Source: Candidatus Gastranaerophilales bacterium
GTDB taxonomy: Bacteria; Cyanobacteriota; Vampirovibrionia; Gastranaerophilales; Gastranaerophilaceae
Assembly (NCBI GenBank): GCA_944324245.1
Contig: CALUVO010000105.1
Coordinates: 1-64,000, forward strand
Direction: 5' to 3'
DNA: 64,000 bases
In this document: positions 1 through 64,000 of the stretch, piece after piece
Layout: every line of letters begins with the position of its first letter
Position numbering within the stretch: position 1 is the first letter of the stretch
Program-made: the position numbers and the translations under genes
Notes under the pieces: generated by a model
Told to the model about the DNA's origin: nothing
Database searches by the model: none
Seen by the model: the letters and a program-made list of their open reading frames with translations, nothing else

Positions 1-138
1 AAGAAAATCCAAGAAGCGGATTTGCCTTCTTTTCTTAGCGAGCTAAGGCGAGCTAAAGAAAATGGCGTCACGGCTGAACCACAAATAATTAAAAAAAAAT
101 TAAGGTCTGTAAATAGTGACCGGACGGACGCCGTGTGA
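1..138 (+). CDS. Possible C-terminal end of an unknown protein (partial at window edge)
   Basis: Frame 1 stays open from the window edge to a TGA at 136-138, giving 45 residues. The tail is charged (several Lys, Arg and Glu) and shows no domain I recognise. It would converge on ilvC, which lies on the other strand. The stretch is short, so chance openness cannot be excluded. The G+C-richer part near 120-175 is unlike the surrounding coding DNA. The start and family are outside the window. Confidence 0.35.
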   Translation, partial: KKIQEADLPSFLSELRRAKENGVTAEPQIIKKKLRSVNSDRTDAV

Positions 139-174
139 GGTCTTACCCCGAACTCAGTCCGGGAAGCGAGACGC

Positions 175-213
175 AAAAACTCCTAGAGCACGATTGAGTA
201 TCGTGCTCTAGGA
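175..213 (-). terminator. Intrinsic terminator downstream of ilvC
   Basis: A perfect 14-bp inverted repeat (TCCTAGAGCACGAT at 181-194 and its complement at 200-213, loop TGAGT) is followed on the minus strand by G and five T. This is the normal form of a Rho-independent terminator for the minus-strand ilvC transcript. A second small hairpin (CAGAAGC, AAA loop, GCTTCTG, 226-242) lies between it and the ilvC stop. Confidence 0.75.
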
Positions 214-261
214 AGGAAGCTAAGTCAGAAGCAAAGCTTCTGCGTGCTGTATAGAGATAAA

Positions 262-1290
<1,029 letters not shown>

Positions 1291-1562
1291 TCTTCTCTCC
1301 TTATTAATGTACTCCGTGTGCAAGTATTTTAGCACAATTTTTAACTTCGTCCAATAATTGGTTGATATTTTTTGTCAAGAATGTTGTCTGTGATGCCCTC
1401 GGGCACAAGTTCAGCTGACAAATAATTTTGTCGGATTTGTAAATCCGACCTACGTTATAGAGATGCCAGCGGTACAAGCTAGGCCACCTCAGATATTATA
1501 TGTTTATAGTAATTCTACTTTTGTAATAAACACTGGACAAAGAATTTTATTTGTGTATTAAT
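1291..1562. other. Intergenic region with short palindromic repeats, no gene seen
   Basis: I see no coding frame with a ribosome binding site. The region holds a near-perfect palindrome GTCGGATTT-GT-AAATCCGAC (1430-1449), a short GCCCTCGGGC palindrome (1394-1403), and CAAGTTCAGCTGACA (1406-1420), which resembles the end of the palindromic repeats near 48.95 kb. TACAAGCTAGGCCACCTCAG (1473-1492) resembles 4529-4548. These look like decayed dispersed repeats. Confidence 0.5.
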
Positions 1563-1568
1563 TATAAT
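1563..1568 (+). promoter_or_regulatory. Candidate -10 element TATAAT
   Basis: A consensus TATAAT stands just before the structured stretch 1575-1750. I do not see a good -35 box at 17 bp, so support is limited to the -10 hexamer and its position. Confidence 0.3.
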
Positions 1569-1574
1569 GTATTA

Positions 1575-1750
1575 ATCTATGACAATGTCATGAGGCAATT
1601 GTTAAAATGAGAATCAGAAAATACCAGAAGCGACAATTTTATACAAATTAGAAGTCTTCGCAATTAATTGAAAAGATTGCGGTATTTCCGCATGAGCATA
1701 GAAAGAATTTGTGAAGTCTTCTGATAAATTCGGAAGGCTTTTCTGTCTCT
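1575..1750 (+). ncRNA. Candidate structured small RNA or long leader
   Basis: The stretch lacks a convincing ORF but is rich in paired segments: TGACAATGTCA at its start, ACAAATT (1643-1649) pairing with AATTTGT (1706-1712), GCAAT/ATTGC inside that arm, and AAGTCTTC (1714-1721) pairing with GAAGGCTT (1733-1740, one G-U) followed by a pyrimidine-rich TTCTGTCTC. GAAGTCTTC occurs twice (1651 and 1713). A TATAAT lies just upstream. It could be a free RNA of about 170 nt, part of the leader of the following genes, or a decayed repeat. I do not recognise a known RNA family. Confidence 0.3.
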
Positions 1751-1857
1751 ATATAAAAGATTAATGTTACAAATTATAAAAATACTTATATTTTTTAGCA
1801 CAAAACATTATTCACACACGTTGAAACAACAAAGTTATACAAGGAGAAATAATAAAA

Positions 1858-1938
1858 ATGTTTAATATCCGACGAAATACACAATCAAGAACAAACGGAA
1901 AAATTGTATTAGTTATGAACTTGGTATGGGGCTTATAA
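1858..1938 (+). CDS. Possible 26-residue leader peptide
   Basis: An ATG at 1858 follows AAGGAGAAATAATAAAA, the best Shine-Dalgarno site in this region, and opens a 26-codon frame ending TAA at 1936-1938. The peptide is basic at its N-terminus and ends in a hydrophobic stretch. It sits 31 bases upstream of the 489-residue gene at 1970, separated by a small hairpin (ATACAC/GTGTAT, 1938-1956). It may be a translated leader that couples to or regulates that gene, or a remnant of an older start. No homology can be claimed. Confidence 0.4.
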   Translation: MFNIRRNTQSRTNGKIVLVMNLVWGL

Positions 1939-1969
1939 TACACTGCCCCTGTGTATAAAGGAAAATTAG

Positions 1970-3439
1970 ATGTTAATTAATAAACTTACAACAGCATTTG
2001 GCGATCACTCTTCATTATTACCCCTGTTTGCAAAAGATGTAGTAAATAGTACCGGTATGACAGCATTTTCTTATGATGCCGGCGGAAAAATAGAAGCAAA
2101 AGACAGATGTTGGGATGAATTTGGCACAATGGCTATCTGGATGGGTGGCTTGCCGATTTATAAATGGGTATATAACAACACAGCATATAAAATAGCAAAA
2201 ATTAATCCAAACGTTGATTACAGACTCTTAAAAGATAAAGCACAGCTTTCAGTTGCACAAAAATATGCACAATCTTTGACTGACAGAGCTGATATTGCAC
2301 AATCAATTGCAAAAGCTGCTGCTAATACAACAAAAACTAAATTCATGTTTTTAGGTAAATTTGCTGCTGCCACTGCATTGACACTGGCATCGTTCTTTAC
2401 CCTTGTTAAAGTAAAACAGCATTACACTAAAAAAGAAATTGAAAAACAGTTTTGGGCAAAAAAATCTGCTCAAATGCAATATACAAATTCATTTGCACAG
2501 AGCCCTGCATTCAAAGCATTCTTGCCTGCTGAACAGTCAGACAAATCAGTTAAACCAAATAAAAATGTTTCTTTTAAAGGCTGGGCTGCTCTTGCTTCAA
2601 AATTAGGCAGTAAAGCAAAAGAAGCTATGTTTGATCCCGTTCAGAACCTCTTCGTTGTTGACGTTGGTATTTCAGGAGAAAGACTAGTTAATTCAAGAAC
2701 GAAAACTGAATTTGCCGAAACATCTATAAAAGAAGGCAGTTTATTATTCTTCTTATACATTGCCGGCAAGTTTATACAGGACGGAATAGAAAAAGCCAGT
2801 GAAAAATTAGGCAAACCTATAGGTTTGCATGCTGAGGTTTTATCCTCCGGCTATATGAATGAAGCTATAAAATCAGGCAAAGTAAATGATGATATAAAAG
2901 CACTGAAGCCTCTTATAGATTCTGTAAATAATGCTAAAAATGCCTTAGAAGCAAATAAGTCTGAAGCAAACAAACTTGCTCTTGAAGAAACTAAGAAAGC
3001 TTTATTTGAATTTATTTACAATGCAAAAAATCAGGACAACACTGTTATTAAAGCTGCTAAGCACTCTAAAATCATTAAAACTATTGTTGATGGCAATTGG
3101 GTGGACAAACTCTTTAATAAAGCTAAAAATACCCATTTAATTGATCCTATGCAATACATTAAAGTCGGTGATATAGAAAGCGTTACAAACAATGTTTCCA
3201 AGCTTGCTGAATTTGCTTCTAAGCATGATAATATTACCGAATTCCTGAAAAAATGCAGAAATATGAAAATAGCTTCTGTTGCAGCCAATATGGGAATTTC
3301 CTGTTTATTCCTCGGATTGATTGTTCCTTATTCTATGATGAAATACAGACAAGCACATCAGAATGGAAAAAAAGAATTCCACGTACAGTCTGAAATAGAA
3401 AGACAGCTTGAACAAAGTTTTAAAGGAAGAGTTGCATAG
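1970..3439 (+). CDS. Unknown membrane protein, 489 aa
   Basis: I do not recognise the family; it resembles uncharacterised proteins of gut Melainabacteria. Hydrophobic segments that could span a membrane lie at about 126-148, 257-270 and 433-455, separated by Lys/Ala-rich helical regions; there is no signal peptide. The N-terminal 80 residues, with an acidic patch around KDRCWDEFG, look like the best-folded part. A short NVSFKG segment is at 199-204. AAAGGA upstream supports the ATG at 1970. It converges on the next gene with only 2 bases between stops. A possible leader peptide precedes it. Confidence 0.75.
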   Translation: MLINKLTTAFGDHSSLLPLFAKDVVNSTGMTAFSYDAGGKIEAKDRCWDEFGTMAIWMGGLPIYKWVYNNTAYKIAKINPNVDYRLLKDKAQLSVAQKYAQSLTDRADIAQSIAKAAANTTKTKFMFLGKFAAATALTLASFFTLVKVKQHYTKKEIEKQFWAKKSAQMQYTNSFAQSPAFKAFLPAEQSDKSVKPNKNVSFKGWAALASKLGSKAKEAMFDPVQNLFVVDVGISGERLVNSRTKTEFAETSIKEGSLLFFLYIAGKFIQDGIEKASEKLGKPIGLHAEVLSSGYMNEAIKSGKVNDDIKALKPLIDSVNNAKNALEANKSEANKLALEETKKALFEFIYNAKNQDNTVIKAAKHSKIIKTIVDGNWVDKLFNKAKNTHLIDPMQYIKVGDIESVTNNVSKLAEFASKHDNITEFLKKCRNMKIASVAANMGISCLFLGLIVPYSMMKYRQAHQNGKKEFHVQSEIERQLEQSFKGRVA

Positions 3440-3441
3440 AT

Positions 3442-4257
3442 TTAATTTGCAAGAAGAGTAAATATTCTTTTTTCAGCTTTATAGATGAGAAGTTCGAGTT
3501 TTAATTGCTTTTGTTCGTCTTTATTTAGCTGTTTGCTTTTAAGCTTTGTCTCGCAATCCTTGATTTTATCATCCAGCTTTGTTGTTGTTTCATCAATTTT
3601 TGACTGTGCTGCAGGGTTAAAGAGGTTATCTTGATTTTCATCAATTATATTATACAAATCCTGTTTATCTTCAGCGCCGGTGAAGTCAGACGGTTTTGTA
3701 TTAATACCGTTTATAACCTGAGTAAGAGAAGTTGTAATTTCTTCAGTATTAAAACCTGTTTCTCCCAGTGCAGAAAATGTTGAAATAAGTGCCATTAATA
3801 TTTCCGATACAGAATAAAGTGTCATTATTTTAAATTGTGCTTCTTCTACCGTTGCTTTAATTTTATCTTCAAGAAGTTTTATTTGTCTGTTTGTATCGTC
3901 ATCACTTAAAAAAGGATTATTTAATAGCATTGAAATTTGCGAAACATATCCTGCTATTGTTGATTTAACAGAACCTATTATGCTATGTACTTTTGAAGCA
4001 GCGTTTATTATAACTGTTGTCAATTCATTTGTATTCAGCTTTGACGCTATATTTACATTATCCGTCATTTTTTGTGCAATATCAGCAAGCGGTGCCATCT
4101 CCAGAGTGTAATCTTTGTTATTAGCATTACATTCGGCAACAGTAGACTTATTTTGAACAAATTGCATTTCATCGTTGTTTGTAACAGATGCAGCTTTATC
4201 GATTTTTGACAGATATGTGTTAGATGTTGGAAAAGAAGTTATTCCGCCGAATAACAT
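3442..4257 (-). CDS. Unknown helical protein, 271 aa
   Basis: Family not recognised. The protein starts MLFGGITSF and has no clear signal peptide. The middle (about 85-175) is helical with moderately hydrophobic stretches around 95-112 and 145-165. The C-terminal third is Lys/Glu/Gln-rich and probably forms a coiled coil. A very good ribosome site (GGAGGT) precedes the ATG at 4257. It ends 2 bases from the convergent 489-residue gene, so the two transcripts meet here without a visible terminator hairpin. The 295-base gap upstream holds structured repeats. Confidence 0.7.
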   Translation of the reverse strand: MLFGGITSFPTSNTYLSKIDKAASVTNNDEMQFVQNKSTVAECNANNKDYTLEMAPLADIAQKMTDNVNIASKLNTNELTTVIINAASKVHSIIGSVKSTIAGYVSQISMLLNNPFLSDDDTNRQIKLLEDKIKATVEEAQFKIMTLYSVSEILMALISTFSALGETGFNTEEITTSLTQVINGINTKPSDFTGAEDKQDLYNIIDENQDNLFNPAAQSKIDETTTKLDDKIKDCETKLKSKQLNKDEQKQLKLELLIYKAEKRIFTLLAN

Positions 4258-4369
4258 ATAATGACCTCCAGGATGTTTGTTCTTAATAAATATCGGTCAT
4301 ATATGTATGATACTTTAGGCTTTATTAAAATTTGTAAAAATTTTATATAGTCAACTGACTCCGACTACT

Positions 4370-4400
4370 TGTTGAACCTGTGCAATAAACAAGTTCAACA
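4370..4400. repeat. Palindromic dispersed repeat, interrupted copy
   Basis: TGTTGAAC at 4370-4377 and GTTCAACA at 4393-4400 are complementary. The right half AAACAAGTTCAACA resembles the repeat AAACAAGTTCAGCATGACA near 48.96 kb, with about ten extra bases in the loop. It is probably a diverged member of the same palindromic family. Confidence 0.4.
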
Positions 4401-4409
4401 TTTAACAAT

Positions 4410-4499
4410 AAGTCTGGCACAGCCAACAAGTGCATGGGGTCTACCTCTCAGAAACAATACTTAATTGTTTCTTCGGCAGAGTCGTAAAATGCTAGACTT
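4410..4499. repeat. Structured repeat with closing helix and inner hairpin (copy 1 of the ACTCTGCCGA family)
   Basis: AAGTCTGGCA (4410-4419) pairs with TGCTAGACTT (4490-4499) over 10 bp including one G-U. Inside is a 9-bp hairpin AGAAACAAT/ATTGTTTCT (4450-4458/4464-4472, loop ACTTA). Its flanks GGGGTCTACCTCTC (4436-4449) and TCGGCAGAGTC (4473-4483) are shared, as reverse complements or direct copies, with two elements next to the tRNA at 49.1-49.4 kb. It lies between the GNAT gene and the 271-residue gene. Confidence 0.6.
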
Positions 4500-4552
4500 G
4501 GCGCCATTCGCACTCCGTGTACCACTCATACAAGCGAGGCCGCATCAGACAA

Positions 4553-5533
4553 CTATTTTATGGGTCTATAAGCCTGTGTATAATAATAATCTTCTTTAAA
4601 CCCAAGTCTTCTGTACATTTTTAATGCCGGATAGTTATCAGTTTCAGTACTTGCATTAACCTCAGAAAGCATACTTAAATGTTTATCGGTAAGTGATTTT
4701 ACCGTATTATAAAGCATTGCCTCACCCAGTCCTTTTGAACAGTGTTCTTTGCCCATACCAATAAGCGGTATGTTTGCAATACGTCCAGCAGTGATATTAG
4801 CAAAACATATACCAACAGGCATGTCATTGTATAACAAAACGCTGGTGCAGTCGGGCAAAAATCTGCCGTATATGTCTGTCACAATCTTGTTTAAGATATC
4901 TTTGCTGCCTGCTTCTGATAAAAATCTTGGGTCAAATAGTGCATCAGATGTTTCTTTGAAAGAATTGTTGATGATTTTTACAATATCATCAATGTATTTT
5001 GAATCCCATTTTACAATGCTGTATCCGTCAGGAAGACTGCGTTGTTTGTATGCTTTAAAAATTTCTATGGATTTTATATTCCCAAATTCAAATCGTTCTA
5101 CAGCAAGACCTATAAGCTTAAAGCCATATTTTATTATCTCGGGTGTAAATTCTTCCTGTGAACCTAACATCGGGTAAGTAACAACTTTTTCTTTAAGCAG
5201 TTCCTTATTCACTTCCAGAAATTTTTGCATTAGCAGTTTTCTTTTTTCATTTAATTTTTCTTCGCCAATGCAGTGTATCATATTAAGCTCTAAAGCTTCG
5301 CTTATTTCTGTCGTATAAACCATAAAAGCTGTTGGAATGTCATCCTCCATAAGGATAAGACATTTAATCAGGCCTTCATTGACACTTGCTGTAAAATCTT
5401 CGTAATCAAGAGGTTCAAGCTCAAACTTGTATTCTGAAAATGCTTTATTTTTAAAGTCATTATAGACTCCTTTAAAAATATTTTTGATATTGTCTGTATA
5501 TTCCTGAACTTTATAGGTTATTGTTTCCGGCAT
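4553..5533 (-). CDS. GNAT-family N-acetyltransferase, double-domain
   Basis: The 326-residue protein has a clear GNAT fold at its C-terminus: the acetyl-CoA pyrophosphate-binding motif GMGKEHCSKGLGEAML at 259-274 and the closing segment ALKMYRRLGFKED at 303-315. Residues 1-150 look like a second, degenerate GNAT domain without a clear acetyl-CoA loop. The substrate is not predictable. Its ATG overlaps the ribBA stop codon by one base (TAATG), so it is translated with the riboflavin operon and is the last gene in it. A small-molecule or protein acetylation role linked to flavin metabolism is possible but only inferred. Confidence 0.8.
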   Translation of the reverse strand: MPETITYKVQEYTDNIKNIFKGVYNDFKNKAFSEYKFELEPLDYEDFTASVNEGLIKCLILMEDDIPTAFMVYTTEISEALELNMIHCIGEEKLNEKRKLLMQKFLEVNKELLKEKVVTYPMLGSQEEFTPEIIKYGFKLIGLAVERFEFGNIKSIEIFKAYKQRSLPDGYSIVKWDSKYIDDIVKIINNSFKETSDALFDPRFLSEAGSKDILNKIVTDIYGRFLPDCTSVLLYNDMPVGICFANITAGRIANIPLIGMGKEHCSKGLGEAMLYNTVKSLTDKHLSMLSEVNASTETDNYPALKMYRRLGFKEDYYYTQAYRPIK

Positions 5534-6804
5534 TATTTTTGCTCCATTTTGTTTATATCAAGCATGTGATGCATTTTATTGGCTTTTGTACATAAATATC
5601 TGTAGTTATACTTCGTGCATTCTGATTCAACCTGTACACGTTCAACAATTTCAAGTCCGTAACCCTCAAGGCCAATGATTTTCTGCGGGTTGTTAGTAAT
5701 AAGCTTAAACTTCTTAAATCCTAAATCAAGTAGAATCTGAGCACCGTCACCGTAATCTCTTAAATCAGAATTGAATCCAAGTGACAGGTTAGCCTGTACT
5801 GTATCTTCGCCCTGGTCTTGAAGAGCATAAGCTTTTATCTTATTAACTATTCCTATGCCTCTTCCTTCGTGATTCATTAAGTAGACAACTGCACCTTTAC
5901 CGTATTTATCAATCATTTTCATTGAGTTTTGAAGCTGGCTATTACAGTCGCATCTGAGACTGTGGAATGTGTCCCCTGTAAGGCAAATACTATGCATTCT
6001 GACGAGAGGTATTTTATCGGACCCATCGTCCTTTAAAAGAGCCACATGCTCCTGCCCAGTAAGAGCATGCCTGTAGCCTAACAGCCTGAATGTTCCAAAA
6101 GCAGTAGGCAGTGTAACTTCTGCTTCTCTTATCATCAATTTTTCATTTTTTAGCCTGTATGCGATAAGCTGAGCAACAGTTATAAATTTCATATTGTGCT
6201 TATCAGCAAATTTACGCAAATCATCACGTCTTGCCATTGTACCGTCAGGATTAACTATTTCACAGCACACGGCCGCGTCTTTCAAACCCGCAAGTCTGCA
6301 TAAATCAACAGACGCCTCTGTGTGTCCGACTCTTTCCAGAACTCCGCCCTCTTTTGCAATAAGAGGAAAAATATGTCCGGGCTGCCTTAAATCAGCAGGA
6401 AGTGTATCGTCATCTGCTAATAGTTTGAGCGTAACTGAACGGTCATAAGCGGAAACGCCGGTTGTAACACCGTATTTCGGGTCAGCATCAATGCTCTGGG
6501 TAAATGCAGTACCTTTTATATCTGTATTATTCTTTACCATAAAATCAAGACCGAGTTTTCTTGCTCTTGCTTTACTTATAGGTGCACAAAGTACTCCTTT
6601 GGCCTCGGTAATCATAAAATTAACGTTTTCAGGTGTTGCAAACTCGGCAGCACAAATTAAATCGCCTTCATTTTCTCTTGACTCATCATCTGCTACTATT
6701 ACCATTCCGCCTTTTTTAATAGTTGCTATAGCATCTTCTACACTGTCAAAGCGAAAAGAAGTGTCCTTGTTAAATACATCCTTTATATTTTCAAGTAATG
6801 ACAT
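5533..6804 (-). CDS. ribBA: Bifunctional DHBP synthase / GTP cyclohydrolase II
   Basis: Makes both riboflavin precursors: 3,4-dihydroxy-2-butanone 4-phosphate from ribulose 5-phosphate and the pyrimidine from GTP. Residues 1 to about 205 are the RibB domain with DDESRENEGD at 39-48 and HTEAS at 161-165. Residues 210-423 are the RibA domain with zinc cysteines C274, C285 and C287 in CLTGDTFHSLRCDC and the catalytic block NHEGRGIGIVNKIKAY at 311-326. The 423-residue length is normal for the fusion. It overlaps ribE upstream and the GNAT gene downstream by one base each, so the three are translationally coupled. ribD and ribH are not in the window. Confidence 0.96.
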   Translation of the reverse strand: MSLLENIKDVFNKDTSFRFDSVEDAIATIKKGGMVIVADDESRENEGDLICAAEFATPENVNFMITEAKGVLCAPISKARARKLGLDFMVKNNTDIKGTAFTQSIDADPKYGVTTGVSAYDRSVTLKLLADDDTLPADLRQPGHIFPLIAKEGGVLERVGHTEASVDLCRLAGLKDAAVCCEIVNPDGTMARRDDLRKFADKHNMKFITVAQLIAYRLKNEKLMIREAEVTLPTAFGTFRLLGYRHALTGQEHVALLKDDGSDKIPLVRMHSICLTGDTFHSLRCDCNSQLQNSMKMIDKYGKGAVVYLMNHEGRGIGIVNKIKAYALQDQGEDTVQANLSLGFNSDLRDYGDGAQILLDLGFKKFKLITNNPQKIIGLEGYGLEIVERVQVESECTKYNYRYLCTKANKMHHMLDINKMEQK

Positions 6805-7457
6805 TAAATAAATCCGTTCTTCTCTAATAAATTCATATTGATTGCTGATGAATTATCTTTAATATTATCATTCGATAATAAATATTTTTCAACATATTTA
6901 GCCAGTATATCAGTCTCCAGATTGACTCGTGTTCCCTTTTTATAAAATTTAATACAGGTATTATCAAAAGTATGCGGAATAACTGCAATTTTAAATGTAT
7001 TCTTATTTGTATCAAATACTGTCAAACTGATTCCGTCTATTGTTACAGAACCCTTTTTTACAATCTGTTTACACAGTGTATCCTGTGTTGTAAATGTAAA
7101 TAAAATTGAGTCACCCGTTTTACTTATTTCTTCAACAACTGCTGTTCCGTCCACATGCCCTGTTACTATATGGCCGTTAAGCCTGTCTGAAAGACGCATA
7201 GCTCTTTCCAAATTAACAAAATGTCCTTTATTTATGTCATTAAAAGTCGTAACGGACAGAGTCTGCGCAGACGCAAAAACTTTAAAAGTACTCTGCGTTT
7301 TTGCAGTAACAGTTTGACAGGCGCCGTTTATTGCAACACTATCACCGATTTTAATTTCCTGCGCAAGTTTTGCTGATTCTATCTCAAGATACAATGCTCC
7401 GTCAGAAAATGAAGCATTAATAACTTTTCCTGTGTCTTCAATTAAGCCGGTAAACAT
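6804..7457 (-). CDS. ribE: Riboflavin synthase, alpha chain
   Basis: Dismutates two 6,7-dimethyl-8-ribityllumazine to riboflavin. The protein begins with the hallmark MFTGLIEDTG and contains two similar lumazine-binding barrels; the second begins near GHIVTGHVDG at about residue 97. At 217 residues it has normal family length, with a short Asn/Ser-rich tail. No Shine-Dalgarno is obvious at 7457, but the FAD oxidoreductase gene ends 21 bases upstream, so re-initiation within the operon is likely. There is no space for an FMN riboswitch directly upstream; any flavin control would have to act at the operon promoter near 9.83 kb. Confidence 0.95.
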   Translation of the reverse strand: MFTGLIEDTGKVINASFSDGALYLEIESAKLAQEIKIGDSVAINGACQTVTAKTQSTFKVFASAQTLSVTTFNDINKGHFVNLERAMRLSDRLNGHIVTGHVDGTAVVEEISKTGDSILFTFTTQDTLCKQIVKKGSVTIDGISLTVFDTNKNTFKIAVIPHTFDNTCIKFYKKGTRVNLETDILAKYVEKYLLSNDNIKDNSSAINMNLLEKNGFI

Positions 7458-7478
7458 AATAACAATTTAGCACAAAAA

Positions 7479-8750
7479 TTACGACCTTAAAATATTAACT
7501 ACATCTCTTGCCACTGCCTCGCCCATTGAAAAGCAAGAAGTCTGTATACGTAAAGCAGCCTGTGCACTAAAGTCAGATGACAGATGCCGTCCTGCTATAT
7601 AAAGATTGTCAAAATCAACTGATTTTAGACATTCTATTGGCAGTTCGTAGTCAACTTTTGTGTGCTGCAGAGTTGAAGAATCTTTTTTATAAGAATGGAT
7701 ATCAATCGGGTAATCAGCGTGCAATACAGGATTATTATAAGTATTTCCGCTTAAAATATCTTCTTTCGTATATATTTTTTGACCTTTTACCCTTCTTGAT
7801 TCTCTGATGCCAATCATATCGGCGATATTTGATATATATGATTGTTCAAAGCCCGGAAAACTCGCTTTCACGAAGGTATAAAGACGCCAAATCTGCTGTC
7901 TTGCCATTATAAGGGCTTTTGACCTTGCAAATGGGTCGAGAGGGTCTGTATCAGCATCTAAAAGAATTCTCGGACAGTTCAATGAAACAGTACCCGGCAT
8001 AGAAGGCACTGTAAACAATTGGAAATATGACGCATCCTCTTCCTGTATAAGTCCTTTTGCTATACCTTCCTCAAATATCGGACGTAGTGCCCATTTTTTG
8101 TCTTTATCCCATGTGCACGCAGTAGAAAGGTGTATAGCTCCGTCAATATTGTATGAGGTTGTAACATTTCTGTCTTTGTCAAAATCCATAAGCCATCCGG
8201 AAAATTTTTGTAAGTCTATTCCCGAAATATGAAATCTTAAAGTCATAGGTTGTCGATGTGAAAAATTATCAAGAATTTCATTTTTTAAAATATAAGAAAA
8301 ATTTCCATCGCCTGTTGCATCTAAAAAATAATTCGATTCGATATGTAATGATAACATTTTTGACATCAAACCGACCGACTGTACATGATTTTTATCATAA
8401 ATAGCACCAACTATTTCTGTATCATATAAAATTTCACACCCTGTTCTTTCTAGCATGGTATCAAGCGCGATTTTGGCAAGTTCAGGATTAAACCAGCCGC
8501 TGTTTCCGTCTCCGTAAGTGATTTGTGCGTTATATTTCTGCAGTTCCTTTATAAAGTCGTTATAAAACTCGCAGTTTATATTCATTGTGTTTGATTTCAT
8601 TGCGGGAATAACCAGCGCGGAAGTTATAGTACCGCCTAAATGAATATTTTTTTCAATTATAAGTGTTCTTAAGCCGTATTTTGTGGCAATGTATCCTGCG
8701 GCAACACCTGATGTTCCGCCTCCGCAAACTACTAAATCATACACAGGCAT
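7479..8750 (-). CDS. FAD-dependent oxidoreductase (FAD_oxidored type)
   Basis: A 423-residue flavoprotein with an N-terminal dinucleotide-binding motif GGGTSG at 10-15, the ribose-binding acid E33 after the second strand, a LGGT segment at 38-41, and the second FAD contact DATGDG around 146-151. The overall pattern fits the FAD_oxidored group, whose substrates are mostly unknown. It overlaps the methyltransferase-like gene upstream by 14 bases and is followed by ribE, so a flavoenzyme and the flavin pathway are made together. It is not closely similar to the DAO-type oxidase half of MnmC as far as I can see. The substrate is unknown. Confidence 0.85.
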   Translation of the reverse strand: MPVYDLVVCGGGTSGVAAGYIATKYGLRTLIIEKNIHLGGTITSALVIPAMKSNTMNINCEFYNDFIKELQKYNAQITYGDGNSGWFNPELAKIALDTMLERTGCEILYDTEIVGAIYDKNHVQSVGLMSKMLSLHIESNYFLDATGDGNFSYILKNEILDNFSHRQPMTLRFHISGIDLQKFSGWLMDFDKDRNVTTSYNIDGAIHLSTACTWDKDKKWALRPIFEEGIAKGLIQEEDASYFQLFTVPSMPGTVSLNCPRILLDADTDPLDPFARSKALIMARQQIWRLYTFVKASFPGFEQSYISNIADMIGIRESRRVKGQKIYTKEDILSGNTYNNPVLHADYPIDIHSYKKDSSTLQHTKVDYELPIECLKSVDFDNLYIAGRHLSSDFSAQAALRIQTSCFSMGEAVARDVVNILRS

Positions 8751-9828
8751 GTGTTTGCTCCTTTTTATTTCGTTTTATATACTGGCTTGACGATTCAAGA
8801 TTCAAACATTTTTTTCTTTTCTCATGTTCCTTGAGTATTTCCTCGGAACTGCAACATAAATCTTTGTCTTTATAATAAACACCGGCTGCAGTATTTATTA
8901 ATCCAATATCATAGCCGTCTAATTTATTTTCTATCAAATCCGGATATTTAGATGCAATCGTACCGCAGGGCCTTTTATCTTTGTCAAATAATTTTCCTAC
9001 ATAATAACCTGAGTTCAGCATTGCGTGTCTGACAGCAGCAGAATTAGAGTAAGTAACAAGTATGCAATTCAAAGAAGACAGTCTATACAATTCAATAAAA
9101 AATTCCAAAGACCATAAAGTAGGAAGTTTGGATGGCGTAAAAGCATCTAAAAATATAATATCATATTCTCCTGTAAGCCGCTTTATTGTATTTCTTGCAT
9201 CATCAAAATATGGAGTTAAAACAAAATTGTTGTTTCTAAGGCATTTTACTGTCCTTTTATTGCGCTGCGATATACAATGATAATATATATTATGTAAGAA
9301 GGCTTCTAATATATATTCAGGTATATAAACATACCTCCCAAATAAAAAACGTTTGATAAATGCCCTGTAAAATGGCTCTAAAAATTTTATATTATTTTTA
9401 TCACACAATATGCTCGATACAAGATTTGAGTCATTTGATATTTCGTCAAATAATGCATTAAATAGCATAAATGATATTTGCGGATACTGCTTAAAGAATC
9501 CGTCTTTTATAAATGGTGAGGTAAGAACAAGTTCTTTGTCATATTCAAGCAAATCTATTTTGATTTTTCCTTTATATTTTATTTGGATTAATTTTTTTAG
9601 CAGAGCTTTTGTATTATAGCCTATGCCATAACATATATCCAAGACTTTTATTTCTTGTTTTTTGATAAAAAATTTTCTTAGATTTAGCGGACGTACAAAC
9701 TTGGCCTCGGCTTCCTCTTTTGCCCCGAATACGGAGTGGTATATATCGTCTGCATCGTAATTATACAACCCTGTAGAACCATCTTGAGTAAATATAAATT
9801 TATAGTGTTTATTTGAATCATTAATCAT
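8737..9828 (-). CDS. MnmC-like (DUF752-type) SAM-dependent methyltransferase
   Basis: The 363-residue protein has a Rossmann methyltransferase core: motif I LDICYGIGYNTKALL at 63-77, an acidic cofactor residue near E95, and IIFLDAFTPSKLPTLW at 224-239. That last motif matches the D-x-F-x-P-x-K-x-P-x-x-W signature of the MnmC methyltransferase domain, which completes mnm5s2U in tRNA. Length exceeds a bare MnmC(m) domain because of an insert at about 105-195. It is the first gene of a minus-strand operon with the FAD oxidoreductase, ribE, ribBA and a GNAT gene. tRNA wobble-uridine methylation is likely by family; the exact substrate is inferred. Confidence 0.75.
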   Translation of the reverse strand: MINDSNKHYKFIFTQDGSTGLYNYDADDIYHSVFGAKEEAEAKFVRPLNLRKFFIKKQEIKVLDICYGIGYNTKALLKKLIQIKYKGKIKIDLLEYDKELVLTSPFIKDGFFKQYPQISFMLFNALFDEISNDSNLVSSILCDKNNIKFLEPFYRAFIKRFLFGRYVYIPEYILEAFLHNIYYHCISQRNKRTVKCLRNNNFVLTPYFDDARNTIKRLTGEYDIIFLDAFTPSKLPTLWSLEFFIELYRLSSLNCILVTYSNSAAVRHAMLNSGYYVGKLFDKDKRPCGTIASKYPDLIENKLDGYDIGLINTAAGVYYKDKDLCCSSEEILKEHEKRKKCLNLESSSQYIKRNKKEQTHACV

Positions 9829-9859
9829 GTTTATTATTATAAATTTTATTTTGTTTTAT

Positions 9860-9885
9860 GGATAATATTTAACATAATATTATCC
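9860..9885. promoter_or_regulatory. 10-bp inverted repeat in the divergent promoter region
   Basis: GGATAATATT (9860-9869) and AATATTATCC (9876-9885) are perfect complements around TAACAT. The site lies 32 bases upstream of the methyltransferase start and overlaps the first iterated repeat. It could be an operator or a cruciform. Confidence 0.4.
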
Positions 9886-10033
9886 ATATATATATCGTGT
9901 AGTTATATAGTGATAATACTATACAAAAACATTCAAGTATTGTTAATTATTATCGTTATATATCGCATAGTAATATATTGATAAATTGATTTGCTGTTTA
10001 ATACGTATTATCATTATATATCGAAACGTTATA
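9879..10033. repeat. Three iterated AT-rich repeats upstream of the response regulator
   Basis: Three related sequences start at 9879, 9949 and 10007. Each begins ATTATC, followed by a variable base and TATATATCG, and then ends in a TA-rich GTTATA-like sequence after 3-5 bases. The 17-base core ATTATCrTTATATATCG is nearly exact in copies 2 and 3. Spacing is 70 and 58 bases. They fill the divergent intergenic region 9829-10152 and are the natural candidates for binding sites of the adjacent response regulator or another regulator. Confidence 0.5.
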
Positions 10034-10152
10034 CATAAACTTTAAATTTTAAAATAAAAAATTATGATATTTAATTTTATTTTTTGGTGATGATGTAATA
10101 CTTCACTTAAATTATATTTTAGTTAGAAAATATTTTGAGAGAGGGATATATT

Positions 10153-10815
10153 ATGAAATCTATATCTATTCTTATGGTAGAAGATCATAAACTGCTAAGA
10201 GTTGGATTAAGATCGCTTTTTAATGATACAGATGATATAAAAGTCATTGCTGAAGCAGACAATGGCAAGGACGCTGTCGAGAAGGCTAAGGTAATGAATC
10301 CTGACGTTATTCTTATGGATATAGGTCTGCCTGATATTTCCGGTATTGAAGCCACAAAACGCATATTAGCCAATAATTTAGAACAGAAAATTATGATCTT
10401 AACCTCGCATATTGATGAAAAAGAGGTCATGGACGCTTTAAACGCCGGGGCTTATGCATATGTACTAAAAGACATAAATACCGAATTTCTTACAATGGTT
10501 ATAAAATCAGTGAATAAAGGCGCTATTTGGCTTGATCCTCAGATTGTACCCCTTATAAGGGACAAATCATCCTGTTTTATACCCCAGAAACAGAATTCCA
10601 GAGCAGCCTTCAGAGCCCAGCATGCTAATTTAACAGAAAGAGAATATGAAGTTTTAAAGTTGGTAGTAGACGGGCAATCAAACGCTGAAATTGCCTCTAC
10701 ATTAACGATTAGTGAACATACTGCAAAAGCACATGTTTGCAACATAATACAAAAACTTGTTGTTGATGACAGAACACAGGCGGCTGTTAAGGCTATTAAA
10801 GAAGGTCTAGTTTGA
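10153..10815 (+). CDS. NarL/FixJ-type response regulator (orphan)
   Basis: A 220-residue two-component regulator. The receiver domain (about 4-120) has the acidic pocket E10-D11, the phosphoacceptor D56 in VILMDIGLPD and a conserved K near 107. The C-terminal LuxR helix-turn-helix starts at LTEREYEVLKLV and ends near residue 220. I start at ATG 10153 because GAGAGAGGG lies upstream and it gives the normal receiver N-terminus; the frame also allows 10135. No histidine kinase gene is adjacent. It is divergent from the flavin operon with three iterated repeats between, and its last 9 bases overlap the convergent etfA. Confidence 0.9.
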   Translation: MKSISILMVEDHKLLRVGLRSLFNDTDDIKVIAEADNGKDAVEKAKVMNPDVILMDIGLPDISGIEATKRILANNLEQKIMILTSHIDEKEVMDALNAGAYAYVLKDINTEFLTMVIKSVNKGAIWLDPQIVPLIRDKSSCFIPQKQNSRAAFRAQHANLTEREYEVLKLVVDGQSNAEIASTLTISEHTAKAHVCNIIQKLVVDDRTQAAVKAIKEGLV

Positions 10816-11781
10816 TAACTTTTGTATTAATGAATTTATGACATCAACTGCATCACATTCTATTGCAAAATCAGCAGAATGCATAATAGGAGCATCTTTA
10901 TCAGTGTTTACGGCAATTATCTTATCAGAATTTGTAATGCCGGCTGTATGCTGCATAGCGCCTGATATGCCAAAGGCAATGTATAATTTAGGTGATACAG
11001 AGTTTCCTGTTTGTCCGACTTGAATATCTTGAGGCGCCCATCCCTGCTCTACTGCTGCTCTTGATGCAGCAGGTTTTGCTTTTAGCAATTCTGCCAGCTT
11101 GTAAATTAAATCAAAATTTTCTTTTGTTGTTAAGCCCAAACCTCCTGCTACAATTACATCTGAACAAGTCCAATCCTCGCTTACCTGTTTATAATCAATA
11201 GATATAATTTTAGGATTATCGATAAATTCAGTAATATCAGGGGTAATATAAGTAATATTCGGAGTACATTTGCATAAAGATGCACTATATTTGAACGCTC
11301 CAGATCTGACAGTGGCAAAATTGGGAGTTGTTTTTGAGGCTATAGATGCCATCAATTTGCCGCCATAAGTTGGTCTTGTAGCAATAAGATTAGCTGCATC
11401 ATCAATCTGTAAATCCGTACAATCTGCCGTTAGTCCGATATTAAGCTTTGATGCCAATCTTGGTGCTATATCACGACCGTCTTCTGTAGCGCCTATTAAT
11501 AGTATTTCAGGCCGATTGTCAAAAATAAAATCAGCAAGAATCTGTGCATAAAGTGATGTATTTTTTGTATTTAATAGTTCATTTTGCACAATAAATAAAT
11601 TTTGAACATTCAGTTCTCTCAAGTCATCTAGCGCTGCATTAATTGATTCTTTGTCTCCTAAAACAATACCGTCAACATTAAAACCTCTAAAATTATGCAA
11701 AGCATGTGAAATAATTTCTTTTGAAACTTTTGCTGCTTTGTTATTATCAAGTTCAATATATATAAGTGCTTTATTTGACAT
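10807..11781 (-). CDS. etfA: Electron transfer flavoprotein, alpha subunit
   Basis: FAD-binding subunit of ETF, which shuttles electrons between flavin dehydrogenases and a quinone reductase, or bifurcates them. The C-terminal FAD domain is intact: QVGQTGNSVSPKLYIAFG, then GISGAMQHTAG, at about 253-282, and the closing HSADFAIECDA. The N-terminal alpha/beta domain covers roughly 1-190. The 324-residue length is standard. It begins 1 base after etfB ends and is the last gene of nadB-nadC-etfB-etfA. I cannot decide from sequence alone whether this is a bifurcating type. Confidence 0.95.
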   Translation of the reverse strand: MSNKALIYIELDNNKAAKVSKEIISHALHNFRGFNVDGIVLGDKESINAALDDLRELNVQNLFIVQNELLNTKNTSLYAQILADFIFDNRPEILLIGATEDGRDIAPRLASKLNIGLTADCTDLQIDDAANLIATRPTYGGKLMASIASKTTPNFATVRSGAFKYSASLCKCTPNITYITPDITEFIDNPKIISIDYKQVSEDWTCSDVIVAGGLGLTTKENFDLIYKLAELLKAKPAASRAAVEQGWAPQDIQVGQTGNSVSPKLYIAFGISGAMQHTAGITNSDKIIAVNTDKDAPIMHSADFAIECDAVDVINSLIQKLSN

Positions 11782-11782
11782 T

Positions 11783-12574
11783 TTAAACCTTACATTTTTT
11801 TATTTTATCCAGAATAAAATCGGCACATTCATTAGCTGACAAGTTTTCTAATACTTCATTTGAACGTTCTATAATTGGCCGATATGCATTTTTAACCTGA
11901 GTCGGCGAACCTTTTAAACCTGTTTGTTCAGAAGATATATTAATTGCTTCAGCATCAAGAATTTCTATTTCCGATTTTTGTGACTTAATATAATCAGCTA
12001 TCGACGGAAGGAAGTTTGTGCTATTAACCTTGCATGCTATTAACGCAGGATAACTAAGCTGTAATCGCTGTTTATAAATACTTGTTTCTTTAATCAGTTC
12101 TATATAAATATCATTTGCATCTACAATTTCTGTGATATTTGTTGCCTGAGGTATATTTAATTTTTGAGCAAGACTTGACGGAGTTTGTGCTGTATCACCG
12201 TCTATTGCCTGCTGTCCGCAGATTATAAGGTCAAAGTCAGGAACTTTTGCTTCTATAAATTTAGATAAAGTATTAGCAGTAGCCAGCGTATCCGAACCGG
12301 AAAATTTTTTATCAGATAATAAATAAGCTTCATCACAACCTAAAGCTATTGCTTCTTTTAAAGAGTCTTTAGCTTGTAAAGGCCCCATTGATACAGCTAT
12401 AATCTTTACATCAGTTATAAACTTTTTTATTGCTTTTGCAATATGGATTGCACCATTATCATACGGGTTAATAATTGAATCCAGTCCTTCTCGCTGCATA
12501 GTATTATGTTCCGTCCATTTTATGTCAGCCGTGTCAGGAACCTGTTTTATACAAACTACAATGTTAAATGTCAT
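11783..12574 (-). CDS. etfB: Electron transfer flavoprotein, beta subunit
   Basis: Partner of EtfA; binds AMP or a second FAD. The 263-residue protein starts with NIVVCIKQVPDT, the family hallmark, and has ALGCDEAYLLSD and CGQQAIDGDTAQTPSSLAQKL, the nucleotide-binding region, at about 78-145. Its ATG follows directly on the nadC stop, with no gap, so the pair is translationally coupled to NAD synthesis genes. Neighbouring acyl-CoA dehydrogenase or FixC genes, the usual ETF partners, are absent here. Confidence 0.95.
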   Translation of the reverse strand: MTFNIVVCIKQVPDTADIKWTEHNTMQREGLDSIINPYDNGAIHIAKAIKKFITDVKIIAVSMGPLQAKDSLKEAIALGCDEAYLLSDKKFSGSDTLATANTLSKFIEAKVPDFDLIICGQQAIDGDTAQTPSSLAQKLNIPQATNITEIVDANDIYIELIKETSIYKQRLQLSYPALIACKVNSTNFLPSIADYIKSQKSEIEILDAEAINISSEQTGLKGSPTQVKNAYRPIIERSNEVLENLSANECADFILDKIKKCKV

Positions 12575-13420
12575 TTATAAAATATCCAATCCAAAATCTA
12601 ACACTGGTGCCTGCGCTACTATTGCGCTTGTCGAAATAACATCAACACCGGTTGAAGCAATTTCTTTTATAGTATTTATTTTAACATTTCCGCTTGCTTC
12701 TACAATAGCCTTGTGATTGATTAAGTATACGCATTTTTTCATTTCAAGCGGAGTCATATTATCCAGCATTATTATGTCACAACCCGTAGCTAGTGCTTCT
12801 TCTACCTGCTCATAAGTATCACATTCCACTTCGATTTTATGTGTGTGTGAAATATTTTGTTTGATTTTATTTACTGCATTTGTTAGTGAACCCGCATGCA
12901 TTATATGATTGTCTTTAATCATCACACAATCACTTAAATTAAACCTGTGCAGCTTTGCACCTCCTGTCATAACAGCATATTTTTCAAACATCCTAAACCC
13001 CGGTGTATTTTTGCGGGTATCGGTAACAAAAGCGTTATACTCGCCTATAGCATCCTGATAACGTTTTGTTTCTGTAGCAATGCCAGACATTCTTTGAATG
13101 TAGTTAAGAGCAGTTCTTTCGCCGATTAATACAGCTCTTGCAGGTCCATCAATCTTTGCAAGAGTTGTGCCAGATTTTACAAAATCTCCGTCATTACAGA
13201 AAAATTCAATCTCTACGTCTTTAGAAAGTATATCAAATACTTTTTTAAATACATTTAATCCGCAAACTACAGCATCACAGCGTGTATTAAGATAAGCTGT
13301 TAATGTATCTTCATCTGAATACAAAAAATCTGTAGTAATATCGCCAAAACCGATATCCTCTTTAAGAGCATTTTTAATATGTTCTTCCACAAGAAAATCA
13401 TGCAGTAACTTTTGAGTCAT
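12575..13420 (-). CDS. nadC: Nicotinate-nucleotide pyrophosphorylase (quinolinate phosphoribosyltransferase)
   Basis: Converts quinolinate and PRPP to nicotinate mononucleotide. The 281-residue protein shows family segments EDIGFGDITTDF, RTALNYIQRMSGIAT, DTRKNTPGFR and the phosphate-binding end VEASGNVKINTIKEIASTGVDVIS. I choose ATG 13420 (MTQKLL) with AGAGGA nine bases upstream; the frame is open to 13447. Either start overlaps the end of nadB, so the two are coupled. Second gene of the nadB-nadC-etfB-etfA operon. nadA is not in the window. Confidence 0.95.
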   Translation of the reverse strand: MTQKLLHDFLVEEHIKNALKEDIGFGDITTDFLYSDEDTLTAYLNTRCDAVVCGLNVFKKVFDILSKDVEIEFFCNDGDFVKSGTTLAKIDGPARAVLIGERTALNYIQRMSGIATETKRYQDAIGEYNAFVTDTRKNTPGFRMFEKYAVMTGGAKLHRFNLSDCVMIKDNHIMHAGSLTNAVNKIKQNISHTHKIEVECDTYEQVEEALATGCDIIMLDNMTPLEMKKCVYLINHKAIVEASGNVKINTIKEIASTGVDVISTSAIVAQAPVLDFGLDIL

Positions 13421-15041
13421 CGGCGAAATCCTCTTTATGTGCTGCAACAGTATTGCTTATATTATTTTGTTTTGTTTTAATTGTATCAGCTCTGTAATGA
13501 GCACCTATAGATTCTTTTCTGTCTAAAGCGGCATTTATTATTGATTTTGCAACATAAATCATATTTCTGAGTTCATATTCATCAATAGAGTTACATTTAT
13601 CTTTTTCATTGAAATCAGTTTCTATTTTATGAATTTCTGTATTTGCTCTTATCAAGGAACTTTCTGTTCTTATTATGCCCACATTATCCCACATTACTGT
13701 TTTTAATCTGTTTTTAAGAGATTGAATATTCTCTGTATCTAATAAATCAATTTCATTGTCAGAGTATTTTTTAATAGTATGTATAATTTTTTCGTCAATT
13801 ATGTTTGAAGTTTGTAATGACTCTTTTGAAAGAATATTGACAAGCTCATAAGCCGAAACTACGCATTCAAGAAGTGAATTGCTGGCTAATCTGTTTGCAC
13901 CGTGCAAGGAAGTGCACGCTGCTTCACCTATTGCATATAAGTTTTCTATAGATGTTTTGCCGTTAATTTCTGTTTTTATACCACCCATACAGTAATGTGC
14001 AGCAGGTGATACGGGTATATAATCTTTTGTAACATCAACACCGCTGTCAAGGCAGCTTTTATATATATTAGGGAATCTTTTTTTTAATTTTGAAATTTCA
14101 ATAGCAGAAGCATCCAGATATACTTTGTTGCCTCTGGAAAGTTGTGAATATATTGCGCGTGCAACTACATCTCTCGGAGCAAGATCTTTTTGGGGATGAC
14201 TTTCCATGAAATATTCACCTTTGTCATTTATAAGTTTCGCACCTTCGCCTCGCACAGATTCTGATATAAGAAATCTTGAATCATCATTTTCGATGCATAG
14301 AGCAGTTGGATGGAACTGTATAAATTCCATGTCTTTTATTTTTGCACCTGCTCTTATTGCAAGCGCAAGACCGTCTCCTGTAGTAACCGACGGATTTGTT
14401 GTATATTTGTATACTTGACCGGTACCGCCAGTTGCAAGTATTGTTACAGGTGCATATAATGTCTCATACTCTTTTGTGATTTCATTATATGAAATCAAAC
14501 CTCTGCATTTATTTTTTGAGTCTACAAGTAAATCTACTGCTAATGTTTGTTCATAAATAGTTATATTTGATGAAATAGAAGTGTCATTTTTTACTTTGTT
14601 TACGAGAGCTTTTTCTATACCATATCCTGTAGCATCGCCGCCAACGTGCAATATTCTTCTTACGCTGTGTGCACCTTCCAGAGTAAAATTCAACTCGTTT
14701 TTTTCATTGCGGTCAAATTCAACACCGTATTTTGCTAAATCTTCTATAGCATGTCGGCTGTTTTCAGAAACAAATTTAACAACATTAAAATCGCATAGAC
14801 CGCAGCCAGCTTTTATTGTATCAGCAACATGGAGACTTATTGAATCAGGTTTATTTTCTGGAAGAACACCAACTATACCTCCTTGTGCATATCGGGAATT
14901 ACACTCAGAAAGTTGTGATTTTGTCAGTATTAAAATTCCATCAGGGAGATTCATAGTTTGTGACAGTTTTATTGCTGCATAAAGACCTGCTACACCGCTG
15001 CCTACAATTATTACAGAATATGTTGAATGTTTCATCGGCAT
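13398..15041 (-). CDS. nadB: L-aspartate oxidase
   Basis: FAD enzyme that oxidises L-aspartate to iminoaspartate for NAD synthesis. The 547-residue protein has the FAD motif GSGVAGLYAA at 14-23, the family segment SRYAQGGI, MEFIQFHPTAL, the substrate-binding SESVRGEGAKL and the second FAD motif YAIGEAACTSLHGANRLASNS. An AGAGGT ribosome site supports the ATG at 15041; a second ATG is two codons in. In anaerobes NadB passes electrons to fumarate or another acceptor instead of oxygen. Here it heads an operon ending in etfB-etfA, which makes ETF a candidate acceptor. Confidence 0.95.
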   Translation of the reverse strand: MPMKHSTYSVIIVGSGVAGLYAAIKLSQTMNLPDGILILTKSQLSECNSRYAQGGIVGVLPENKPDSISLHVADTIKAGCGLCDFNVVKFVSENSRHAIEDLAKYGVEFDRNEKNELNFTLEGAHSVRRILHVGGDATGYGIEKALVNKVKNDTSISSNITIYEQTLAVDLLVDSKNKCRGLISYNEITKEYETLYAPVTILATGGTGQVYKYTTNPSVTTGDGLALAIRAGAKIKDMEFIQFHPTALCIENDDSRFLISESVRGEGAKLINDKGEYFMESHPQKDLAPRDVVARAIYSQLSRGNKVYLDASAIEISKLKKRFPNIYKSCLDSGVDVTKDYIPVSPAAHYCMGGIKTEINGKTSIENLYAIGEAACTSLHGANRLASNSLLECVVSAYELVNILSKESLQTSNIIDEKIIHTIKKYSDNEIDLLDTENIQSLKNRLKTVMWDNVGIIRTESSLIRANTEIHKIETDFNEKDKCNSIDEYELRNMIYVAKSIINAALDRKESIGAHYRADTIKTKQNNISNTVAAHKEDFADDSKVTA

Positions 15042-15303
15042 GATTTACCTCTTCATTTAATATTAATACAAATCAAAAATTTTTACTACTCTGCAAACAG
15101 GTAATTTGCATAAAAGAAATGTTGGAGTTATTGTAAATATGCAGGTTAAATAATAAAAATTTATTGTAATAATTTGTGCGTATATTGTTTTAAATTTATT
15201 TTGTTAACTTTTGTTAATAATTAAAACCATGACTAACAACTTTTTTTCTATTTAGTTATTAAGCAAATATAAACATAGACCTAGATTTTAAAACGGAGGG
15301 AAA

Positions 15304-15519
15304 ATGATACAACAACCTACATTGCCTGTACAGCAAACAGCCGTACAACAGCAATTACAACAAGGACAGGCGCCAGTTTATCCTACTGTGCCGGCACCCG
15401 AATTTAATGCTATTAAAATCAACATTACAGGTGCAAATGTTACTGCACCATCACTGCCGCAATTCCCGGATACAGTGCAACAACCTCAGCAAGAACAAAA
15501 AATAAATTATATGGCATAA
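15304..15519 (+). CDS. Small Pro/Gln-rich protein, 71 aa
   Basis: Not a known family. The peptide is rich in Gln, Pro and Val and contains PAPEFNAIKINITGANVTAP at about 34-53. The same motif, PAPEYNAIKINIVDPKVNAP, opens the 356-residue protein 150 bases downstream, so the two genes share an origin. A strong GGAGGG site precedes the ATG. No signal peptide or membrane segment is present. A hairpin with a short T run follows (15524-15549). Confidence 0.75.
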   Translation: MIQQPTLPVQQTAVQQQLQQGQAPVYPTVPAPEFNAIKINITGANVTAPSLPQFPDTVQQPQQEQKINYMA

Positions 15520-15523
15520 CTCT

Positions 15524-15549
15524 AAGCAACCAATCAAACGGTTGCTTTT
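15524..15549 (+). terminator. Short hairpin terminator after the 71-aa gene
   Basis: AAGCAACC (15524-15531) pairs with GGTTGCTT (15540-15547) and is followed by TT within TTTTATAA. It is a modest intrinsic terminator that would give the 71-residue gene its own transcript, with some read-through possible. Confidence 0.55.
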
Positions 15550-15672
15550 ATAAAGACTGATATAAATTTTGATATAAATTTGTTAAGATTTATTAAATAT
15601 TATTCCAGTAATAGCAATTTTGAATCTTGAGCTCTATTTAATAAGTACCAAGTATATTTAAAGGGGAAAAAC

Positions 15673-16743
15673 ATGATACAAGCACCTACTACAGCAAATT
15701 ATGGTTATGCAGCACAAGCACAACCATATTATACTCAACCCGCACCTGAGTATAATGCTATTAAAATTAATATTGTGGATCCAAAAGTAAATGCACCTGG
15801 CTCGCAAATAGCCGCTCCTGCTTACAATTATCCACAGGCACCGGTTTATAACTATCCTCAAGCACAAGCTCCGGTATATTATCCACCAGTTCAAATGGCA
15901 CCGGTACAACAACAGGGGCAAGTTGTAATGCAGCAACCTGCTCAACAAATACCCGCACAAGCACCAGTTACTGTACCGGAACCACAGGTAGTAAATCAAC
16001 AGACTGTAAATCAAGTACCGCCTTCAGTAATCGAACAGCTGCCTGCACAGCAGGTTCAGCCGCAGATTCCAGCTCCTGCAGCAGAAGCACAGGCACCCGC
16101 TCAACCAGCAGCACCTGCAGTAGATGTCCCTTCATTCACTCAAAGAATTAAATCTGATAATTTAGAAGATGTAGGAAAAGCAATAGAAGAGGTGGCTGAT
16201 ATTGCTCAAACAAGACCTGCTCCTGAATTGCTTGATACTGATTTAATGGAAGCTTTGTTAGGTGTAATCGGCAAAGACAGCAGTACTCTTGAAGCCCCTT
16301 CAGAAAAACAAAAAGAATTAAGACAGCAGTTGTTAGAAGGCAAACAGCTCTCTGAAGCAGATTTAGCTGAAGCAAACAAAATTACTCCGTTAGAGATGGC
16401 AGAAAGAAACAAACAATATGCACTGTTTACAACTGCAATTTTACAAGGCCAGTTAATTGATGAATTTAAGAAAACTAATAATGTAACTCCTGATATCAAA
16501 GATTTGCCCGGTATGGAACAGATTGTTTTAACAATTAAAGACAACCCGAATCCGATGTTGAGAGCAAGCGGTTTAGCAGCACTTGCATACAATGCAAGAC
16601 CTGAATATAAGCCGGTTATGAAAGAAATCTTTGAACTTTCTAAACAGGATGCAGATGAAAATGTAAGAAAAGTTGCAGAAGAAGGTCTGGCTAAACTTGC
16701 TACAGTTGTTGATGCAGCGCAAGCTCCCGCACAGGCAGCGTAA
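15673..16743 (+). CDS. Pro/Gln-rich protein with HEAT-like C-terminal domain, 356 aa
   Basis: Residues 1-30 are Tyr/Gln-rich; PAPEYNAIKINIVDPKVNAP at about 23-42 repeats the motif of the 71-residue neighbour. Residues 45-155 are low-complexity Pro/Gln/Ala/Val. Residues 155-350 are helical and contain a HEAT-like unit (NPNPMLRASGLAALAYNA, then a second helix pair near DADENVRKVAEEGLAKLATV). There is no signal peptide. The layout suggests a flexible linker attached to a protein-binding helical domain. AAAGGGGAAAAAC lies before the ATG, and a strong terminator follows at 16762. Confidence 0.75.
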   Translation: MIQAPTTANYGYAAQAQPYYTQPAPEYNAIKINIVDPKVNAPGSQIAAPAYNYPQAPVYNYPQAQAPVYYPPVQMAPVQQQGQVVMQQPAQQIPAQAPVTVPEPQVVNQQTVNQVPPSVIEQLPAQQVQPQIPAPAAEAQAPAQPAAPAVDVPSFTQRIKSDNLEDVGKAIEEVADIAQTRPAPELLDTDLMEALLGVIGKDSSTLEAPSEKQKELRQQLLEGKQLSEADLAEANKITPLEMAERNKQYALFTTAILQGQLIDEFKKTNNVTPDIKDLPGMEQIVLTIKDNPNPMLRASGLAALAYNARPEYKPVMKEIFELSKQDADENVRKVAEEGLAKLATVVDAAQAPAQAA

Positions 16744-16761
16744 ATAGAAATAGTATATATT

Positions 16762-16794
16762 AAAAAATCCCTGTTTGTTTAACAGGGATTTTTT
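16762..16794 (+). terminator. Strong intrinsic terminator
   Basis: A perfect 14-bp stem AAAAAATCCCTGTT/AACAGGGATTTTTT with loop TGTTT and a terminal T run. It follows the 356-residue gene by about 20 bases. Confidence 0.9.
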
Positions 16795-16845
16795 AATATT
16801 TGTAAATATATAGACCTCTTTTAAAAATTAAGCTTTAATAAAATT

Positions 16846-17190
16846 ATGTCTGAAGAAATTAGTGAAAAAGTAATAAATATTTTTAGCAAACACATAAAGC
16901 ACAAAGCAACAAACCCTGACGAAAAAGTCAAGACTTTTGCAGGTTTCAGCTATGTAAGAATGGACAAAGATGCTAACGGATATCCGTTTAAAGAAGAATA
17001 TCTTCTTGATTATGCAAAAGACTGTCACTACATAGTCAAGGTTATGAGAGATAAAAACGGCTCACCATCTTTATACAGCTATAATGTGCCAAATGACAAA
17101 CTTCTTGATTTTCTGTTGATGTTTAGAAATAATGAGCTTAACGGAACAATTATTGAAATAGATAAGTTTTTGCCGAAAAATATAATATAA
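16846..17190 (+). CDS. Unknown protein, 114 aa
   Basis: No family recognised. It is a mixed alpha/beta, soluble-looking protein with a Lys-rich N-terminal helix and no signal peptide or cysteine cluster. The stop codon is 3 bases before the radical-SAM gene, so it is almost certainly co-transcribed with it and with the RNase E/G gene beyond. No Shine-Dalgarno is visible before the ATG, which may be near the transcript start. Confidence 0.7.
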   Translation: MSEEISEKVINIFSKHIKHKATNPDEKVKTFAGFSYVRMDKDANGYPFKEEYLLDYAKDCHYIVKVMRDKNGSPSLYSYNVPNDKLLDFLLMFRNNELNGTIIEIDKFLPKNII

Positions 17191-17193
17191 GTT

Positions 17194-19701
17194 ATGAAAA
17201 AGTTAGACAATAATACTCTCGACAGGCTTTTATACAGTGTTAACAAGCCTTATCAATATGCAGGTCATGAACTATATTCTTTTAATAAAGATTTTGACTC
17301 TTCTGAAGTGCGTTTCGCTATAGCTTTCCCTGACAAATATGAAGTCGGCGCAAGCAACCTCGGACACAGAATAATTTATGACATTTTAAATTCAATAGAC
17401 GGCTGCATGTGTGACAGAGCCTATGCACCTGATATTGACTGCAAAGATGAACTCAAAAAGCAGGATTTACTGCTTTACGGAGTAGAATCAAAAGTTTGTT
17501 TGAGAGAGTTTGATTTGCTGGGTTTTTCTTTACAGTATGAACTTGCCTATCCAACCGTACTTGCAATGCTGGACATGTCAGGCATTCCGGTTAGAAATAA
17601 GGACAGAAACGAAAATGACCCTATTATTCTTTCAGGCGGGCCATGCGTTTTTAACCCCGAACCTATTAAAGACTTTATTGACGGTTTTTTAATAGGTGAC
17701 GGTGAGGATATTCTGAAAGAAATCGTTGAAGCTTACAAAAATGCTAAAAAACAGAACAAATCAAGAAAAGAAATACTTAAAATCCTTTCAAAAATAGACG
17801 GAATGTATGTGCCTGAATTTTATACAGAAGGTACAAAGATAAATAAACGTATATACGATTTTTCTGTAAACACAGCACCTGTTAAGTATCCTGTGCCTTT
17901 TTCCACATCAATACACGACAGAGCCGTAACAGAAATCAGACGCGGCTGCGGCAGAATGTGTCGTTTCTGCCAGCCAGGGCACGTAAATCTACCTATCAGG
18001 GAAAGAAAAGCTGAAGACATTATTAAAATAACAAAAGAGCTTGTTAAAAACACCGGTTATGATGAATTTTCAATGTTGTCACTATCATCAAATGATTATA
18101 CAAACATAGAACCCGTATTAGAAGAACTTACCTGCTTTTTCAGAGACAAGAAAGTTTCAGCATCTCTTCCCAGCCAGAGAATAGACCGTTTTAACGTAAG
18201 ATTATCAAACCTTGTAAAAGATGTAAGGAAAACGACCATAACACTTGCGCCGGAAGCAGGTTCTCAGCGTTTAAGAGATGTAATAAACAAAAATATAACA
18301 AGAGAGCAGATAATCAATACCACTCTTGATTGTTACAAAAACGGTTATGACAGCATAAAATACTACTTTATACTCGGACTTCCCACAGAAACTTATGAAG
18401 ATATAGATGAAATGATTGAATTGCTCTCATCTATAAGGTATAAAGCAAAACAAATAAAGAATGAACTTGGCTTAAAACAGGATTTAAAGCTTAATTGCAC
18501 ACTTTCCATATTTGTTCCAAAGCCCTTTACACCTTTTCAATGGACTGGGCAGGATTCTTTAGACACAATTTCTCAAAAAATAGCTTATATAAGAGAAAAA
18601 TCAAAACCGCTAAAAAGTGTTCGTATTAAAATTCACGAAAAGTATATTTCCGAAATTGAAGCGGTACTCACCAGAGGTGACAGCAGTTTGTGCGCCTATA
18701 TTGAAAACCTTTATAAGAACGGATGCTATCTCGATACATGGGATGAGAACTTTGATAAGGACAAATGGTATAAAATTGCGCAAGATTCAGGATTCAGCAT
18801 TGGTGAGCTTGCTCAAAAAGTTTTTGATATAGATGAACAGCTGCCCTGGGATTTTATTAATGTAGGAATAAGAAAAGAATGGTTCCAAAATGAATATAAA
18901 AAAGCACTTGTAAGTACAGCGAGTGTCCCATGTGAAACAAAATGTTCAAACTGCGGAATTTGTCAGGAATATAAAGTGCACAAGGTTACGGATGAACCTT
19001 ACACGCCGGTATTATCAAAAAATAAAGATTATTCCGATGTTGATGTGCATAAGTATAGAGCAAAAGTCACAAAGAAAGGCTATTTAAAATTTCTTTCGCA
19101 CCTCGACTGGCAGAATACTCTTGTTAAAGGGCTTTTTAGAAGCGGGCTGCCGGTTGTATTTACGGAAGGCTTTAATCCGATACCTAAAATTTCACTGGGT
19201 GCTGCATTGCCTATTTTTATAGAAAGTGAGACGGAATTTATCGATTTTGAGTTATACGGCTCACATGATACAGAGCAAATAAAAGTTGTTTTAAACAATT
19301 CATTTGACCCTATGGCACGTATTATTAAAATATATGAAATTGATAAAAGTACTAAATCATTGGATATTACAACCCAATGGGCAAAATATGAAATTGCACC
19401 TTTAGAAAAAAATCTTTCAAATTTTGAGAATTTAATGTATATTAAAGATAAGCTTACTTCACAGAATGAAATATTTCTAAAGAAGAAGACAAAAAAAGGT
19501 ATAGACAAATTAATTAACATTAAACAATCAGTAAAAGATGTTGAACTCAAGGATAATAAGCTCTATGTAACCTTGAAAACGGGTCAAAATCAAGAGATAC
19601 CGTCAGTTCGTGCTGATGATTTGATGAAAATTTTCTATCCCGAAGATAAATTTGAAATTACAAGACTGGTTCTTTTCGATGAAAATATGCAGGTCCTGTA
19701 A
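17194..19701 (+). CDS. Radical SAM protein fused to DUF2344 (TIGR03960/TIGR03936 type)
   Basis: An 835-residue protein of unknown chemistry. Residues 30-230 form a cobalamin-binding-like N-terminal region. The radical SAM cluster is C252, C256 and C259 in RRGCGRMCRFCQPGH. A second cysteine group, CETKCSNCGIC, lies near 579-590. The DUF2344 domain follows from about 617 to 835 and includes FLSHLDW and FTEGFNPIPKISLGAALP. This fused family is often encoded next to RNase E/G, as it is here. Known members are thought to act in RNA or ribosome metabolism, but the substrate is not established. It is translated right behind the 114-residue gene. Confidence 0.9.
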   Translation: MKKLDNNTLDRLLYSVNKPYQYAGHELYSFNKDFDSSEVRFAIAFPDKYEVGASNLGHRIIYDILNSIDGCMCDRAYAPDIDCKDELKKQDLLLYGVESKVCLREFDLLGFSLQYELAYPTVLAMLDMSGIPVRNKDRNENDPIILSGGPCVFNPEPIKDFIDGFLIGDGEDILKEIVEAYKNAKKQNKSRKEILKILSKIDGMYVPEFYTEGTKINKRIYDFSVNTAPVKYPVPFSTSIHDRAVTEIRRGCGRMCRFCQPGHVNLPIRERKAEDIIKITKELVKNTGYDEFSMLSLSSNDYTNIEPVLEELTCFFRDKKVSASLPSQRIDRFNVRLSNLVKDVRKTTITLAPEAGSQRLRDVINKNITREQIINTTLDCYKNGYDSIKYYFILGLPTETYEDIDEMIELLSSIRYKAKQIKNELGLKQDLKLNCTLSIFVPKPFTPFQWTGQDSLDTISQKIAYIREKSKPLKSVRIKIHEKYISEIEAVLTRGDSSLCAYIENLYKNGCYLDTWDENFDKDKWYKIAQDSGFSIGELAQKVFDIDEQLPWDFINVGIRKEWFQNEYKKALVSTASVPCETKCSNCGICQEYKVHKVTDEPYTPVLSKNKDYSDVDVHKYRAKVTKKGYLKFLSHLDWQNTLVKGLFRSGLPVVFTEGFNPIPKISLGAALPIFIESETEFIDFELYGSHDTEQIKVVLNNSFDPMARIIKIYEIDKSTKSLDITTQWAKYEIAPLEKNLSNFENLMYIKDKLTSQNEIFLKKKTKKGIDKLINIKQSVKDVELKDNKLYVTLKTGQNQEIPSVRADDLMKIFYPEDKFEITRLVLFDENMQVL

Positions 19702-19738
19702 CAATAAAGAGTTTTTACAGTTTTAAAGGAAAATATTT

Positions 19739-21559
19739 ATGTCAAAATCAATAGTTATTGCGGAACGTGACAATATTGCAGCGGTTTTCGAAGACAACAA
19801 AGCTACGGAATTTTTTATTCACAGAGGAGAAATTCTTCTTGGCGACGTATATTTAAGTAAAGTAGAAAATATACTCCCTAGTATAGAGGCAGCGTTTGTT
19901 GATGTAGGTTCAGACAAAATGGGCTTTTTACATGCTGCTGATGTTATAGGCAAAGGAGGTTTACAGGATAAACTTTCACCAAAACAAAATCTGGTTGTAC
20001 AGGTAGTAAAAGAACCTACCGGGCATAAAGGGCCGAGAGTTACTACGTCGATAAGCCTTCCGGGCAGATTTTGCGTTCTTATGCCACAAGAGGCAGGTAT
20101 CAGTGTCAGTAAAAAAATTATGTCTTCTAAGGAAAGAGCGAGACTGAAATCTATAGTAAGTCTTATAAAACCTGTCGGACTCGGTGTAATTATAAGAACA
20201 GAAGCTGAAGGACAAACAGAGGCAGAAATTCAGGAGGATTTGGAAATTCTTCTTGAAAAATGGAATACGATTGTAACTCAAGCAGAACTTGTTGACGCAC
20301 CAAACCTTTTATACAGGGATCAGGATTTATTATACAGAGTTATAAGAGAAGCCTGCACAGAAGACGTAAAAGAGATAGTTGTAGATACTCCTTATGCGAT
20401 GCACAGAACACAGCAGCTGATACAGAACTGGAATCTTAACAAAAATATTGATATTTCCGTGTACAAAGGCAGTGAACCGCTTCTGGTTGCATCAGGCGTC
20501 AAAAAAGAAATAGAGCAAGCATTACAGATTAAAGTAAATCTCCCCTCGGGCGGATATCTGTTTATTCAGACAACAGAGGCTCTTACTGTAATTGATGTTA
20601 ACAGCGGTAAATTTATAAGTTCTGCGACTCAGGATGAAACTATCTTGAAGACAAATAAAGAAGCTGTTGTGGAAATAGCCAGACAGCTGAAGTTGAGAAA
20701 CATCGGCGGTATGATTATTATTGACTTTATAGATATGCTTAGCCGCGCAGACAAAATTGCTATTATGGAAGAACTGGAGCTTGCTGTAGAAACAGACAAA
20801 GCTAAGCCGCAGGTAGGACAGTTATCTGATTTGGGACTTGTTGAAATGACAAGACACAGACAGGGACAAAGCCTTGCTGAAATATTTACAAAAAAATGTC
20901 CTCACTGCAACGGCACAGGTCATATCTTAGAAGATTTCGGTTTTGCTTCATCTCTGACAGAAGGTGAAAACCGTTCTAAAGCTGCTAAATTAAAACTGCC
21001 GATGAATGGTAAAAACAAACATAATGATAAAAACAATAAAGTATTTAATCATCAGCATAATACTCAAAAGAATGATTACGACAGAAGAAATCACATAAAT
21101 GATGAACAAAACACCTCTGAAAATCAGCAGTCAGAAGAATTTGTAAAATCAGAATCTAAAAACAGACGTTTCAATAAAAACAGAAAAAATAACAGAAACA
21201 AACGTGAAGACAATATTAAACAGCAGAATGCAGAAATTGAAATTGCTGAAACAATTGAACCTGCTGTAGTTGCTGATAATAAACAGGAAATACGAAGTGA
21301 CGTTGTGCCTGAAGTAAAAGAAACTATAAAAGAAGAAATTAAACAGGAAAATCTGGAAAAGCCGGCAAAACAAACAAGAAAAAGAACGAGCAGAAAAGCC
21401 AAAAAAGCTGCTGAGGAAAATGCCACAACAGATGAAAATCTGCAACAGGCGCTGCCCGTTCAGGAAGAAACTCCGGTTGAAGAGGCACAGCCCGTAAAGA
21501 AAACCAAAACAAGAAAAGCATCAAGAACAAGAAAAAAGCCTCAGGAAAAAGCTGAATAG
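19739..21559 (+). CDS. rne: Ribonuclease E/G
   Basis: Endoribonuclease for mRNA decay and rRNA/tRNA processing. The catalytic region includes an S1 domain at about 37-120, the metal-binding aspartates in IDVNSGKF (near 284) and IIIDFIDM (near 330), and the zinc-link CPHCNGTG at 386-393. Residues 410-606 are a low-complexity Asn/Lys/Glu-rich tail ending in basic KKTKTRKASRTRKK, shorter than E. coli RNase E but longer than RNase G. The tail is the likely site for RNA and partner binding. AAAGGA supports the ATG. The radical-SAM gene ends 37 bases upstream. Confidence 0.93.
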   Translation: MSKSIVIAERDNIAAVFEDNKATEFFIHRGEILLGDVYLSKVENILPSIEAAFVDVGSDKMGFLHAADVIGKGGLQDKLSPKQNLVVQVVKEPTGHKGPRVTTSISLPGRFCVLMPQEAGISVSKKIMSSKERARLKSIVSLIKPVGLGVIIRTEAEGQTEAEIQEDLEILLEKWNTIVTQAELVDAPNLLYRDQDLLYRVIREACTEDVKEIVVDTPYAMHRTQQLIQNWNLNKNIDISVYKGSEPLLVASGVKKEIEQALQIKVNLPSGGYLFIQTTEALTVIDVNSGKFISSATQDETILKTNKEAVVEIARQLKLRNIGGMIIIDFIDMLSRADKIAIMEELELAVETDKAKPQVGQLSDLGLVEMTRHRQGQSLAEIFTKKCPHCNGTGHILEDFGFASSLTEGENRSKAAKLKLPMNGKNKHNDKNNKVFNHQHNTQKNDYDRRNHINDEQNTSENQQSEEFVKSESKNRRFNKNRKNNRNKREDNIKQQNAEIEIAETIEPAVVADNKQEIRSDVVPEVKETIKEEIKQENLEKPAKQTRKRTSRKAKKAAEENATTDENLQQALPVQEETPVEEAQPVKKTKTRKASRTRKKPQEKAE

Positions 21560-21578
21560 GCTTTAGTGCAGGTGTTAT

Positions 21579-21920
21579 ATGAAAATAAAAATCAAAATAT
21601 TAACTATTTTATTGTCAGTTATTCTCGGGTTTGGCTTTATAGTACCGAATTATTCTGCAGCAAATCCGGTAAGCAATCATTTAGCAGCAGTCCATAAACT
21701 GCTGCCTCAAAAAGCAGAAACAAGAATTGTGTTAAAAAAGTTCTTAAAATCAATGCTGCTTGTTGCAGGTTCCTGTGCAGGAATATTTTTGATATTACTT
21801 ATATATAAAAGAGCAAGAACTCCTAGAGCTATTAAATCAACCCAAGCTGATATTTCAAAAAATTTAAATTCACCAGAAAGTGTAGACGAAGCGGTAAAAT
21901 TCTTTATAGAAAAATTTTAA
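21579..21920 (+). CDS. Small membrane protein, 113 aa
   Basis: Unknown family. A Lys-rich start is followed by a hydrophobic stretch at about 7-24 ending in a possible signal-cleavage region (NYSAANP), and a second membrane helix at about 62-82 before basic YKRARTPR. The C-terminal 30 residues look cytoplasmic and polar. AGGTG lies before the ATG, and the gene starts 19 bases after rne, so it probably shares that transcript. Its stop overlaps the convergent 79-residue gene by 4 bases. Confidence 0.7.
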   Translation: MKIKIKILTILLSVILGFGFIVPNYSAANPVSNHLAAVHKLLPQKAETRIVLKKFLKSMLLVAGSCAGIFLILLIYKRARTPRAIKSTQADISKNLNSPESVDEAVKFFIEKF

Positions 21921-22156
21921 AAATTAGAAATTTTTTTCATGCACTCACCGGGTTCACCATAAGTTTTTAGCAGGGCTTTAACTATTTTGGGCATCTGGCA
22001 TACAAAAGAATAATTTCCTGCTGATAATGAGCATTTTTTACAATCTGAATGTATTTCATAACACTCAATAGCCTGTAGTGTCCAGTTTTGCATAATAGAT
22101 TCAGATATCTCTCCGTTTGTCTGCGGAGTATACAAATCGGAAATAGGCGACAACAT
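21917..22156 (-). CDS. Small cysteine-containing protein, 79 aa
   Basis: Unknown family. It has five cysteines in the pattern CYEIHSDCKKC, then FVCQM and a last one near the C-terminus (GECMKK), which could hold zinc, an iron-sulfur cluster or disulfides. There is no signal peptide. A run of GGGGG before the ATG at 22156 gives a good ribosome site. It ends inside the last codons of the convergent membrane protein gene. Its own promoter would be in the 78 bases separating it from coaX. Confidence 0.65.
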   Translation of the reverse strand: MLSPISDLYTPQTNGEISESIMQNWTLQAIECYEIHSDCKKCSLSAGNYSFVCQMPKIVKALLKTYGEPGECMKKISNF

Positions 22157-22234
22157 AAATACCCCCTTTATTTATGCTCAATATCAGTATAACGCACTAT
22201 TATATTAAAAAACTCGACTTAAAAGAGGATTTTA

Positions 22235-23008
22235 CTACACAGATAGAACATGTGCTTCATAGATAGATTTCAGGCCTTCAAGCGTAATGTTCGGGTTAAT
22301 GTAATCAAATTTTCTTTCCATATACTCTGCAATCATTGATGAATAACCGCCTGTTGCAATTATCACTGCTGTTTCGCACAGTTCTTTTTCACACTCTTTT
22401 ATCAGCCCGTCTATCATGCAGGCATGGCCCCTTACTATACCAGAGAGCATTGCATCTATGGTGTTCGGGCCTATTGCGGCATTAGGTGCTTCAATTTTTA
22501 TTAGAGGAAGCTTTGAAGTAAATTTTTTAAGACTTTCAGCCTGAATTTTCATACCCGCACAGATTATGCCGCCTAAAAAGTCGCCGTTTCCCCTGACAAT
22601 ATCAAAAGAAGTAGCAGTGCCCATATCAACTACTATACAGGTCTTTTTATACTTACTGTATGCGGCAAAAGCATTTACAATACGATCCGCACCAACTTCT
22701 TCAGGATAATCAACACAATAGTTTAGAAGATTAGTTGTTTTATTCGAAACAACAAAAGGTTCGATGCCCAAATACCTTTTTAATGCATTTTTATATCTCT
22801 CCGTCAAACACACAACTACGCTGCACAGGCATGCTGAATCAACTTTATCCTCATAATTGTGGATTTTTAGCAGGTTTATAAGTAATATACCTATTTCGTC
22901 CTCAGAACGATGTTTCTCTGAAGCTATTGACCATGTTTCAACGAGATTGTCTCTGTCAAAAAGCCCTATTGTTGTTGATGTATTTCCAATATCAAGTGTT
23001 AGTAGCAT
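22235..23008 (-). CDS. coaX: Type III pantothenate kinase
   Basis: Phosphorylates pantothenate, the first step to coenzyme A. The 257-residue protein has the ASKHA-fold P-loop MLLTLDIGNTSTTIGLF, the GADRIVNAFAA segment at about 101-111, and DMGTATSFDIV near 123-133, all standard for CoaX. The last region ATGGYSSMIAEYME is also typical. AGGTAATT precedes the ATG. Pantothenate made by the panB-panC pair at 36-37 kb would feed this enzyme. It is transcribed divergently from the secreted NTF2-like gene. Confidence 0.94.
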   Translation of the reverse strand: MLLTLDIGNTSTTIGLFDRDNLVETWSIASEKHRSEDEIGILLINLLKIHNYEDKVDSACLCSVVVCLTERYKNALKRYLGIEPFVVSNKTTNLLNYCVDYPEEVGADRIVNAFAAYSKYKKTCIVVDMGTATSFDIVRGNGDFLGGIICAGMKIQAESLKKFTSKLPLIKIEAPNAAIGPNTIDAMLSGIVRGHACMIDGLIKECEKELCETAVIIATGGYSSMIAEYMERKFDYINPNITLEGLKSIYEAHVLSV

Positions 23009-23073
23009 AATTACCTCAAAGCTATTTTAACAAAAAAATATTATTTCGTAATTTAGTTTATATCAATTTTTGA

Positions 23074-23079
23074 TATAAT
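23074..23079 (+). promoter_or_regulatory. -10 element TATAAT for the NTF2-like gene
   Basis: A consensus TATAAT lies 29 bases upstream of the ATG at 23108. Transcription would start near 23086, which is downstream of the alternative TTG start at 23084 and so argues for the ATG. The -35 region is weak. Confidence 0.5.
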
Positions 23080-23107
23080 ATTTTTGGGTAGAATAACGGT
23101 AACAGAA

Positions 23108-24046
23108 ATGAAGAAGTATTTATTAATTTTTACGTTTTTATTTGTATTTTTTGTAAACCTTCCGGCTCAGGCTGAAGATAAATTTGACCTTTCCAATATT
23201 GGTTTTCATAAAAAAAACGACATAGCAGCAACATTACAAATCAAACAAATTTTTGAAAATTATCAAAAATATTGTAATACACAGAATCTCAGCAAATTTT
23301 TAAATCTACATGACACTTCATACAGAAGTGCAGACGGGTATGATATTGAGAGCTTAAAAGAACTGGCAAAAGAGTCCTGGAAAGAATATCCTGACGTTAA
23401 ATATACAATAAAAGTTGTCTCTACAGACGTAAGCCTTGATAATGCAACAGTAATTACAAAAGAGAGATTATCCGGCACCACTAATACGACAGTAGAATTT
23501 GTTCAGGGAAATGGTTATATAGATTCGGAATCAACAGCTGTATACTATCTAAAGCGTTTTTCTAATGAGTGGAAAATCGTATCAGACTTTGTATTAAATG
23601 AGAAAACCTCTATCAGGTATGGTGCTGCCAGATTTGTACCAATGGAGCTTGATGCACCGGCTCTTGTTGCACCTGCGCAGGAATATACTGCAGTTCTAAA
23701 AATGAATGTACCGAGAGCGTACCTTGCACTTATATCAATTGCAAATGAACCTATTACATACCCATTCCAGAGGAGTGCAGAGGTATTCAGAAGCCTGAAA
23801 CCCTCAGGTATACAGGAAAGAATTCTCAGAAGCAATAATAATCAAAAAAATGAAAATGCTGTAGCTTCAGTTGGTATTGCAAAAGCTGATATCAAAAATA
23901 ATGATATTAATGTTAACATTATTGGTATTGCTTTTTTATCCAGCAGAGTAAACGTTATTAATCAAAAAACAGAAAAGTTTATACCTGTAAATAAAGAAAT
24001 TATGACAAATACAAATACAAATACAATAAACAAAAAAGGAAAGTAA
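23108..24046 (+). CDS. Secreted NTF2-like protein, 312 aa
   Basis: An N-terminal signal peptide (KKYLLIFTFLFVFFVNLPAQA, cleaved near residue 21-22) is followed by a domain at about 45-175 with the alpha+beta pattern of NTF2/SnoaL-like proteins, ending in the WKIVSDFVLNE strand. Residues 190-300 are uncharacterised and the tail is Asn/Thr-rich. These domains bind small ligands or act as adapters; no catalytic set is evident. I prefer ATG 23108 to the upstream TTG because of the promoter position and the signal peptide. lspA starts 4 bases after the stop. Confidence 0.75.
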   Translation: MKKYLLIFTFLFVFFVNLPAQAEDKFDLSNIGFHKKNDIAATLQIKQIFENYQKYCNTQNLSKFLNLHDTSYRSADGYDIESLKELAKESWKEYPDVKYTIKVVSTDVSLDNATVITKERLSGTTNTTVEFVQGNGYIDSESTAVYYLKRFSNEWKIVSDFVLNEKTSIRYGAARFVPMELDAPALVAPAQEYTAVLKMNVPRAYLALISIANEPITYPFQRSAEVFRSLKPSGIQERILRSNNNQKNENAVASVGIAKADIKNNDINVNIIGIAFLSSRVNVINQKTEKFIPVNKEIMTNTNTNTINKKGK

Positions 24047-24050
24047 TGTC

Positions 24051-24518
24051 ATGCACGCTCCATTATGGAAAAAAATATCCCTGTTTATTGTATTTACTGT
24101 ATTTTTTTGTATAATTTCATTGCAGACAAGGAATTTTTTGATACCGGCACACAACAATTACGAATGTTTCTTGTTTAAAATAGACTATATAAAAAATTAT
24201 GGTGCTGCTTTCAGTCTGTTCCATACACACACTTCTTTTTTAATTATTGTATCAATAATAATTTTGATAACTGCCTTTTATTACATATTTTCAAATATGA
24301 CAAGATATAAACCGCAGGATTTATTATTTTCTTCTCTATTATGCGCAGGGATAATATGTAATCTGTCAGAAAGACTTGTCGATGGTTTTGTAACGGATTA
24401 TATAAGACTTAAATTTATTATGTTCCCTATATTTAACATATCTGATATATTTATTTGTCTTGGTGCTTTTGTGCTTATTTGTAATATACTTTTTAATAAT
24501 GAGCAAAAGAATAATTGA
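24051..24518 (+). CDS. lspA: Lipoprotein signal peptidase (diverged)
   Basis: Membrane aspartyl protease that removes lipoprotein signal peptides. The 155-residue protein has four membrane helices and the family blocks KNYGAAFSLF at about 48-57, GIICNLSERLVDGFVTDYI at about 101-119 and FNISDIFICLG at about 128-138. The two catalytic aspartates (in VTDYI and NISDI) are present. The usual G-N-x-I-D-R is C-N-L-S-E-R here, a moderate divergence. It starts 4 bases after the NTF2-like gene and overlaps the pseudouridine synthase gene by 20 bases, so the order fits an lspA-rluD-type operon seen in many bacteria. Confidence 0.85.
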   Translation: MHAPLWKKISLFIVFTVFFCIISLQTRNFLIPAHNNYECFLFKIDYIKNYGAAFSLFHTHTSFLIIVSIIILITAFYYIFSNMTRYKPQDLLFSSLLCAGIICNLSERLVDGFVTDYIRLKFIMFPIFNISDIFICLGAFVLICNILFNNEQKNN

Positions 24519-25428
24519 AAATTATATTATTGATAATGAAGATTCAGGATTGAGAGCGGATATTTTTCTTTCTAATATCTTCGCAGATTTGTCACGCTCA
24601 TATATACAAAAGCAGATTAAAAGCGGATGTATTTTAGTAAATGATGTTCAAATAAAACCATCACAAATATTAAAAACTGATGACTTGATATCGATTGATA
24701 TTAACACGGATTTGGATTTACAAATTCCTGCACAGAATATACCTCTTGATATCAAATATGAAGATGAACAAATGCTTGTTGTCAATAAACCTTCAGGAAT
24801 GCTTACCCATCCTACTTCTGTCGAAAAAATGGACACACTTGTGAATGCTCTTTTGTATTATACCAACGGACAGCTTGCTGATTGTAACGGGATAAACAGA
24901 CCGGGTATTGTGCACAGGCTTGACAGGAATACCTCGGGACTGTTAATGATAGCAAAAACAAATTATGCTTATGAATATTTGAAAAATCAGGTTCAGCAAA
25001 GAACTATTGAAAAAAAATATTATGCAATAGTTTCAGGTATGTTTGAGAACAAATCCGCTACGATATCGGCAAATATAGGCAGGCATCCTTCAAAACCTGA
25101 AAAAATGGCTGTGATAGAGAATGGCAAACCTTCTGTTACACATTACAGAGTCTTAGAAGAGTTTAACAACAAGTATTCGTTAATTGATATCAATCTGGAA
25201 ACAGGAAGAACACACCAGATACGTGTTCACATGTCTTATACAGGTCATCCGATAATAAATGATACATTATATGGTGGAACTGTTCTGCCTGTTAAAACAA
25301 ATGAACAGGCGCTTCAGGCTTATTCTATTACCTTTGTTTCGCCTGCTGATAATAAACAAAAGCACATTGAAATAGGCTTTGATAATGATATAATTAAAGC
25401 GTTAAATTATTTAAGGTGCACAAAATGA
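24499..25428 (+). CDS. rluD: RluA/RluD-family pseudouridine synthase
   Basis: Isomerises uridine in rRNA, probably large-subunit rRNA. Residues 15-75 form an S4 RNA-binding domain (RADIFLSNIFADLSRSYIQK). The catalytic block is RPGIVHRLDRNTSGLL with D142, and GRTHQIRVHMSYTGHPIINDTLYGG follows at about 232-256. The 309-residue length is normal. I choose the ATG at 24499 inside the end of lspA; the frame is open back to 24460. No clear Shine-Dalgarno, so coupling to lspA translation is likely. The exact uridine targets cannot be set from sequence. Confidence 0.92.
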   Translation: MSKRIIENYIIDNEDSGLRADIFLSNIFADLSRSYIQKQIKSGCILVNDVQIKPSQILKTDDLISIDINTDLDLQIPAQNIPLDIKYEDEQMLVVNKPSGMLTHPTSVEKMDTLVNALLYYTNGQLADCNGINRPGIVHRLDRNTSGLLMIAKTNYAYEYLKNQVQQRTIEKKYYAIVSGMFENKSATISANIGRHPSKPEKMAVIENGKPSVTHYRVLEEFNNKYSLIDINLETGRTHQIRVHMSYTGHPIINDTLYGGTVLPVKTNEQALQAYSITFVSPADNKQKHIEIGFDNDIIKALNYLRCTK

Positions 25429-25787
25429 ATAAAAAAATAGAAAAATTTATATATATTACAGTTTTAGTTCTTATTATATTGGGGTTTGCTCTATTTTCGT
25501 ACTTTAACTTTAATTACAAAACAGAATTTTTCTGTTTTGTAATGCAAAAATCATATTCAACCAGACTTGTATATCTGGGATTGTTGTTTTTGTCCGCCGG
25601 GTTTGCAGCAGGCTATTGTTTGTGTGCTTATATAAAAACAGCTGTTACATCGCTGTGTGATGCATATCAAAAAAGGCATGAAAACATATCTATAGAAAAA
25701 GACTCGGACAAAGCAAAGATATCTGCTTTAGAAGCAAAAATAGCCACACTTGAAGCTGCATTAGAGTCAGCATTAAATAACAAGTAG
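25425..25787 (+). CDS. Small membrane protein with coiled coil (LapA-like layout), 120 aa
   Basis: Two membrane helices at about 8-30 and 45-67 are followed by a polar C-terminal helix of heptad pattern (SALEAKIATLEAALESALN). This resembles the LapA/DUF1049 arrangement, but the sequence match is too weak to name it. I choose ATG 25425, which overlaps the pseudouridine synthase stop as ATGA and has AAGGTG seven bases upstream; the frame is open to 25416. It closes the lspA operon, and a hairpin follows at 25819. Confidence 0.7.
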   Translation: MNKKIEKFIYITVLVLIILGFALFSYFNFNYKTEFFCFVMQKSYSTRLVYLGLLFLSAGFAAGYCLCAYIKTAVTSLCDAYQKRHENISIEKDSDKAKISALEAKIATLEAALESALNNK

Positions 25788-25818
25788 ATATAAAGTATAT
25801 ATTCGAACAAAAAATTAT

Positions 25819-25849
25819 ATAGCAAAGACTTATTTATTGTCTTTGCTAT
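25819..25849 (+). terminator. Hairpin terminator after the lspA operon
   Basis: ATAGCAAAGAC (25819-25829) pairs with GTCTTTGCTAT (25839-25849) around a 9-base loop. The T-rich tail is interrupted (TCTTATATATA), so termination may be incomplete. The rest of 25850-26035 is AT-rich with no gene that I can support. Confidence 0.6.
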
Positions 25850-26050
25850 TCTTATATATAGCCTATTTTTCAGTATATGTTAAGAATTGTTACACAATAT
25901 ATAATAAATATAGCAATTTTCTATACTAAAAATTGTTTATATAAATACAGAGAGAAAAAAGAAAAAGAAAATAAATACCGATTCTATTTATTAAATACCA
26001 CTTATTCAATTTACCGTACCACTAGACTAAATGTTTTAAGGAGAGCAAAA

Positions 26051-26356
26051 ATGACAATAGGGGCTATCAACACAAGATTATTATCTTTGACGATGTACAA
26101 GAGCAATCTTGAATTCAGCATTACATCAATAAGCAACAGAAGACAGCAAATAGCTTATCAAACTATGCAGCTTGCAGATGCAGATTGGGAATCTGATCCG
26201 AGAGTACAACAATTGCAGGCAATGGATCAATACCTTGAATTGCAGCAAAAGAACCTTGAAACTCAGCAAAAAGCTGCTACAAGCGAACTTGAAAGTATGC
26301 AGAAGATACTTGATACTAACGTCAAGAAAGACTTTACATTGAACTTGAACGCATAA
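26051..26356 (+). CDS. Small coiled-coil protein, 101 aa
   Basis: Unknown family. The protein is almost all helix. Residues 10-45 are polar/hydrophobic, and residues 55-92 (LQAMDQYLELQQKNLETQQ) have heptad spacing typical of a coiled coil. The layout is like small helical structural or secretion-apparatus proteins, but nothing allows a function to be named. AAGGAG lies 8 bases before ATG 26051, so this is the start; the frame is open far upstream to 25877 without a ribosome site. It stands alone between two non-coding gaps. Confidence 0.75.
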   Translation: MTIGAINTRLLSLTMYKSNLEFSITSISNRRQQIAYQTMQLADADWESDPRVQQLQAMDQYLELQQKNLETQQKAATSELESMQKILDTNVKKDFTLNLNA

Positions 26357-26446
26357 TCATTGTAGTATCCCGTTAAATATTACGTATAGTAACGTATAAT
26401 GAAGTATTAATTGAATTTAACATGCTTATTTGTTAATATAAGCCTG

Positions 26447-26734
26447 ATGAATATTTTTTCAACTTTTGAATTATTTTTGTCCCAGCCGATAAGTATTATT
26501 CGAGATCGAATAATACGTATTTGTCATGTCGAATCTCCGTTTGCATCTCCGGTAAATAAAATACAGTTCAATCTGTCTGATGAATCGGCTCAGGTTAATG
26601 TGTATAACAGCCCAAAATTATACAATTTATTGTCTACAGTTTTATATAAAAAGAAGAAGTTAAGTGAATTAAATAATGATAATAAAGAACGCAAAATTTC
26701 TGATAAGCGCACAAAAACTCTCACAATGTCCTGA
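26447..26734 (+). CDS. Doubtful small ORF before ysxC, 95 aa
   Basis: An ATG at 26447 opens a 95-residue frame, but no ribosome site is visible, its last 59 bases lie inside ysxC, and a perfect 10-bp inverted repeat (26493-26516) sits in it. The protein is Lys/Asn-rich at its end with no known motif. It may be real, since the gap before ysxC is otherwise long, but the palindrome suggests regulatory DNA instead. Confidence 0.25.
   Translation: MNIFSTFELFLSQPISIIRDRIIRICHVESPFASPVNKIQFNLSDESAQVNVYNSPKLYNLLSTVLYKKKKLSELNNDNKERKISDKRTKTLTMS
26493..26516. promoter_or_regulatory. Perfect 10-bp inverted repeat upstream of ysxC
   Basis: GTATTATTCG (26493-26502) and CGAATAATAC (26507-26516) are exact complements around AGAT. 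It has no T run on either side, so it is more likely an operator or cruciform than a terminator. It lies 160 bases upstream of ysxC. Confidence 0.45.
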
Positions 26735-27254
26735 TTTCGGCTTACCGGAGGTCGCTTTGCTCGGCAGGTCAAATGTCGGCAAATCATCCTTTATTAATGC
26801 AATTACTAATAATTCAAAGCTTGCTAAAACAAGTAATAAACCGGGTAAGACTCGTCTTATCAACCTTTTTGACTTTGACTCAAAATACATAGTTGCTGAT
26901 TTACCTGGATACGGCTATGCACAGGTATCAGCAAAAATGCAAAATGACTGGCAGAAAAACCTCGAAGATTATCTTCTAAACAGAGATTCTCTCAAACTGC
27001 TTATCCAGTTTATTGATTCAAGACACGAGATCCAGAAAAATGATTTGCAGATGCAGGATTGGATACTGCATCATAATCTGCCATCCATAGTAATTGCAAC
27101 CAAAATTGACCTTATGCCAAAATCAAAAATTCTAAGCAAAATTAAAGAACTTAAAAAAGCAACAAACAGAGTGGTTTTACCATTTTCGACAAAGGACAAC
27201 AGATACAATGATGAAATAATAAAATATCTGGAAGATGTCTTGCTAGGCGGCTAA
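26676..27254 (+). CDS. ysxC: Ribosome-assembly GTPase YsxC/EngB
   Basis: Circular GTPase needed for assembly of the large ribosomal subunit. The 192-residue protein has G1 GRSNVGKSS at 30-38, G3 DLPGYGYA near 77-84 and G4 ATKIDLMPKSK near 145-155. The N-terminus matches the usual start of the family, which supports ATG 26676 although its Shine-Dalgarno is weak. Its stop overlaps the convergent zinc-ribbon gene by 4 bases. Confidence 0.93.
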   Translation: MIIKNAKFLISAQKLSQCPDFGLPEVALLGRSNVGKSSFINAITNNSKLAKTSNKPGKTRLINLFDFDSKYIVADLPGYGYAQVSAKMQNDWQKNLEDYLLNRDSLKLLIQFIDSRHEIQKNDLQMQDWILHHNLPSIVIATKIDLMPKSKILSKIKELKKATNRVVLPFSTKDNRYNDEIIKYLEDVLLGG

Positions 27255-27592
27255 ATACTCTTTTTAAGATTCTCTGGTATATATTTTTGCCAATCGTCTT
27301 CGAGATTGCTGAAGAAATTATGCGCATCCAGTACATCATCATAGCATATAGCATCCGGACCATCCTGTATTTGAAGTGCAAGCTCGCTTTGCGCATATTT
27401 CTTGTCAGATTTTTCCGCACATTCCCCTAATAATGCTATACCAAACGATTTCCCGCAGTTTTGGCAGATTACCTGTATAACGTTAAGATTTTTCTCTTTT
27501 CTTAACACAAATACAGAATCCTCCGTAAAATCAGATTTACACTCTGAGCAGCACATATCAGAGAACAACATTTTTATTATTTTCTTATTCAT
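27251..27592 (-). CDS. Zinc-ribbon-like protein, 113 aa
   Basis: Two Cys pairs, CCSECK near 14-19 and CQNCGK near 43-48, form a likely zinc ribbon. Residues 60-113 are acidic and helical, with VLDAHNFFSNLEDDWQKYIP at the end. No named family is recognised. It could bind nucleic acid or a protein partner. A long run without genes lies upstream, where its promoter must be. Its end overlaps ysxC by 4 bases on the opposite strand, so the two are convergent. Confidence 0.7.
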   Translation of the reverse strand: MNKKIIKMLFSDMCCSECKSDFTEDSVFVLRKEKNLNVIQVICQNCGKSFGIALLGECAEKSDKKYAQSELALQIQDGPDAICYDDVLDAHNFFSNLEDDWQKYIPENLKKSI

Positions 27593-27738
27593 ACAATCCT
27601 CATATTACTATAAAAAATATTACGATTTGATAATTTTTTTAAATTTCTCATACTAAAAGATGTTTAGAAATTATTAAATCGGGAATTATAATATTGTAAT
27701 AGTTAAATGTAGTTTAAATAGATAAAGTAGGTGGCATC

Positions 27739-27834
27739 ATGGAAATTCTAAGTTTAATAGCTTTCGGCGGTCTAATGTATTTATGCTTTATTACAATTCC
27801 GGAAATCATGGAAAAGAAAGCAGCACAACATTAA
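27739..27834 (+). CDS. 31-residue single-span membrane peptide
   Basis: A start ATG at 27739 follows AGGTGG with normal spacing, and the 31-codon frame ends TAA at 27832-27834. Residues 3-22 are hydrophobic (LSLIAFGGLMYLCFITIPE) and the tail is charged (EKKAAQH), so it would be a membrane peptide with a short polar end. A strong terminator follows 24 bases later, so the gene has its own complete transcription unit in an otherwise empty gap. Such small membrane peptides often modulate a larger complex; the partner is unknown. Confidence 0.6.
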   Translation: MEILSLIAFGGLMYLCFITIPEIMEKKAAQH

Positions 27835-27857
27835 TCGCACACATGTAAAGTTTTTCG

Positions 27858-27883
27858 TGCCCTTAATAGCAATATTAAGGGCA
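27858..27883 (+). terminator. Intrinsic terminator after the 31-residue peptide gene
   Basis: TGCCCTTAATA (27858-27868) pairs perfectly with TATTAAGGGCA (27873-27883) around GCAA, followed by TTTTGTATTTTA. It faces the plus strand. Confidence 0.85.
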
Positions 27884-27934
27884 TTTTGTATTTTATATGA
27901 CTTTTCTTTTATAAAAAAGTTCCCATTAAAAATC

Positions 27935-28513
27935 TCACAGAATACCTTTAGTTGAGGGTAAAGCGTCTGAGTCGGTTAATTTTACTGCTGTTGACAAAGC
28001 GTGCGCAAAAGACTTAAATACAGCCTCAATAATGTGATGAGAGTCAATGCCGTCAAGCATTTTTATGTGTATTGTAGTATTAGAACTTGTCGCAAAACTC
28101 TGGAAAAAATGCGGCAAAAGTATAGTCGAAAAATCAGCAATTCTTTCAGAATTTAAATTGATATCCACTTTAGAATATGGCCGCCCTGATAAATCGACAG
28201 CAGAGAGCACCAGAGCATCATCCATAGGCAGGACAAAGTGCCCGTATCTGTTTATACCTTTTTTATCATTTAACGCCTTAATAAATGCGCTGCCGAGCGC
28301 TATTGCAACATCTTCTACAAGGTGATGTTCATCAGAATCTAATGAGACCGCTTTAATAGTAATATCAAACCCTGAATGACATGCAAATTGCTCAAGCATG
28401 TGTTTAAAGAATTTGCAACTCGTTTGTATATTATATTTTCCGGTACCATCAAGATTTATTTCTACGGATATATCCGTTTCATTAGTACTTCTAGTTATTG
28501 TTGCCTTTCTCAT
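27935..28513 (-). CDS. hisB: Imidazoleglycerol-phosphate dehydratase
   Basis: Dehydrates imidazole glycerol phosphate in histidine synthesis (Mn2+ enzyme). The 192-residue single-domain protein has the metal-binding DEHHLVEDVAI at about 62-72, FFKHMLEQFACHSGFD at about 35-50 and DSHHIIEAVFKSFAHAL at about 155-171. GGAGAATACTG supports the ATG at 28513. It overlaps the end of the hisC-HAD gene by 23 bases, so it is translated with it. It lacks the N-terminal phosphatase domain found in E. coli HisB. Confidence 0.94.
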   Translation of the reverse strand: MRKATITRSTNETDISVEINLDGTGKYNIQTSCKFFKHMLEQFACHSGFDITIKAVSLDSDEHHLVEDVAIALGSAFIKALNDKKGINRYGHFVLPMDDALVLSAVDLSGRPYSKVDINLNSERIADFSTILLPHFFQSFATSSNTTIHIKMLDGIDSHHIIEAVFKSFAHALSTAVKLTDSDALPSTKGIL

Positions 28514-30215
28514 CAGTATTCTCCAGTATTGATTTCAAATCGTTTATCGAATCTATTACCATTTTAGCGCCTGCTGACATCAGTGTTTGTCTCATAACAT
28601 CTTTATCGGAAACGCCTACACCGTAAGCACCAAAATCCATTGCACATTTTACGTCATCAACAGTGTCGCCAAAATATATTAATTCATCAGTTAACAACGC
28701 CTCTTTTATCTTATATAAGCCTTCTGTATGAGGTTTCTGTCTGTCAGGCGGCAAATCATTCATAGTAATAATTTTGTCAAAGTATTTTAAAATATCGAAT
28801 TTCTTTAATGTATAATATGCCTCAACCTTAGGTCTTCCAGTAAATACAGCCAGATTGTATTTCTGTTTAAGTTCATCAAGCAATGCAGTACTAATCAAAA
28901 GATTTTCATTGTTAATTGAACCTTTACCATCGTTCCAGTATTGTTTTTGGAAAACAGAAACTATGTCATCATAAGCAAAATTAAAACCGTATTTTTTTAT
29001 TAAATGGTTTGTAAGATCCCAGTCATTATTGAGTCCTCCCTGTTTTTTGGCTTCAGACAGTTCCTCATCTGACAGTTCTTTTCCGGTAAAGTAGTTATAA
29101 GTATACTTTACAGCTTGATTATACGATTGTTTGACATTAACAAGTACACCATCCATATCAAAAACAAGCGTATCTTTTGATCTAATCAAATCAATTATTT
29201 TATGAGAAGCACTCAAGGTAGGTGCGGTTATACGAAGGCAGGAATGTAATATTGAGGTTTTATCGAATCTCTTTACAATAATTTTATTGGATTTTAATTT
29301 TTCATATATTAAATCACACAAATTGCCAAAATCAGTCAGTACAAAGTTGGCATGTGATTCATAAGGAGTAAATCCAAGCTTTTTTATTTCATCATACAAG
29401 TATTTCCTGGATTGCGTTATTTCATCTTTTACGAGTTTAATATATTTTTTATCATTTATTGCTGCATTAGCAGCAGCAACGGCTATGCAGTTAACATTAT
29501 AAGGTGACAAAACCCTTTTTATATTATCAATATTTACCTGATTTGAAACTATGCAGCCAAGCCTCAAACCGGCCAATGCATAATCTTTAGAAAAAGATTT
29601 TACAACAATAAGATTATCATACTTATCTGTTAAACAGACATTTGATATACCTGCATAGCTAGAGTATGTCTCATCAATAACAACAGCTTTATCAGGAAAT
29701 TTTCTGAGTATTTCAATAATTTGTTCTAAAGGTACAATATCTCCAGTAGGATTATTTGGCGAAGTTATTAAAATTACTTTAGTATTTTCAGACACAGAAT
29801 TTATTATATCTTCAAACGGATATGCCCATTTTTCTTTATAAGGTACTTCTATATACTCAGCGCCTGCAATTGAAGTATAAATTTTGGGCATAGAAAATGA
29901 AGGCGAAGCCGTCACTACAGAATCCGCTTTTGAGATATAAGTGTTAATAACAGTACAAAGAGCCTCATCTGCGCCGTTTGTTATTACAATATTCGACTTT
30001 TTAACACCATAAATTTCTGACAGTGCATCATAAAAACTTCCGTAATAAGGATATTGTGCAATCTCTTCAGGTGCAATATTTTTAATGGCTTTTATAACAG
30101 ATGTTGACGGGCCTATATAATTTTCATTAGAATCAAGCTTCATATCCCAATTTTGAGGATATGAAGCGATTTCGTAAGTATTTAATCCTATAAGTTCTTG
30201 TCTTGGTCTTAACAT
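28491..30215 (-). CDS. hisC: Histidinol-phosphate aminotransferase fused to a HAD-type phosphatase
   Basis: Residues 1-345 are a fold-I aminotransferase of the HisC type: SPNNPTG at 152-158, DETYSSY at 181-187, the PLP lysine K210 in SFSKDYALAGLRLG, and the substrate arginine in CLRIT. Residues 348-574 are a HAD hydrolase with D353 and D355 in VFDMDGVLVN, a helical cap of about 90 residues, FTGRP, a lysine in DRQKPHTEG and FGDTVDDVKCAM. The natural guess is that the two domains do successive steps, histidinol-phosphate formation and its dephosphorylation. The HAD half could instead have another phosphate substrate. It is preceded directly by a SIMPL gene and overlaps hisB. Confidence 0.88.
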   Translation of the reverse strand: MLRPRQELIGLNTYEIASYPQNWDMKLDSNENYIGPSTSVIKAIKNIAPEEIAQYPYYGSFYDALSEIYGVKKSNIVITNGADEALCTVINTYISKADSVVTASPSFSMPKIYTSIAGAEYIEVPYKEKWAYPFEDIINSVSENTKVILITSPNNPTGDIVPLEQIIEILRKFPDKAVVIDETYSSYAGISNVCLTDKYDNLIVVKSFSKDYALAGLRLGCIVSNQVNIDNIKRVLSPYNVNCIAVAAANAAINDKKYIKLVKDEITQSRKYLYDEIKKLGFTPYESHANFVLTDFGNLCDLIYEKLKSNKIIVKRFDKTSILHSCLRITAPTLSASHKIIDLIRSKDTLVFDMDGVLVNVKQSYNQAVKYTYNYFTGKELSDEELSEAKKQGGLNNDWDLTNHLIKKYGFNFAYDDIVSVFQKQYWNDGKGSINNENLLISTALLDELKQKYNLAVFTGRPKVEAYYTLKKFDILKYFDKIITMNDLPPDRQKPHTEGLYKIKEALLTDELIYFGDTVDDVKCAMDFGAYGVGVSDKDVMRQTLMSAGAKMVIDSINDLKSILENTDEKGNNN

Positions 30216-30941
30216 TTATTTCACATAAAATTCAGCATTAACATTAGCTTCTAATTTAATTTTTCCAAATTCAACAGGAAGCTGTTTTTTAGCAGAGCTG
30301 CCTGTTCTTGCACTTGCAGCACCTGCATAAGGTGTAACATTATTTTGAGGATAGATTGTTACTCTCACCGATTTAATATCTTTCACTTTCTGACCGAGTG
30401 TTGACGCTGTCAAACCGGCAACAACTTTTGCTTTTGAGAGAGCTTCCTGAGCAAGTTCTCCTGCAAATTGCTTTTCATTTTCCACAAAAAAGTCCAGCCC
30501 GCTTACACTTGTCGCATTATTTGCAACAGCCGTTTCTATCAATTCAGATACTTTTGTAAGGTTTTTGGTTTTTACATAAATTACGTTTGATGCTGTGTAG
30601 TTTACAAAAGTCTTTTTACCGTTTTTATCATATTTATAATTAGGTTTTAATACAAAGCTTTTTGTCTGGATTGAGTCGCTCTTTTCTATGGCTAAAAGCG
30701 GCTTTAGAGAGTCTATTAAAGCAGTTGATGCATCTTTATTCTTGTTTACGGCAGATTTTGAATCAGGAGCCGATGTATCTACTGAAAAATATATAGAAGC
30801 AGTATCCGGTATAATTTCTTTGTTTGCAGTAGCATTAACAGATACATATCCCATATCTTTATGTGTAACAGTTACTGCCTCAGTACATAGTCCTGAAGAT
30901 AAAGCAGCAAACACTCCAAGCAACAATAATATTCTTTTCAT
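30216..30941 (-). CDS. Secreted SIMPL-domain (DUF541) protein
   Basis: A signal peptide of about 21 residues (KRILLLLGVFAALSSGLCTEA) precedes a SIMPL domain covering most of the 241 residues: the N-terminal VSVNATANKEIIPDTASIYFSV, the paired-strand middle and a C-terminal KLEANVNAEFYVK strand. Related proteins are periplasmic or outer-membrane associated with poorly defined roles, some linked to oxidative stress. GGAGAAGG supports the ATG at 30941. The stop directly abuts the hisC-HAD start. It is probably in one transcript with the his genes but is not obviously connected to histidine. Confidence 0.85.
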   Translation of the reverse strand: MKRILLLLGVFAALSSGLCTEAVTVTHKDMGYVSVNATANKEIIPDTASIYFSVDTSAPDSKSAVNKNKDASTALIDSLKPLLAIEKSDSIQTKSFVLKPNYKYDKNGKKTFVNYTASNVIYVKTKNLTKVSELIETAVANNATSVSGLDFFVENEKQFAGELAQEALSKAKVVAGLTASTLGQKVKDIKSVRVTIYPQNNVTPYAGAASARTGSSAKKQLPVEFGKIKLEANVNAEFYVK

Positions 30942-30977
30942 ACCTTCTCCTAATTTGTCTAAAATAAGTCAGATAAA

Positions 30978-31379
30978 TTATTTAATTAATTTATCATCAC
31001 TATTGTGTGAATCTTCATCCATTTTATCATTATTTTTCATAACGGGTAATATTTGCGCATTTTTTTCGTTAATTTGTTTAATAATTTCTTTTATACGCTC
31101 TTCACTTGGCTGAGCAGGAACTGCACTGCCGAATGAAATTGCAAAGTTTCCTTTATTTATTGCATAGAATGATAAAGCTAAAATACACCACAAAATTATT
31201 CCATGTGTAAGTGTCATAACAGGCATATTAGAAAAGTATCCCGCAATAAAATTCCAGATATGCATACATAGCCATCCGGGAAAAGTCAAGAAACCGGCAA
31301 TTAAGCATCCTGCTATAAACACAGCAAACATAATACCTTTAAAACCGTTTATTTTAATTACACTAAATTTTCTGTTCAT
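30978..31379 (-). CDS. Small membrane protein, 133 aa
   Basis: Unknown family. Two or three hydrophobic segments at about 12-35 and 53-75 are followed by a polar, Lys/Asp/Asn-rich C-terminal tail with a helix around 92-110. I choose ATG 31379 one base after the ligA stop; the frame also allows a TTG at 31391 inside ligA. No ribosome site is seen, so it is likely coupled to ligA. The tail would be cytoplasmic. Confidence 0.65.
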   Translation of the reverse strand: MNRKFSVIKINGFKGIMFAVFIAGCLIAGFLTFPGWLCMHIWNFIAGYFSNMPVMTLTHGIILWCILALSFYAINKGNFAISFGSAVPAQPSEERIKEIIKQINEKNAQILPVMKNNDKMDEDSHNSDDKLIK

Positions 31380-31380
31380 A

Positions 31381-33393
<2,013 letters not shown>

Positions 33394-33403
33394 TTATTTC
33401 CTG

Positions 33404-33409
33404 TATAAT
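33404..33409 (+). promoter_or_regulatory. Candidate -10 TATAAT for the PLP decarboxylase gene
   Basis: TATAAT preceded by TG, with TACTAT 17 bases upstream as a weak -35. The transcript would begin about 33 bases before the ATG at 33449. Confidence 0.45.
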
Positions 33410-33448
33410 CTACACAGTAGTATTGTACAACAAAAAGCCATGTAAATT

Positions 33449-34804
33449 ATGAGTCTGATTAAAAAGATTAAGGATTATTATAAAAAAGGAGGAAGGAGCC
33501 TTTTTACTACTCCTTCACACAATCAGGGGTATTTTCTGACAACCGCAGCAGAAAAATTGCTGGGAAAACAATTTATAAAATATGATTTGTCCGAAATAGA
33601 CGGATTTGACAATTTAAGAAATCCACAGGGTGCTATAAAAAAACTTTTGACAAATATTTCAAATATTTACGACAGCAAGGCATCTTTTATTCTCACAAAC
33701 GGCTCAACCTCTGGCATAATTGCTTCAATGCTGGCTTCTCTAAAAGAAGGAGATAAAGTACTGGTTCCCAGAAATTGTCATATATCCGTTTACAACGGCC
33801 TTGTTTTAAGCGGGGCGTTTCCTGTATGGTTTTTGCCCGAATACGACAGTGAATGGGGTATTTACAAAGGTATTAAAGCGGCACAAATTGAAAAAGTTCT
33901 TAAAGAACAAAATGACATAAAAGCTCTTATTATTACTTCACCGACATATGAAGGATTGTTTAGTGAAACAGAAGAAATAGCAAAAGTATGCAAAAGATAC
34001 GGAGTAATATTTATAGTTGACGAAGCCCACGGAGCTTTATACAACTTCGGCAACTTTAAAACAAAACCTGCAATTCAATGCGGTGCAGATATAAGCGTTC
34101 AGTCGCTTCACAAGACTGCAGGCGCTCCGAATCCATGCGCACTGTTACATATTTCTAAGCAGTCATCATTAAATCCTGATAAAGTACAAAAAGCACTGAA
34201 CCTTATTAATACAACTTCTCCTTCATATGCTTTGCTCTGTGCTTGCGAAGCATCTGTAAAATATTTAGACAGCAAAAAAGGCCGCAATGATATTAAACAT
34301 CTTATTGATGATGTAAATGAATTCAAAAAGAATCTGCCTGATAATATTGAAGTTTATACAGGATTTAATGATGCAACAAAGCTGCTTATAAAGGTTGGCG
34401 GTACAGACCCTGAAAGAATAACATCAATCTTGTATAAAACTTACGGCATTGAAGAAGAGTTTTCAAATGATAAATCAATGTTGTTTGTATGCGGAATAGG
34501 AACAAACAAAAAGAAGATAAAACTTCTTAATAAAGCACTCATAAGCATTAATAAAGAAATAAAACCACAAAAACGAATACACAGCATATTCAGTTATGTT
34601 ATTCCAGAGATAAAATTTACCCCCAGAGATGCATATTTCAAAAAACATACTATAATAAAAACAAAAGATTCTCTAAACAGAGTTTGCGCTAAAGCTGTTG
34701 TAAATTATCCTCCAGGTATTCCTATTTTACTTCCCGGTGAAATCATATCAAAAAAAACAATAAATTTAATTGAAAGTAAAACAATAGAAGTTTGTATGGA
34801 TTAA
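33449..34804 (+). CDS. Orn/Lys/Arg decarboxylase-family PLP enzyme
   Basis: A fold-I PLP enzyme of the group III decarboxylases. It has TPSHNQG at 21-27, the cofactor-contacting D191 and H194 in VDEAHGALYNF, and the PLP lysine K222 in SLHKTAGAPNP. The C-terminal domain (about 340-451) carries the usual PPGIPILLPGE segment. The 451-residue length matches the short bacterial members that lack the N-terminal wing. The substrate (Arg, Lys or Orn) is not resolvable here; arginine is common in cyanobacterial relatives, so polyamine synthesis is the likely role. Its stop overlaps the convergent membrane gene by 4 bases. Confidence 0.88.
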   Translation: MSLIKKIKDYYKKGGRSLFTTPSHNQGYFLTTAAEKLLGKQFIKYDLSEIDGFDNLRNPQGAIKKLLTNISNIYDSKASFILTNGSTSGIIASMLASLKEGDKVLVPRNCHISVYNGLVLSGAFPVWFLPEYDSEWGIYKGIKAAQIEKVLKEQNDIKALIITSPTYEGLFSETEEIAKVCKRYGVIFIVDEAHGALYNFGNFKTKPAIQCGADISVQSLHKTAGAPNPCALLHISKQSSLNPDKVQKALNLINTTSPSYALLCACEASVKYLDSKKGRNDIKHLIDDVNEFKKNLPDNIEVYTGFNDATKLLIKVGGTDPERITSILYKTYGIEEEFSNDKSMLFVCGIGTNKKKIKLLNKALISINKEIKPQKRIHSIFSYVIPEIKFTPRDAYFKKHTIIKTKDSLNRVCAKAVVNYPPGIPILLPGEIISKKTINLIESKTIEVCMD

Positions 34805-35730
34805 TATTTTCTTCTCAAAGAATAAATCATTACGTTCTTTGGTCTATTCGGATTTGAACTCAAATTATACTCACCTTGAACTTCAAAATGATATTCACTT
34901 GGCAGAATATTTTCAAAATAGACTTTTGTTCTCGGTGTAGCTGCAATTTTATTTTCTATTTTCAGGTTCAAGACTTTGTCAAGATACTCAGATTTTTCCG
35001 TAAATTCTGACAAATCATTGAATAAATCTACTGCACAATAAAAATTGATATCAATTTTGGGTTGGATTTGTTTTTTTATTAGACTCGAAGAGCGTGAAAC
35101 AAGTTCTGATAAAAATGTTTTGGATTCAGAAAAATTAGTAAGCAAAAAGTATACACATTTGTCATCCATACCCTTATTGTTTACAATTTTTGAATCAATA
35201 GATTCCATAATTTGCTTTTCAACATCTTTTTCCATTTGCTGGGTATCAACATCCTTATCAGTCATAGCAGTCAAATAAGAAGTATGATGAATAACAGAAA
35301 CTTTGATTTTCACAAGCATGAAAGCCGTACGTTTTAATTCACTGATAAAGTCATTATGCAGTTCCGTGTTTATAGTCCTTGCCAGATTATCTTTATATGC
35401 ATCGACACAGTTTCTAAAAAATCTGTGGTTATTTTCAAGAAACACCATAAAACAATTCGCAACATAAGTCAAAAATATAAATATACCGCATGTTGCAATT
35501 GGAAGAACCGGAATAAGTTCTTTATAAAGAGGTTTGTTTTTAATACTCATTGCAAAAAAATCAATTATCGACCACACAAAGGTATTTAAAAAATCGGGCA
35601 TCTGGACTTTTGCATTAAATACAAGCCAGTATATGAAATACAAACAGGAAAAACCGATTAATATAAATATTATTACTGACAAAATCTGTCTTAATTGATA
35701 GAAAAATTTATCAATAACTCTCAGAAACAT
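34801..35730 (-). CDS. Unknown membrane protein, 309 aa
   Basis: Two membrane helices at about 17-38 and 73-97 are followed by about 210 cytoplasmic residues with alpha/beta character and no catalytic motif I can identify. Mid-region residues are Lys/Glu/Asp-rich. It immediately follows panC with no gap, so it is probably co-expressed with pantothenate synthesis but unlikely to be an enzyme of that path. No named family is recognised. Confidence 0.7.
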   Translation of the reverse strand: MFLRVIDKFFYQLRQILSVIIFILIGFSCLYFIYWLVFNAKVQMPDFLNTFVWSIIDFFAMSIKNKPLYKELIPVLPIATCGIFIFLTYVANCFMVFLENNHRFFRNCVDAYKDNLARTINTELHNDFISELKRTAFMLVKIKVSVIHHTSYLTAMTDKDVDTQQMEKDVEKQIMESIDSKIVNNKGMDDKCVYFLLTNFSESKTFLSELVSRSSSLIKKQIQPKIDINFYCAVDLFNDLSEFTEKSEYLDKVLNLKIENKIAATPRTKVYFENILPSEYHFEVQGEYNLSSNPNRPKNVMIYSLRRKY

Positions 35731-36591
35731 TTACACCTCTAGTACTACGTTATCTATTAACCTGACATTTCCGACCCGGGCAGCCATTGCACAAATAGTG
35801 GTGCTTTTAATTTCAGCTACCTGTTTGAAGCTGTCTTTATCGACAAACTCCAGATACTCCAGTTCAACATTTTTATCAAGATTTGTCAATCCGGTATCAA
35901 ATAATTTTTTTGTATCTTTAATACCGGCCTTAAACATATCTCTAATAGCAAACAGAGACTTGCTTATAGTTAAAGCAATCGTTTTTTGAGAATCTGACAG
36001 ATATTTATTTCTTGAACTCAAAGCAAGACCGCTGGCTTCTCGAACAAGGGGACAGGGTACAATTTCTACAGGAAAATTTAAATCTCTGACCATCTTTTTT
36101 ATTAAAAATAATTGCTGTATATCTTTCATGCCAAAGCACGCATAATCAGGCTGTACAATGTTAAAGAGCTTTGAAACAACTGTCTCAACACCGTCAAAAT
36201 GGCCTAGTCTTGATTTTCCGCACATAATATCCGTTAATTCATAAGGAGGAACAACCATTGTTAAATCAGAAAATTTTTGCAGATTAGGATACATTTCATT
36301 GACTGAAGGTGCAAAAATAACATCTACACCTGCATGCTGCGCTACAATCTTATCTGCATCCAGAGTTCTCGGATATTTGTCATAATCCTCTCCGGGACAA
36401 AACTGTATAGGATTAACAAAAACAGATATAATCGTGATATCGGCAATTGAATGAGCTTTTTCCATTAATGATTTATGTCCGTCATGCAAACATCCCATAG
36501 TAGGAACCAGCGCAATGGTTTTTCCTTCTTTTTTATATTGTTTTACCAGCTCACGTACTTTAGAAATCTCATTTACTACAGTAAGACTCAC
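35731..36591 (-). CDS. panC: Pantothenate synthetase
   Basis: Joins pantoate and beta-alanine with ATP. The 286-residue protein has VPTMGCLHDGHKSLM at 29-43 (with the HxGH nucleotide motif), FVNPIQFCPGEDYDKYPR at about 57-74, and FGMKDIQQLFLIKKM, LSSRNKYLS near 150-190. Its GTG start at 36591 overlaps the panB stop as GTGA and has GGAG upstream. No panD is adjacent. The product feeds CoaX at 22.2 kb. Confidence 0.95.
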   Translation of the reverse strand: MSLTVVNEISKVRELVKQYKKEGKTIALVPTMGCLHDGHKSLMEKAHSIADITIISVFVNPIQFCPGEDYDKYPRTLDADKIVAQHAGVDVIFAPSVNEMYPNLQKFSDLTMVVPPYELTDIMCGKSRLGHFDGVETVVSKLFNIVQPDYACFGMKDIQQLFLIKKMVRDLNFPVEIVPCPLVREASGLALSSRNKYLSDSQKTIALTISKSLFAIRDMFKAGIKDTKKLFDTGLTNLDKNVELEYLEFVDKDSFKQVAEIKSTTICAMAARVGNVRLIDNVVLEV

Positions 36592-37448
36592 TTTATTATC
36601 TCCTTAAGAGCTGAATGCTCTTCCTCACTCAAATGAAAGACCTCTGATTCATCAGGAAACTTAGCCGATGTAACATCAGAAATATAATTTTTTGCAGCCT
36701 CTGATATAATATCTTTCAAATTGGAATATCTTCTTGCAAATTTTGGCTTAAATTCAGAATATTTACCCAGAATATCATCAGCTACAAGTACCTGACCGTC
36801 AGTGTATCTGCCTGCACCTATACCTATGGTAGGTACATCAAGGTTTTCCGTAATTAATTTTGCAGATTCTTCCGGAACCATTTCTAAAACTACTGCAAAA
36901 GCACCTGCTTCTTGTAATTTTTTAGCCTGATTCAAAATAAATTTTGTATTTTGCGCAGATTTTCCCTGAATTTTGTATCCGCCAAGCACATTTAAATACT
37001 GGGGAGTAAAGCCGAGATGTCCTACAACAGGAATACCTGACTCTACACATCTTTTTACAACACTCAAAATAAAATCAGTTGCGCCTTCCAGTTTTACAGC
37101 GGAAGCGCCGGCTCTTATAAGTTCACCGGCATTTTTTACGGCCTCTTCAATTGAAGCATGATAGCTCATAAAAGGCATATCGGCTACAACAAGGCATCTT
37201 TTTGCACCTCTTGATACTGCAGCAGTAAATATTTGCATTTCTGTCATTGTAACGTGATGAGTTGATTCATAACCGAGTACTACCATACCTAAAGAATCAC
37301 CAACAAGAATAGAATCAACGCCGGCATCATCAAAATACTTTGCCGTAGAACAGTCATATGCAGTGAGCATTGTGATTTTTTCTTTATTTTCTTTTTTCTT
37401 TAAGAAAGTACTTACGGTTACATCTTTCAATTTAGTTTCGACTGACAT
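36588..37448 (-). CDS. panB: Ketopantoate hydroxymethyltransferase
   Basis: Transfers a hydroxymethyl group from methylene-tetrahydrofolate to ketoisovalerate, which also serves the ilvC pathway. The 286-residue protein has MLTAYDCSTAKYFDDAGVD, LVGDSLGMVVLGYEST, KLEGA and GIGAGRYTDGQVLVADD, all as in PanB. AGGTG lies before the ATG. The start of panC overlaps its stop by 4 bases. yvcK ends 18 bases upstream, so the promoter may lie farther back. Confidence 0.95.
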   Translation of the reverse strand: MSVETKLKDVTVSTFLKKKENKEKITMLTAYDCSTAKYFDDAGVDSILVGDSLGMVVLGYESTHHVTMTEMQIFTAAVSRGAKRCLVVADMPFMSYHASIEEAVKNAGELIRAGASAVKLEGATDFILSVVKRCVESGIPVVGHLGFTPQYLNVLGGYKIQGKSAQNTKFILNQAKKLQEAGAFAVVLEMVPEESAKLITENLDVPTIGIGAGRYTDGQVLVADDILGKYSEFKPKFARRYSNLKDIISEAAKNYISDVTSAKFPDESEVFHLSEEEHSALKEIIK

Positions 37449-37466
37449 AATAACACCTGCTGCTTA

Positions 37467-38792
37467 TTATTTTTGCTTTTTGTCTTTTGTTTTTAACTGT
37501 TTTTTATACCAGTATGCAATTGCACGGGCAAGTCTTGAGGGGCTGTGTCTAACATACTTCTGGTCATTTTCTTCATACAATCTGGTTGTCACAACATTGA
37601 TATTCTTTGCTTTTATTGCATCTATATCCACAACAACAGGGAATGAATTTGATTTTTCATAATCCGGTGATAAATCATCCGGCAGCGAATTATTAACAAG
37701 TACTGCCTGTACCATATCAGGATAACCTGCATGGTCAAGTATAGCCTGAATGTGATCTGAAGCACTGTATCCGGTAGTTTCTCCCGGTTGTGTCATAATA
37801 TTGCAAACATAAATCTTTTTAGCGGAAGATTTTGAAATTGCTTCTGCAATTTCTTTTATTAAAAGGTTTGGAATTACACTGGTATATAAACTTCCGGGGC
37901 CAAGTATAATTAAATCGGCTTCTTTGATTGCCTGTATTACCTCGGGAAGCGGTTTGCAATGTGAAGGTACGGTAAATAATCTTTTTATTTTTTTACCTGT
38001 TTCAGGTATATTAGATTCGCCTTCAACAATAGTTCCGTCTTCCATTTCTGCAGAAAGCTTCATATCGTCAAGTGTTGAAGGTAATACTCTTCCCCTGATA
38101 TTTAATACTTTGGAAGATTCTTGTACAGCACGAACCATATTTCCTGTAATAGAGCATAATGCCGTTAGGAAAAGATTGCCAAAGCTGTGACCTTCCAGAC
38201 CTTCACCGGTTTTAAATCTGTATTGAAAGAGCTTGGTAACCAGATCTTCATCATCGGCAAGTGCTGCAATACAGTTTCTGATATCACCGGGCGGCAAAAT
38301 ACCCATTTCCTGTCTCAATCTTCCAGAGCTGCCGCCGTCATCACCTACAGTAACAACTGCAGTAATATTATTAGTAATTTTTTTAATGCCTTTAAGCATT
38401 GTTGAAAGTCCGGTACCGCCGCCAACTGCAACAATTTTAGGACCGTAATTCAATTTTCTTCTTTTGTACAAAGATTCAAGAAGAGCATGCCTGTCTCTGT
38501 CCTCAGTAAGATCAAGAATGGAATAATTTGTATTTTTCCATCCTTTTAAAAACACGTATGCACCCAGAAGTACCAGTATAACACCGAGTAATTCCTGATT
38601 AACAGTTACTGCTATGTATTTAAGAATGCCTACCGCAAAATACACCGGTCTCATGTTAAATAGCACACAGAGCCCTAAAAGAGCAATTACAGTACCGATT
38701 ATAATGAGACCGAACCACCTTTTGACCTGCAAACCGGGCAGCAGCCAGCCTGCATCTTTTGGCATTCTTATTTTATATAAAATCTTTTTCAA
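37467..38792 (-). CDS. yvcK: YvcK/CofD-family gluconeogenesis factor with membrane anchor
   Basis: Member of the YvcK group, which binds UDP-sugars and affects cell shape and carbon use in other bacteria. Two membrane helices at about 27-47 and 67-84 precede the Rossmann domain, with VAVGGGTGLSTMLKG at 121-135, GDDGGSSGRLRQ around 153-164 and LGPGSLYTSVIPNLL. The start codon is TTG at 38792, chosen because GGGAG is 7 bases upstream and there is no better in-frame ATG. The catalytic function is not established for the family. Confidence 0.9.
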   Translation of the reverse strand: MKKILYKIRMPKDAGWLLPGLQVKRWFGLIIIGTVIALLGLCVLFNMRPVYFAVGILKYIAVTVNQELLGVILVLLGAYVFLKGWKNTNYSILDLTEDRDRHALLESLYKRRKLNYGPKIVAVGGGTGLSTMLKGIKKITNNITAVVTVGDDGGSSGRLRQEMGILPPGDIRNCIAALADDEDLVTKLFQYRFKTGEGLEGHSFGNLFLTALCSITGNMVRAVQESSKVLNIRGRVLPSTLDDMKLSAEMEDGTIVEGESNIPETGKKIKRLFTVPSHCKPLPEVIQAIKEADLIILGPGSLYTSVIPNLLIKEIAEAISKSSAKKIYVCNIMTQPGETTGYSASDHIQAILDHAGYPDMVQAVLVNNSLPDDLSPDYEKSNSFPVVVDIDAIKAKNINVVTTRLYEENDQKYVRHSPSRLARAIAYWYKKQLKTKDKKQK

Positions 38793-38815
38793 AATTTTTC
38801 TCCCAGATAATCTAA

Positions 38816-39496
38816 TTAATCAACCCAGCCTGATGAAACAACATTGTTGAAATTTACAGGTCTTGCCTGAGCAAACTCCATGGCTTTCTCTACCAGCTCT
38901 TTGGCATCATTACTTATACAATGAAAATGAAGGGTGTCAGGACATTTATTTTCTGCAATAAGAGCTTTTAGTTTTTCAACCGAAGCATCATTTTCTATAA
39001 TAAGTTCCTGCGCAATATTCATATTCAGCTCTTTGGCAGTCTGCTTAAATATCTCACTTACAGGCCCATACAGAATAAACCACTTATTAAATTTTTTAAT
39101 TGAGTTTAAGAGTTTCAGCGCAAAATCCTTATTGTCTTTTAAAAGTTCATACATAGCCCCGTGAGGTCTCACATGCTCTATATTCAAGCTGTATGCCTTT
39201 GCAAAAGCTGAAATAGCACCGAGTTGATAAAGGACAATTGCTTCAATCTCTTCCTCCGTCATATCTGAAGGATTAGTACTTGTATCGGAAAAACCAATCA
39301 GAGCACCGAGAACTTTGCTCTTGAATTTACAATGTTCAACAGCATGTTTCATAGATATCGGATTACCGCTATGCAAGCCGCAGGCTATATTAACAGAGCT
39401 AACGTTATCTATCATTTCGAAAGATTTATCTTCGTTATCAGAAGATTGAGCCAAATCTATATTAAAATCTATAAATTTTTTCTTATTTTCTTCCAT
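38816..39496 (-). CDS. PxpA/LamB-YcsF-like protein (diverged)
   Basis: Resembles 5-oxoprolinase subunit A. FNIDLAQSS matches the family start N-x-D-x-G-E only in part, followed by SVNIACGLHSGNPISM, where the usual NIACGFHAGDP is expected, and VRPHGAMYELL. I choose ATG 39496 with TGGAG upstream; the frame is open to 39547. The gene stands without pxpB or pxpC, and several consensus residues differ, so its substrate may not be 5-oxoproline. It is divergent from rimP. Confidence 0.7.
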   Translation of the reverse strand: MEENKKKFIDFNIDLAQSSDNEDKSFEMIDNVSSVNIACGLHSGNPISMKHAVEHCKFKSKVLGALIGFSDTSTNPSDMTEEEIEAIVLYQLGAISAFAKAYSLNIEHVRPHGAMYELLKDNKDFALKLLNSIKKFNKWFILYGPVSEIFKQTAKELNMNIAQELIIENDASVEKLKALIAENKCPDTLHFHCISNDAKELVEKAMEFAQARPVNFNNVVSSGWVD

Positions 39497-39629
39497 TAAA
39501 AACTCCACATCCAAATCCGCTTTACAAATTAAATTATAACTCATCAAATTTGTTAGTCTATAATTAAAAATTAAGAATTGATAAAGAATTGTTTTACGAA
39601 AGTTGAAAAATTCTGTTTAGATGTTAATA

Positions 39630-39635
39630 TATAAT
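39630..39635 (+). promoter_or_regulatory. Candidate -10 TATAAT for rimP-nusA
   Basis: TATAAT just upstream of the leader hairpin at 39645. TTGAAA at 39603-39608 is present but the spacer is 21 bases, longer than usual, so the assignment is provisional. Confidence 0.4.
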
Positions 39636-39644
39636 TGTAAGCTG

Positions 39645-39677
39645 AAAAGAAACGGTAACCCCGTTTCTTTTTTTCTT
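39645..39677 (+). terminator. Terminator-like hairpin in the rimP-nusA leader
   Basis: AAAAGAAACGG (39645-39655) pairs perfectly with CCGTTTCTTTT (39661-39671) around TAACC and ends in a T run. It is only 16 bases before the rimP start, and no plus-strand gene lies upstream to be terminated. It is a candidate attenuator or a 5'-end stabilising hairpin. See the finding. Confidence 0.7.
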
Positions 39678-39692
39678 AAAAGAGGAGAAAAT

Positions 39693-40181
39693 ATGGAACC
39701 AAAACACATAAATAAAGCAGAAATACTTGAAAAACTGGCTCCGCTTATTGACAATACGGCAATGAGATACAATATGATTCCTCTTGAAGTTGATTTTTCA
39801 AAAGAAAACGGCAAGTGGTTTTTGCGTATATTTTTATACAAAGAAGACGGAGTAACACTCGACGATTGTGAAAATGTTTCAAAAAGCCTTAATCCGTTTT
39901 TAGATGGAATAATTCCTGTGAAATTTTATCTTGAAGTCAGCTCACCGGGTTTGGACAGAAAACTTAAATCAGACAAAGAATACATAATCTTTCAGGGAAA
40001 ATTAATTAATTTAAAGCTGAAAAGTTTGATTGAAGGAACAGAAGAAAAGCAATTTTTGTGCAAAATACTGGACTTTGATCCGGAAAACGGGCTGAAAGTT
40101 TTAAAAATTGATGAAAACAAAGAACTTATTGTTCCAAAAGACAAAATATACAGAGCACAATTACAAATTGAAGACATATAA
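39693..40181 (+). CDS. rimP: Ribosome maturation factor RimP
   Basis: Assembles the small ribosomal subunit. The 162-residue protein has an N-terminal alpha/beta domain with RIFLYKEDGVTLDDCENVSK and EVSSPGLDRKL, then a C-terminal SH3-like half. AGGAG precedes ATG 39693; the frame is open to 39621, but that start would run through the leader hairpin. nusA begins 11 bases after the stop, the widely conserved rimP-nusA pair. The usual next genes rbfA and infB are not here. Confidence 0.94.
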   Translation: MEPKHINKAEILEKLAPLIDNTAMRYNMIPLEVDFSKENGKWFLRIFLYKEDGVTLDDCENVSKSLNPFLDGIIPVKFYLEVSSPGLDRKLKSDKEYIIFQGKLINLKLKSLIEGTEEKQFLCKILDFDPENGLKVLKIDENKELIVPKDKIYRAQLQIEDI

Positions 40182-40192
40182 AGGAGAAAAAG

Positions 40193-41440
40193 ATGATTAA
40201 AATCGGTACAGCTCTTTTTGAAGCAACAGAAGAACTGGAAAGAGAAAAAGGCATTTCCAAAGAAGTTATTATTGAGTCTTTAAAAGATGCACTTGTTGCA
40301 GCTTATAAAAAGCATATTAAAGTTAAAGAAGCTCCGAACGTAGAAGCAATTCTTGATGAAGTTTCAGGCGAAATCGGCGTATTCAGAACAAAACTCGTTG
40401 TTGAAAATGTTGAAGATGAAAATCTTGAAATCTCGCTAGAAGATGCAAAAGAAATCGATGACGAAGTAGAACTTGAAGATGAAGTAAAAATAGAAGTTAC
40501 ACCGGAAAACTTTGGCCGTATCGCAGCACAGGCAGCTAAACAGGTAATCACACAAAGAATAAGAGAAGCTGAAAGAAAACTCGTTCTTGATGAATTTATG
40601 GAAAAGAAAGGGACTCTTACAACCGGCATTATTCAGCGTGTTGAAAACAGAAATGTATTTGTAAACATTGGCAAAACAGATGCAATACTTCCATTCAAAG
40701 AACAGATTCCTGGTGAATACTACAAACCCAGCAACAGAATCAGAGTATTTGTTCTTAATGTAAAAGAAACAAACAGATTGCCTCAGGTTATTGTTTCTCA
40801 CGCACATGCAGAAATCGTCAGAGAATTGTTTGAATTAGAAGTACCGGAAATTGAAGACGGCATTGTAGAAATTAAATCTATTGCAAGAGAAGCCGGATTT
40901 AGAACTAAATTGGCGGTACACTCAAATGACCCTGAAATCGATTCAGTGGGTGCCTGCATAGGGCCAAGAGGTTCCAGAATCCAAACAATCGTCGGAGAAC
41001 TTAAAAACGAAAAAATCGATATTGTAAGATGGTCTGAGGACCCTGTTGAATATATAGTAAATGCATTATCTCCTGCAAGAATCATCTCTGTAGATATTCT
41101 TGCTGATGATGAAAATGCACATGAAGCACTCGTTATAGTACCCGATGACCAGTTGAGTCTTGCTATCGGTCGTGAAGGACAAAATGTAAGACTTGCTCAC
41201 AAGCTGACAGGCTGGAAAATTGATATCAAAAACGAATCTCAAGCAGCACAGGCAGAAGCAGCTTATCAGTCTCAATACGAAGAAGAACAGCCTGTTGAGG
41301 ATGACTATATCGATGAATCTGCAGAAAATGAAGAAGAACCAATCGTTGAAGAAGAATACGGAATCGACGCAGAAGATATGGTAGAAGAAGTACCTGAAGA
41401 TGAAGTTGCTGAACAAGACAACGACTCAGATGAAGAGTAA
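40193..41440 (+). CDS. nusA: Transcription elongation/termination factor NusA
   Basis: Binds RNA polymerase and modulates pausing and termination. The 415-residue protein has an N-terminal domain, an S1 domain at about 135-200 (KGTLTTGIIQRVENRNVFV), KH1 and KH2 with IGPRGSRIQTIVGEL and AIGREGQNVRLAHKLTGWKIDI at about 260-350, and a 65-residue very acidic tail (Glu/Asp). AAGGAG precedes the ATG. A terminator follows at 41456, so the operon is rimP-nusA alone. Confidence 0.95.
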   Translation: MIKIGTALFEATEELEREKGISKEVIIESLKDALVAAYKKHIKVKEAPNVEAILDEVSGEIGVFRTKLVVENVEDENLEISLEDAKEIDDEVELEDEVKIEVTPENFGRIAAQAAKQVITQRIREAERKLVLDEFMEKKGTLTTGIIQRVENRNVFVNIGKTDAILPFKEQIPGEYYKPSNRIRVFVLNVKETNRLPQVIVSHAHAEIVRELFELEVPEIEDGIVEIKSIAREAGFRTKLAVHSNDPEIDSVGACIGPRGSRIQTIVGELKNEKIDIVRWSEDPVEYIVNALSPARIISVDILADDENAHEALVIVPDDQLSLAIGREGQNVRLAHKLTGWKIDIKNESQAAQAEAAYQSQYEEEQPVEDDYIDESAENEEEPIVEEEYGIDAEDMVEEVPEDEVAEQDNDSDEE

Positions 41441-41455
41441 TTCATAATCCTAAAT

Positions 41456-41492
41456 AAAATAGAGGAACCTTTTTTCAGGGTTCCTCTATTTT
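41456..41492. terminator. Bidirectional terminator inside the end of the U32 gene
   Basis: AAAATAGAGGAACC (41456-41469) pairs perfectly with GGTTCCTCTATTTT (41479-41492). It terminates nusA on the plus strand; the last codons and stop of the minus-strand U32 gene (41475) lie in it. Both sides are A/T-rich, so it can work for either strand, though for the U32 gene it would overlap the coding end. Confidence 0.8.
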
Positions 41493-43274
41493 CATAATAC
41501 ATTTATTACAATCGAATTTTAAAGGATATTTTACGCCGTATTCGTCTAATAAAAATAAATCTCCTGTGACTTTAGATTTTTTAAGACAAATACCCGCAAA
41601 ATCTCTTATACAGTGCTTTGTTTTCATTAAAAGAATCTTTTCTCTATTTTCACCGCATTCAGGAGAAAACTCTTTAACATTGCAGCCGCATTTTTCATAA
41701 AAAGCTTTTGAGAGACTGTTAGAAATATTAAAAGAATAATCCAAATCTTTTACCGGATATTCAGGATATAAATTTACTGCATTTCGCCTTTGAAATTTGT
41801 AGTTATTTTGCGACAGTTCAGACAGCTGATTTATACAACTGCGCCTTATCTCATTCAATTTTGAAACAGGAATAAAAAGATTAAACGAAGCATCTACATG
41901 TATTTCAGAAGCATAAAATTCAGTATTACCAAGCTTTGAAAGCTGCTTAATAAGGGTATCCTTAGCTTTTTCTAGATTATCAGCAGTCTCAAACACCTCT
42001 GAGTAGTTATAAATTATCTCATTATTTTCAAAAGACTTAATAACTATTTTTTTATTATCCGCAAATATTTTTATCGGAATTTTTCTCTTAAAATCTGCAG
42101 AATCAAGCGATTTAGAGAATTTCGAGTCATAATTTCTGTATAAAACCGTCCCATTTGTTATGGCAGAAGCATCCAGCACTTCTATTGAGGTTTTGCTAAC
42201 AGTTTTTACGGTTGTTCCGCTAAGGACATTATTTCTATCTAAAAATGCAAGCCTGTCACCTGCGATTAAATCATGTTTCGAATCAATGACAAGATTTTTG
42301 CCTTTGATTAATTTTACTTTTCCTATTTTTTCCCCCATAAATTTTGGAGAAAGAGGATTGATATACTTCTTTCGTTTTCCGTCAAAATAAAAATCCGTAT
42401 AACCCCTGTTAAAGGTTTTATTAACATCAGGGTGAAAATCTGTCTGTATAACTCCGACAGAGGGTCTTAAATCTTTTGAAATTTTATCAATCTCTTTTCT
42501 GTAAAAAGAGACAATATTTGTGACATAGTCTTTATCTTTAAGCCGTCCTTCTATTTTTAGTGAAGTTACACCTGCGATAATTAATTCTTTTAAGTGCAAT
42601 GAAAGATTGTTATCCTTCATAGACAATAAATACTGATTATCTATCAGTACATTTCCTTTTTCATCAACAAGTGAATATTTTTTTCTGCAGGGCTGTGCAC
42701 ATTCTCCTCTGTTAGCACTTCTTCCTCCTATATAGTGGCTAAGATAACATTGTCCGCTATAGCATACACACAATGCCCCATGTACAAAAACTTCTGTCTC
42801 GATACCAACATTTTCAGTAATATTTCTAATCTCATCCAAAGAAAACTCACGGGGAAGCACAACACGCTGCACATTCATGTCCTTTAAAAACTTAATTTTT
42901 TCGAGAGAATCATTATTGCACTGGGTGCTTGCATGCAGTGCTATCGGGGGGAGGTTCATTTCAAAAATTGAATAATCCTGAAAAATTATTGCATCAACGC
43001 CCGCATCATATAGCTGCCATATTAATTTTTCTACCCTTGGCAGTTCATCCTCGAAAATAATAGTATTTACAGTTACATAGATTTTTACAAGAAATTTATG
43101 TGCATAACGAACGATTTCTTCTATGTCAGCAAGTGAATTTCCGGCTTTTTTGCGTGCCCCAAAAGAGCCTGCACCTATATAGACAGCATCAGCACCTGCA
43201 TTTATAGCAGCTATTGCACACTCTTTATTTTTTGCCGGTGCTAGTAATTCTATTTTTAAATCATTTCCAATCAT
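41475..43274 (-). CDS. Peptidase U32-family protein (RlhA-like)
   Basis: Members act on RNA rather than peptides: RlhA hydroxylates a 23S rRNA cytidine, TrhP a tRNA uridine. The 599-residue protein has the N-terminal TIM-barrel start ELLAPAKNKECAIAAINAGAD, the U32 signature HGALCVCYSGQCYLS at 165-179 and CAQPCR at 192-197; C169, C176, C192 and C196 match the iron-sulfur cysteines of the family. The C-terminal 200 residues fit a DUF3656-like extension, which favours RlhA. It stands alone, with its stop inside the nusA terminator. Confidence 0.85.
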   Translation of the reverse strand: MIGNDLKIELLAPAKNKECAIAAINAGADAVYIGAGSFGARKKAGNSLADIEEIVRYAHKFLVKIYVTVNTIIFEDELPRVEKLIWQLYDAGVDAIIFQDYSIFEMNLPPIALHASTQCNNDSLEKIKFLKDMNVQRVVLPREFSLDEIRNITENVGIETEVFVHGALCVCYSGQCYLSHYIGGRSANRGECAQPCRKKYSLVDEKGNVLIDNQYLLSMKDNNLSLHLKELIIAGVTSLKIEGRLKDKDYVTNIVSFYRKEIDKISKDLRPSVGVIQTDFHPDVNKTFNRGYTDFYFDGKRKKYINPLSPKFMGEKIGKVKLIKGKNLVIDSKHDLIAGDRLAFLDRNNVLSGTTVKTVSKTSIEVLDASAITNGTVLYRNYDSKFSKSLDSADFKRKIPIKIFADNKKIVIKSFENNEIIYNYSEVFETADNLEKAKDTLIKQLSKLGNTEFYASEIHVDASFNLFIPVSKLNEIRRSCINQLSELSQNNYKFQRRNAVNLYPEYPVKDLDYSFNISNSLSKAFYEKCGCNVKEFSPECGENREKILLMKTKHCIRDFAGICLKKSKVTGDLFLLDEYGVKYPLKFDCNKCIMKIEEP

Positions 43275-43384
43275 TACAAAAATTATACAATAATTAATAA
43301 AAATCTCTCAAAACTCGTGACAATTCAGTATGTTTTTATTACGATAATGTTAAACTCAAGAATAATGCACAAAGGAGAATAAAA

Positions 43385-43888
43385 ATGCAAGTTATTTTGA
43401 AAAAAGATGTACAAAACGTAGGTGAAGCCGGTGATGTAGTAAATGTTAAAGACGGCTACGCTAGAAACTTTTTAATCCCACAAAATGTAGCAGAAATCGC
43501 AACGGAAGGCGCTTTAAAAAACAGAGAACAAAATTTAGCCAGAATCAAAGCTAAACAGGAAAAACTTCATCAGGAAGCTCTTGAACTGGCTAAAAAGATA
43601 GAAGCTCTTGAAAAGTTGGAACTTTCTGCTAGAGCAGGTGAATCAGGAAAATTGTTCGGTACTATTACTACTAAAAAACTGGCTGAAGAATTGAATGCCA
43701 AATTAGGCACTTCTATTGACAGAAAGATTATTTCGCTTGATGCTGCAATCAACAAAGTCGGTGAATTCAGAATGTTAATTAAATTGACATCTAAAGTTAA
43801 AACTGAATTACCGGTTATTGTTACAGCTTCTGAAATCATCAAATCTGAAATAGAAGAAGCTCCGGAAACAGAAGAAGCAGCTGAATAA
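43385..43888 (+). CDS. rplI: Ribosomal protein bL9
   Basis: The 167-residue protein has MQVILKKDVQNVGEAGDVV at its start, GYARNFLIPQ near 22-31, the long connecting helix, and the C-terminal domain with KLFGTITTKKLAEELN. It is about 20 residues longer than the common length because of an acidic tail (EEAPETEEAAE). AAAGGAG precedes the ATG. The usual rpsF/rpsR neighbours are absent. A terminator follows at 43910. Confidence 0.96.
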   Translation: MQVILKKDVQNVGEAGDVVNVKDGYARNFLIPQNVAEIATEGALKNREQNLARIKAKQEKLHQEALELAKKIEALEKLELSARAGESGKLFGTITTKKLAEELNAKLGTSIDRKIISLDAAINKVGEFRMLIKLTSKVKTELPVIVTASEIIKSEIEEAPETEEAAE

Positions 43889-43909
43889 GAAAAAATATAA
43901 TAAAGAATA

Positions 43910-43946
43910 AAGAAAGAGCCTGCTTACAATATGCAGGTTCTTTCTT
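43910..43946 (+). terminator. Intrinsic terminator after rplI
   Basis: AAGAAAGAGCCTGC (43910-43923) pairs with GCAGGTTCTTTCTT (43933-43946), 14 bp with one G-U, followed by GTATTTTAAC. Confidence 0.85.
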
Positions 43947-44010
43947 GTATTTTAACAAAAATTAACAAAAAACTGTTTTTCGTCAAAAATTTCAGTTATC
44001 GTGTTTTTAT

Positions 44011-44016
44011 TATAAT
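44011..44016 (+). promoter_or_regulatory. Candidate -10 TATAAT for the 620-aa gene
   Basis: TATAATGTGTG lies 27 bases upstream of the ATG at 44043. No clear -35 is visible. Confidence 0.4.
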
Positions 44017-44042
44017 GTGTGTAAGTATTCACAGGTTATGAA

Positions 44043-45905
44043 ATGTCTCAAAATATTTTATCAAATATACCCAACTATAATGTAAATTACGGACAGAATT
44101 ACGGATATAAAGCCCAACAGACTAACGGGCAAACATTTTCTGCTGCACCAGTTTCTTCTTCAGGAATTATAGAAAACAATCCAATACTAAAACAGGCTGC
44201 AAAAGCTAAAGAAAATGACGGCGGCGGATTTTTTTCCAATTTTCTTATTACTTTAGCAGGCATGTTTGGTTTAAATGAATTTTTGAACAGAAATTTGCAG
44301 GGCGAATATGACAAAACCGTTTTAAAGAAAATGGAAAACGGTATAGACAAAATTGCAAATAGACCTAATATGCAAAAAGGTATAAACTTTCTTTCAAATA
44401 AGAAAAGTCAGCTAAAAAACTGGTTAGAAACAAAAGAACTTTATCAGACTCTTATTAATAAACAAAGTTTGGGAGGAAGCGTAGTAGAAAGTCAGGCTGC
44501 AGGTGTAAGAGGACACCTCGCTTCAAGAGCTGTAGATGCGATAAAAAAATATGTCGATTACCAAACTAAAGCCGGTAATGCAAATTCTGCAGAAGTACAG
44601 AGATTTAAAGTCTTACTTGGCAGAGTTGAGAAGGAATCTTATAAGCATTTAGATGAGATAGCAAAAACTATAAAAAATTCAGGTGCACAACTTGATTTAC
44701 CACTTACAAAAAAACCATGGTGGGGTCTTGGAATCATAAAAAATAAGGTTAATTTAAGAGAAATCTTAAATAAATATAATCTTGTTAATAATTACAAAAA
44801 TGTAGCGCAACCAGTTATTAAAAATGGTGCAAGAGTTTTACAAAAACCATCAATCGGACAAAGAGCAGTTGGCACATTTATGCGTACTGCAGAATGTATA
44901 ACAAACGGTATGTTCGGAGGCAAAGGACTCGTTCTTTTACAATCAGTATTTATTGCAATGGCATTACAGGAAGCAAGAAAAGCAGAAAAAGGCGAAAAGA
45001 CTGGTTCGTTCTTCGGTGCATTGTTTGAACAAATGTCATATATAGGTGCTATCGGTCTTCAGATGCGTGTAGTAAATGCTTTGGCCGGTCTAAAATTTAT
45101 CGGATGGGATAAAAGCAAACATTCAGCTTATCAAGCAGCAATGAAAGCAGTAAATGATGCTGCTAAATCCGGTAATTCTGCAGCATATAATGCGGCTAAA
45201 AATACCTTACAAACAATAAAGAACACAGCATTGAATGGTAAAAAGCTGACATTTTTCCAGAAAATGCTAAAAGGCTTAGGTAATATATTCAGCTTTGGCA
45301 GATTGAATGAAACTATAAGACCGTTAAAAGGTGTAAAAGCATCCTGGATACCTTGGGCACTTAAAACAGGACTCGGCTATGTAGGAAGAGGCGCATTCGT
45401 ATTTATGGTTGTTATCCCTGTTATCGCTTCAATTGCTAAAAATATAGGATATGCAATATTTGGTAAACCGACTAAAACAATTGCAAGAGAAAAAGCAAAA
45501 GAGGAAGCAGAAAAGCTTGCAGCACAGCAAGAACAGCAAAATATTCAACAAACACAGACTCAGCAGCCAGCAGCAACTCAGCAACAAACCTCACAACCAG
45601 CACAGCAGCCTGCACAACAGGCTGTTCAACAGCCGCAACAATCGGCTAAACCAGGGAATTTACTTGATAAAATGAAGCAAAATCAAGCTAATCCTGTAGC
45701 ATCGCAAACATTGCAACCTATTGCATCAACAACTATTAAAAAGACACCGGAAGAAGATGCTGGAATAAAAAGAAGCTATGTTCCAAACGCATATCTCGGA
45801 ACCGAAAATCCTGTAAACCCAGCATCAAGCAGATCAGCTCAAATTGATGAAGTATTAAGAAGGGCTGACATTGCAGAAGCAAGAGCAAGAGCTCTTGGTG
45901 CATAA
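44043..45905 (+). CDS. Unknown Gln-rich membrane protein, 620 aa
   Basis: Family not recognised; it resembles uncharacterised Gastranaerophilales proteins. The N-terminal 40 residues are Asn/Tyr/Gln-rich. Hydrophobic segments lie at about 60-80, 300-315, 338-352 and 455-478, the last being the best membrane helix. Residues 490-545 are almost pure Gln/Ala/Pro/Thr. No signal peptide is present. The final 60 residues are mixed and end in RADIAEARARALGA. The gene has a promoter of its own and no nearby operon partner on this strand. Confidence 0.75.
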   Translation: MSQNILSNIPNYNVNYGQNYGYKAQQTNGQTFSAAPVSSSGIIENNPILKQAAKAKENDGGGFFSNFLITLAGMFGLNEFLNRNLQGEYDKTVLKKMENGIDKIANRPNMQKGINFLSNKKSQLKNWLETKELYQTLINKQSLGGSVVESQAAGVRGHLASRAVDAIKKYVDYQTKAGNANSAEVQRFKVLLGRVEKESYKHLDEIAKTIKNSGAQLDLPLTKKPWWGLGIIKNKVNLREILNKYNLVNNYKNVAQPVIKNGARVLQKPSIGQRAVGTFMRTAECITNGMFGGKGLVLLQSVFIAMALQEARKAEKGEKTGSFFGALFEQMSYIGAIGLQMRVVNALAGLKFIGWDKSKHSAYQAAMKAVNDAAKSGNSAAYNAAKNTLQTIKNTALNGKKLTFFQKMLKGLGNIFSFGRLNETIRPLKGVKASWIPWALKTGLGYVGRGAFVFMVVIPVIASIAKNIGYAIFGKPTKTIAREKAKEEAEKLAAQQEQQNIQQTQTQQPAATQQQTSQPAQQPAQQAVQQPQQSAKPGNLLDKMKQNQANPVASQTLQPIASTTIKKTPEEDAGIKRSYVPNAYLGTENPVNPASSRSAQIDEVLRRADIAEARARALGA

Positions 45906-46072
45906 TTGCATAAATATTTATTGCAGTTATTAAGTCCACAAATTATTTTGAGGGCTTAATATTTTGTTACAATTAAAATTTTTATAGCAATATAACAATA
46001 AAAATATACTTTATATATATAAGACTAGACATTAACATTTTTAGTTTAAATAAGTAGAGGAAAAGAAAAGCC

Positions 46073-47998
46073 ATGAGTGGCAACATAAGCAGCATTAAAT
46101 ATACAGAATATACAGAGAGCTACAATCCTGCTGTTAAAGATACAGGAAAACAAAATGTTTCCAGTATCCAGCTTTTCCAGTCGACTTTAGCTAAACCTAA
46201 TACTGAATCTACTGAACAGACACAAACTGCTCAGAACAAAACTGTTGTCCAAAAAAGAAATCTTAATATATCTGAATTAGCAGACAAATATAAAGATAAT
46301 CCGTTAGGTGTATTAAATGAACTTGGTATAAACTTCACTGAAAAACAAATTAAAGAATTAGAAAAAGCCATAAAAGATGAAAAACATTTGAAAGCATTTT
46401 TAACTATTGTTGATAAAGCAAATTTGAAAGCAGAAGACATAATGGCTGCTGTAAAGAAATCAAAAGAATTTAAAAACAGCAATATCTTTAAAAGAGGTTG
46501 GAATGTTTTGAAAACTGTTTTCACTGACGGTATTTCTGAAGCAGTAGAATTAGCAAAAAGCGAAAGAGTTTATTATACAGAAAAATTAAGTGAAAATATG
46601 AGCGTAATCAGAAACGAAAGAGAAGACTTCTCTTCTGAAGGATTAGCAAATATTTCTGATATTTGTATACAAGAACCAGATATAGCTGACGATACACTGC
46701 ATTTTGTTACAACTAAATCTGAACCAGGCAAACATGTATATACGGAATCAGATGTAATATCTGCTGCTGAATTTATGCAAGATAAGCCTCAAGAAGCTGA
46801 AACATTCGTAGCTAATGCTCAGGAATTGGAATCGATAAAAGACACAAACGGAAAAATGAAATATCAAGGTTCCACAATCATAAACGTTGATAAAAGAATG
46901 GTTAACAATAAAGACTTGCAGCCAACAATGATGAAAACAGCACACAAAGCTGACATGACAGATGAATACTTAAATAACATAACTTACAATTTGGAAAAAA
47001 ATCCATATATGCAAGATGCAATTGAGTATTCTTTAAATGCAAAAAAATCTGATGGAACGGACAGATTTTCTGCAAACAGCATCAATAGTGAATCAAATCA
47101 CCTCTTAGACAAAACTTCTAACTACTGTGCAAATTATACGAATAATTTAAAAGAAATAGCACCTTATGAAAACATTAGTTCAGAAAGTATTGTAAAAGTT
47201 GCAGGTAATATTACATCACACCCAGAAACTAAAAATGATGTTATTAGACAAATTAAAAACAAGAATTTGTCAGAAAGTGAAATTGTTGCATACAGCGATA
47301 ATTTAACAAAAAATTCAGAAAAAAATAATAATCAGGCATCTCAATATAATGTAAACAAAAGCACAACAACAACTTCAAACACAACTAATACTGTTTCTAA
47401 TTCTACAGAAAATACAGTAACTGAACCCCAAAATAACAATTATGAAAACATAATAAAAAATAATAGTACTATCAAAAACACAACTGCTAATCCAATAGAA
47501 AAAGGTGAAAATAATAAACTTAAAACTATTAATTTTTCTTATTTGGAAAATTTACAAAACAGTTATATATCAGAATCAGACTATAACAGAATTTATAATT
47601 ATTTTGGTTCAATGACAGACAATCTGATTGCAAAAATAAAGAAAGATCCTAGCTTTGTAGAAGTAATAAAAGCATGTAACGGAAATAAAGTTATTATTGA
47701 AGCAGAATTAAATAATCCTGGATTAGTTGCAAAAATAAGAAGTGCAGCTAATCCCACAAATAAACAGTTAAGTGAAATTCTTAGTGTTTGTACAGATAAT
47801 AGCAGTACAAATGTAATGCTTGCCGCATTGGAAGCTTGTTCTGTAAATCAAGCAATAAAGGCAACTAGATACAGCAAAATTACGAATACTAAACAAGACG
47901 CACTCAGTATTTTAGGAAGCACTAAGAGCAACACAAATAAACAAAGTGAATTAGAACAATTATATGGCGTAGGCACAAACAGAGAATTTGTCTGCTAA
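46073..47998 (+). CDS. Unknown Asn/Thr-rich protein, 641 aa
   Basis: Soluble, without signal peptide or membrane segment. Residues 1-60 are polar and probably disordered. Residues 60-130 are helical (ISELADKYKDNPLGVLNELG, then Lys/Glu-rich). Residues 420-490 are an Asn/Thr/Ser linker. The C-terminal 130 residues look folded and helical (LENLQNSYISESDYNRIYNYF). AGAGG lies upstream of the ATG. It follows the 620-residue gene by 167 bases and may belong to the same functional group, but nothing names its role. Confidence 0.75.
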   Translation: MSGNISSIKYTEYTESYNPAVKDTGKQNVSSIQLFQSTLAKPNTESTEQTQTAQNKTVVQKRNLNISELADKYKDNPLGVLNELGINFTEKQIKELEKAIKDEKHLKAFLTIVDKANLKAEDIMAAVKKSKEFKNSNIFKRGWNVLKTVFTDGISEAVELAKSERVYYTEKLSENMSVIRNEREDFSSEGLANISDICIQEPDIADDTLHFVTTKSEPGKHVYTESDVISAAEFMQDKPQEAETFVANAQELESIKDTNGKMKYQGSTIINVDKRMVNNKDLQPTMMKTAHKADMTDEYLNNITYNLEKNPYMQDAIEYSLNAKKSDGTDRFSANSINSESNHLLDKTSNYCANYTNNLKEIAPYENISSESIVKVAGNITSHPETKNDVIRQIKNKNLSESEIVAYSDNLTKNSEKNNNQASQYNVNKSTTTTSNTTNTVSNSTENTVTEPQNNNYENIIKNNSTIKNTTANPIEKGENNKLKTINFSYLENLQNSYISESDYNRIYNYFGSMTDNLIAKIKKDPSFVEVIKACNGNKVIIEAELNNPGLVAKIRSAANPTNKQLSEILSVCTDNSSTNVMLAALEACSVNQAIKATRYSKITNTKQDALSILGSTKSNTNKQSELEQLYGVGTNREFVC

Positions 47999-48017
47999 AC
48001 CTTAAACTCAACAAGTT

Positions 48018-48605
48018 CTATCTTTTATTAAAAAATACTGCTTCAGCAAATGCTTCACCATATTCATTCTTAATTCTTAAATATCCTTCTGAATTTCTTA
48101 TACTAAGTAATTTGTCAGCAGTTGCACTTATTGTTTTAACATTGTTTGATGGCAATTTGGGTTTACTATTTCTGAAATTTTCTTCTACAACTGATTTATG
48201 AGCATTATTATTCTCAGTAGTAATTTTCTCAGATAAAATATTAAAACTACTTTCATAACATTTTTTTAAACGTTGTTCAACAGTTAGAGATTGTTTGTGT
48301 TTTCCTAATTGAGAATATTCACTATTGTTTAATTTCTCTTTTATAAAAGCATCTATTTGATTTTTAGGTAAATTTTCACCGTCAAATTTCTGAAAAATTT
48401 TATACCCGACTAGTTTTAATCTTCTTACAAAATCCGCATCATCACTATCAGGAATAGAAACTCTTGCATATCCCGTTTTGGAATTACCTATCAATCCATT
48501 TTCATATGATTCAACTAACTCTTTCAAATGTTCTTTTTTTGCAGTATTTACACCTGGCTGAGAAATAGGGATTCTGAATGTTGAGCCAAAACTAATATTT
48601 TTCAT
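48018..48605 (-). CDS. Unknown protein, 195 aa
   Basis: Soluble alpha-helical protein of unknown family. It starts with KNISFGSTFRIPISQPG, where NISFG recalls NVSFKG in the 489-residue protein at 2 kb and PVNFGNG in the 269-residue protein at 50 kb. The rest is Lys/Asn/Glu-rich, with a possible coiled coil near 100-150. GGAGAAAAC precedes the ATG. It converges on the 641-residue gene with 19 bases between. Confidence 0.7.
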   Translation of the reverse strand: MKNISFGSTFRIPISQPGVNTAKKEHLKELVESYENGLIGNSKTGYARVSIPDSDDADFVRRLKLVGYKIFQKFDGENLPKNQIDAFIKEKLNNSEYSQLGKHKQSLTVEQRLKKCYESSFNILSEKITTENNNAHKSVVEENFRNSKPKLPSNNVKTISATADKLLSIRNSEGYLRIKNEYGEAFAEAVFFNKR

Positions 48606-49112
48606 AATGTTTTCTCCATTTTTTATTATGCTAATTTAACAAATAAAAAGAAAATAATTTGTTATTAGAACAAGTATTAATTAATAATAATTAAAAAAGT
48701 TATAATAAAAAACTCATGCTAAGTTTTAAAACTGTTACTAAAGCGATAAGTTCGAACTTTTTGAGGTACAGAATCTAACCAACTTGAAGTTTATGTATCC
48801 AACCGGTAAGATTCCGAAATAAATTCGGAATGTCATTTTCAAGTTAATTGTCACTCTAGATTTATTTCAGGGCCTTATTGGTTATGAATTTAACGCAAAT
48901 TTTGTAAGATGCTGCACTTCGTAAGGACATGCTCACACAAAATTTTTAAGATCCTGAAACAAGTTCAGCATGACAAAATAATAAAAAACTCGATTCTCTT
49001 AAACCCCAGATGATTAAAGGGTTTAGCCTATTTTGAAAATTTTGGTTTAAATTATTTTTCGTCACAAACAGTGTAAACATGCATAAAAAGAGCCGAAACG
49101 CCTCGTATTTAG
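48606..49112. other. Gene-free region with palindromic repeats
   Basis: I see no ORF with a ribosome site. It holds the palindromic repeats listed at 48811-48975 and a 9-bp inverted repeat AAATTTTGT/ACAAAATTT (48897-48905/48937-48945). The surrounding 60-base stretches look like unselected DNA. Confidence 0.5.
48811..48975. repeat. Cluster of three related palindromic repeats
   Basis: Copy 1 is ATTCCGAAATAAATTCGGAA followed by TGTCA at 48811-48835. Copy 2 is GATCCTGAAACAAGTTCAGC followed by ATGACA at 48950-48975. A third, degenerate copy is on the opposite strand at 48849-48874 (GGCCCTGAAATAAATCTAG and GTGACA when read in the same direction). Stem changes CCGAA/TTCGG and CTGAA/TTCAG are paired. 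Half-copies occur near 1406 and 4370. Confidence 0.6.
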
Positions 49113-49129
49113 AAAAACTGGGCCCGGAG

Positions 49130-49183
49130 ACTCTGCCGAATAAAACAAGACTAAATGTCTTGTTTTATGAGAGGTAGAACCCC
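49130..49183 (+). repeat. Hairpin repeat, copy 2 of the ACTCTGCCGA family
   Basis: ACTCTGCCGA (49130-49139), then a perfect 12-bp stem ATAAAACAAGAC/GTCTTGTTTTAT with loop TAAAT (49140-49168), then GAGAGGTAGAACCCC ending at 49183. The stem is different from copy 1 at 4.45 kb and copy 3, but all keep pairing. Confidence 0.65.
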
Positions 49184-49219
49184 GAATTTTCGAAGAAAAT
49201 TTGCGGTTCGAATCCCATG

Positions 49220-49242
49220 AAAAAAACTCCCGAAGGAGTTTT
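49220..49242 (-). terminator. Intrinsic terminator of the tRNA gene
   Basis: On the minus strand AAAACTCC-TTCG-GGAGTTTT is followed by three more T, giving a seven-T run. It starts 6 bases after the tRNA 3' end. Confidence 0.9.
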
Positions 49243-49248
49243 AAAAAC

Positions 49249-49320
<72 letters not shown>

Positions 49321-49371
49321 GTGGCTTTATATTCAATTTTATTACGGGACTGCTTGCGGTAGCTGCGCTAC

Positions 49372-49419
49372 CTTCCTCTCCTCTGATGTAACATTTAGTC
49401 ACATCTTCGTCGGCAGAGT
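49372..49419 (-). repeat. Hairpin repeat, copy 3 of the ACTCTGCCGA family
   Basis: Read on the minus strand: ACTCTGCCGA, CGA, a stem GATGTGAC/GTTACATC (one G-U) with loop TAAAT, then GAGGAGAGGAAGGTAG. It is inverted relative to copy 2 and closes the block around the tRNA. Beyond it is a 6-bp hairpin GGTAGC/GCTACC. Confidence 0.6.
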
Positions 49420-49572
49420 GCCACAGGCCCGTGGCTACACAATGTACTCCTCTAAGCATTTGCCTAAAGAGTTAACAATACAGAATCTGTATTCATAAAC
49501 CTTATAACAATCATCTACAGGATTATGATACTTTATTAAGTTATCATTAACATACAGCATGGTCAAGTATAA

Positions 49573-50382
49573 TTATTTTTCTGATTCAGTATCCGGCATA
49601 GAATCATTTATACTTTTTAAAAATCTATAATTTTCATTAGCAGTATTGTCTCTGTATTTTGCTTCATTTAAATATCTGACTAAAACACCTGTAAACAAGA
49701 CAGGTACGACCAGTGAAGCAAATAATTTGTTTGTTTTTAATAGATCTACATGCTTTTTCAAATATTTTTCCGAAGGAAGAACAATTTTTTTGTTAATTAA
49801 AGATTTGTTCAACAAATTCTTAACTGGATTTTTAACACTTGAACTTAATCTTTCTGTAAAAGCAGGAAATTTTGAAGTAATTTTATTTTTTATAGCACTA
49901 GCACTTGTTAGTATTCCGGCAAATGCACCATACATTGCTGCAATATCAACAACAGTTGAAGCAACAGGATGATTCATATTTACATTATCAAAGAACTCTG
50001 ATTTAGAATTAACAGCACTTTTAATACCGGATATTAAAGTACCAGCAGCAAAAGCAGCAGCCCAGACAGCAGCTGTTTTTGAGCCTTTAAGAACTTTTGA
50101 AGCTAATGTTCCGTTTTTTGTAACAGTACTAGCAACAACATCTACCAAAGGTATTACCAATAATGCTTTGTATACATTCTTTGATACATTAACAAATCTC
50201 TTGTTTGGTTCTAATGCAGAATAAAACTTGATTTCTTCATCCGTCAACTTATTTATAGAAGAATTATTTTTTTTACAAGTGTTATCTTCATCAGGTTGCA
50301 ATAAGCCATTACCAAAATTTACCGGATGATTTTGATAGTTGTTAGACAAATAAAAAGTATTATTTATTTTTGAAACAGCCAT
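49573..50382 (-). CDS. Unknown membrane protein, 269 aa
   Basis: Family not recognised. The N-terminus is Asn-rich with PVNFGNG at about 20-26. Hydrophobic segments lie at about 68-85, 102-120, 145-165 and 223-242 and could span the membrane. A basic middle (RLSSSVKNPVKNLLNKSLINKK is in two parts) separates the third and fourth. AGGAAAAAAGC precedes the ATG. It resembles in layout the large membrane proteins at 2 kb and 44 kb, but I see no shared domain. Confidence 0.65.
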   Translation of the reverse strand: MAVSKINNTFYLSNNYQNHPVNFGNGLLQPDEDNTCKKNNSSINKLTDEEIKFYSALEPNKRFVNVSKNVYKALLVIPLVDVVASTVTKNGTLASKVLKGSKTAAVWAAAFAAGTLISGIKSAVNSKSEFFDNVNMNHPVASTVVDIAAMYGAFAGILTSASAIKNKITSKFPAFTERLSSSVKNPVKNLLNKSLINKKIVLPSEKYLKKHVDLLKTNKLFASLVVPVLFTGVLVRYLNEAKYRDNTANENYRFLKSINDSMPDTESEK

Positions 50383-50462
50383 GCTTTTTTCCTATATTAA
50401 AATTATACAACAGAAATATAATTTTTGTTTAAAAAATAATTTTATGTTAATTAATACTTGTT

Positions 50463-51746
50463 ATGAAAAGATATATTTTAAAGACTCAAGGTTGTAAGTC
50501 CAACCAGTTGGAATCAGTTATTATTAAAGAAAAATTAAATGATGCCGGTTATGAAGAGAGCAAAGATATAATAAATGCAGATTACTTTATCCTGAACTCC
50601 TGCTCAGTTACGTCAAATGCAGATATAGAAGCACTGAGATTTTTGCGTAATGCAAAAAACAAAAAGCCTGATATTGTTACGGTTATTACCGGCTGCAGTG
50701 CACAATTACATGCAGATGAGTTAAAAAAACATCCATATATTGACATAATTCTCGGAAACGATGATAAATTCAGTATAATTGATGCAATAAATAGTAAGAA
50801 AAACAGTGTTAAAGACATTTTTGAAATTAATTATTTTAATAATCAATTTGTGCATTTCTATAACAACACAAGAGGATATTTAAAAATTCAAGATGGCTGC
50901 AATAACCACTGCAGTTACTGTACAATTCCTCTGGCCAGAGGTAAAAGCAGAAGTAATTCTATAGATAATATAATTAAGCAAATAAGACTTTACACTGATA
51001 TCGGCATAAAAGAGGTTATTTTAACGGGTATACATATTGGTCAATGGGGACAGGATTTTACAGAGAAAAAAAATTTTTTATATATGCTTGATGCAATAGA
51101 AAATACTGATATTGTCCGCTATAGGCTAGGATCATTATACACAAATGAGATTGATGATTCTCTTCTTAATTTTTTATCAAAATCAGAAAAATTCTGTCCG
51201 CATTTTCATTTGTCACTCCAGTCTCTGACAAACAAAACGCTGCATGCAATGAACAGGCAATACAATGCAGAAAACTGCCTTTATTTAATAGAAAAAATTG
51301 ATTCGCTATTTGACATGCCATTTATAGGGAGTGATATTATTGTCGGGTTTCCCGGAGAATCAGATGAAGACTTTAATATAACAATGAATAATGTAATTAA
51401 ATCAAAATTATCAAATATACATGTTTTCCCTTATTCAGTAAGAGAAAATACCAAAGCAGCAAATATGCCGGAGCAAATTCCCGAAAAAATAAAAAACCTG
51501 AGAGCTGATAAATTAAAACTTATTGCAAAGACTAAATATTCTTCCTTTAAGAAAAGAAACTTAAACACAACAGCACAGGTGCTGATTGAAAAACGACCGG
51601 ATAAAGATACCGGTTTACTAAAAGGCGTCACAAAAAATTATCTGAATGTATACATTGATTCTAAAGACAAATCCCTATGCAATACTATTCAAAAAGTTAA
51701 AATTCTTAACACAAAAGATGAAAATTTATTTTGTACTATAATCTAA
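50463..51746 (+). CDS. mtaB: tRNA t6A37 methylthiotransferase
   Basis: Converts t6A to ms2t6A at position 37 of tRNAs reading ANN codons. The 427-residue radical SAM protein has the UPF0004 cluster cysteines C11, C47 and C78, the SAM cluster C146, C150 and C153 in DGCNNHCSYCTIPLARG, and a C-terminal TRAM-like segment. KTQGCKSNQLES marks the MtaB rather than the MiaB branch, whose members read T-x-G-C-x-x-N. The overlap with the next gene is small, and the two are likely co-transcribed. Confidence 0.9.
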   Translation: MKRYILKTQGCKSNQLESVIIKEKLNDAGYEESKDIINADYFILNSCSVTSNADIEALRFLRNAKNKKPDIVTVITGCSAQLHADELKKHPYIDIILGNDDKFSIIDAINSKKNSVKDIFEINYFNNQFVHFYNNTRGYLKIQDGCNNHCSYCTIPLARGKSRSNSIDNIIKQIRLYTDIGIKEVILTGIHIGQWGQDFTEKKNFLYMLDAIENTDIVRYRLGSLYTNEIDDSLLNFLSKSEKFCPHFHLSLQSLTNKTLHAMNRQYNAENCLYLIEKIDSLFDMPFIGSDIIVGFPGESDEDFNITMNNVIKSKLSNIHVFPYSVRENTKAANMPEQIPEKIKNLRADKLKLIAKTKYSSFKKRNLNTTAQVLIEKRPDKDTGLLKGVTKNYLNVYIDSKDKSLCNTIQKVKILNTKDENLFCTII

Positions 51747-51748
51747 GA

Positions 51749-52582
51749 ATGAAATTAAAAATACTTGTCGTCCAAAATAATGCAATAATAGGCAATAAGC
51801 AGGCAACATTAAACAATGTTGAACAGCTTATATCTAAATATAATAATCAGCATTTTGATATTATAGTGTTGCCTGAAGTTTTTGCAATCGGATGGTATTG
51901 CAAAAATTTCCCCAAAGAAGCTGAAACATTGGATAATAGTGAAACTATAAGCTTTTTAAAGAATATTGCCAAGGAGTATAAATCACTTGTAGTAGGCGGT
52001 ACTTTTATACAAAAAACTAAGGATGGTTTGTTGAAAAACACATGTCCTGTTATTAGTTCAAAAGGACAACTTGTGACTACATACGATAAAATGCATCTTT
52101 TTTCTCATAATGGCTCGGAAGAAAATAAATTTATAGCCAAAGGAAATGAACTGAAAATACTTGATTTTGGTAAAACCAAAATTGGACTATCAATTTGTTA
52201 TGACATAAGGTTTCCTGAATTATACAGAACATATTCTAAAGCTGGTGTAGAAATTTTTATTAATACAGCAGCCTGGTCAATAAACAAACCGGAACACTGG
52301 GATATTATGCATAAAGCAAGAGCAATAGAAAATCAGTGTTTTATGATTGTTGCTGACCAAACTGGAAAAATAACCGGTAATGAATACAATCTGGGACATT
52401 CTATGATTATTAATCCTTGGGGAACTGTCCTTTCTGAACTTCAATCAGAGGAGGAATGTATATATTATGAAATTGACACTGATGAAGTCAAAAAGTTAAG
52501 AGAAAAATTCCCTCTAATAAAAGACAGACGTGATATGGAGTTTACAGCATTTAAATATAAGGAGATAAAAGTTAATGAATAA
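51749..52582 (+). CDS. Carbon-nitrogen hydrolase (omega-amidase-like)
   Basis: Nitrilase-superfamily amidase. The catalytic triad is E43 in LPEVFAIGWY, K114 in TYDKMHLFSHNG, and C150 in GLSICYDIRFPELYR. The order and the YDKMHLF motif match omega-amidases such as NIT2/YafV, which hydrolyse alpha-ketoglutaramate-type amides. I start at ATG 51749, 2 bases after the mtaB stop; the frame is open to 51731. The 277-residue length is normal. The exact substrate is inferred. Confidence 0.88.
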   Translation: MKLKILVVQNNAIIGNKQATLNNVEQLISKYNNQHFDIIVLPEVFAIGWYCKNFPKEAETLDNSETISFLKNIAKEYKSLVVGGTFIQKTKDGLLKNTCPVISSKGQLVTTYDKMHLFSHNGSEENKFIAKGNELKILDFGKTKIGLSICYDIRFPELYRTYSKAGVEIFINTAAWSINKPEHWDIMHKARAIENQCFMIVADQTGKITGNEYNLGHSMIINPWGTVLSELQSEEECIYYEIDTDEVKKLREKFPLIKDRRDMEFTAFKYKEIKVNE

Positions 52583-53924
52583 AATAAAGGCTTTTATAAC
52601 AATATGTACAGCAATAATTTTAGGCTGCAGCAGCGTTAGTGCCGCAAGTCTTGATTCAATAATTAAAAAATCTGACCTTAACAAGACAGCGACGATTGCT
52701 GTTTCTGTGAAAGATACAAAAACCGGGCATGTAGTATACGAATACAATGAACATAAATATATGAATCCGGCTTCAGTATTAAAAATTTTTACAATGAAAA
52801 CCGCTTATGATGAACTGGGACAAGATTATAGTTTTCAAACATCTGTATATGCAGATAATAAGAACAATTTATATATAAAGTTAAGTGCAGATCCATCTTT
52901 GTCATCAACTGCACTTAAGACTTTATTATCAAATGTAAAAGAAAATTACAAAAAACCCGTCCAAGATATAATTATTGATTCTACAGTAATAGATAATAAA
53001 CAGTGGGGAACAGGCTGGATGTGGGATGATGATACAAATCCGCTGTTGCCAAAGTATTCACCATACTCCGTGAATGAAAATAAAATAGATTTAACAATTA
53101 CACCGCAGAAAAACGGCAGACAACCTGAAATAAAAAATAAAAGCAACTATCCAATAACAATTGTTAATCTTTTGAAATATGGAAACAATAATTCTATAAA
53201 TTTAGAAAGAACCCCGTGGATAAGCGGTGATATGACATATATCACAGGAACAATAAAAACATCAGCACATATTGTTCTGCCTGTTTCGTCACCTCAAAGA
53301 CATTTTATAAATGTATTAAATAATACATTAAATTCAACAGGTATCAAGTATAAAGGAACAATAAAAACTGCCCAGATGCCGGCAAATGTTGTTAAAATAG
53401 CGTCTATTTCAAGTGAACCTTTGAATGAACTTATTGCAAATACATTAAAAAATAGTAATAATTTCTATTCAGAAATGGTATTTAAAGCAGCCGGAGGACA
53501 CAATACAAAGTCACAGGGTACAACACAAAAAGCAATAGATTTGTTTAATTCAACATATTCTGATATAAAATCTGACACACCGGTAATTGTCGATGCTTGC
53601 GGGATATCCAGAAATGACTTAATAACTGCAGACTGGATTACAGAAGCATTAAATAAAATTTACAAAGAAAAAGATTCTGAAGAATATATTTCACTATTAG
53701 CAAAGCCTATAGAGGGTACTCTCTCTGACAGATTGCTTAATATAAGTCTGAAACTGAGAGCAAAAACAGGTACAGCAAGCGGAATAAGTACTATTGCGGG
53801 CTATATCAATACAAAATCAGATAAAAAATACAGTTTTGCAATACTTATACAAAATCATAACTCATCAGTACTTGATGTAAAGAAATTTGAAGATGAATTA
53901 ATTAATGAAATTTATAAAATGTAA
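52575..53924 (+). CDS. dacB: D-alanyl-D-alanine carboxypeptidase/endopeptidase (PBP4 type, S13)
   Basis: Trims or cleaves peptidoglycan cross-links in the periplasm. A signal peptide (about 1-24, ending VSAA) is followed by the catalytic S67-x-x-K70 in NPASVLKIF, the SRN motif in ACGISRNDL and the KTG triad in RAKTGTASG. The 449-residue protein includes the extra domains between the first two motifs typical of PBP4. AAGGAG lies before the ATG, which is inside the end of the amidase gene (8-base overlap). Confidence 0.9.
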   Translation: MNKIKAFITICTAIILGCSSVSAASLDSIIKKSDLNKTATIAVSVKDTKTGHVVYEYNEHKYMNPASVLKIFTMKTAYDELGQDYSFQTSVYADNKNNLYIKLSADPSLSSTALKTLLSNVKENYKKPVQDIIIDSTVIDNKQWGTGWMWDDDTNPLLPKYSPYSVNENKIDLTITPQKNGRQPEIKNKSNYPITIVNLLKYGNNNSINLERTPWISGDMTYITGTIKTSAHIVLPVSSPQRHFINVLNNTLNSTGIKYKGTIKTAQMPANVVKIASISSEPLNELIANTLKNSNNFYSEMVFKAAGGHNTKSQGTTQKAIDLFNSTYSDIKSDTPVIVDACGISRNDLITADWITEALNKIYKEKDSEEYISLLAKPIEGTLSDRLLNISLKLRAKTGTASGISTIAGYINTKSDKKYSFAILIQNHNSSVLDVKKFEDELINEIYKM

Positions 53925-54033
53925 TTAGACTAAATATATTAGGTTTTTTTAAAAAAGTTATTATATAATAAAAATATAATAGATTGACATAAATAAAAAT
54001 ATTATTAAAAGATAAATAAAAGGATATAGAGGT

Positions 54034-54774
54034 ATGAAACTAAAAAAATTAATTATCGGATTAGCAATATTTTCAATTATAGGTGCATCTGCAGCATTTG
54101 CACAGCAGACACCTGATTCTGCAATTAGAGGGCTAATTAATTTATATAAAGGTCAAAACTACATTGGATGCATAAATGCTTCTGATAAAATTATCGAGCA
54201 AAATCCATCAAATATATTTGCATACTATTATAAAGGTCTTGCTTATGTACAACTTGGAAAAACAGAAGAAGCAACAAAAGCATTTGAACAGGTTATCAGC
54301 TTAAATAGCAACGCAACACTTGTAGAATATGCACAAAAAGCAAATTCATGCATCAGCAATCCAGAAGATTGCAATAAATATGAAAAAGAAGTTAGTGAAC
54401 TTGATTCATTTATAAAATCAGGTAAATTTTACTCTGAAACAGTACAAACAGAAGTTAACAAAAAGAAATTAGACAGGATTAAAGAAAATATAAATGATGA
54501 ATTAGGTCCCAAAAAAGGAGAAATGCCATCAAATGAAGAAATTGCCAATGCTGTAAAAACTCTTGCAAAATTAGGTATAAATCCGCTTGCAGGAATAGGT
54601 TCAAACTATTCTAATCCACAGATGATGGAAATGAGTATGCTTCTGGGAAACAATTCTTACAACAACCCTAATATGAATATGATGCCAATGTTATTAATGA
54701 ATCAGAATAACAACGGACAGATGTCACCTGAACTTATTCAGACAATGATGATGTCACAAATGCCTGCTTTGTAA
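54034..54774 (+). CDS. Secreted TPR-like protein, 246 aa
   Basis: A signal peptide KLKKLIIGLAIFSIIGASAAFA with cleavage near AFA-QQ is followed by at least one TPR (FAYYYKGLAYVQLGKTEEATKAF) and a Lys/Glu-rich helical region. Residues 195-246 are Met/Asn/Gln-rich (MMEMSMLL, NPNMNMMPMLLMNQ). A periplasmic scaffold is likely. It lies between dacB and fliW on the same strand; an AGGATATAGAGG stretch precedes the ATG. Confidence 0.75.
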   Translation: MKLKKLIIGLAIFSIIGASAAFAQQTPDSAIRGLINLYKGQNYIGCINASDKIIEQNPSNIFAYYYKGLAYVQLGKTEEATKAFEQVISLNSNATLVEYAQKANSCISNPEDCNKYEKEVSELDSFIKSGKFYSETVQTEVNKKKLDRIKENINDELGPKKGEMPSNEEIANAVKTLAKLGINPLAGIGSNYSNPQMMEMSMLLGNNSYNNPNMNMMPMLLMNQNNNGQMSPELIQTMMMSQMPAL

Positions 54775-54798
54775 TATTTATCTGGAACTTTATGAGAA

Positions 54799-55236
54799 AT
54801 GAATATTATTACTGAAAAATTTGGCGAAATAAGTATAGACGAAAATTTAATTTTCAATTTTATTGAACCTATTATCGGATATGACGCATTAAAGAAATAT
54901 GTACTTGTTGAACACTCAGAAAATTCAGCTTTTAAATGGCTCCAATCTGTTGAAGAACCATCTCTGGCATTTCCAGTAACATCACCGGCTTTTTTTGATA
55001 TAGACTATCAATTTGAAATACCTACAGAAAAAGCAGAAAAAATTGATTTACATTCTGTTGAATCATTAATTTCCTTAAACATAGTAACAATTCCTGCACA
55101 TAATCCGAAAAAAGCAACAATAAATCTGCTTGCACCAATTATTATAAATGCAGCAAACAGAGAGGGAATGCAGATTATATTGTCTAATTCAAATTATCCT
55201 GTTAGGTATCCTCTTTTCAAAGGCGAAACAGTATAA
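54799..55236 (+). CDS. fliW: Flagellar assembly factor FliW
   Basis: Binds CsrA and flagellin alternately, so CsrA inhibition follows flagellin level. The 145-residue protein has the FliW fold: FGEISIDENLIFNF with IGYDALKKYVLVE, FKWLQSVEEPSLAFPV and TINLLAPIIINAANREGMQII. It is followed 32 bases later by csrA, the common gene order. No flagellin or other flagellar gene is in the window. Confidence 0.92.
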   Translation: MNIITEKFGEISIDENLIFNFIEPIIGYDALKKYVLVEHSENSAFKWLQSVEEPSLAFPVTSPAFFDIDYQFEIPTEKAEKIDLHSVESLISLNIVTIPAHNPKKATINLLAPIIINAANREGMQIILSNSNYPVRYPLFKGETV

Positions 55237-55268
55237 CGGTACAGGTATTTCAACAATAGGAGATATGG

Positions 55269-55556
55269 ATGTTAGTATTAGCCAGAAAGGTCGGCGAAAA
55301 AATAATATTAAACGATAACATAGAAGTTATCGTACTTGATTCTAACCAGAATACTGTAAGAATTGGTATTAATGCGCCTAAAAATGTCACAGTATACAGA
55401 GAAGAATTGTATAAAGAAATCAAAAATGCAAACATTAGCAGTAATAGTGTTTCTACAAATTCAATGAGTGAACTGCATGATTTAATAAAAGAGAGAAAGC
55501 AATCTTTTACAAATTCAAATTATGAAAATCTGATAAATAGATTGCCTCATTCATAA
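55269..55556 (+). CDS. csrA: Carbon storage regulator CsrA
   Basis: Dimeric RNA-binding repressor of translation at GGA sites. Residues 1-55 are canonical: MLVLARKVGEKIILNDNIEV, VRIGINAPKNVTVYREELY. The 95-residue length is longer than the usual 60-70 because of a Ser/Asn-rich C-terminal tail of about 35 residues. CAATAGGAGATATGG before the ATG contains a GGAG site that could itself be bound by CsrA, as expected for autoregulation. fliW is upstream. Confidence 0.94.
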   Translation: MLVLARKVGEKIILNDNIEVIVLDSNQNTVRIGINAPKNVTVYREELYKEIKNANISSNSVSTNSMSELHDLIKERKQSFTNSNYENLINRLPHS

Positions 55557-55573
55557 ATTTAATAAATTTTGTC

Positions 55574-56254
55574 ATGAATAGAAAAGAACTTCTAAACGAT
55601 TTTTACGTTACTAAAAATTATCAAAAATTAAAACAAATTTTGACAGTTTCAGCAAGTGATAAAGAAAAGGAAATTCTTGCAAGGATATATCTTGAAGAGA
55701 AAAAATACTCCGATGCTGCAGAAATATACAGCAATCTTGGAATGATTTATGAATACGGACGCTGTGAACTTCTACAAGGGAATTTAGAAAAAACAAAAGA
55801 ATTATGGCAACGTATAAAAGAAGATAGTCCTCCGGTATTGTGGGGTAAATCATTACTTGAATTTATAAATCTTTATGTAATTCATATACCCAGTTTTTTT
55901 CAAATACGCGCATTTTTAGAAGTGGATCTAGATGCCTTATTAAAAGCAAAAATGATTTCATACTGTGAAAATATAGCAAATGGCGCGCATTTATTTGCAC
56001 AAAATAATCAGGAAAGCTATAAATTCATTGGCAGAGTTTTTGTAAATAACGGGTATTTTGATTTAGCCGAATTGTTTCTAAAAAGAGCAAAAGATATATG
56101 TTATGTTGACCCTGAAGTACATTTTTTACTGGCAAAATGTTATATAAATGCTAATGACTACAAAATGGCAAAAGAGTCCCTGTTGACAAGTATAGAAAAA
56201 GGATATGGATACTATCCGGCAAAAAAACTGCTTGAAAACTTAAAATTAAGTTGA
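55574..56254 (+). CDS. TPR-like helical protein, 226 aa
   Basis: No signal peptide or membrane segment. Repeated helix pairs, such as ARIYLEEKKYSDAAEIYSNLG, GRVFVNNGYFDLAELFLKRA and FLLAKCYINANDYKMAKESL, fit degenerate TPR/Sel1-like units. It begins 18 bases after csrA and probably belongs to the fliW-csrA transcript. It may be an adapter for that pair, but only position supports this. Confidence 0.7.
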   Translation: MNRKELLNDFYVTKNYQKLKQILTVSASDKEKEILARIYLEEKKYSDAAEIYSNLGMIYEYGRCELLQGNLEKTKELWQRIKEDSPPVLWGKSLLEFINLYVIHIPSFFQIRAFLEVDLDALLKAKMISYCENIANGAHLFAQNNQESYKFIGRVFVNNGYFDLAELFLKRAKDICYVDPEVHFLLAKCYINANDYKMAKESLLTSIEKGYGYYPAKKLLENLKLS

Positions 56255-56268
56255 AACATAGCTATGTT
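56255..56268. promoter_or_regulatory. 14-bp perfect palindrome upstream of clpC
   Basis: AACATAGCTATGTT is self-complementary and lies directly after the stop of the preceding gene, 77 bases before the clpC start. It may be an operator for clpC, whose homologues are commonly stress-controlled. It does not match the CtsR or HrcA consensus. Confidence 0.35.
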
Positions 56269-56344
56269 ATGAGGTAAAATAATGACATAAATGTGGAATA
56301 ATATATTTTTCTACATTCTTGTATATACGGACAGGAGTTAATAA

Positions 56345-58828
56345 ATGTTTGAACGTTTTACTGAAAAAGCGATAAAAGTAATCATGCTCGCACAAGAAGA
56401 AGCGAGAAGATTGGGTCATAACTTCGTCGGCACAGAGCAGGTACTGCTTGGGCTAATCGGCGAAGGAACGGGTGTTGCTTCAAAAACACTTAAATCAATG
56501 GGTATAACGCTTAAAGATGCCCGTGCAGAAGTTGAAAAAATTATCGGCAGAGGCTCAGGATTTGTTGCTGTAGAAATTCCTTTTACACCAAGAGCAAAAA
56601 GAGTGCTTGAATTATCATGGGATGAAGCAAGACAACTCGGACATAACTATATTGGAACCGAACACCTTTTACTAGGCTTAATAAGAGAAGGTGAAGGTGT
56701 TGCGGCAAGAGTTTTGGAAAACCTCGGAGTCGATTTAAACAAACTGAGAAGCAATGTAATAAAAATGCTCGGTGAATCAAAACCTGCGGCACAAACTGCT
56801 ACTGCAGGAACAGCATCAGGCGGCAAGACTAAAACACCTTCTTTAGATGAATTTGGTACTGACTTGACACTTGCAGCTCAGGAGCAGAGACTTGACCCTG
56901 TTGTAGGCAGAGAAAAAGAAATTGAACGTGTTATTCAGATTCTTGCAAGAAGAACAAAAAATAACCCTGTCCTAATCGGTGAACCAGGTGTTGGTAAAAC
57001 AGCAGTTGCTGAAGGATTGGCAATAAGAATCGTTAACTCTGACGTACCTGACATACTTGAAGGCAAAAAAATCATCCAGCTCGATATGGGTCTGCTTGTT
57101 GCAGGTACAAAATACAGAGGTGAGTTTGAAGAACGTTTGAAAAAAATAATGGACGAAATCAGACAGGCCGGAAATGTAATTCTAGTAATTGATGAAATGC
57201 ATACTTTGATAGGTGCAGGCGCTGCTGAAGGTGCTATCGATGCGGCAAATATTTTAAAACCAGCACTTTCCAGAGGCGAAATTCAAGTTATAGGTGCAAC
57301 AACACTTGATGAATACAGAAAATACGTAGAAAAAGATGCAGCTCTTGAAAGAAGATTCCAGCCTGTAATTATTGACGAACCGTCTATTGATGAATCTATA
57401 GAAATCATAAGAGGTTTGAAATCTAAATATGAAGAACACCACAGATTAAAAATTTCAGATGAAGCAATAATTGCGGCTGTTTCTTTGTCTGATAAATATA
57501 TTACAGACAGATTTCTGCCGGATAAAGCTATTGATATTATTGATGAAGCAAGCTCAAAAGTTCGCCTGAACGTAAGTTCTCTGCCGCCTGAGGGCAAAGA
57601 ACTTGAAAAAGAGCTCAAAAGCATCATTAAGCAAAAAGAAGATGCAATCAGAAATCAGGAATTTGAGCATGCTTCTAATCTCAGAGACAAAGAAGCTGAT
57701 TTAAAAGAAAAAATCAGAGAAATGTCACAACAATGGAAAGAAGAGCATGATGCAAACAAACCTGTTGTTACAGCTGAACATGTAGCAGAAGTAGTAAGTA
57801 CAATGACAGGTATTCCAACTACAAAAATTACAGAAAAAGAATCCGAAAGACTATTGAAACTCGAAGATACACTTCACCAAAGAGTAATCGGCCAGGATCA
57901 GGCAGTTGTATCTCTTGCAAAAGCTATCAGACGTGCGAGGGTTGGTTTAAAATCACCTAACAGACCTATCGGAAGCTTTATTTTTGCTGGGCCTACCGGT
58001 GTAGGTAAAACTGAACTTGCAAAAGCACTGGCTGAAGCAGTATTTGGCTCTGAAGACAATATGATAAGAGTAGATATGTCAGAGTTTATGGAAAAACATT
58101 CTACAGCAAAACTTATCGGTTCTCCTCCGGGATATGTTGGTTATGATGACGGCGGACACCTTACTGAAACAATCAGAAAGAAACCTTACTCGGTTATTCT
58201 TTTTGATGAAATAGAAAAAGCACACCCTGATGTATTTAACATAATGCTGCAAATTCTAGATGACGGACGTCTGACAGATGCAAAAGGACGACATGTAAAC
58301 TTCAAAAATACAATCATCATAATGACAAGTAACGTCGGTGCGAGCATGATTACAACAACATCAAAACTTGGCTTCTCGGTTGCTGAAGATGAATCTAAAG
58401 ATAAATATGAACATCTCAAAGATACTGTTATGGAAGAAATGAAAAAGGCATTCAGACCCGAATTTCTTAACAGAATTGATGATATTATCGTATTCTCACA
58501 CCTCAGCAAACCTGAAATAAGAGAAATTGTTGATCTTATGTTTAAAGACCTTGTTAAACGTATTCAGTCACACGATTTCACTATTGAGGTTTCTGATGAA
58601 GTTAAAGACTACCTTGCAGATGAAGGATACTCTGAAGCATACGGTGCAAGACCATTAAGAAGAGTTATTCAAAAGAAAATCGAAGATACTCTTGCTGAAG
58701 AAATTCTTAATGGTAAGTATCAAGCAGGTGATATAATTTCGGCAAAACTCGAAGATAAAAAAATTGTCTTTGAAAAAATAGGACATAAAGAGACTATAGA
58801 CACAAAAGAAACAGAAATAGCAAAGTAA
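56345..58828 (+). CDS. clpC: ATP-dependent unfoldase ClpC
   Basis: Hexameric AAA+ chaperone that feeds ClpP and acts in protein quality control. The 827-residue protein has an N-domain with two Clp-N repeats (1-145), a first AAA domain with GEPGVGKT at about 214, a UVR motif at about 420-455 ([18 protein letters not shown]), a second AAA domain with GPTGVGKT at about 547 and a C-terminal D2-small domain with [20 protein letters not shown] precedes the ATG. It has no mcsA/mcsB/ctsR neighbours. A strong terminator follows. Confidence 0.95.
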
Positions 58829-58848
58829 ATTGAATATAAATAAAACAT

Positions 58849-58880
58849 AAAAAGAACAAGCATGAAAGCTTGTTCTTTTT
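58849..58880 (+). terminator. Intrinsic terminator after clpC
   Basis: AAAAAGAACAAGC (58849-58861) pairs perfectly with GCTTGTTCTTTTT (58868-58880), 13 bp, loop ATGAAA, ending in a T run. Confidence 0.9.
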
Positions 58881-58911
58881 GTATGAAAAAAACAAAAATA
58901 TTTAATTGATT

Positions 58912-60765
58912 TTATTTTTTTAAATTTTTAATAAAATGCCCTACTTTTAGCATAAAAGGCTGCTCTTCTTCTGATTTTAATTCATCATATTTTTGCTGTA
59001 GAACCTTTGAAACATTAGGAGAATCTACAGTATCTATTTTGTTTTTAAGGAGATTAAGAGCTTGCTTTAGTTTATTATTACGTTTTAGAAAATCTACATA
59101 CTCATAAATAATAAGATTATTAAATGGCTCTAGTCTCAGAGCATACGAATAATAATTTATTGCATTCAGATAATCATTTGCTTTATCAGCAGATTGCGCA
59201 GCATTATAGAGATAATCAACATTTAGCTCATCAAGCATAGATGCTTCTTTGTAATATAAAAATGCTGAGTCAAACTCTTGAGCATCAAAATATAACTTTG
59301 CTAAAAATGCGTAATATGCATGGTTAGATGGCTGTAAAGAAACTGCAATCTTTGCACTTTCTATAGAACGATTTTTTAATCCTTGTGCAGCAAAGATTTC
59401 AGCTTGATATTTATATGCTTCTGCACAGCTGTTATCCAATTTTATTGCATTATCAACAATTTTCAATGCATCATTATATTTCTTCTGCCTTAGGTATAAT
59501 TTAGCTTGCATAAGATGCGCAAAAATAAAGTGTTTATTGAGATACAATACTTTTGTAATTATATCCTGTGCAACCTGAAACTGCCCGAGCTCACAATAAC
59601 AATCTGCAAGTTCGCTAAGATATTCCAATGACTCAGGCTTTATGTTAAGAGCACTTTGCAAACAGCTTATTGCCTCTTTGTACATGGGAAACTCTTTATA
59701 TATCTTTGCCATCGCATAATATAAAAAGTCATTATTTGTAACTGATTCTGCCAATTGATGCAATGAATTCTTTGCATCAATTATATTGCCATTTTTGGCA
59801 CTTAACATTGCTTTCAAAATAATAGCATCAGTATAATTTGCATTGAGCGCAAGTATATGTTCAATGGTTTCAAGTGCTTTGTTGTAATCATGGCGTTCAT
59901 AGTATAGGTAAGCAAGCGCATAATTATAAATCAAATTTGATTGTTCAAGAGAAACTGCTTTTTTAAAAGACTGTTCCGCTTCCATCAGCCAACCATTAAG
60001 AGAATATGCCGTACCCAAATTGTAATGGTAGAAGGCATTATTCGGCTCAATTTTTATTGCAAACTGAAAATAATTTATAGCATCACCAATTTTTTGCTGA
60101 TCTAATTTTAAAAGTCCAAGATAATTGTAAGTCCTGTCACACTGAATTTCGTCGAGAATACTGTTAAAAAGTTTTTCTGCATCTGCTTCTTGATGCTTCT
60201 GGTAATAAATTACACCAAGATAAAACCTTGCATCTGTATTTTGCGGATAAAGCTTTATAATTTCTTGAAAGATTCCTATTGCTTTAAAAATCTGGTTTAA
60301 TTTTAATCTAGCATAACCTTCAATCAAGAGTAATTTTTCATTTTTTCTTTCTTCAAAATTGAAATTTGACGATTCAATTTCTTCAATTATTGTATTATAC
60401 TGGCTGCATTCAGTAAGCATTTCCAGATAAGTAACAAAATTATCTATTACAGGTGAAAGCTTGTACAATTTCTGCGCATATTCTAGTGCCTTTGCGTATT
60501 TTTTATTGATTTTATTGATATTAATTACAATTTTTAGTGTTTCAATATGTTCTTGATTAAGCTCCAATATTTTTTCAGCATATTCAAGCGAACGCTCAAA
60601 ATTATTCATCAAAAAATACAACTGAGATATTTGAGACAGTATTTCTATATTATCACTGTCCAAGCAAAGTGCTTTATACAAGGCTTCTATAGCCTGTTTA
60701 TAATGTTTTTCTTCCTGAAACTGGAAGGCTTGCTTTAAAAATTTTGCTGTTAACCCGTCACTCAT
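58912..60765 (-). CDS. Large TPR-repeat protein, 617 aa
   Basis: Almost entirely TPR helices; at least twelve units can be seen, each with the A/G/Y pattern (for example AIEALYKALCLDSDNIEILSQ, NYFQFAIKIEPNNAFYHYNLG). There is no signal peptide or membrane helix. The last 20 residues are basic (FMLKVGHFIKNLKK). It follows exbD2 by 61 bases on the same strand, so it may belong to the Ton/Tol operon and scaffold its partners. The ATG at 60765 lacks an obvious Shine-Dalgarno. Confidence 0.8.
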   Translation of the reverse strand: MSDGLTAKFLKQAFQFQEEKHYKQAIEALYKALCLDSDNIEILSQISQLYFLMNNFERSLEYAEKILELNQEHIETLKIVININKINKKYAKALEYAQKLYKLSPVIDNFVTYLEMLTECSQYNTIIEEIESSNFNFEERKNEKLLLIEGYARLKLNQIFKAIGIFQEIIKLYPQNTDARFYLGVIYYQKHQEADAEKLFNSILDEIQCDRTYNYLGLLKLDQQKIGDAINYFQFAIKIEPNNAFYHYNLGTAYSLNGWLMEAEQSFKKAVSLEQSNLIYNYALAYLYYERHDYNKALETIEHILALNANYTDAIILKAMLSAKNGNIIDAKNSLHQLAESVTNNDFLYYAMAKIYKEFPMYKEAISCLQSALNIKPESLEYLSELADCYCELGQFQVAQDIITKVLYLNKHFIFAHLMQAKLYLRQKKYNDALKIVDNAIKLDNSCAEAYKYQAEIFAAQGLKNRSIESAKIAVSLQPSNHAYYAFLAKLYFDAQEFDSAFLYYKEASMLDELNVDYLYNAAQSADKANDYLNAINYYSYALRLEPFNNLIIYEYVDFLKRNNKLKQALNLLKNKIDTVDSPNVSKVLQQKYDELKSEEEQPFMLKVGHFIKNLKK

Positions 60766-60826
60766 ACATTCATTATATTGTTAATTCCTAACTGCGTAAA
60801 GTATTTTATTGAAATATACTTTAATT

Positions 60827-61219
60827 TTATGATTCTGAAATAGATATATTGGTAACTCCTGCATTTCTCGCTTTGTCCATCAATTTTACTACTGCACCAT
60901 GTGAGGCCTCAGGCTGAGCAAGTATTAAGACACCTTCTGGAAATTCTTTTGATTTCTGCTTTATTACATTCTCAAGCTGTGACGAAACAATTTCATTATC
61001 ATCAATATAATATCTGTCATCATCACTTACTGTAACAGATATAAGTTTGTTTTCCTGTTTTACATCCTGAACTTCCACATTGTTAGGAACAGCAAGATTT
61101 AATCCCTGTTGATCCAGTAAAGGAGCAATAACCATCATTATAATTAACAGAACAAGAAAAATATCTGTTAACGGTGTAATGTTTATTTCATTGAATGTAT
61201 TTCGTTCTCTGCTTGCCAT
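60827..61219 (-). CDS. exbD: ExbD/TolR-family protein, second copy
   Basis: A 130-residue proton-channel accessory protein with a short cytoplasmic start, one membrane helix (ITPLTDIFLVLLIIMMVIAP) containing the conserved aspartate in PLTD, and a periplasmic domain of about 95 residues. AAGGA lies before the ATG. It is separated by 11 bases from the first exbD, with which it shares the membrane helix nearly exactly, so one arose by duplication. Confidence 0.9.
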   Translation of the reverse strand: MASRERNTFNEINITPLTDIFLVLLIIMMVIAPLLDQQGLNLAVPNNVEVQDVKQENKLISVTVSDDDRYYIDDNEIVSSQLENVIKQKSKEFPEGVLILAQPEASHGAVVKLMDKARNAGVTNISISES

Positions 61220-61230
61220 TATGTTTTTCC

Positions 61231-61761
61231 TTATTCCTCAGCCGGTATTTCGCCTACCGGTCTATAGTCATTAACAGGTAAATCCGTTACAGGTATGTTA
61301 GTTGTTTTTCCCTGAGGTTTTTCATTATTTTTTAGTTTCTTTTGTTCTTTTTTAGAAAGCGGTTCACCTGCCACTATAAGTTTATCAAACTCAGCATCCT
61401 GAGCTGCCTTCATTATTTTCATTATCTCTTTGCTCTTGACGCTTTCGTCGGCCTTTACTACAATTTCTTTCTTTTCGAGCTTTGGTTTTAGTGCAACAAG
61501 CTGTCTGTAAATATCATTTTCTTGAATAGCCGTTCCATTTATATAAAATTTACCGTCTTTTGTTACTGAAATTGTAGCCTTGTCCTGTTCAACACTCAAG
61601 CCGCTGTTAATTTCAGGCATTTTAATACTGCTGTCGTTTGATTGAAATGTCGGTGCAATAACCATCATAATAATCAAAAGTACCAGAAAAATATCTGTTA
61701 ATGGTGTTATGTTTATTTCTGTGAAAAGTGCCTCTTTCCCTTTTGTAGTCTTAAAAGCCAT
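61231..61761 (-). CDS. exbD: ExbD/TolR-family protein, first copy
   Basis: A 176-residue paralogue with the same helix NITPLTDIFLVLLIIMMVIA and a periplasmic domain of about 100 residues, then a 35-residue Lys/Pro-rich tail ending in PVNDYRPVGEIPAEE that the second copy lacks. AAAGGAT precedes the ATG. It lies downstream of exbB across an unusually long 236-base gap with hairpins. Confidence 0.9.
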   Translation of the reverse strand: MAFKTTKGKEALFTEINITPLTDIFLVLLIIMMVIAPTFQSNDSSIKMPEINSGLSVEQDKATISVTKDGKFYINGTAIQENDIYRQLVALKPKLEKKEIVVKADESVKSKEIMKIMKAAQDAEFDKLIVAGEPLSKKEQKKLKNNEKPQGKTTNIPVTDLPVNDYRPVGEIPAEE

Positions 61762-61997
61762 TTCTGTTTATCCTTTTTCCGGAATTATTCCTGTTTTATC
61801 TAATCTAGTGTCGCAGTTGCCGCCTCGAGCCTTCGAGCCATCACTGCTTACCTTTTTAATGTGACACTCACCTACACTTAACTTCGTTAAGTTTCAAAGA
61901 CAGGCTCACTACTGCTCACTTCTTTGCGCGTGTTCGCTTTGTCAAAAAATTCATTCACGTCACTTTGCTCCTTATCACGAATTTTTCTCGGTGAATC
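61762..61997 (-). other. Structured 236-base gap within the exbB-exbD operon
   Basis: No ORF is supported. On the minus strand, from exbB towards exbD, it contains ACTTAAC-GAA-GTTAAGT (61882-61898 region) and a nested hairpin with outer GCAGT/ACTGC and inner CTCGA-AGGC-TCGAG around 61811-61845. The second hairpin region is more GC-rich than the neighbouring genes. It could be a processing or attenuation site or a remnant of an inserted repeat. Confidence 0.5.
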
Positions 61998-62645
61998 TTA
62001 TAATGCTATATTCGTAGGTTGATTCACTACTACTTCTTCATTGCTGTCAACAAAGCTCAAGAAAAGCAGTTTAATAAGCTGAAAATCATCTTCAAATCTT
62101 TTAACCATTGATTGAAAATAGTTGTATAATACAACAGCGACAATTGCTACACCCAGACCTAATGCTGTTGCTATCAACGCTGATGCAATACCTGACGCAA
62201 CTGCTGCTGATTGATTTCCCTGTACAGCCAAATCCTGAAATGTGTATAAAATTCTTACAACTGTACCGAATAAGCCTAAAAACGGACAAACACCGCCAAT
62301 TGTACCGAGTATTGTTAGATGTGATTCGAGTTTTCTTGTTGCAAGGCTGGAAGCGATATCAAATGAACGGGAAAAGCCGTTTTTCTGCTCGGAAAAAATT
62401 CTCACTGCTTCTTCTGATACCTCTCCTATGATGCCTCCTAACTGTACACTTAAATTCTGTGCGGAATCCAGATTGTTTCTAGCCAGTTCTTTTTGAAGTT
62501 TTGGAATAAACTGCACAACATCTCTTTTGTTTTTGTTGTAATAATAAAATCTGTTGATTGCTACAGCTACAGTAAGTATTGAACACAGAAGAATCGGTGC
62601 AATAATCCATAAGTCTTCGATAGCTGCTTTTAGTAATAATTCCAT
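61998..62645 (-). CDS. exbB: ExbB/TolQ/MotA-type proton channel
   Basis: Inner-membrane protein of 215 residues with three membrane helices: about 10-30, 108-135 (LGTIGGVCPFLGLFGTVVRIL) and 147-172 (VASGIASALIATALGLGVAIVAVVLYNYF). The cytoplasmic loop between 35 and 105 is typical. With ExbD it converts the proton gradient into motion of TonB. GAGGATAC lies before the ATG. The order tonB-exbB-exbD-exbD is complete apart from a porin or receptor gene. Confidence 0.92.
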   Translation of the reverse strand: MELLLKAAIEDLWIIAPILLCSILTVAVAINRFYYYNKNKRDVVQFIPKLQKELARNNLDSAQNLSVQLGGIIGEVSEEAVRIFSEQKNGFSRSFDIASSLATRKLESHLTILGTIGGVCPFLGLFGTVVRILYTFQDLAVQGNQSAAVASGIASALIATALGLGVAIVAVVLYNYFQSMVKRFEDDFQLIKLLFLSFVDSNEEVVVNQPTNIAL

Positions 62646-62681
62646 TTTGTATCCTCTTTCTATCTAATTTAATATCGGTTT

Positions 62682-63881
62682 TTAGTAAGTCGTTGCTCCA
62701 AAAACGTTGTAGTCAAACGTAAATTGAATATCTACACTGTCTCCTTTATATTCAGGCGGCAATGGTTTAAACGGGGCAGTCAATTCTACTGCGTGCATTG
62801 CTGCTCTGTCTGCTGCCGGCAAACCGGAGGATTTGTATACCCTGTGTGATATGAGTCTTCCGTCTCTTGCAATTTTAAACAGCAGTACAACTCTTTTGCT
62901 TTCGTTGCCTTTTGGCGGTTCCCAGTTCATTTTTATTCTTCTCTGGAGTTCTCTCATATAAGGACCAAAATCCGGCTCTTTGATTGCATCTATTCCGGGT
63001 GCACCTTTTGGATTACCTGGACTTGGATTACCTATGTTGCCGCCTCTTCCCGCACTACCCGGTGAAAATCTTCCGCCTGAGGAACCGCCGCTTGGAGAAA
63101 AACTCGGAGCAGGGGTTCTGCTGCCTGAACCTGCCGAGCTGCTTTTAGTTCCCGAGCCAGTCTTTGACCCTGCAACAGGACCGGCCGATGGACCTGCTAC
63201 TTTTGGTGCTGCAACTTTCGGCATTGGTACATTAAAACTATTATTAGGTTTATTTACTTTGGGTGCACTTGGTTTTATCGCCGGCCTCGGTGCAACTGTC
63301 GGTGCTTTTGTTTGAGTACCCTTTGGAGTAGGTGCTGGAGCGTTTTTTTTCGGAGTTTTAGGAGCCCAAGGCATTTGTATTGCAGGTTTTGGTGCTTGCT
63401 TTTGAACAGGCTTTTGCTGCTTAGGCTGTGTTCTTGCCGGTTGTTGTTCCCTTTTTGGCTGCTGCCTGTGTGCAGGAGCAGCTTGTTGTTGTGGTTTGCT
63501 TGCCTGCGATGCTGCTTGAGGCTGTGAAACCGGTCTTTTGGGATCGTGTATACCTCCAGCTCTGGAATTTCGGTCAGCTCTGAATTTTGTATTTTTATTT
63601 ATCGGCTCAGCTTCTTTATTTACAAGCACAAATTCAATGTCTTTTGGCTTTTGCTGAGGCTTATCAAATATTGAAAAATGTACGCCTAAAATAGCTAAAA
63701 TAATTATGCTAAGCCATACAAGCCCCACTGCAATCGGGTGCAGTGCAAAAGAAAAGATAAAACATTTTTTTAGCGAAATATCGTTTTCATCTTCTTTTTT
63801 GTAGATACCGTAAGTATACTTTGTATCTTTTATCTCTTCGTCTTCTTCGTCGTATAAATTAATGTTGCCTAGTAATGTCAT
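62682..63881 (-). CDS. tonB: TonB/TolA-type energy transducer
   Basis: A 399-residue protein with a cytoplasmic start, one membrane helix at about 41-68, a long Pro/Gln/Ala/Lys-rich then Gly/Ser-rich periplasmic linker at about 100-290, and a C-terminal TonB domain at about 305-399 (YMRELQRRIKMNWEPP, KIARDGRLISHRVYKSSG, FTFDYNVFGATTY). It would span the periplasm and pull on outer-membrane receptors. GGGGAAAAA precedes the ATG. The gene is 36 bases upstream of exbB. Confidence 0.88.
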   Translation of the reverse strand: MTLLGNINLYDEEDEEIKDTKYTYGIYKKEDENDISLKKCFIFSFALHPIAVGLVWLSIIILAILGVHFSIFDKPQQKPKDIEFVLVNKEAEPINKNTKFRADRNSRAGGIHDPKRPVSQPQAASQASKPQQQAAPAHRQQPKREQQPARTQPKQQKPVQKQAPKPAIQMPWAPKTPKKNAPAPTPKGTQTKAPTVAPRPAIKPSAPKVNKPNNSFNVPMPKVAAPKVAGPSAGPVAGSKTGSGTKSSSAGSGSRTPAPSFSPSGGSSGGRFSPGSAGRGGNIGNPSPGNPKGAPGIDAIKEPDFGPYMRELQRRIKMNWEPPKGNESKRVVLLFKIARDGRLISHRVYKSSGLPAADRAAMHAVELTAPFKPLPPEYKGDSVDIQFTFDYNVFGATTY

Positions 63882-63952
63882 TTTTTCCCCAAATCTCTTT
63901 TGTTTTAGTTTAACAAAATCATTTCGCTAAAACAAATCACCTGATTTACCTA

Positions 63953-64000
63953 TTAATGTTGGTAACCTTGCTGCGGTGTAAATGTAATCTGCTGGTCAAG
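63953..64000 (-). CDS. C-terminal end of an unknown protein (partial)
   Basis: On the minus strand the window edge opens into a frame ending ...LDQQITFTPQQGYQH with TAA at 63953-63955. It is 71 bases upstream of tonB on the same strand. Only 15 residues are visible, so the family cannot be named. Confidence 0.4.
   Translation of the reverse strand, partial: LDQQITFTPQQGYQH

Follow-up and report, generated by a model that had tools for sequence, protein, structure and literature searches.

A hairpin repeat with constant ends and covarying stems in Gastranaerophilales, repeatedly placed in partial copies of tRNA and 5S rRNA genes

Three short hairpins in a 64,000-nucleotide stretch of a Candidatus Gastranaerophilales genome (hereafter the window) belong to a real, family-wide repeat family that is apparently undescribed, as far as we have searched. 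The module, which we call H, consists of ACTCTGCCGA, a stem mostly of 9–12 bp, a loop (mostly TAAAT, TRAGT, or CNGTG), the complementary stem, and GAGAGG, and is about 37–47 nt long. Repeatedly, H occupies the first arm of incomplete, tandem copies of tRNA and 5S rRNA genes, the intact gene lying 3′ of it, and there it usually replaces 4–6 target bases (GCAGC, GGAATC, GGAAC, GGAAGT, and similar). The anatomy of H is well supported and its mechanism is a working hypothesis. We tentatively favor the possibility that H is a short, non-autonomous hairpin module specific to Gastranaerophilales that spreads by way of folded single-stranded DNA.

The H family and its copies in the window

An earlier note on the window reported three hairpins with fixed flanks and dissimilar but complementary stems, and all three lie where it placed them (table 1). 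The gapped pattern ACTCTGCCGAN{10,40}GAGAGG matches three times in the window, and in 100 dinucleotide shuffles of the window the same pattern gave a mean of 0.00 matches and a maximum of 0. For copy 3, the helix that had been described, AGATGTGAC, is present but was given too short an extent, as the inner arms CGAAGATGTGAC and GTTACATCAGAG comprise this helix plus a tandem G·A pair (C-GA...GA-G); the continuation claimed as GAGAGGTAGA actually reads GAGAGGAAGG. The note made no mention of the tRNA-Met(cat) gene that is flanked by copies 2 and 3, each of which is preceded by a duplicated piece of this gene, one from each end. The piece before copy 2 matches the antisense strand of tRNA-Met at 14 of 14 positions and ends at antisense position 11, and that before copy 3 matches tRNA-Met itself at 14 of 14, up to position 11. 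The shorter hairpin that follows copy 2 we read as a putative tRNA remnant, and a second, shorter hairpin after H is also found in L053, L070, and L280. As RNA, the 96-nt unit at copy 3 is predicted to fold into a three-way junction of an acceptor-like stem, H, and the second hairpin (−38 kcal/mol, z −3.7).

Table 1. Features of the window associated with the three H copies
Feature	Position	Strand	Sequence or basis
Dispersed composite repeat with copy 1 in its second site	4350..4551 (bounds approximate)	−	Comparison with relatives
Hairpin copy 1	4444..4482	−	ACTCTGCCGA-AGAAACAAT-TAAGT-ATTGTTTCT-GAGAGG; DNA fold z −3.6
First site of composite repeat, empty here	4511..4516	−	GGAGTG; H-filled in L004, L026, L317
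Duplicated tRNA-Met 3′ end (antisense), directly before copy 2	49113..49129	+	AAAAACTGGGCCCGGAG
Hairpin copy 2	49130..49174	+	ACTCTGCCGA-ATAAAACAAGAC-TAAAT-GTCTTGTTTTAT-GAGAGG; DNA fold z −7.3
Shorter second hairpin after copy 2	49178..49208	+	AACCCCGAATTTTC..GAAAATTTGCGGTT; seen in sequence
Intact tRNA-Met(cat)	49249..49320	−	ARAGORN
Strand closing outer stem of copy 3 unit	49345..49353	−	GCAGTCCCG; RNA fold
Second hairpin of copy 3 unit	49358..49372	−	GGTAGC-GCA-GCTACC; starts with tRNA D-loop sequence GGTAGCGCA
Hairpin copy 3	49375..49419	−	ACTCTGCCGA-CGAAGATGTGAC-TAAAT-GTTACATCAGAG-GAGAGG; takes the place of tRNA bases GCAGC
Duplicated tRNA-Met 5′ end, directly before copy 3	49420..49435	−	GCCACGGGCCTGTGGC

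All of the sequence data are draft metagenome assemblies. The genome containing the window (G000), a 2.04-Mb draft that is 85% complete, holds 80 exact copies of H against 0 for a reversed-pattern control, and a covariance model returns about 117 matches in it (E ≤ 0.01; E-values rough); the further copies on which the earlier note's reading depended are thus abundant. Exact copies occur in all 22 congeners examined (7–86 per genome), and at least one H is encoded in 346 of 383 Gastranaerophilales genomes, in 37 of 52 genera. H is absent from all 161 genomes of the phylum that lie outside this order, and the covariance model found none in 14 genomes of other families within the order and class. 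The same model also recovers, from two genomes, a few copies whose altered ends kept them from matching the exact pattern. Altered ends in G060 and G074 (L390, L391, L393, L398) read ACTCTGCCGCA, ACTCTGCCAA, and ACTGTGCCGTA, suggesting putative lineage-specific variants of the end tags. Because our aligned copies were picked by exact ends, the invariance of the ends in the alignment is by construction; the covariance model search shows that they are conserved but not absolute.

The earlier note recognized no named family, and we agree. A scan against Rfam 15 placed no family above its gathering threshold on H and found only tRNA, relaxed thresholds gave chance-level matches only, and literature searches on repeats in Gastranaerophilales and Melainabacteria turned up nothing relevant and no paper describing H. 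Named records with a well-paired H are mostly labeled Candidatus Gastranaerophilales or Melainabacteria. A viral origin was considered and rejected, as 101 distinct pattern contexts in viral contigs include just one well-paired stem. This sole case lies on the minus strand of an IMG/VR contig (L171, about 3450–3490), possibly from a phage of these bacteria.

Covariation and the folded strand

Two sets of copies bear on whether the fold of H is under selection. Among 30 distinct 41-nt copies, 95.0% of stem cells are paired compared with 66.3% after shuffling, all 10 pairs have changed on both sides, and 86 cells carry double changes where 26.7 are expected (reached in 0 of 500 shuffles). The covariation score is 0.768, against 0.227 ± 0.024 for shuffled copies, and sliding the partner by 1–3 columns lowers pairing to 34–52%. 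Compensation has also taken place at a single orthologous locus, upstream of tRNA-Met and beside the same protein gene, where 12 units from 11 species were compared: double changes occur in 7 of 12 pairs (for example, ATGTGAC/GTCACAT, AAATGAC/GTCATTT, and AAGTAAC/GTTACTT), and 0 of 500 shuffles reach the score. Two pair columns at this locus are never standard, with a tandem G·A in most rows. The selection for structure proposed from three copies is therefore strongly supported, both across copies and in place.

The earlier note had left the choice between RNA and single-stranded DNA undecided. The mismatches within 170 distinct stems are not symmetric between the strands: G·T occurs 44 times and A·C 10 times (p = 3e-6), and tandem GA/GA is present in 31 stems compared with none for its complement TC/TC. 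Given this asymmetry in G·T, tandem G·A, and G·G, the folded strand is the ACTCTGCCGA strand. Copies beside antisense tRNAs show the same pattern (12 G·T, G·A, or G·G mismatches, 0 of the complements), so that the asymmetry is independent of the direction of tRNA transcription. This argues for single-stranded DNA and against a function within the tRNA transcript, although inherited mismatches could contribute. Furthermore, 166 of 173 copies are intergenic, and the flanking protein genes take the four possible orientations 29, 21, 20, and 17 times, with no strand preference. Both lines of evidence favor single-stranded DNA of the ACTCTGCCGA strand, with RNA as the other candidate.

Predicted folds contain an additional short outer helix, CTCT/AGAG. 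We rejected a kink-turn reading of CUCU-GCC-GA/GA-GAGG, as the tandem G·A is there but the bulge does not fit. Across all contexts, the 5′ flank pairs with the sequence after H at 21% compared with 8% in permuted controls at the chosen cut, a moderate excess that is confounded by tRNA sequence and on which we do not rely.

Placement at tRNA and 5S genes, gain, and loss

Among 243 sampled unique copies, 111 are followed by a tRNA gene no more than 500 bp away on the 3′ side. An earlier subset of 150 copies included 67 with a tRNA within 500 bp, where random placement predicts 18. The H strand is the sense strand for 86 of these 111 neighbors and antisense for 25. For 96 of these 111 copies, the 14 nt preceding ACTCTGCCGA duplicate the 3′-side tRNA, as its sense 5′ end or its antisense 3′ end (at least 11 of 14 positions matching); tRNAs on the 5′ side are matched in 0 of 25 cases. 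Sense duplications stop at tRNA position 7–9, 11–13, 17–20, or 26, and antisense duplications at position 10–14 or 36 of the antisense strand, which in nearly all cases is the base or loop of the first arm. Where tRNA sequence resumes after H, 4–6 tRNA bases have been lost in 58 of 69 measurable cases (GCAGC, GGAATC, GTAGC, GCAGT, GGAA...), with H plus a few further bases in their place. The leader, tRNA fragment, and H are repeated as tandem units of about 85–130 bp, each retaining one tRNA end and part of the D- or T-arm; in the window, ARAGORN predicts no complete cloverleaf within the H units and finds only the intact tRNA-Met. The same anatomy is seen at a 5S rRNA gene (L414), whose sequence GGGATG|GGAAC|GGGTGG reads GGGATG|H|GGGTGG in two partial copies arranged in tandem; the intact 5S follows them on the 3′ side, and the H strand is antisense to it. 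The order of fragment, H, remnant, and intact gene, 5′ to 3′ on the folded strand, holds strictly, whichever way the RNA gene runs, and for this reason suggests a polar process.

Several other features accompany these arrays. A conserved TTGAAAATTRAATA-like leader, which resembles the boxA antitermination sequence, precedes each tRNA copy at many loci (e.g., L036, L108, L128, and L014). In L300, downstream of a Y1 gene, and in L311, tandem tRNA-end arrays carry a different hairpin in the place of H, such as CGGTTTGAGCAAAGCTCGAAC, and H may be one of several such modules. At two loci, H units at tRNA 3′ ends have genes between or next to them, an arrangement resembling integration hot spots (L037, 3803–4487; L035, 2702–4264 and 5168–6190); by eye these genes include an apparent RelE-like/HTH toxin–antitoxin pair, a 520-aa ORF, and a macrodomain-like protein.

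Comparison of close relatives provides evidence for gain and loss. The composite repeat that holds copy 1 is also found in L004, L016, L026, L317, L324, L332, and L305. It has two sites, each of which is either GRAGTG or H followed by TAG, and all four filled and empty combinations occur. At the copy 1 locus itself, G000 has GACTCTGCC..GAGAGGTA where the sister species G014 has GGAAGT; the repeats are otherwise identical but for one base, and the flanking protein is 94% identical. Most congeners have the orthologous tRNA-Met unit and several lack it entirely, and forms that join the left of one H to a second H occur in L013, L321, L346, and L029. By these comparisons H is present or absent as a unit at orthologous sites, the general criterion for a putative mobile element.

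Short-tract gene conversion between composite repeats could account for the difference between G000 and G014, but it could not account for new contexts such as the tRNA and 5S copies. A rival reading, to which we give little credence, is that no dedicated mechanism exists and that H arises as a by-product when replication switches templates and gene conversion takes place at quasi-palindromes, appearing conserved through mutual re-copying. The replacement of few bases, the partial tandem duplications that always have the intact gene 3′ of them, and second hairpins that resemble foldback copies of tRNA sequence are in line with such events. However, the ends are constant across 37 genera whereas the stems diverge with compensation at an orthologous site, and passive copying would not preserve the ends and the pairing yet lose the stem sequence.

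The placement data also bear on the proposal that H is a structured RNA, in which the tRNA-leader units would fold like tRNA and would direct processing, divert tRNA-binding proteins as decoys, or function as small RNAs, with selection at the RNA level keeping the stems paired. We consider this unlikely, though still worth serious attention. The copy 3 unit is predicted to form a three-way junction, wobble pairs of the G·U type and tandem G·A pairs are typical of RNA, and two observations run against our favored reading of H as a single-stranded DNA module: sense tRNA placements outnumber antisense ones, and at least one of them lies downstream of a likely tRNA promoter (the unit in L424, between promoter and tRNA). 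Because of these observations an RNA role keeps some plausibility. Yet the 25 antisense neighbors have the same strand asymmetry, the 5S case is antisense, there is no strand bias relative to protein genes, many copies reside in dispersed intergenic repeats, and units are missing from the same tRNA-Met locus in several congeners.

A possible mechanism and comparison with known systems

Under the single-strand DNA reading, H would be recognized through its two constant ends and its fold, the stem sequence being free provided that it pairs, and it would act on single-stranded DNA. The setting would be the synthesis of a strand across a gene that folds when single-stranded, such as a tRNA cloverleaf, 5S, or a foldback repeat. 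The growing ACTCTGCCGA strand would acquire H and lose a few bases of the first arm, with H supplied by another copy through template switching or by a structure-specific recombinase. Survivors would be those in which the gene was copied again, giving [gene fragment]-H-[remnant]-[intact gene], and lineages without an intact gene copy would be lost. A broader version of this hypothesis is rather doubtful: that H represents a class of mobile elements defined by fold and ends, which would convert folded tRNA and 5S strands through an uncharacterized single-strand DNA recombinase or replication-coupled copying, first-arm replacement with a partial gene copy left before the intact one being its outcome. 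Against the mobile-module reading, compensated stems have persisted for a long time at tRNA-Met, which resembles function more than parasitism alone.

Several candidate partners were rejected. Reverse transcriptases are sporadic (3 of 23 same-genus genomes), ORFs between nearby H copies in L324, L330, and L008 include no transposase by eye, and L035 and L037 hold cargo genes and, by eye, no recombinase. Y1 transposases are encoded in 18 of 59 relatives, with none in G000, and their partners are GTAG REPs.

REP/BIME elements, GTAG- or CGTC-tagged palindromes associated with RAYT (TnpA-REP) transposases (PMC3733652, PMC8266576), resemble H in being intergenic palindromes of 20–50 nt with tens of copies per genome, in forming mosaics with other modules, and in having one folding strand. 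That H is itself the REP of a RAYT is nevertheless highly improbable and already contradicted. It is a high-copy, intergenic, imperfect palindrome; RAYT-sized Y1 genes are present in 8 of 23 same-genus genomes, and H lies within 200 bp of 3 of 15 Y1 loci. However, no GTAG or CGTC tag precedes the palindrome, where H instead has ACTCTGCCGA preceded by target sequence, and TAG follows its 3′ end in only about half of the copies. In H, both sides of the palindrome are constant (10 nt and 6 nt), the stems covary freely within a single family that spans 37 genera, bases of tRNA and 5S gene copies are replaced, and there is no cognate flanked Y1 gene. The local RAYTs own other GTAG hairpins (GTAGGTTGGGC..GCCCAAC or GTAGGGTGCA..TGCACC), the H-rich genomes G000, G010, and G014 have no Y1 match, and in L306 a RAYT unit has inserted into an H copy. 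We note that the RAYT-type Y1 transposases (177–205 aa; L302, L305, L306, L303, L311, L314) lie within inverted GTAG hairpins, GTAGGTTGGGC..GCCCAACAA and GTAGGGTGCA..TGCACC, which represent a REP/RAYT system of this order. The L306 unit, in a tRNA-Phe array of G002, sits with its REPs within the loop of the H copy and splits it.

Integron attC sites (PMC2727003) offer a second comparison, in likeness only: a folded single strand that is recognized, constant boundaries, a variable terminal stem, strand-selecting asymmetries, and tandem units. Very improbably, H could be an attC-like site of an integron-type tyrosine recombinase, with the units of about 100 bp as cassettes. Its tandem 85–130-bp units, the deletions that join the left of one H to the next, and cargo between units such as the toxin–antitoxin pair of L037 are in line with this. 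However, the R′/R′′ boxes (RYYYAAC and GTTRRRY) are absent and the constant ends are ACTCTGCCGA and GAGAGG, the integron integrase model (TIGR02249) gives no match above cut-off in any of 59 genomes, most units carry no gene cassette, and target bases are replaced rather than precisely joined. The strand asymmetry of H is only compatible with attC-style recombination of a folded strand.

In behavior, H also resembles mitochondrial GC clusters and double-hairpin or repetitive hairpin-forming elements (PMC4478555, PMC2800124), among them the 42-nt GC42. These are short, mobile-looking hairpins, intergenic and within rRNA genes, with complementary substitutions, mergers, shuffling, and no known enzyme. 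H differs in its bacterial chromosomal location, long constant end tags, and tRNA-arm placement with partial gene duplication, and we claim no shared sequence. A further parallel can be drawn with E. coli. There, the tyrT tandem repeats (rtT), at a single locus with a 178-bp unit, likewise adjoin a tRNA gene, and every unit includes the 3′ end of tRNA-Tyr; unlike H, they contain no constant-ended covarying hairpin.

H occurs family-wide in a large, uncultured group of bacteria that live in animal guts and are related to cyanobacteria. As its structure is kept while its stem sequence is free, H allows the recognition of structure to be studied apart from sequence. Of the mechanisms known to act on small palindromes in bacteria, neither RAYT nor integron fits the fixed polarity of H toward intact tRNA and 5S genes or its substitution for a few bases, and the placement of H points to a putative unrecognized process at folded single-stranded DNA. 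The repeated presence of H within surplus, broken tRNA and 5S genes suggests that folded DNA segments may spread by a route not yet recognized. H additionally offers a convenient marker of genome dynamics in Gastranaerophilales and, because many copies sit at contig ends, may help to explain contig breaks in assemblies of this order.
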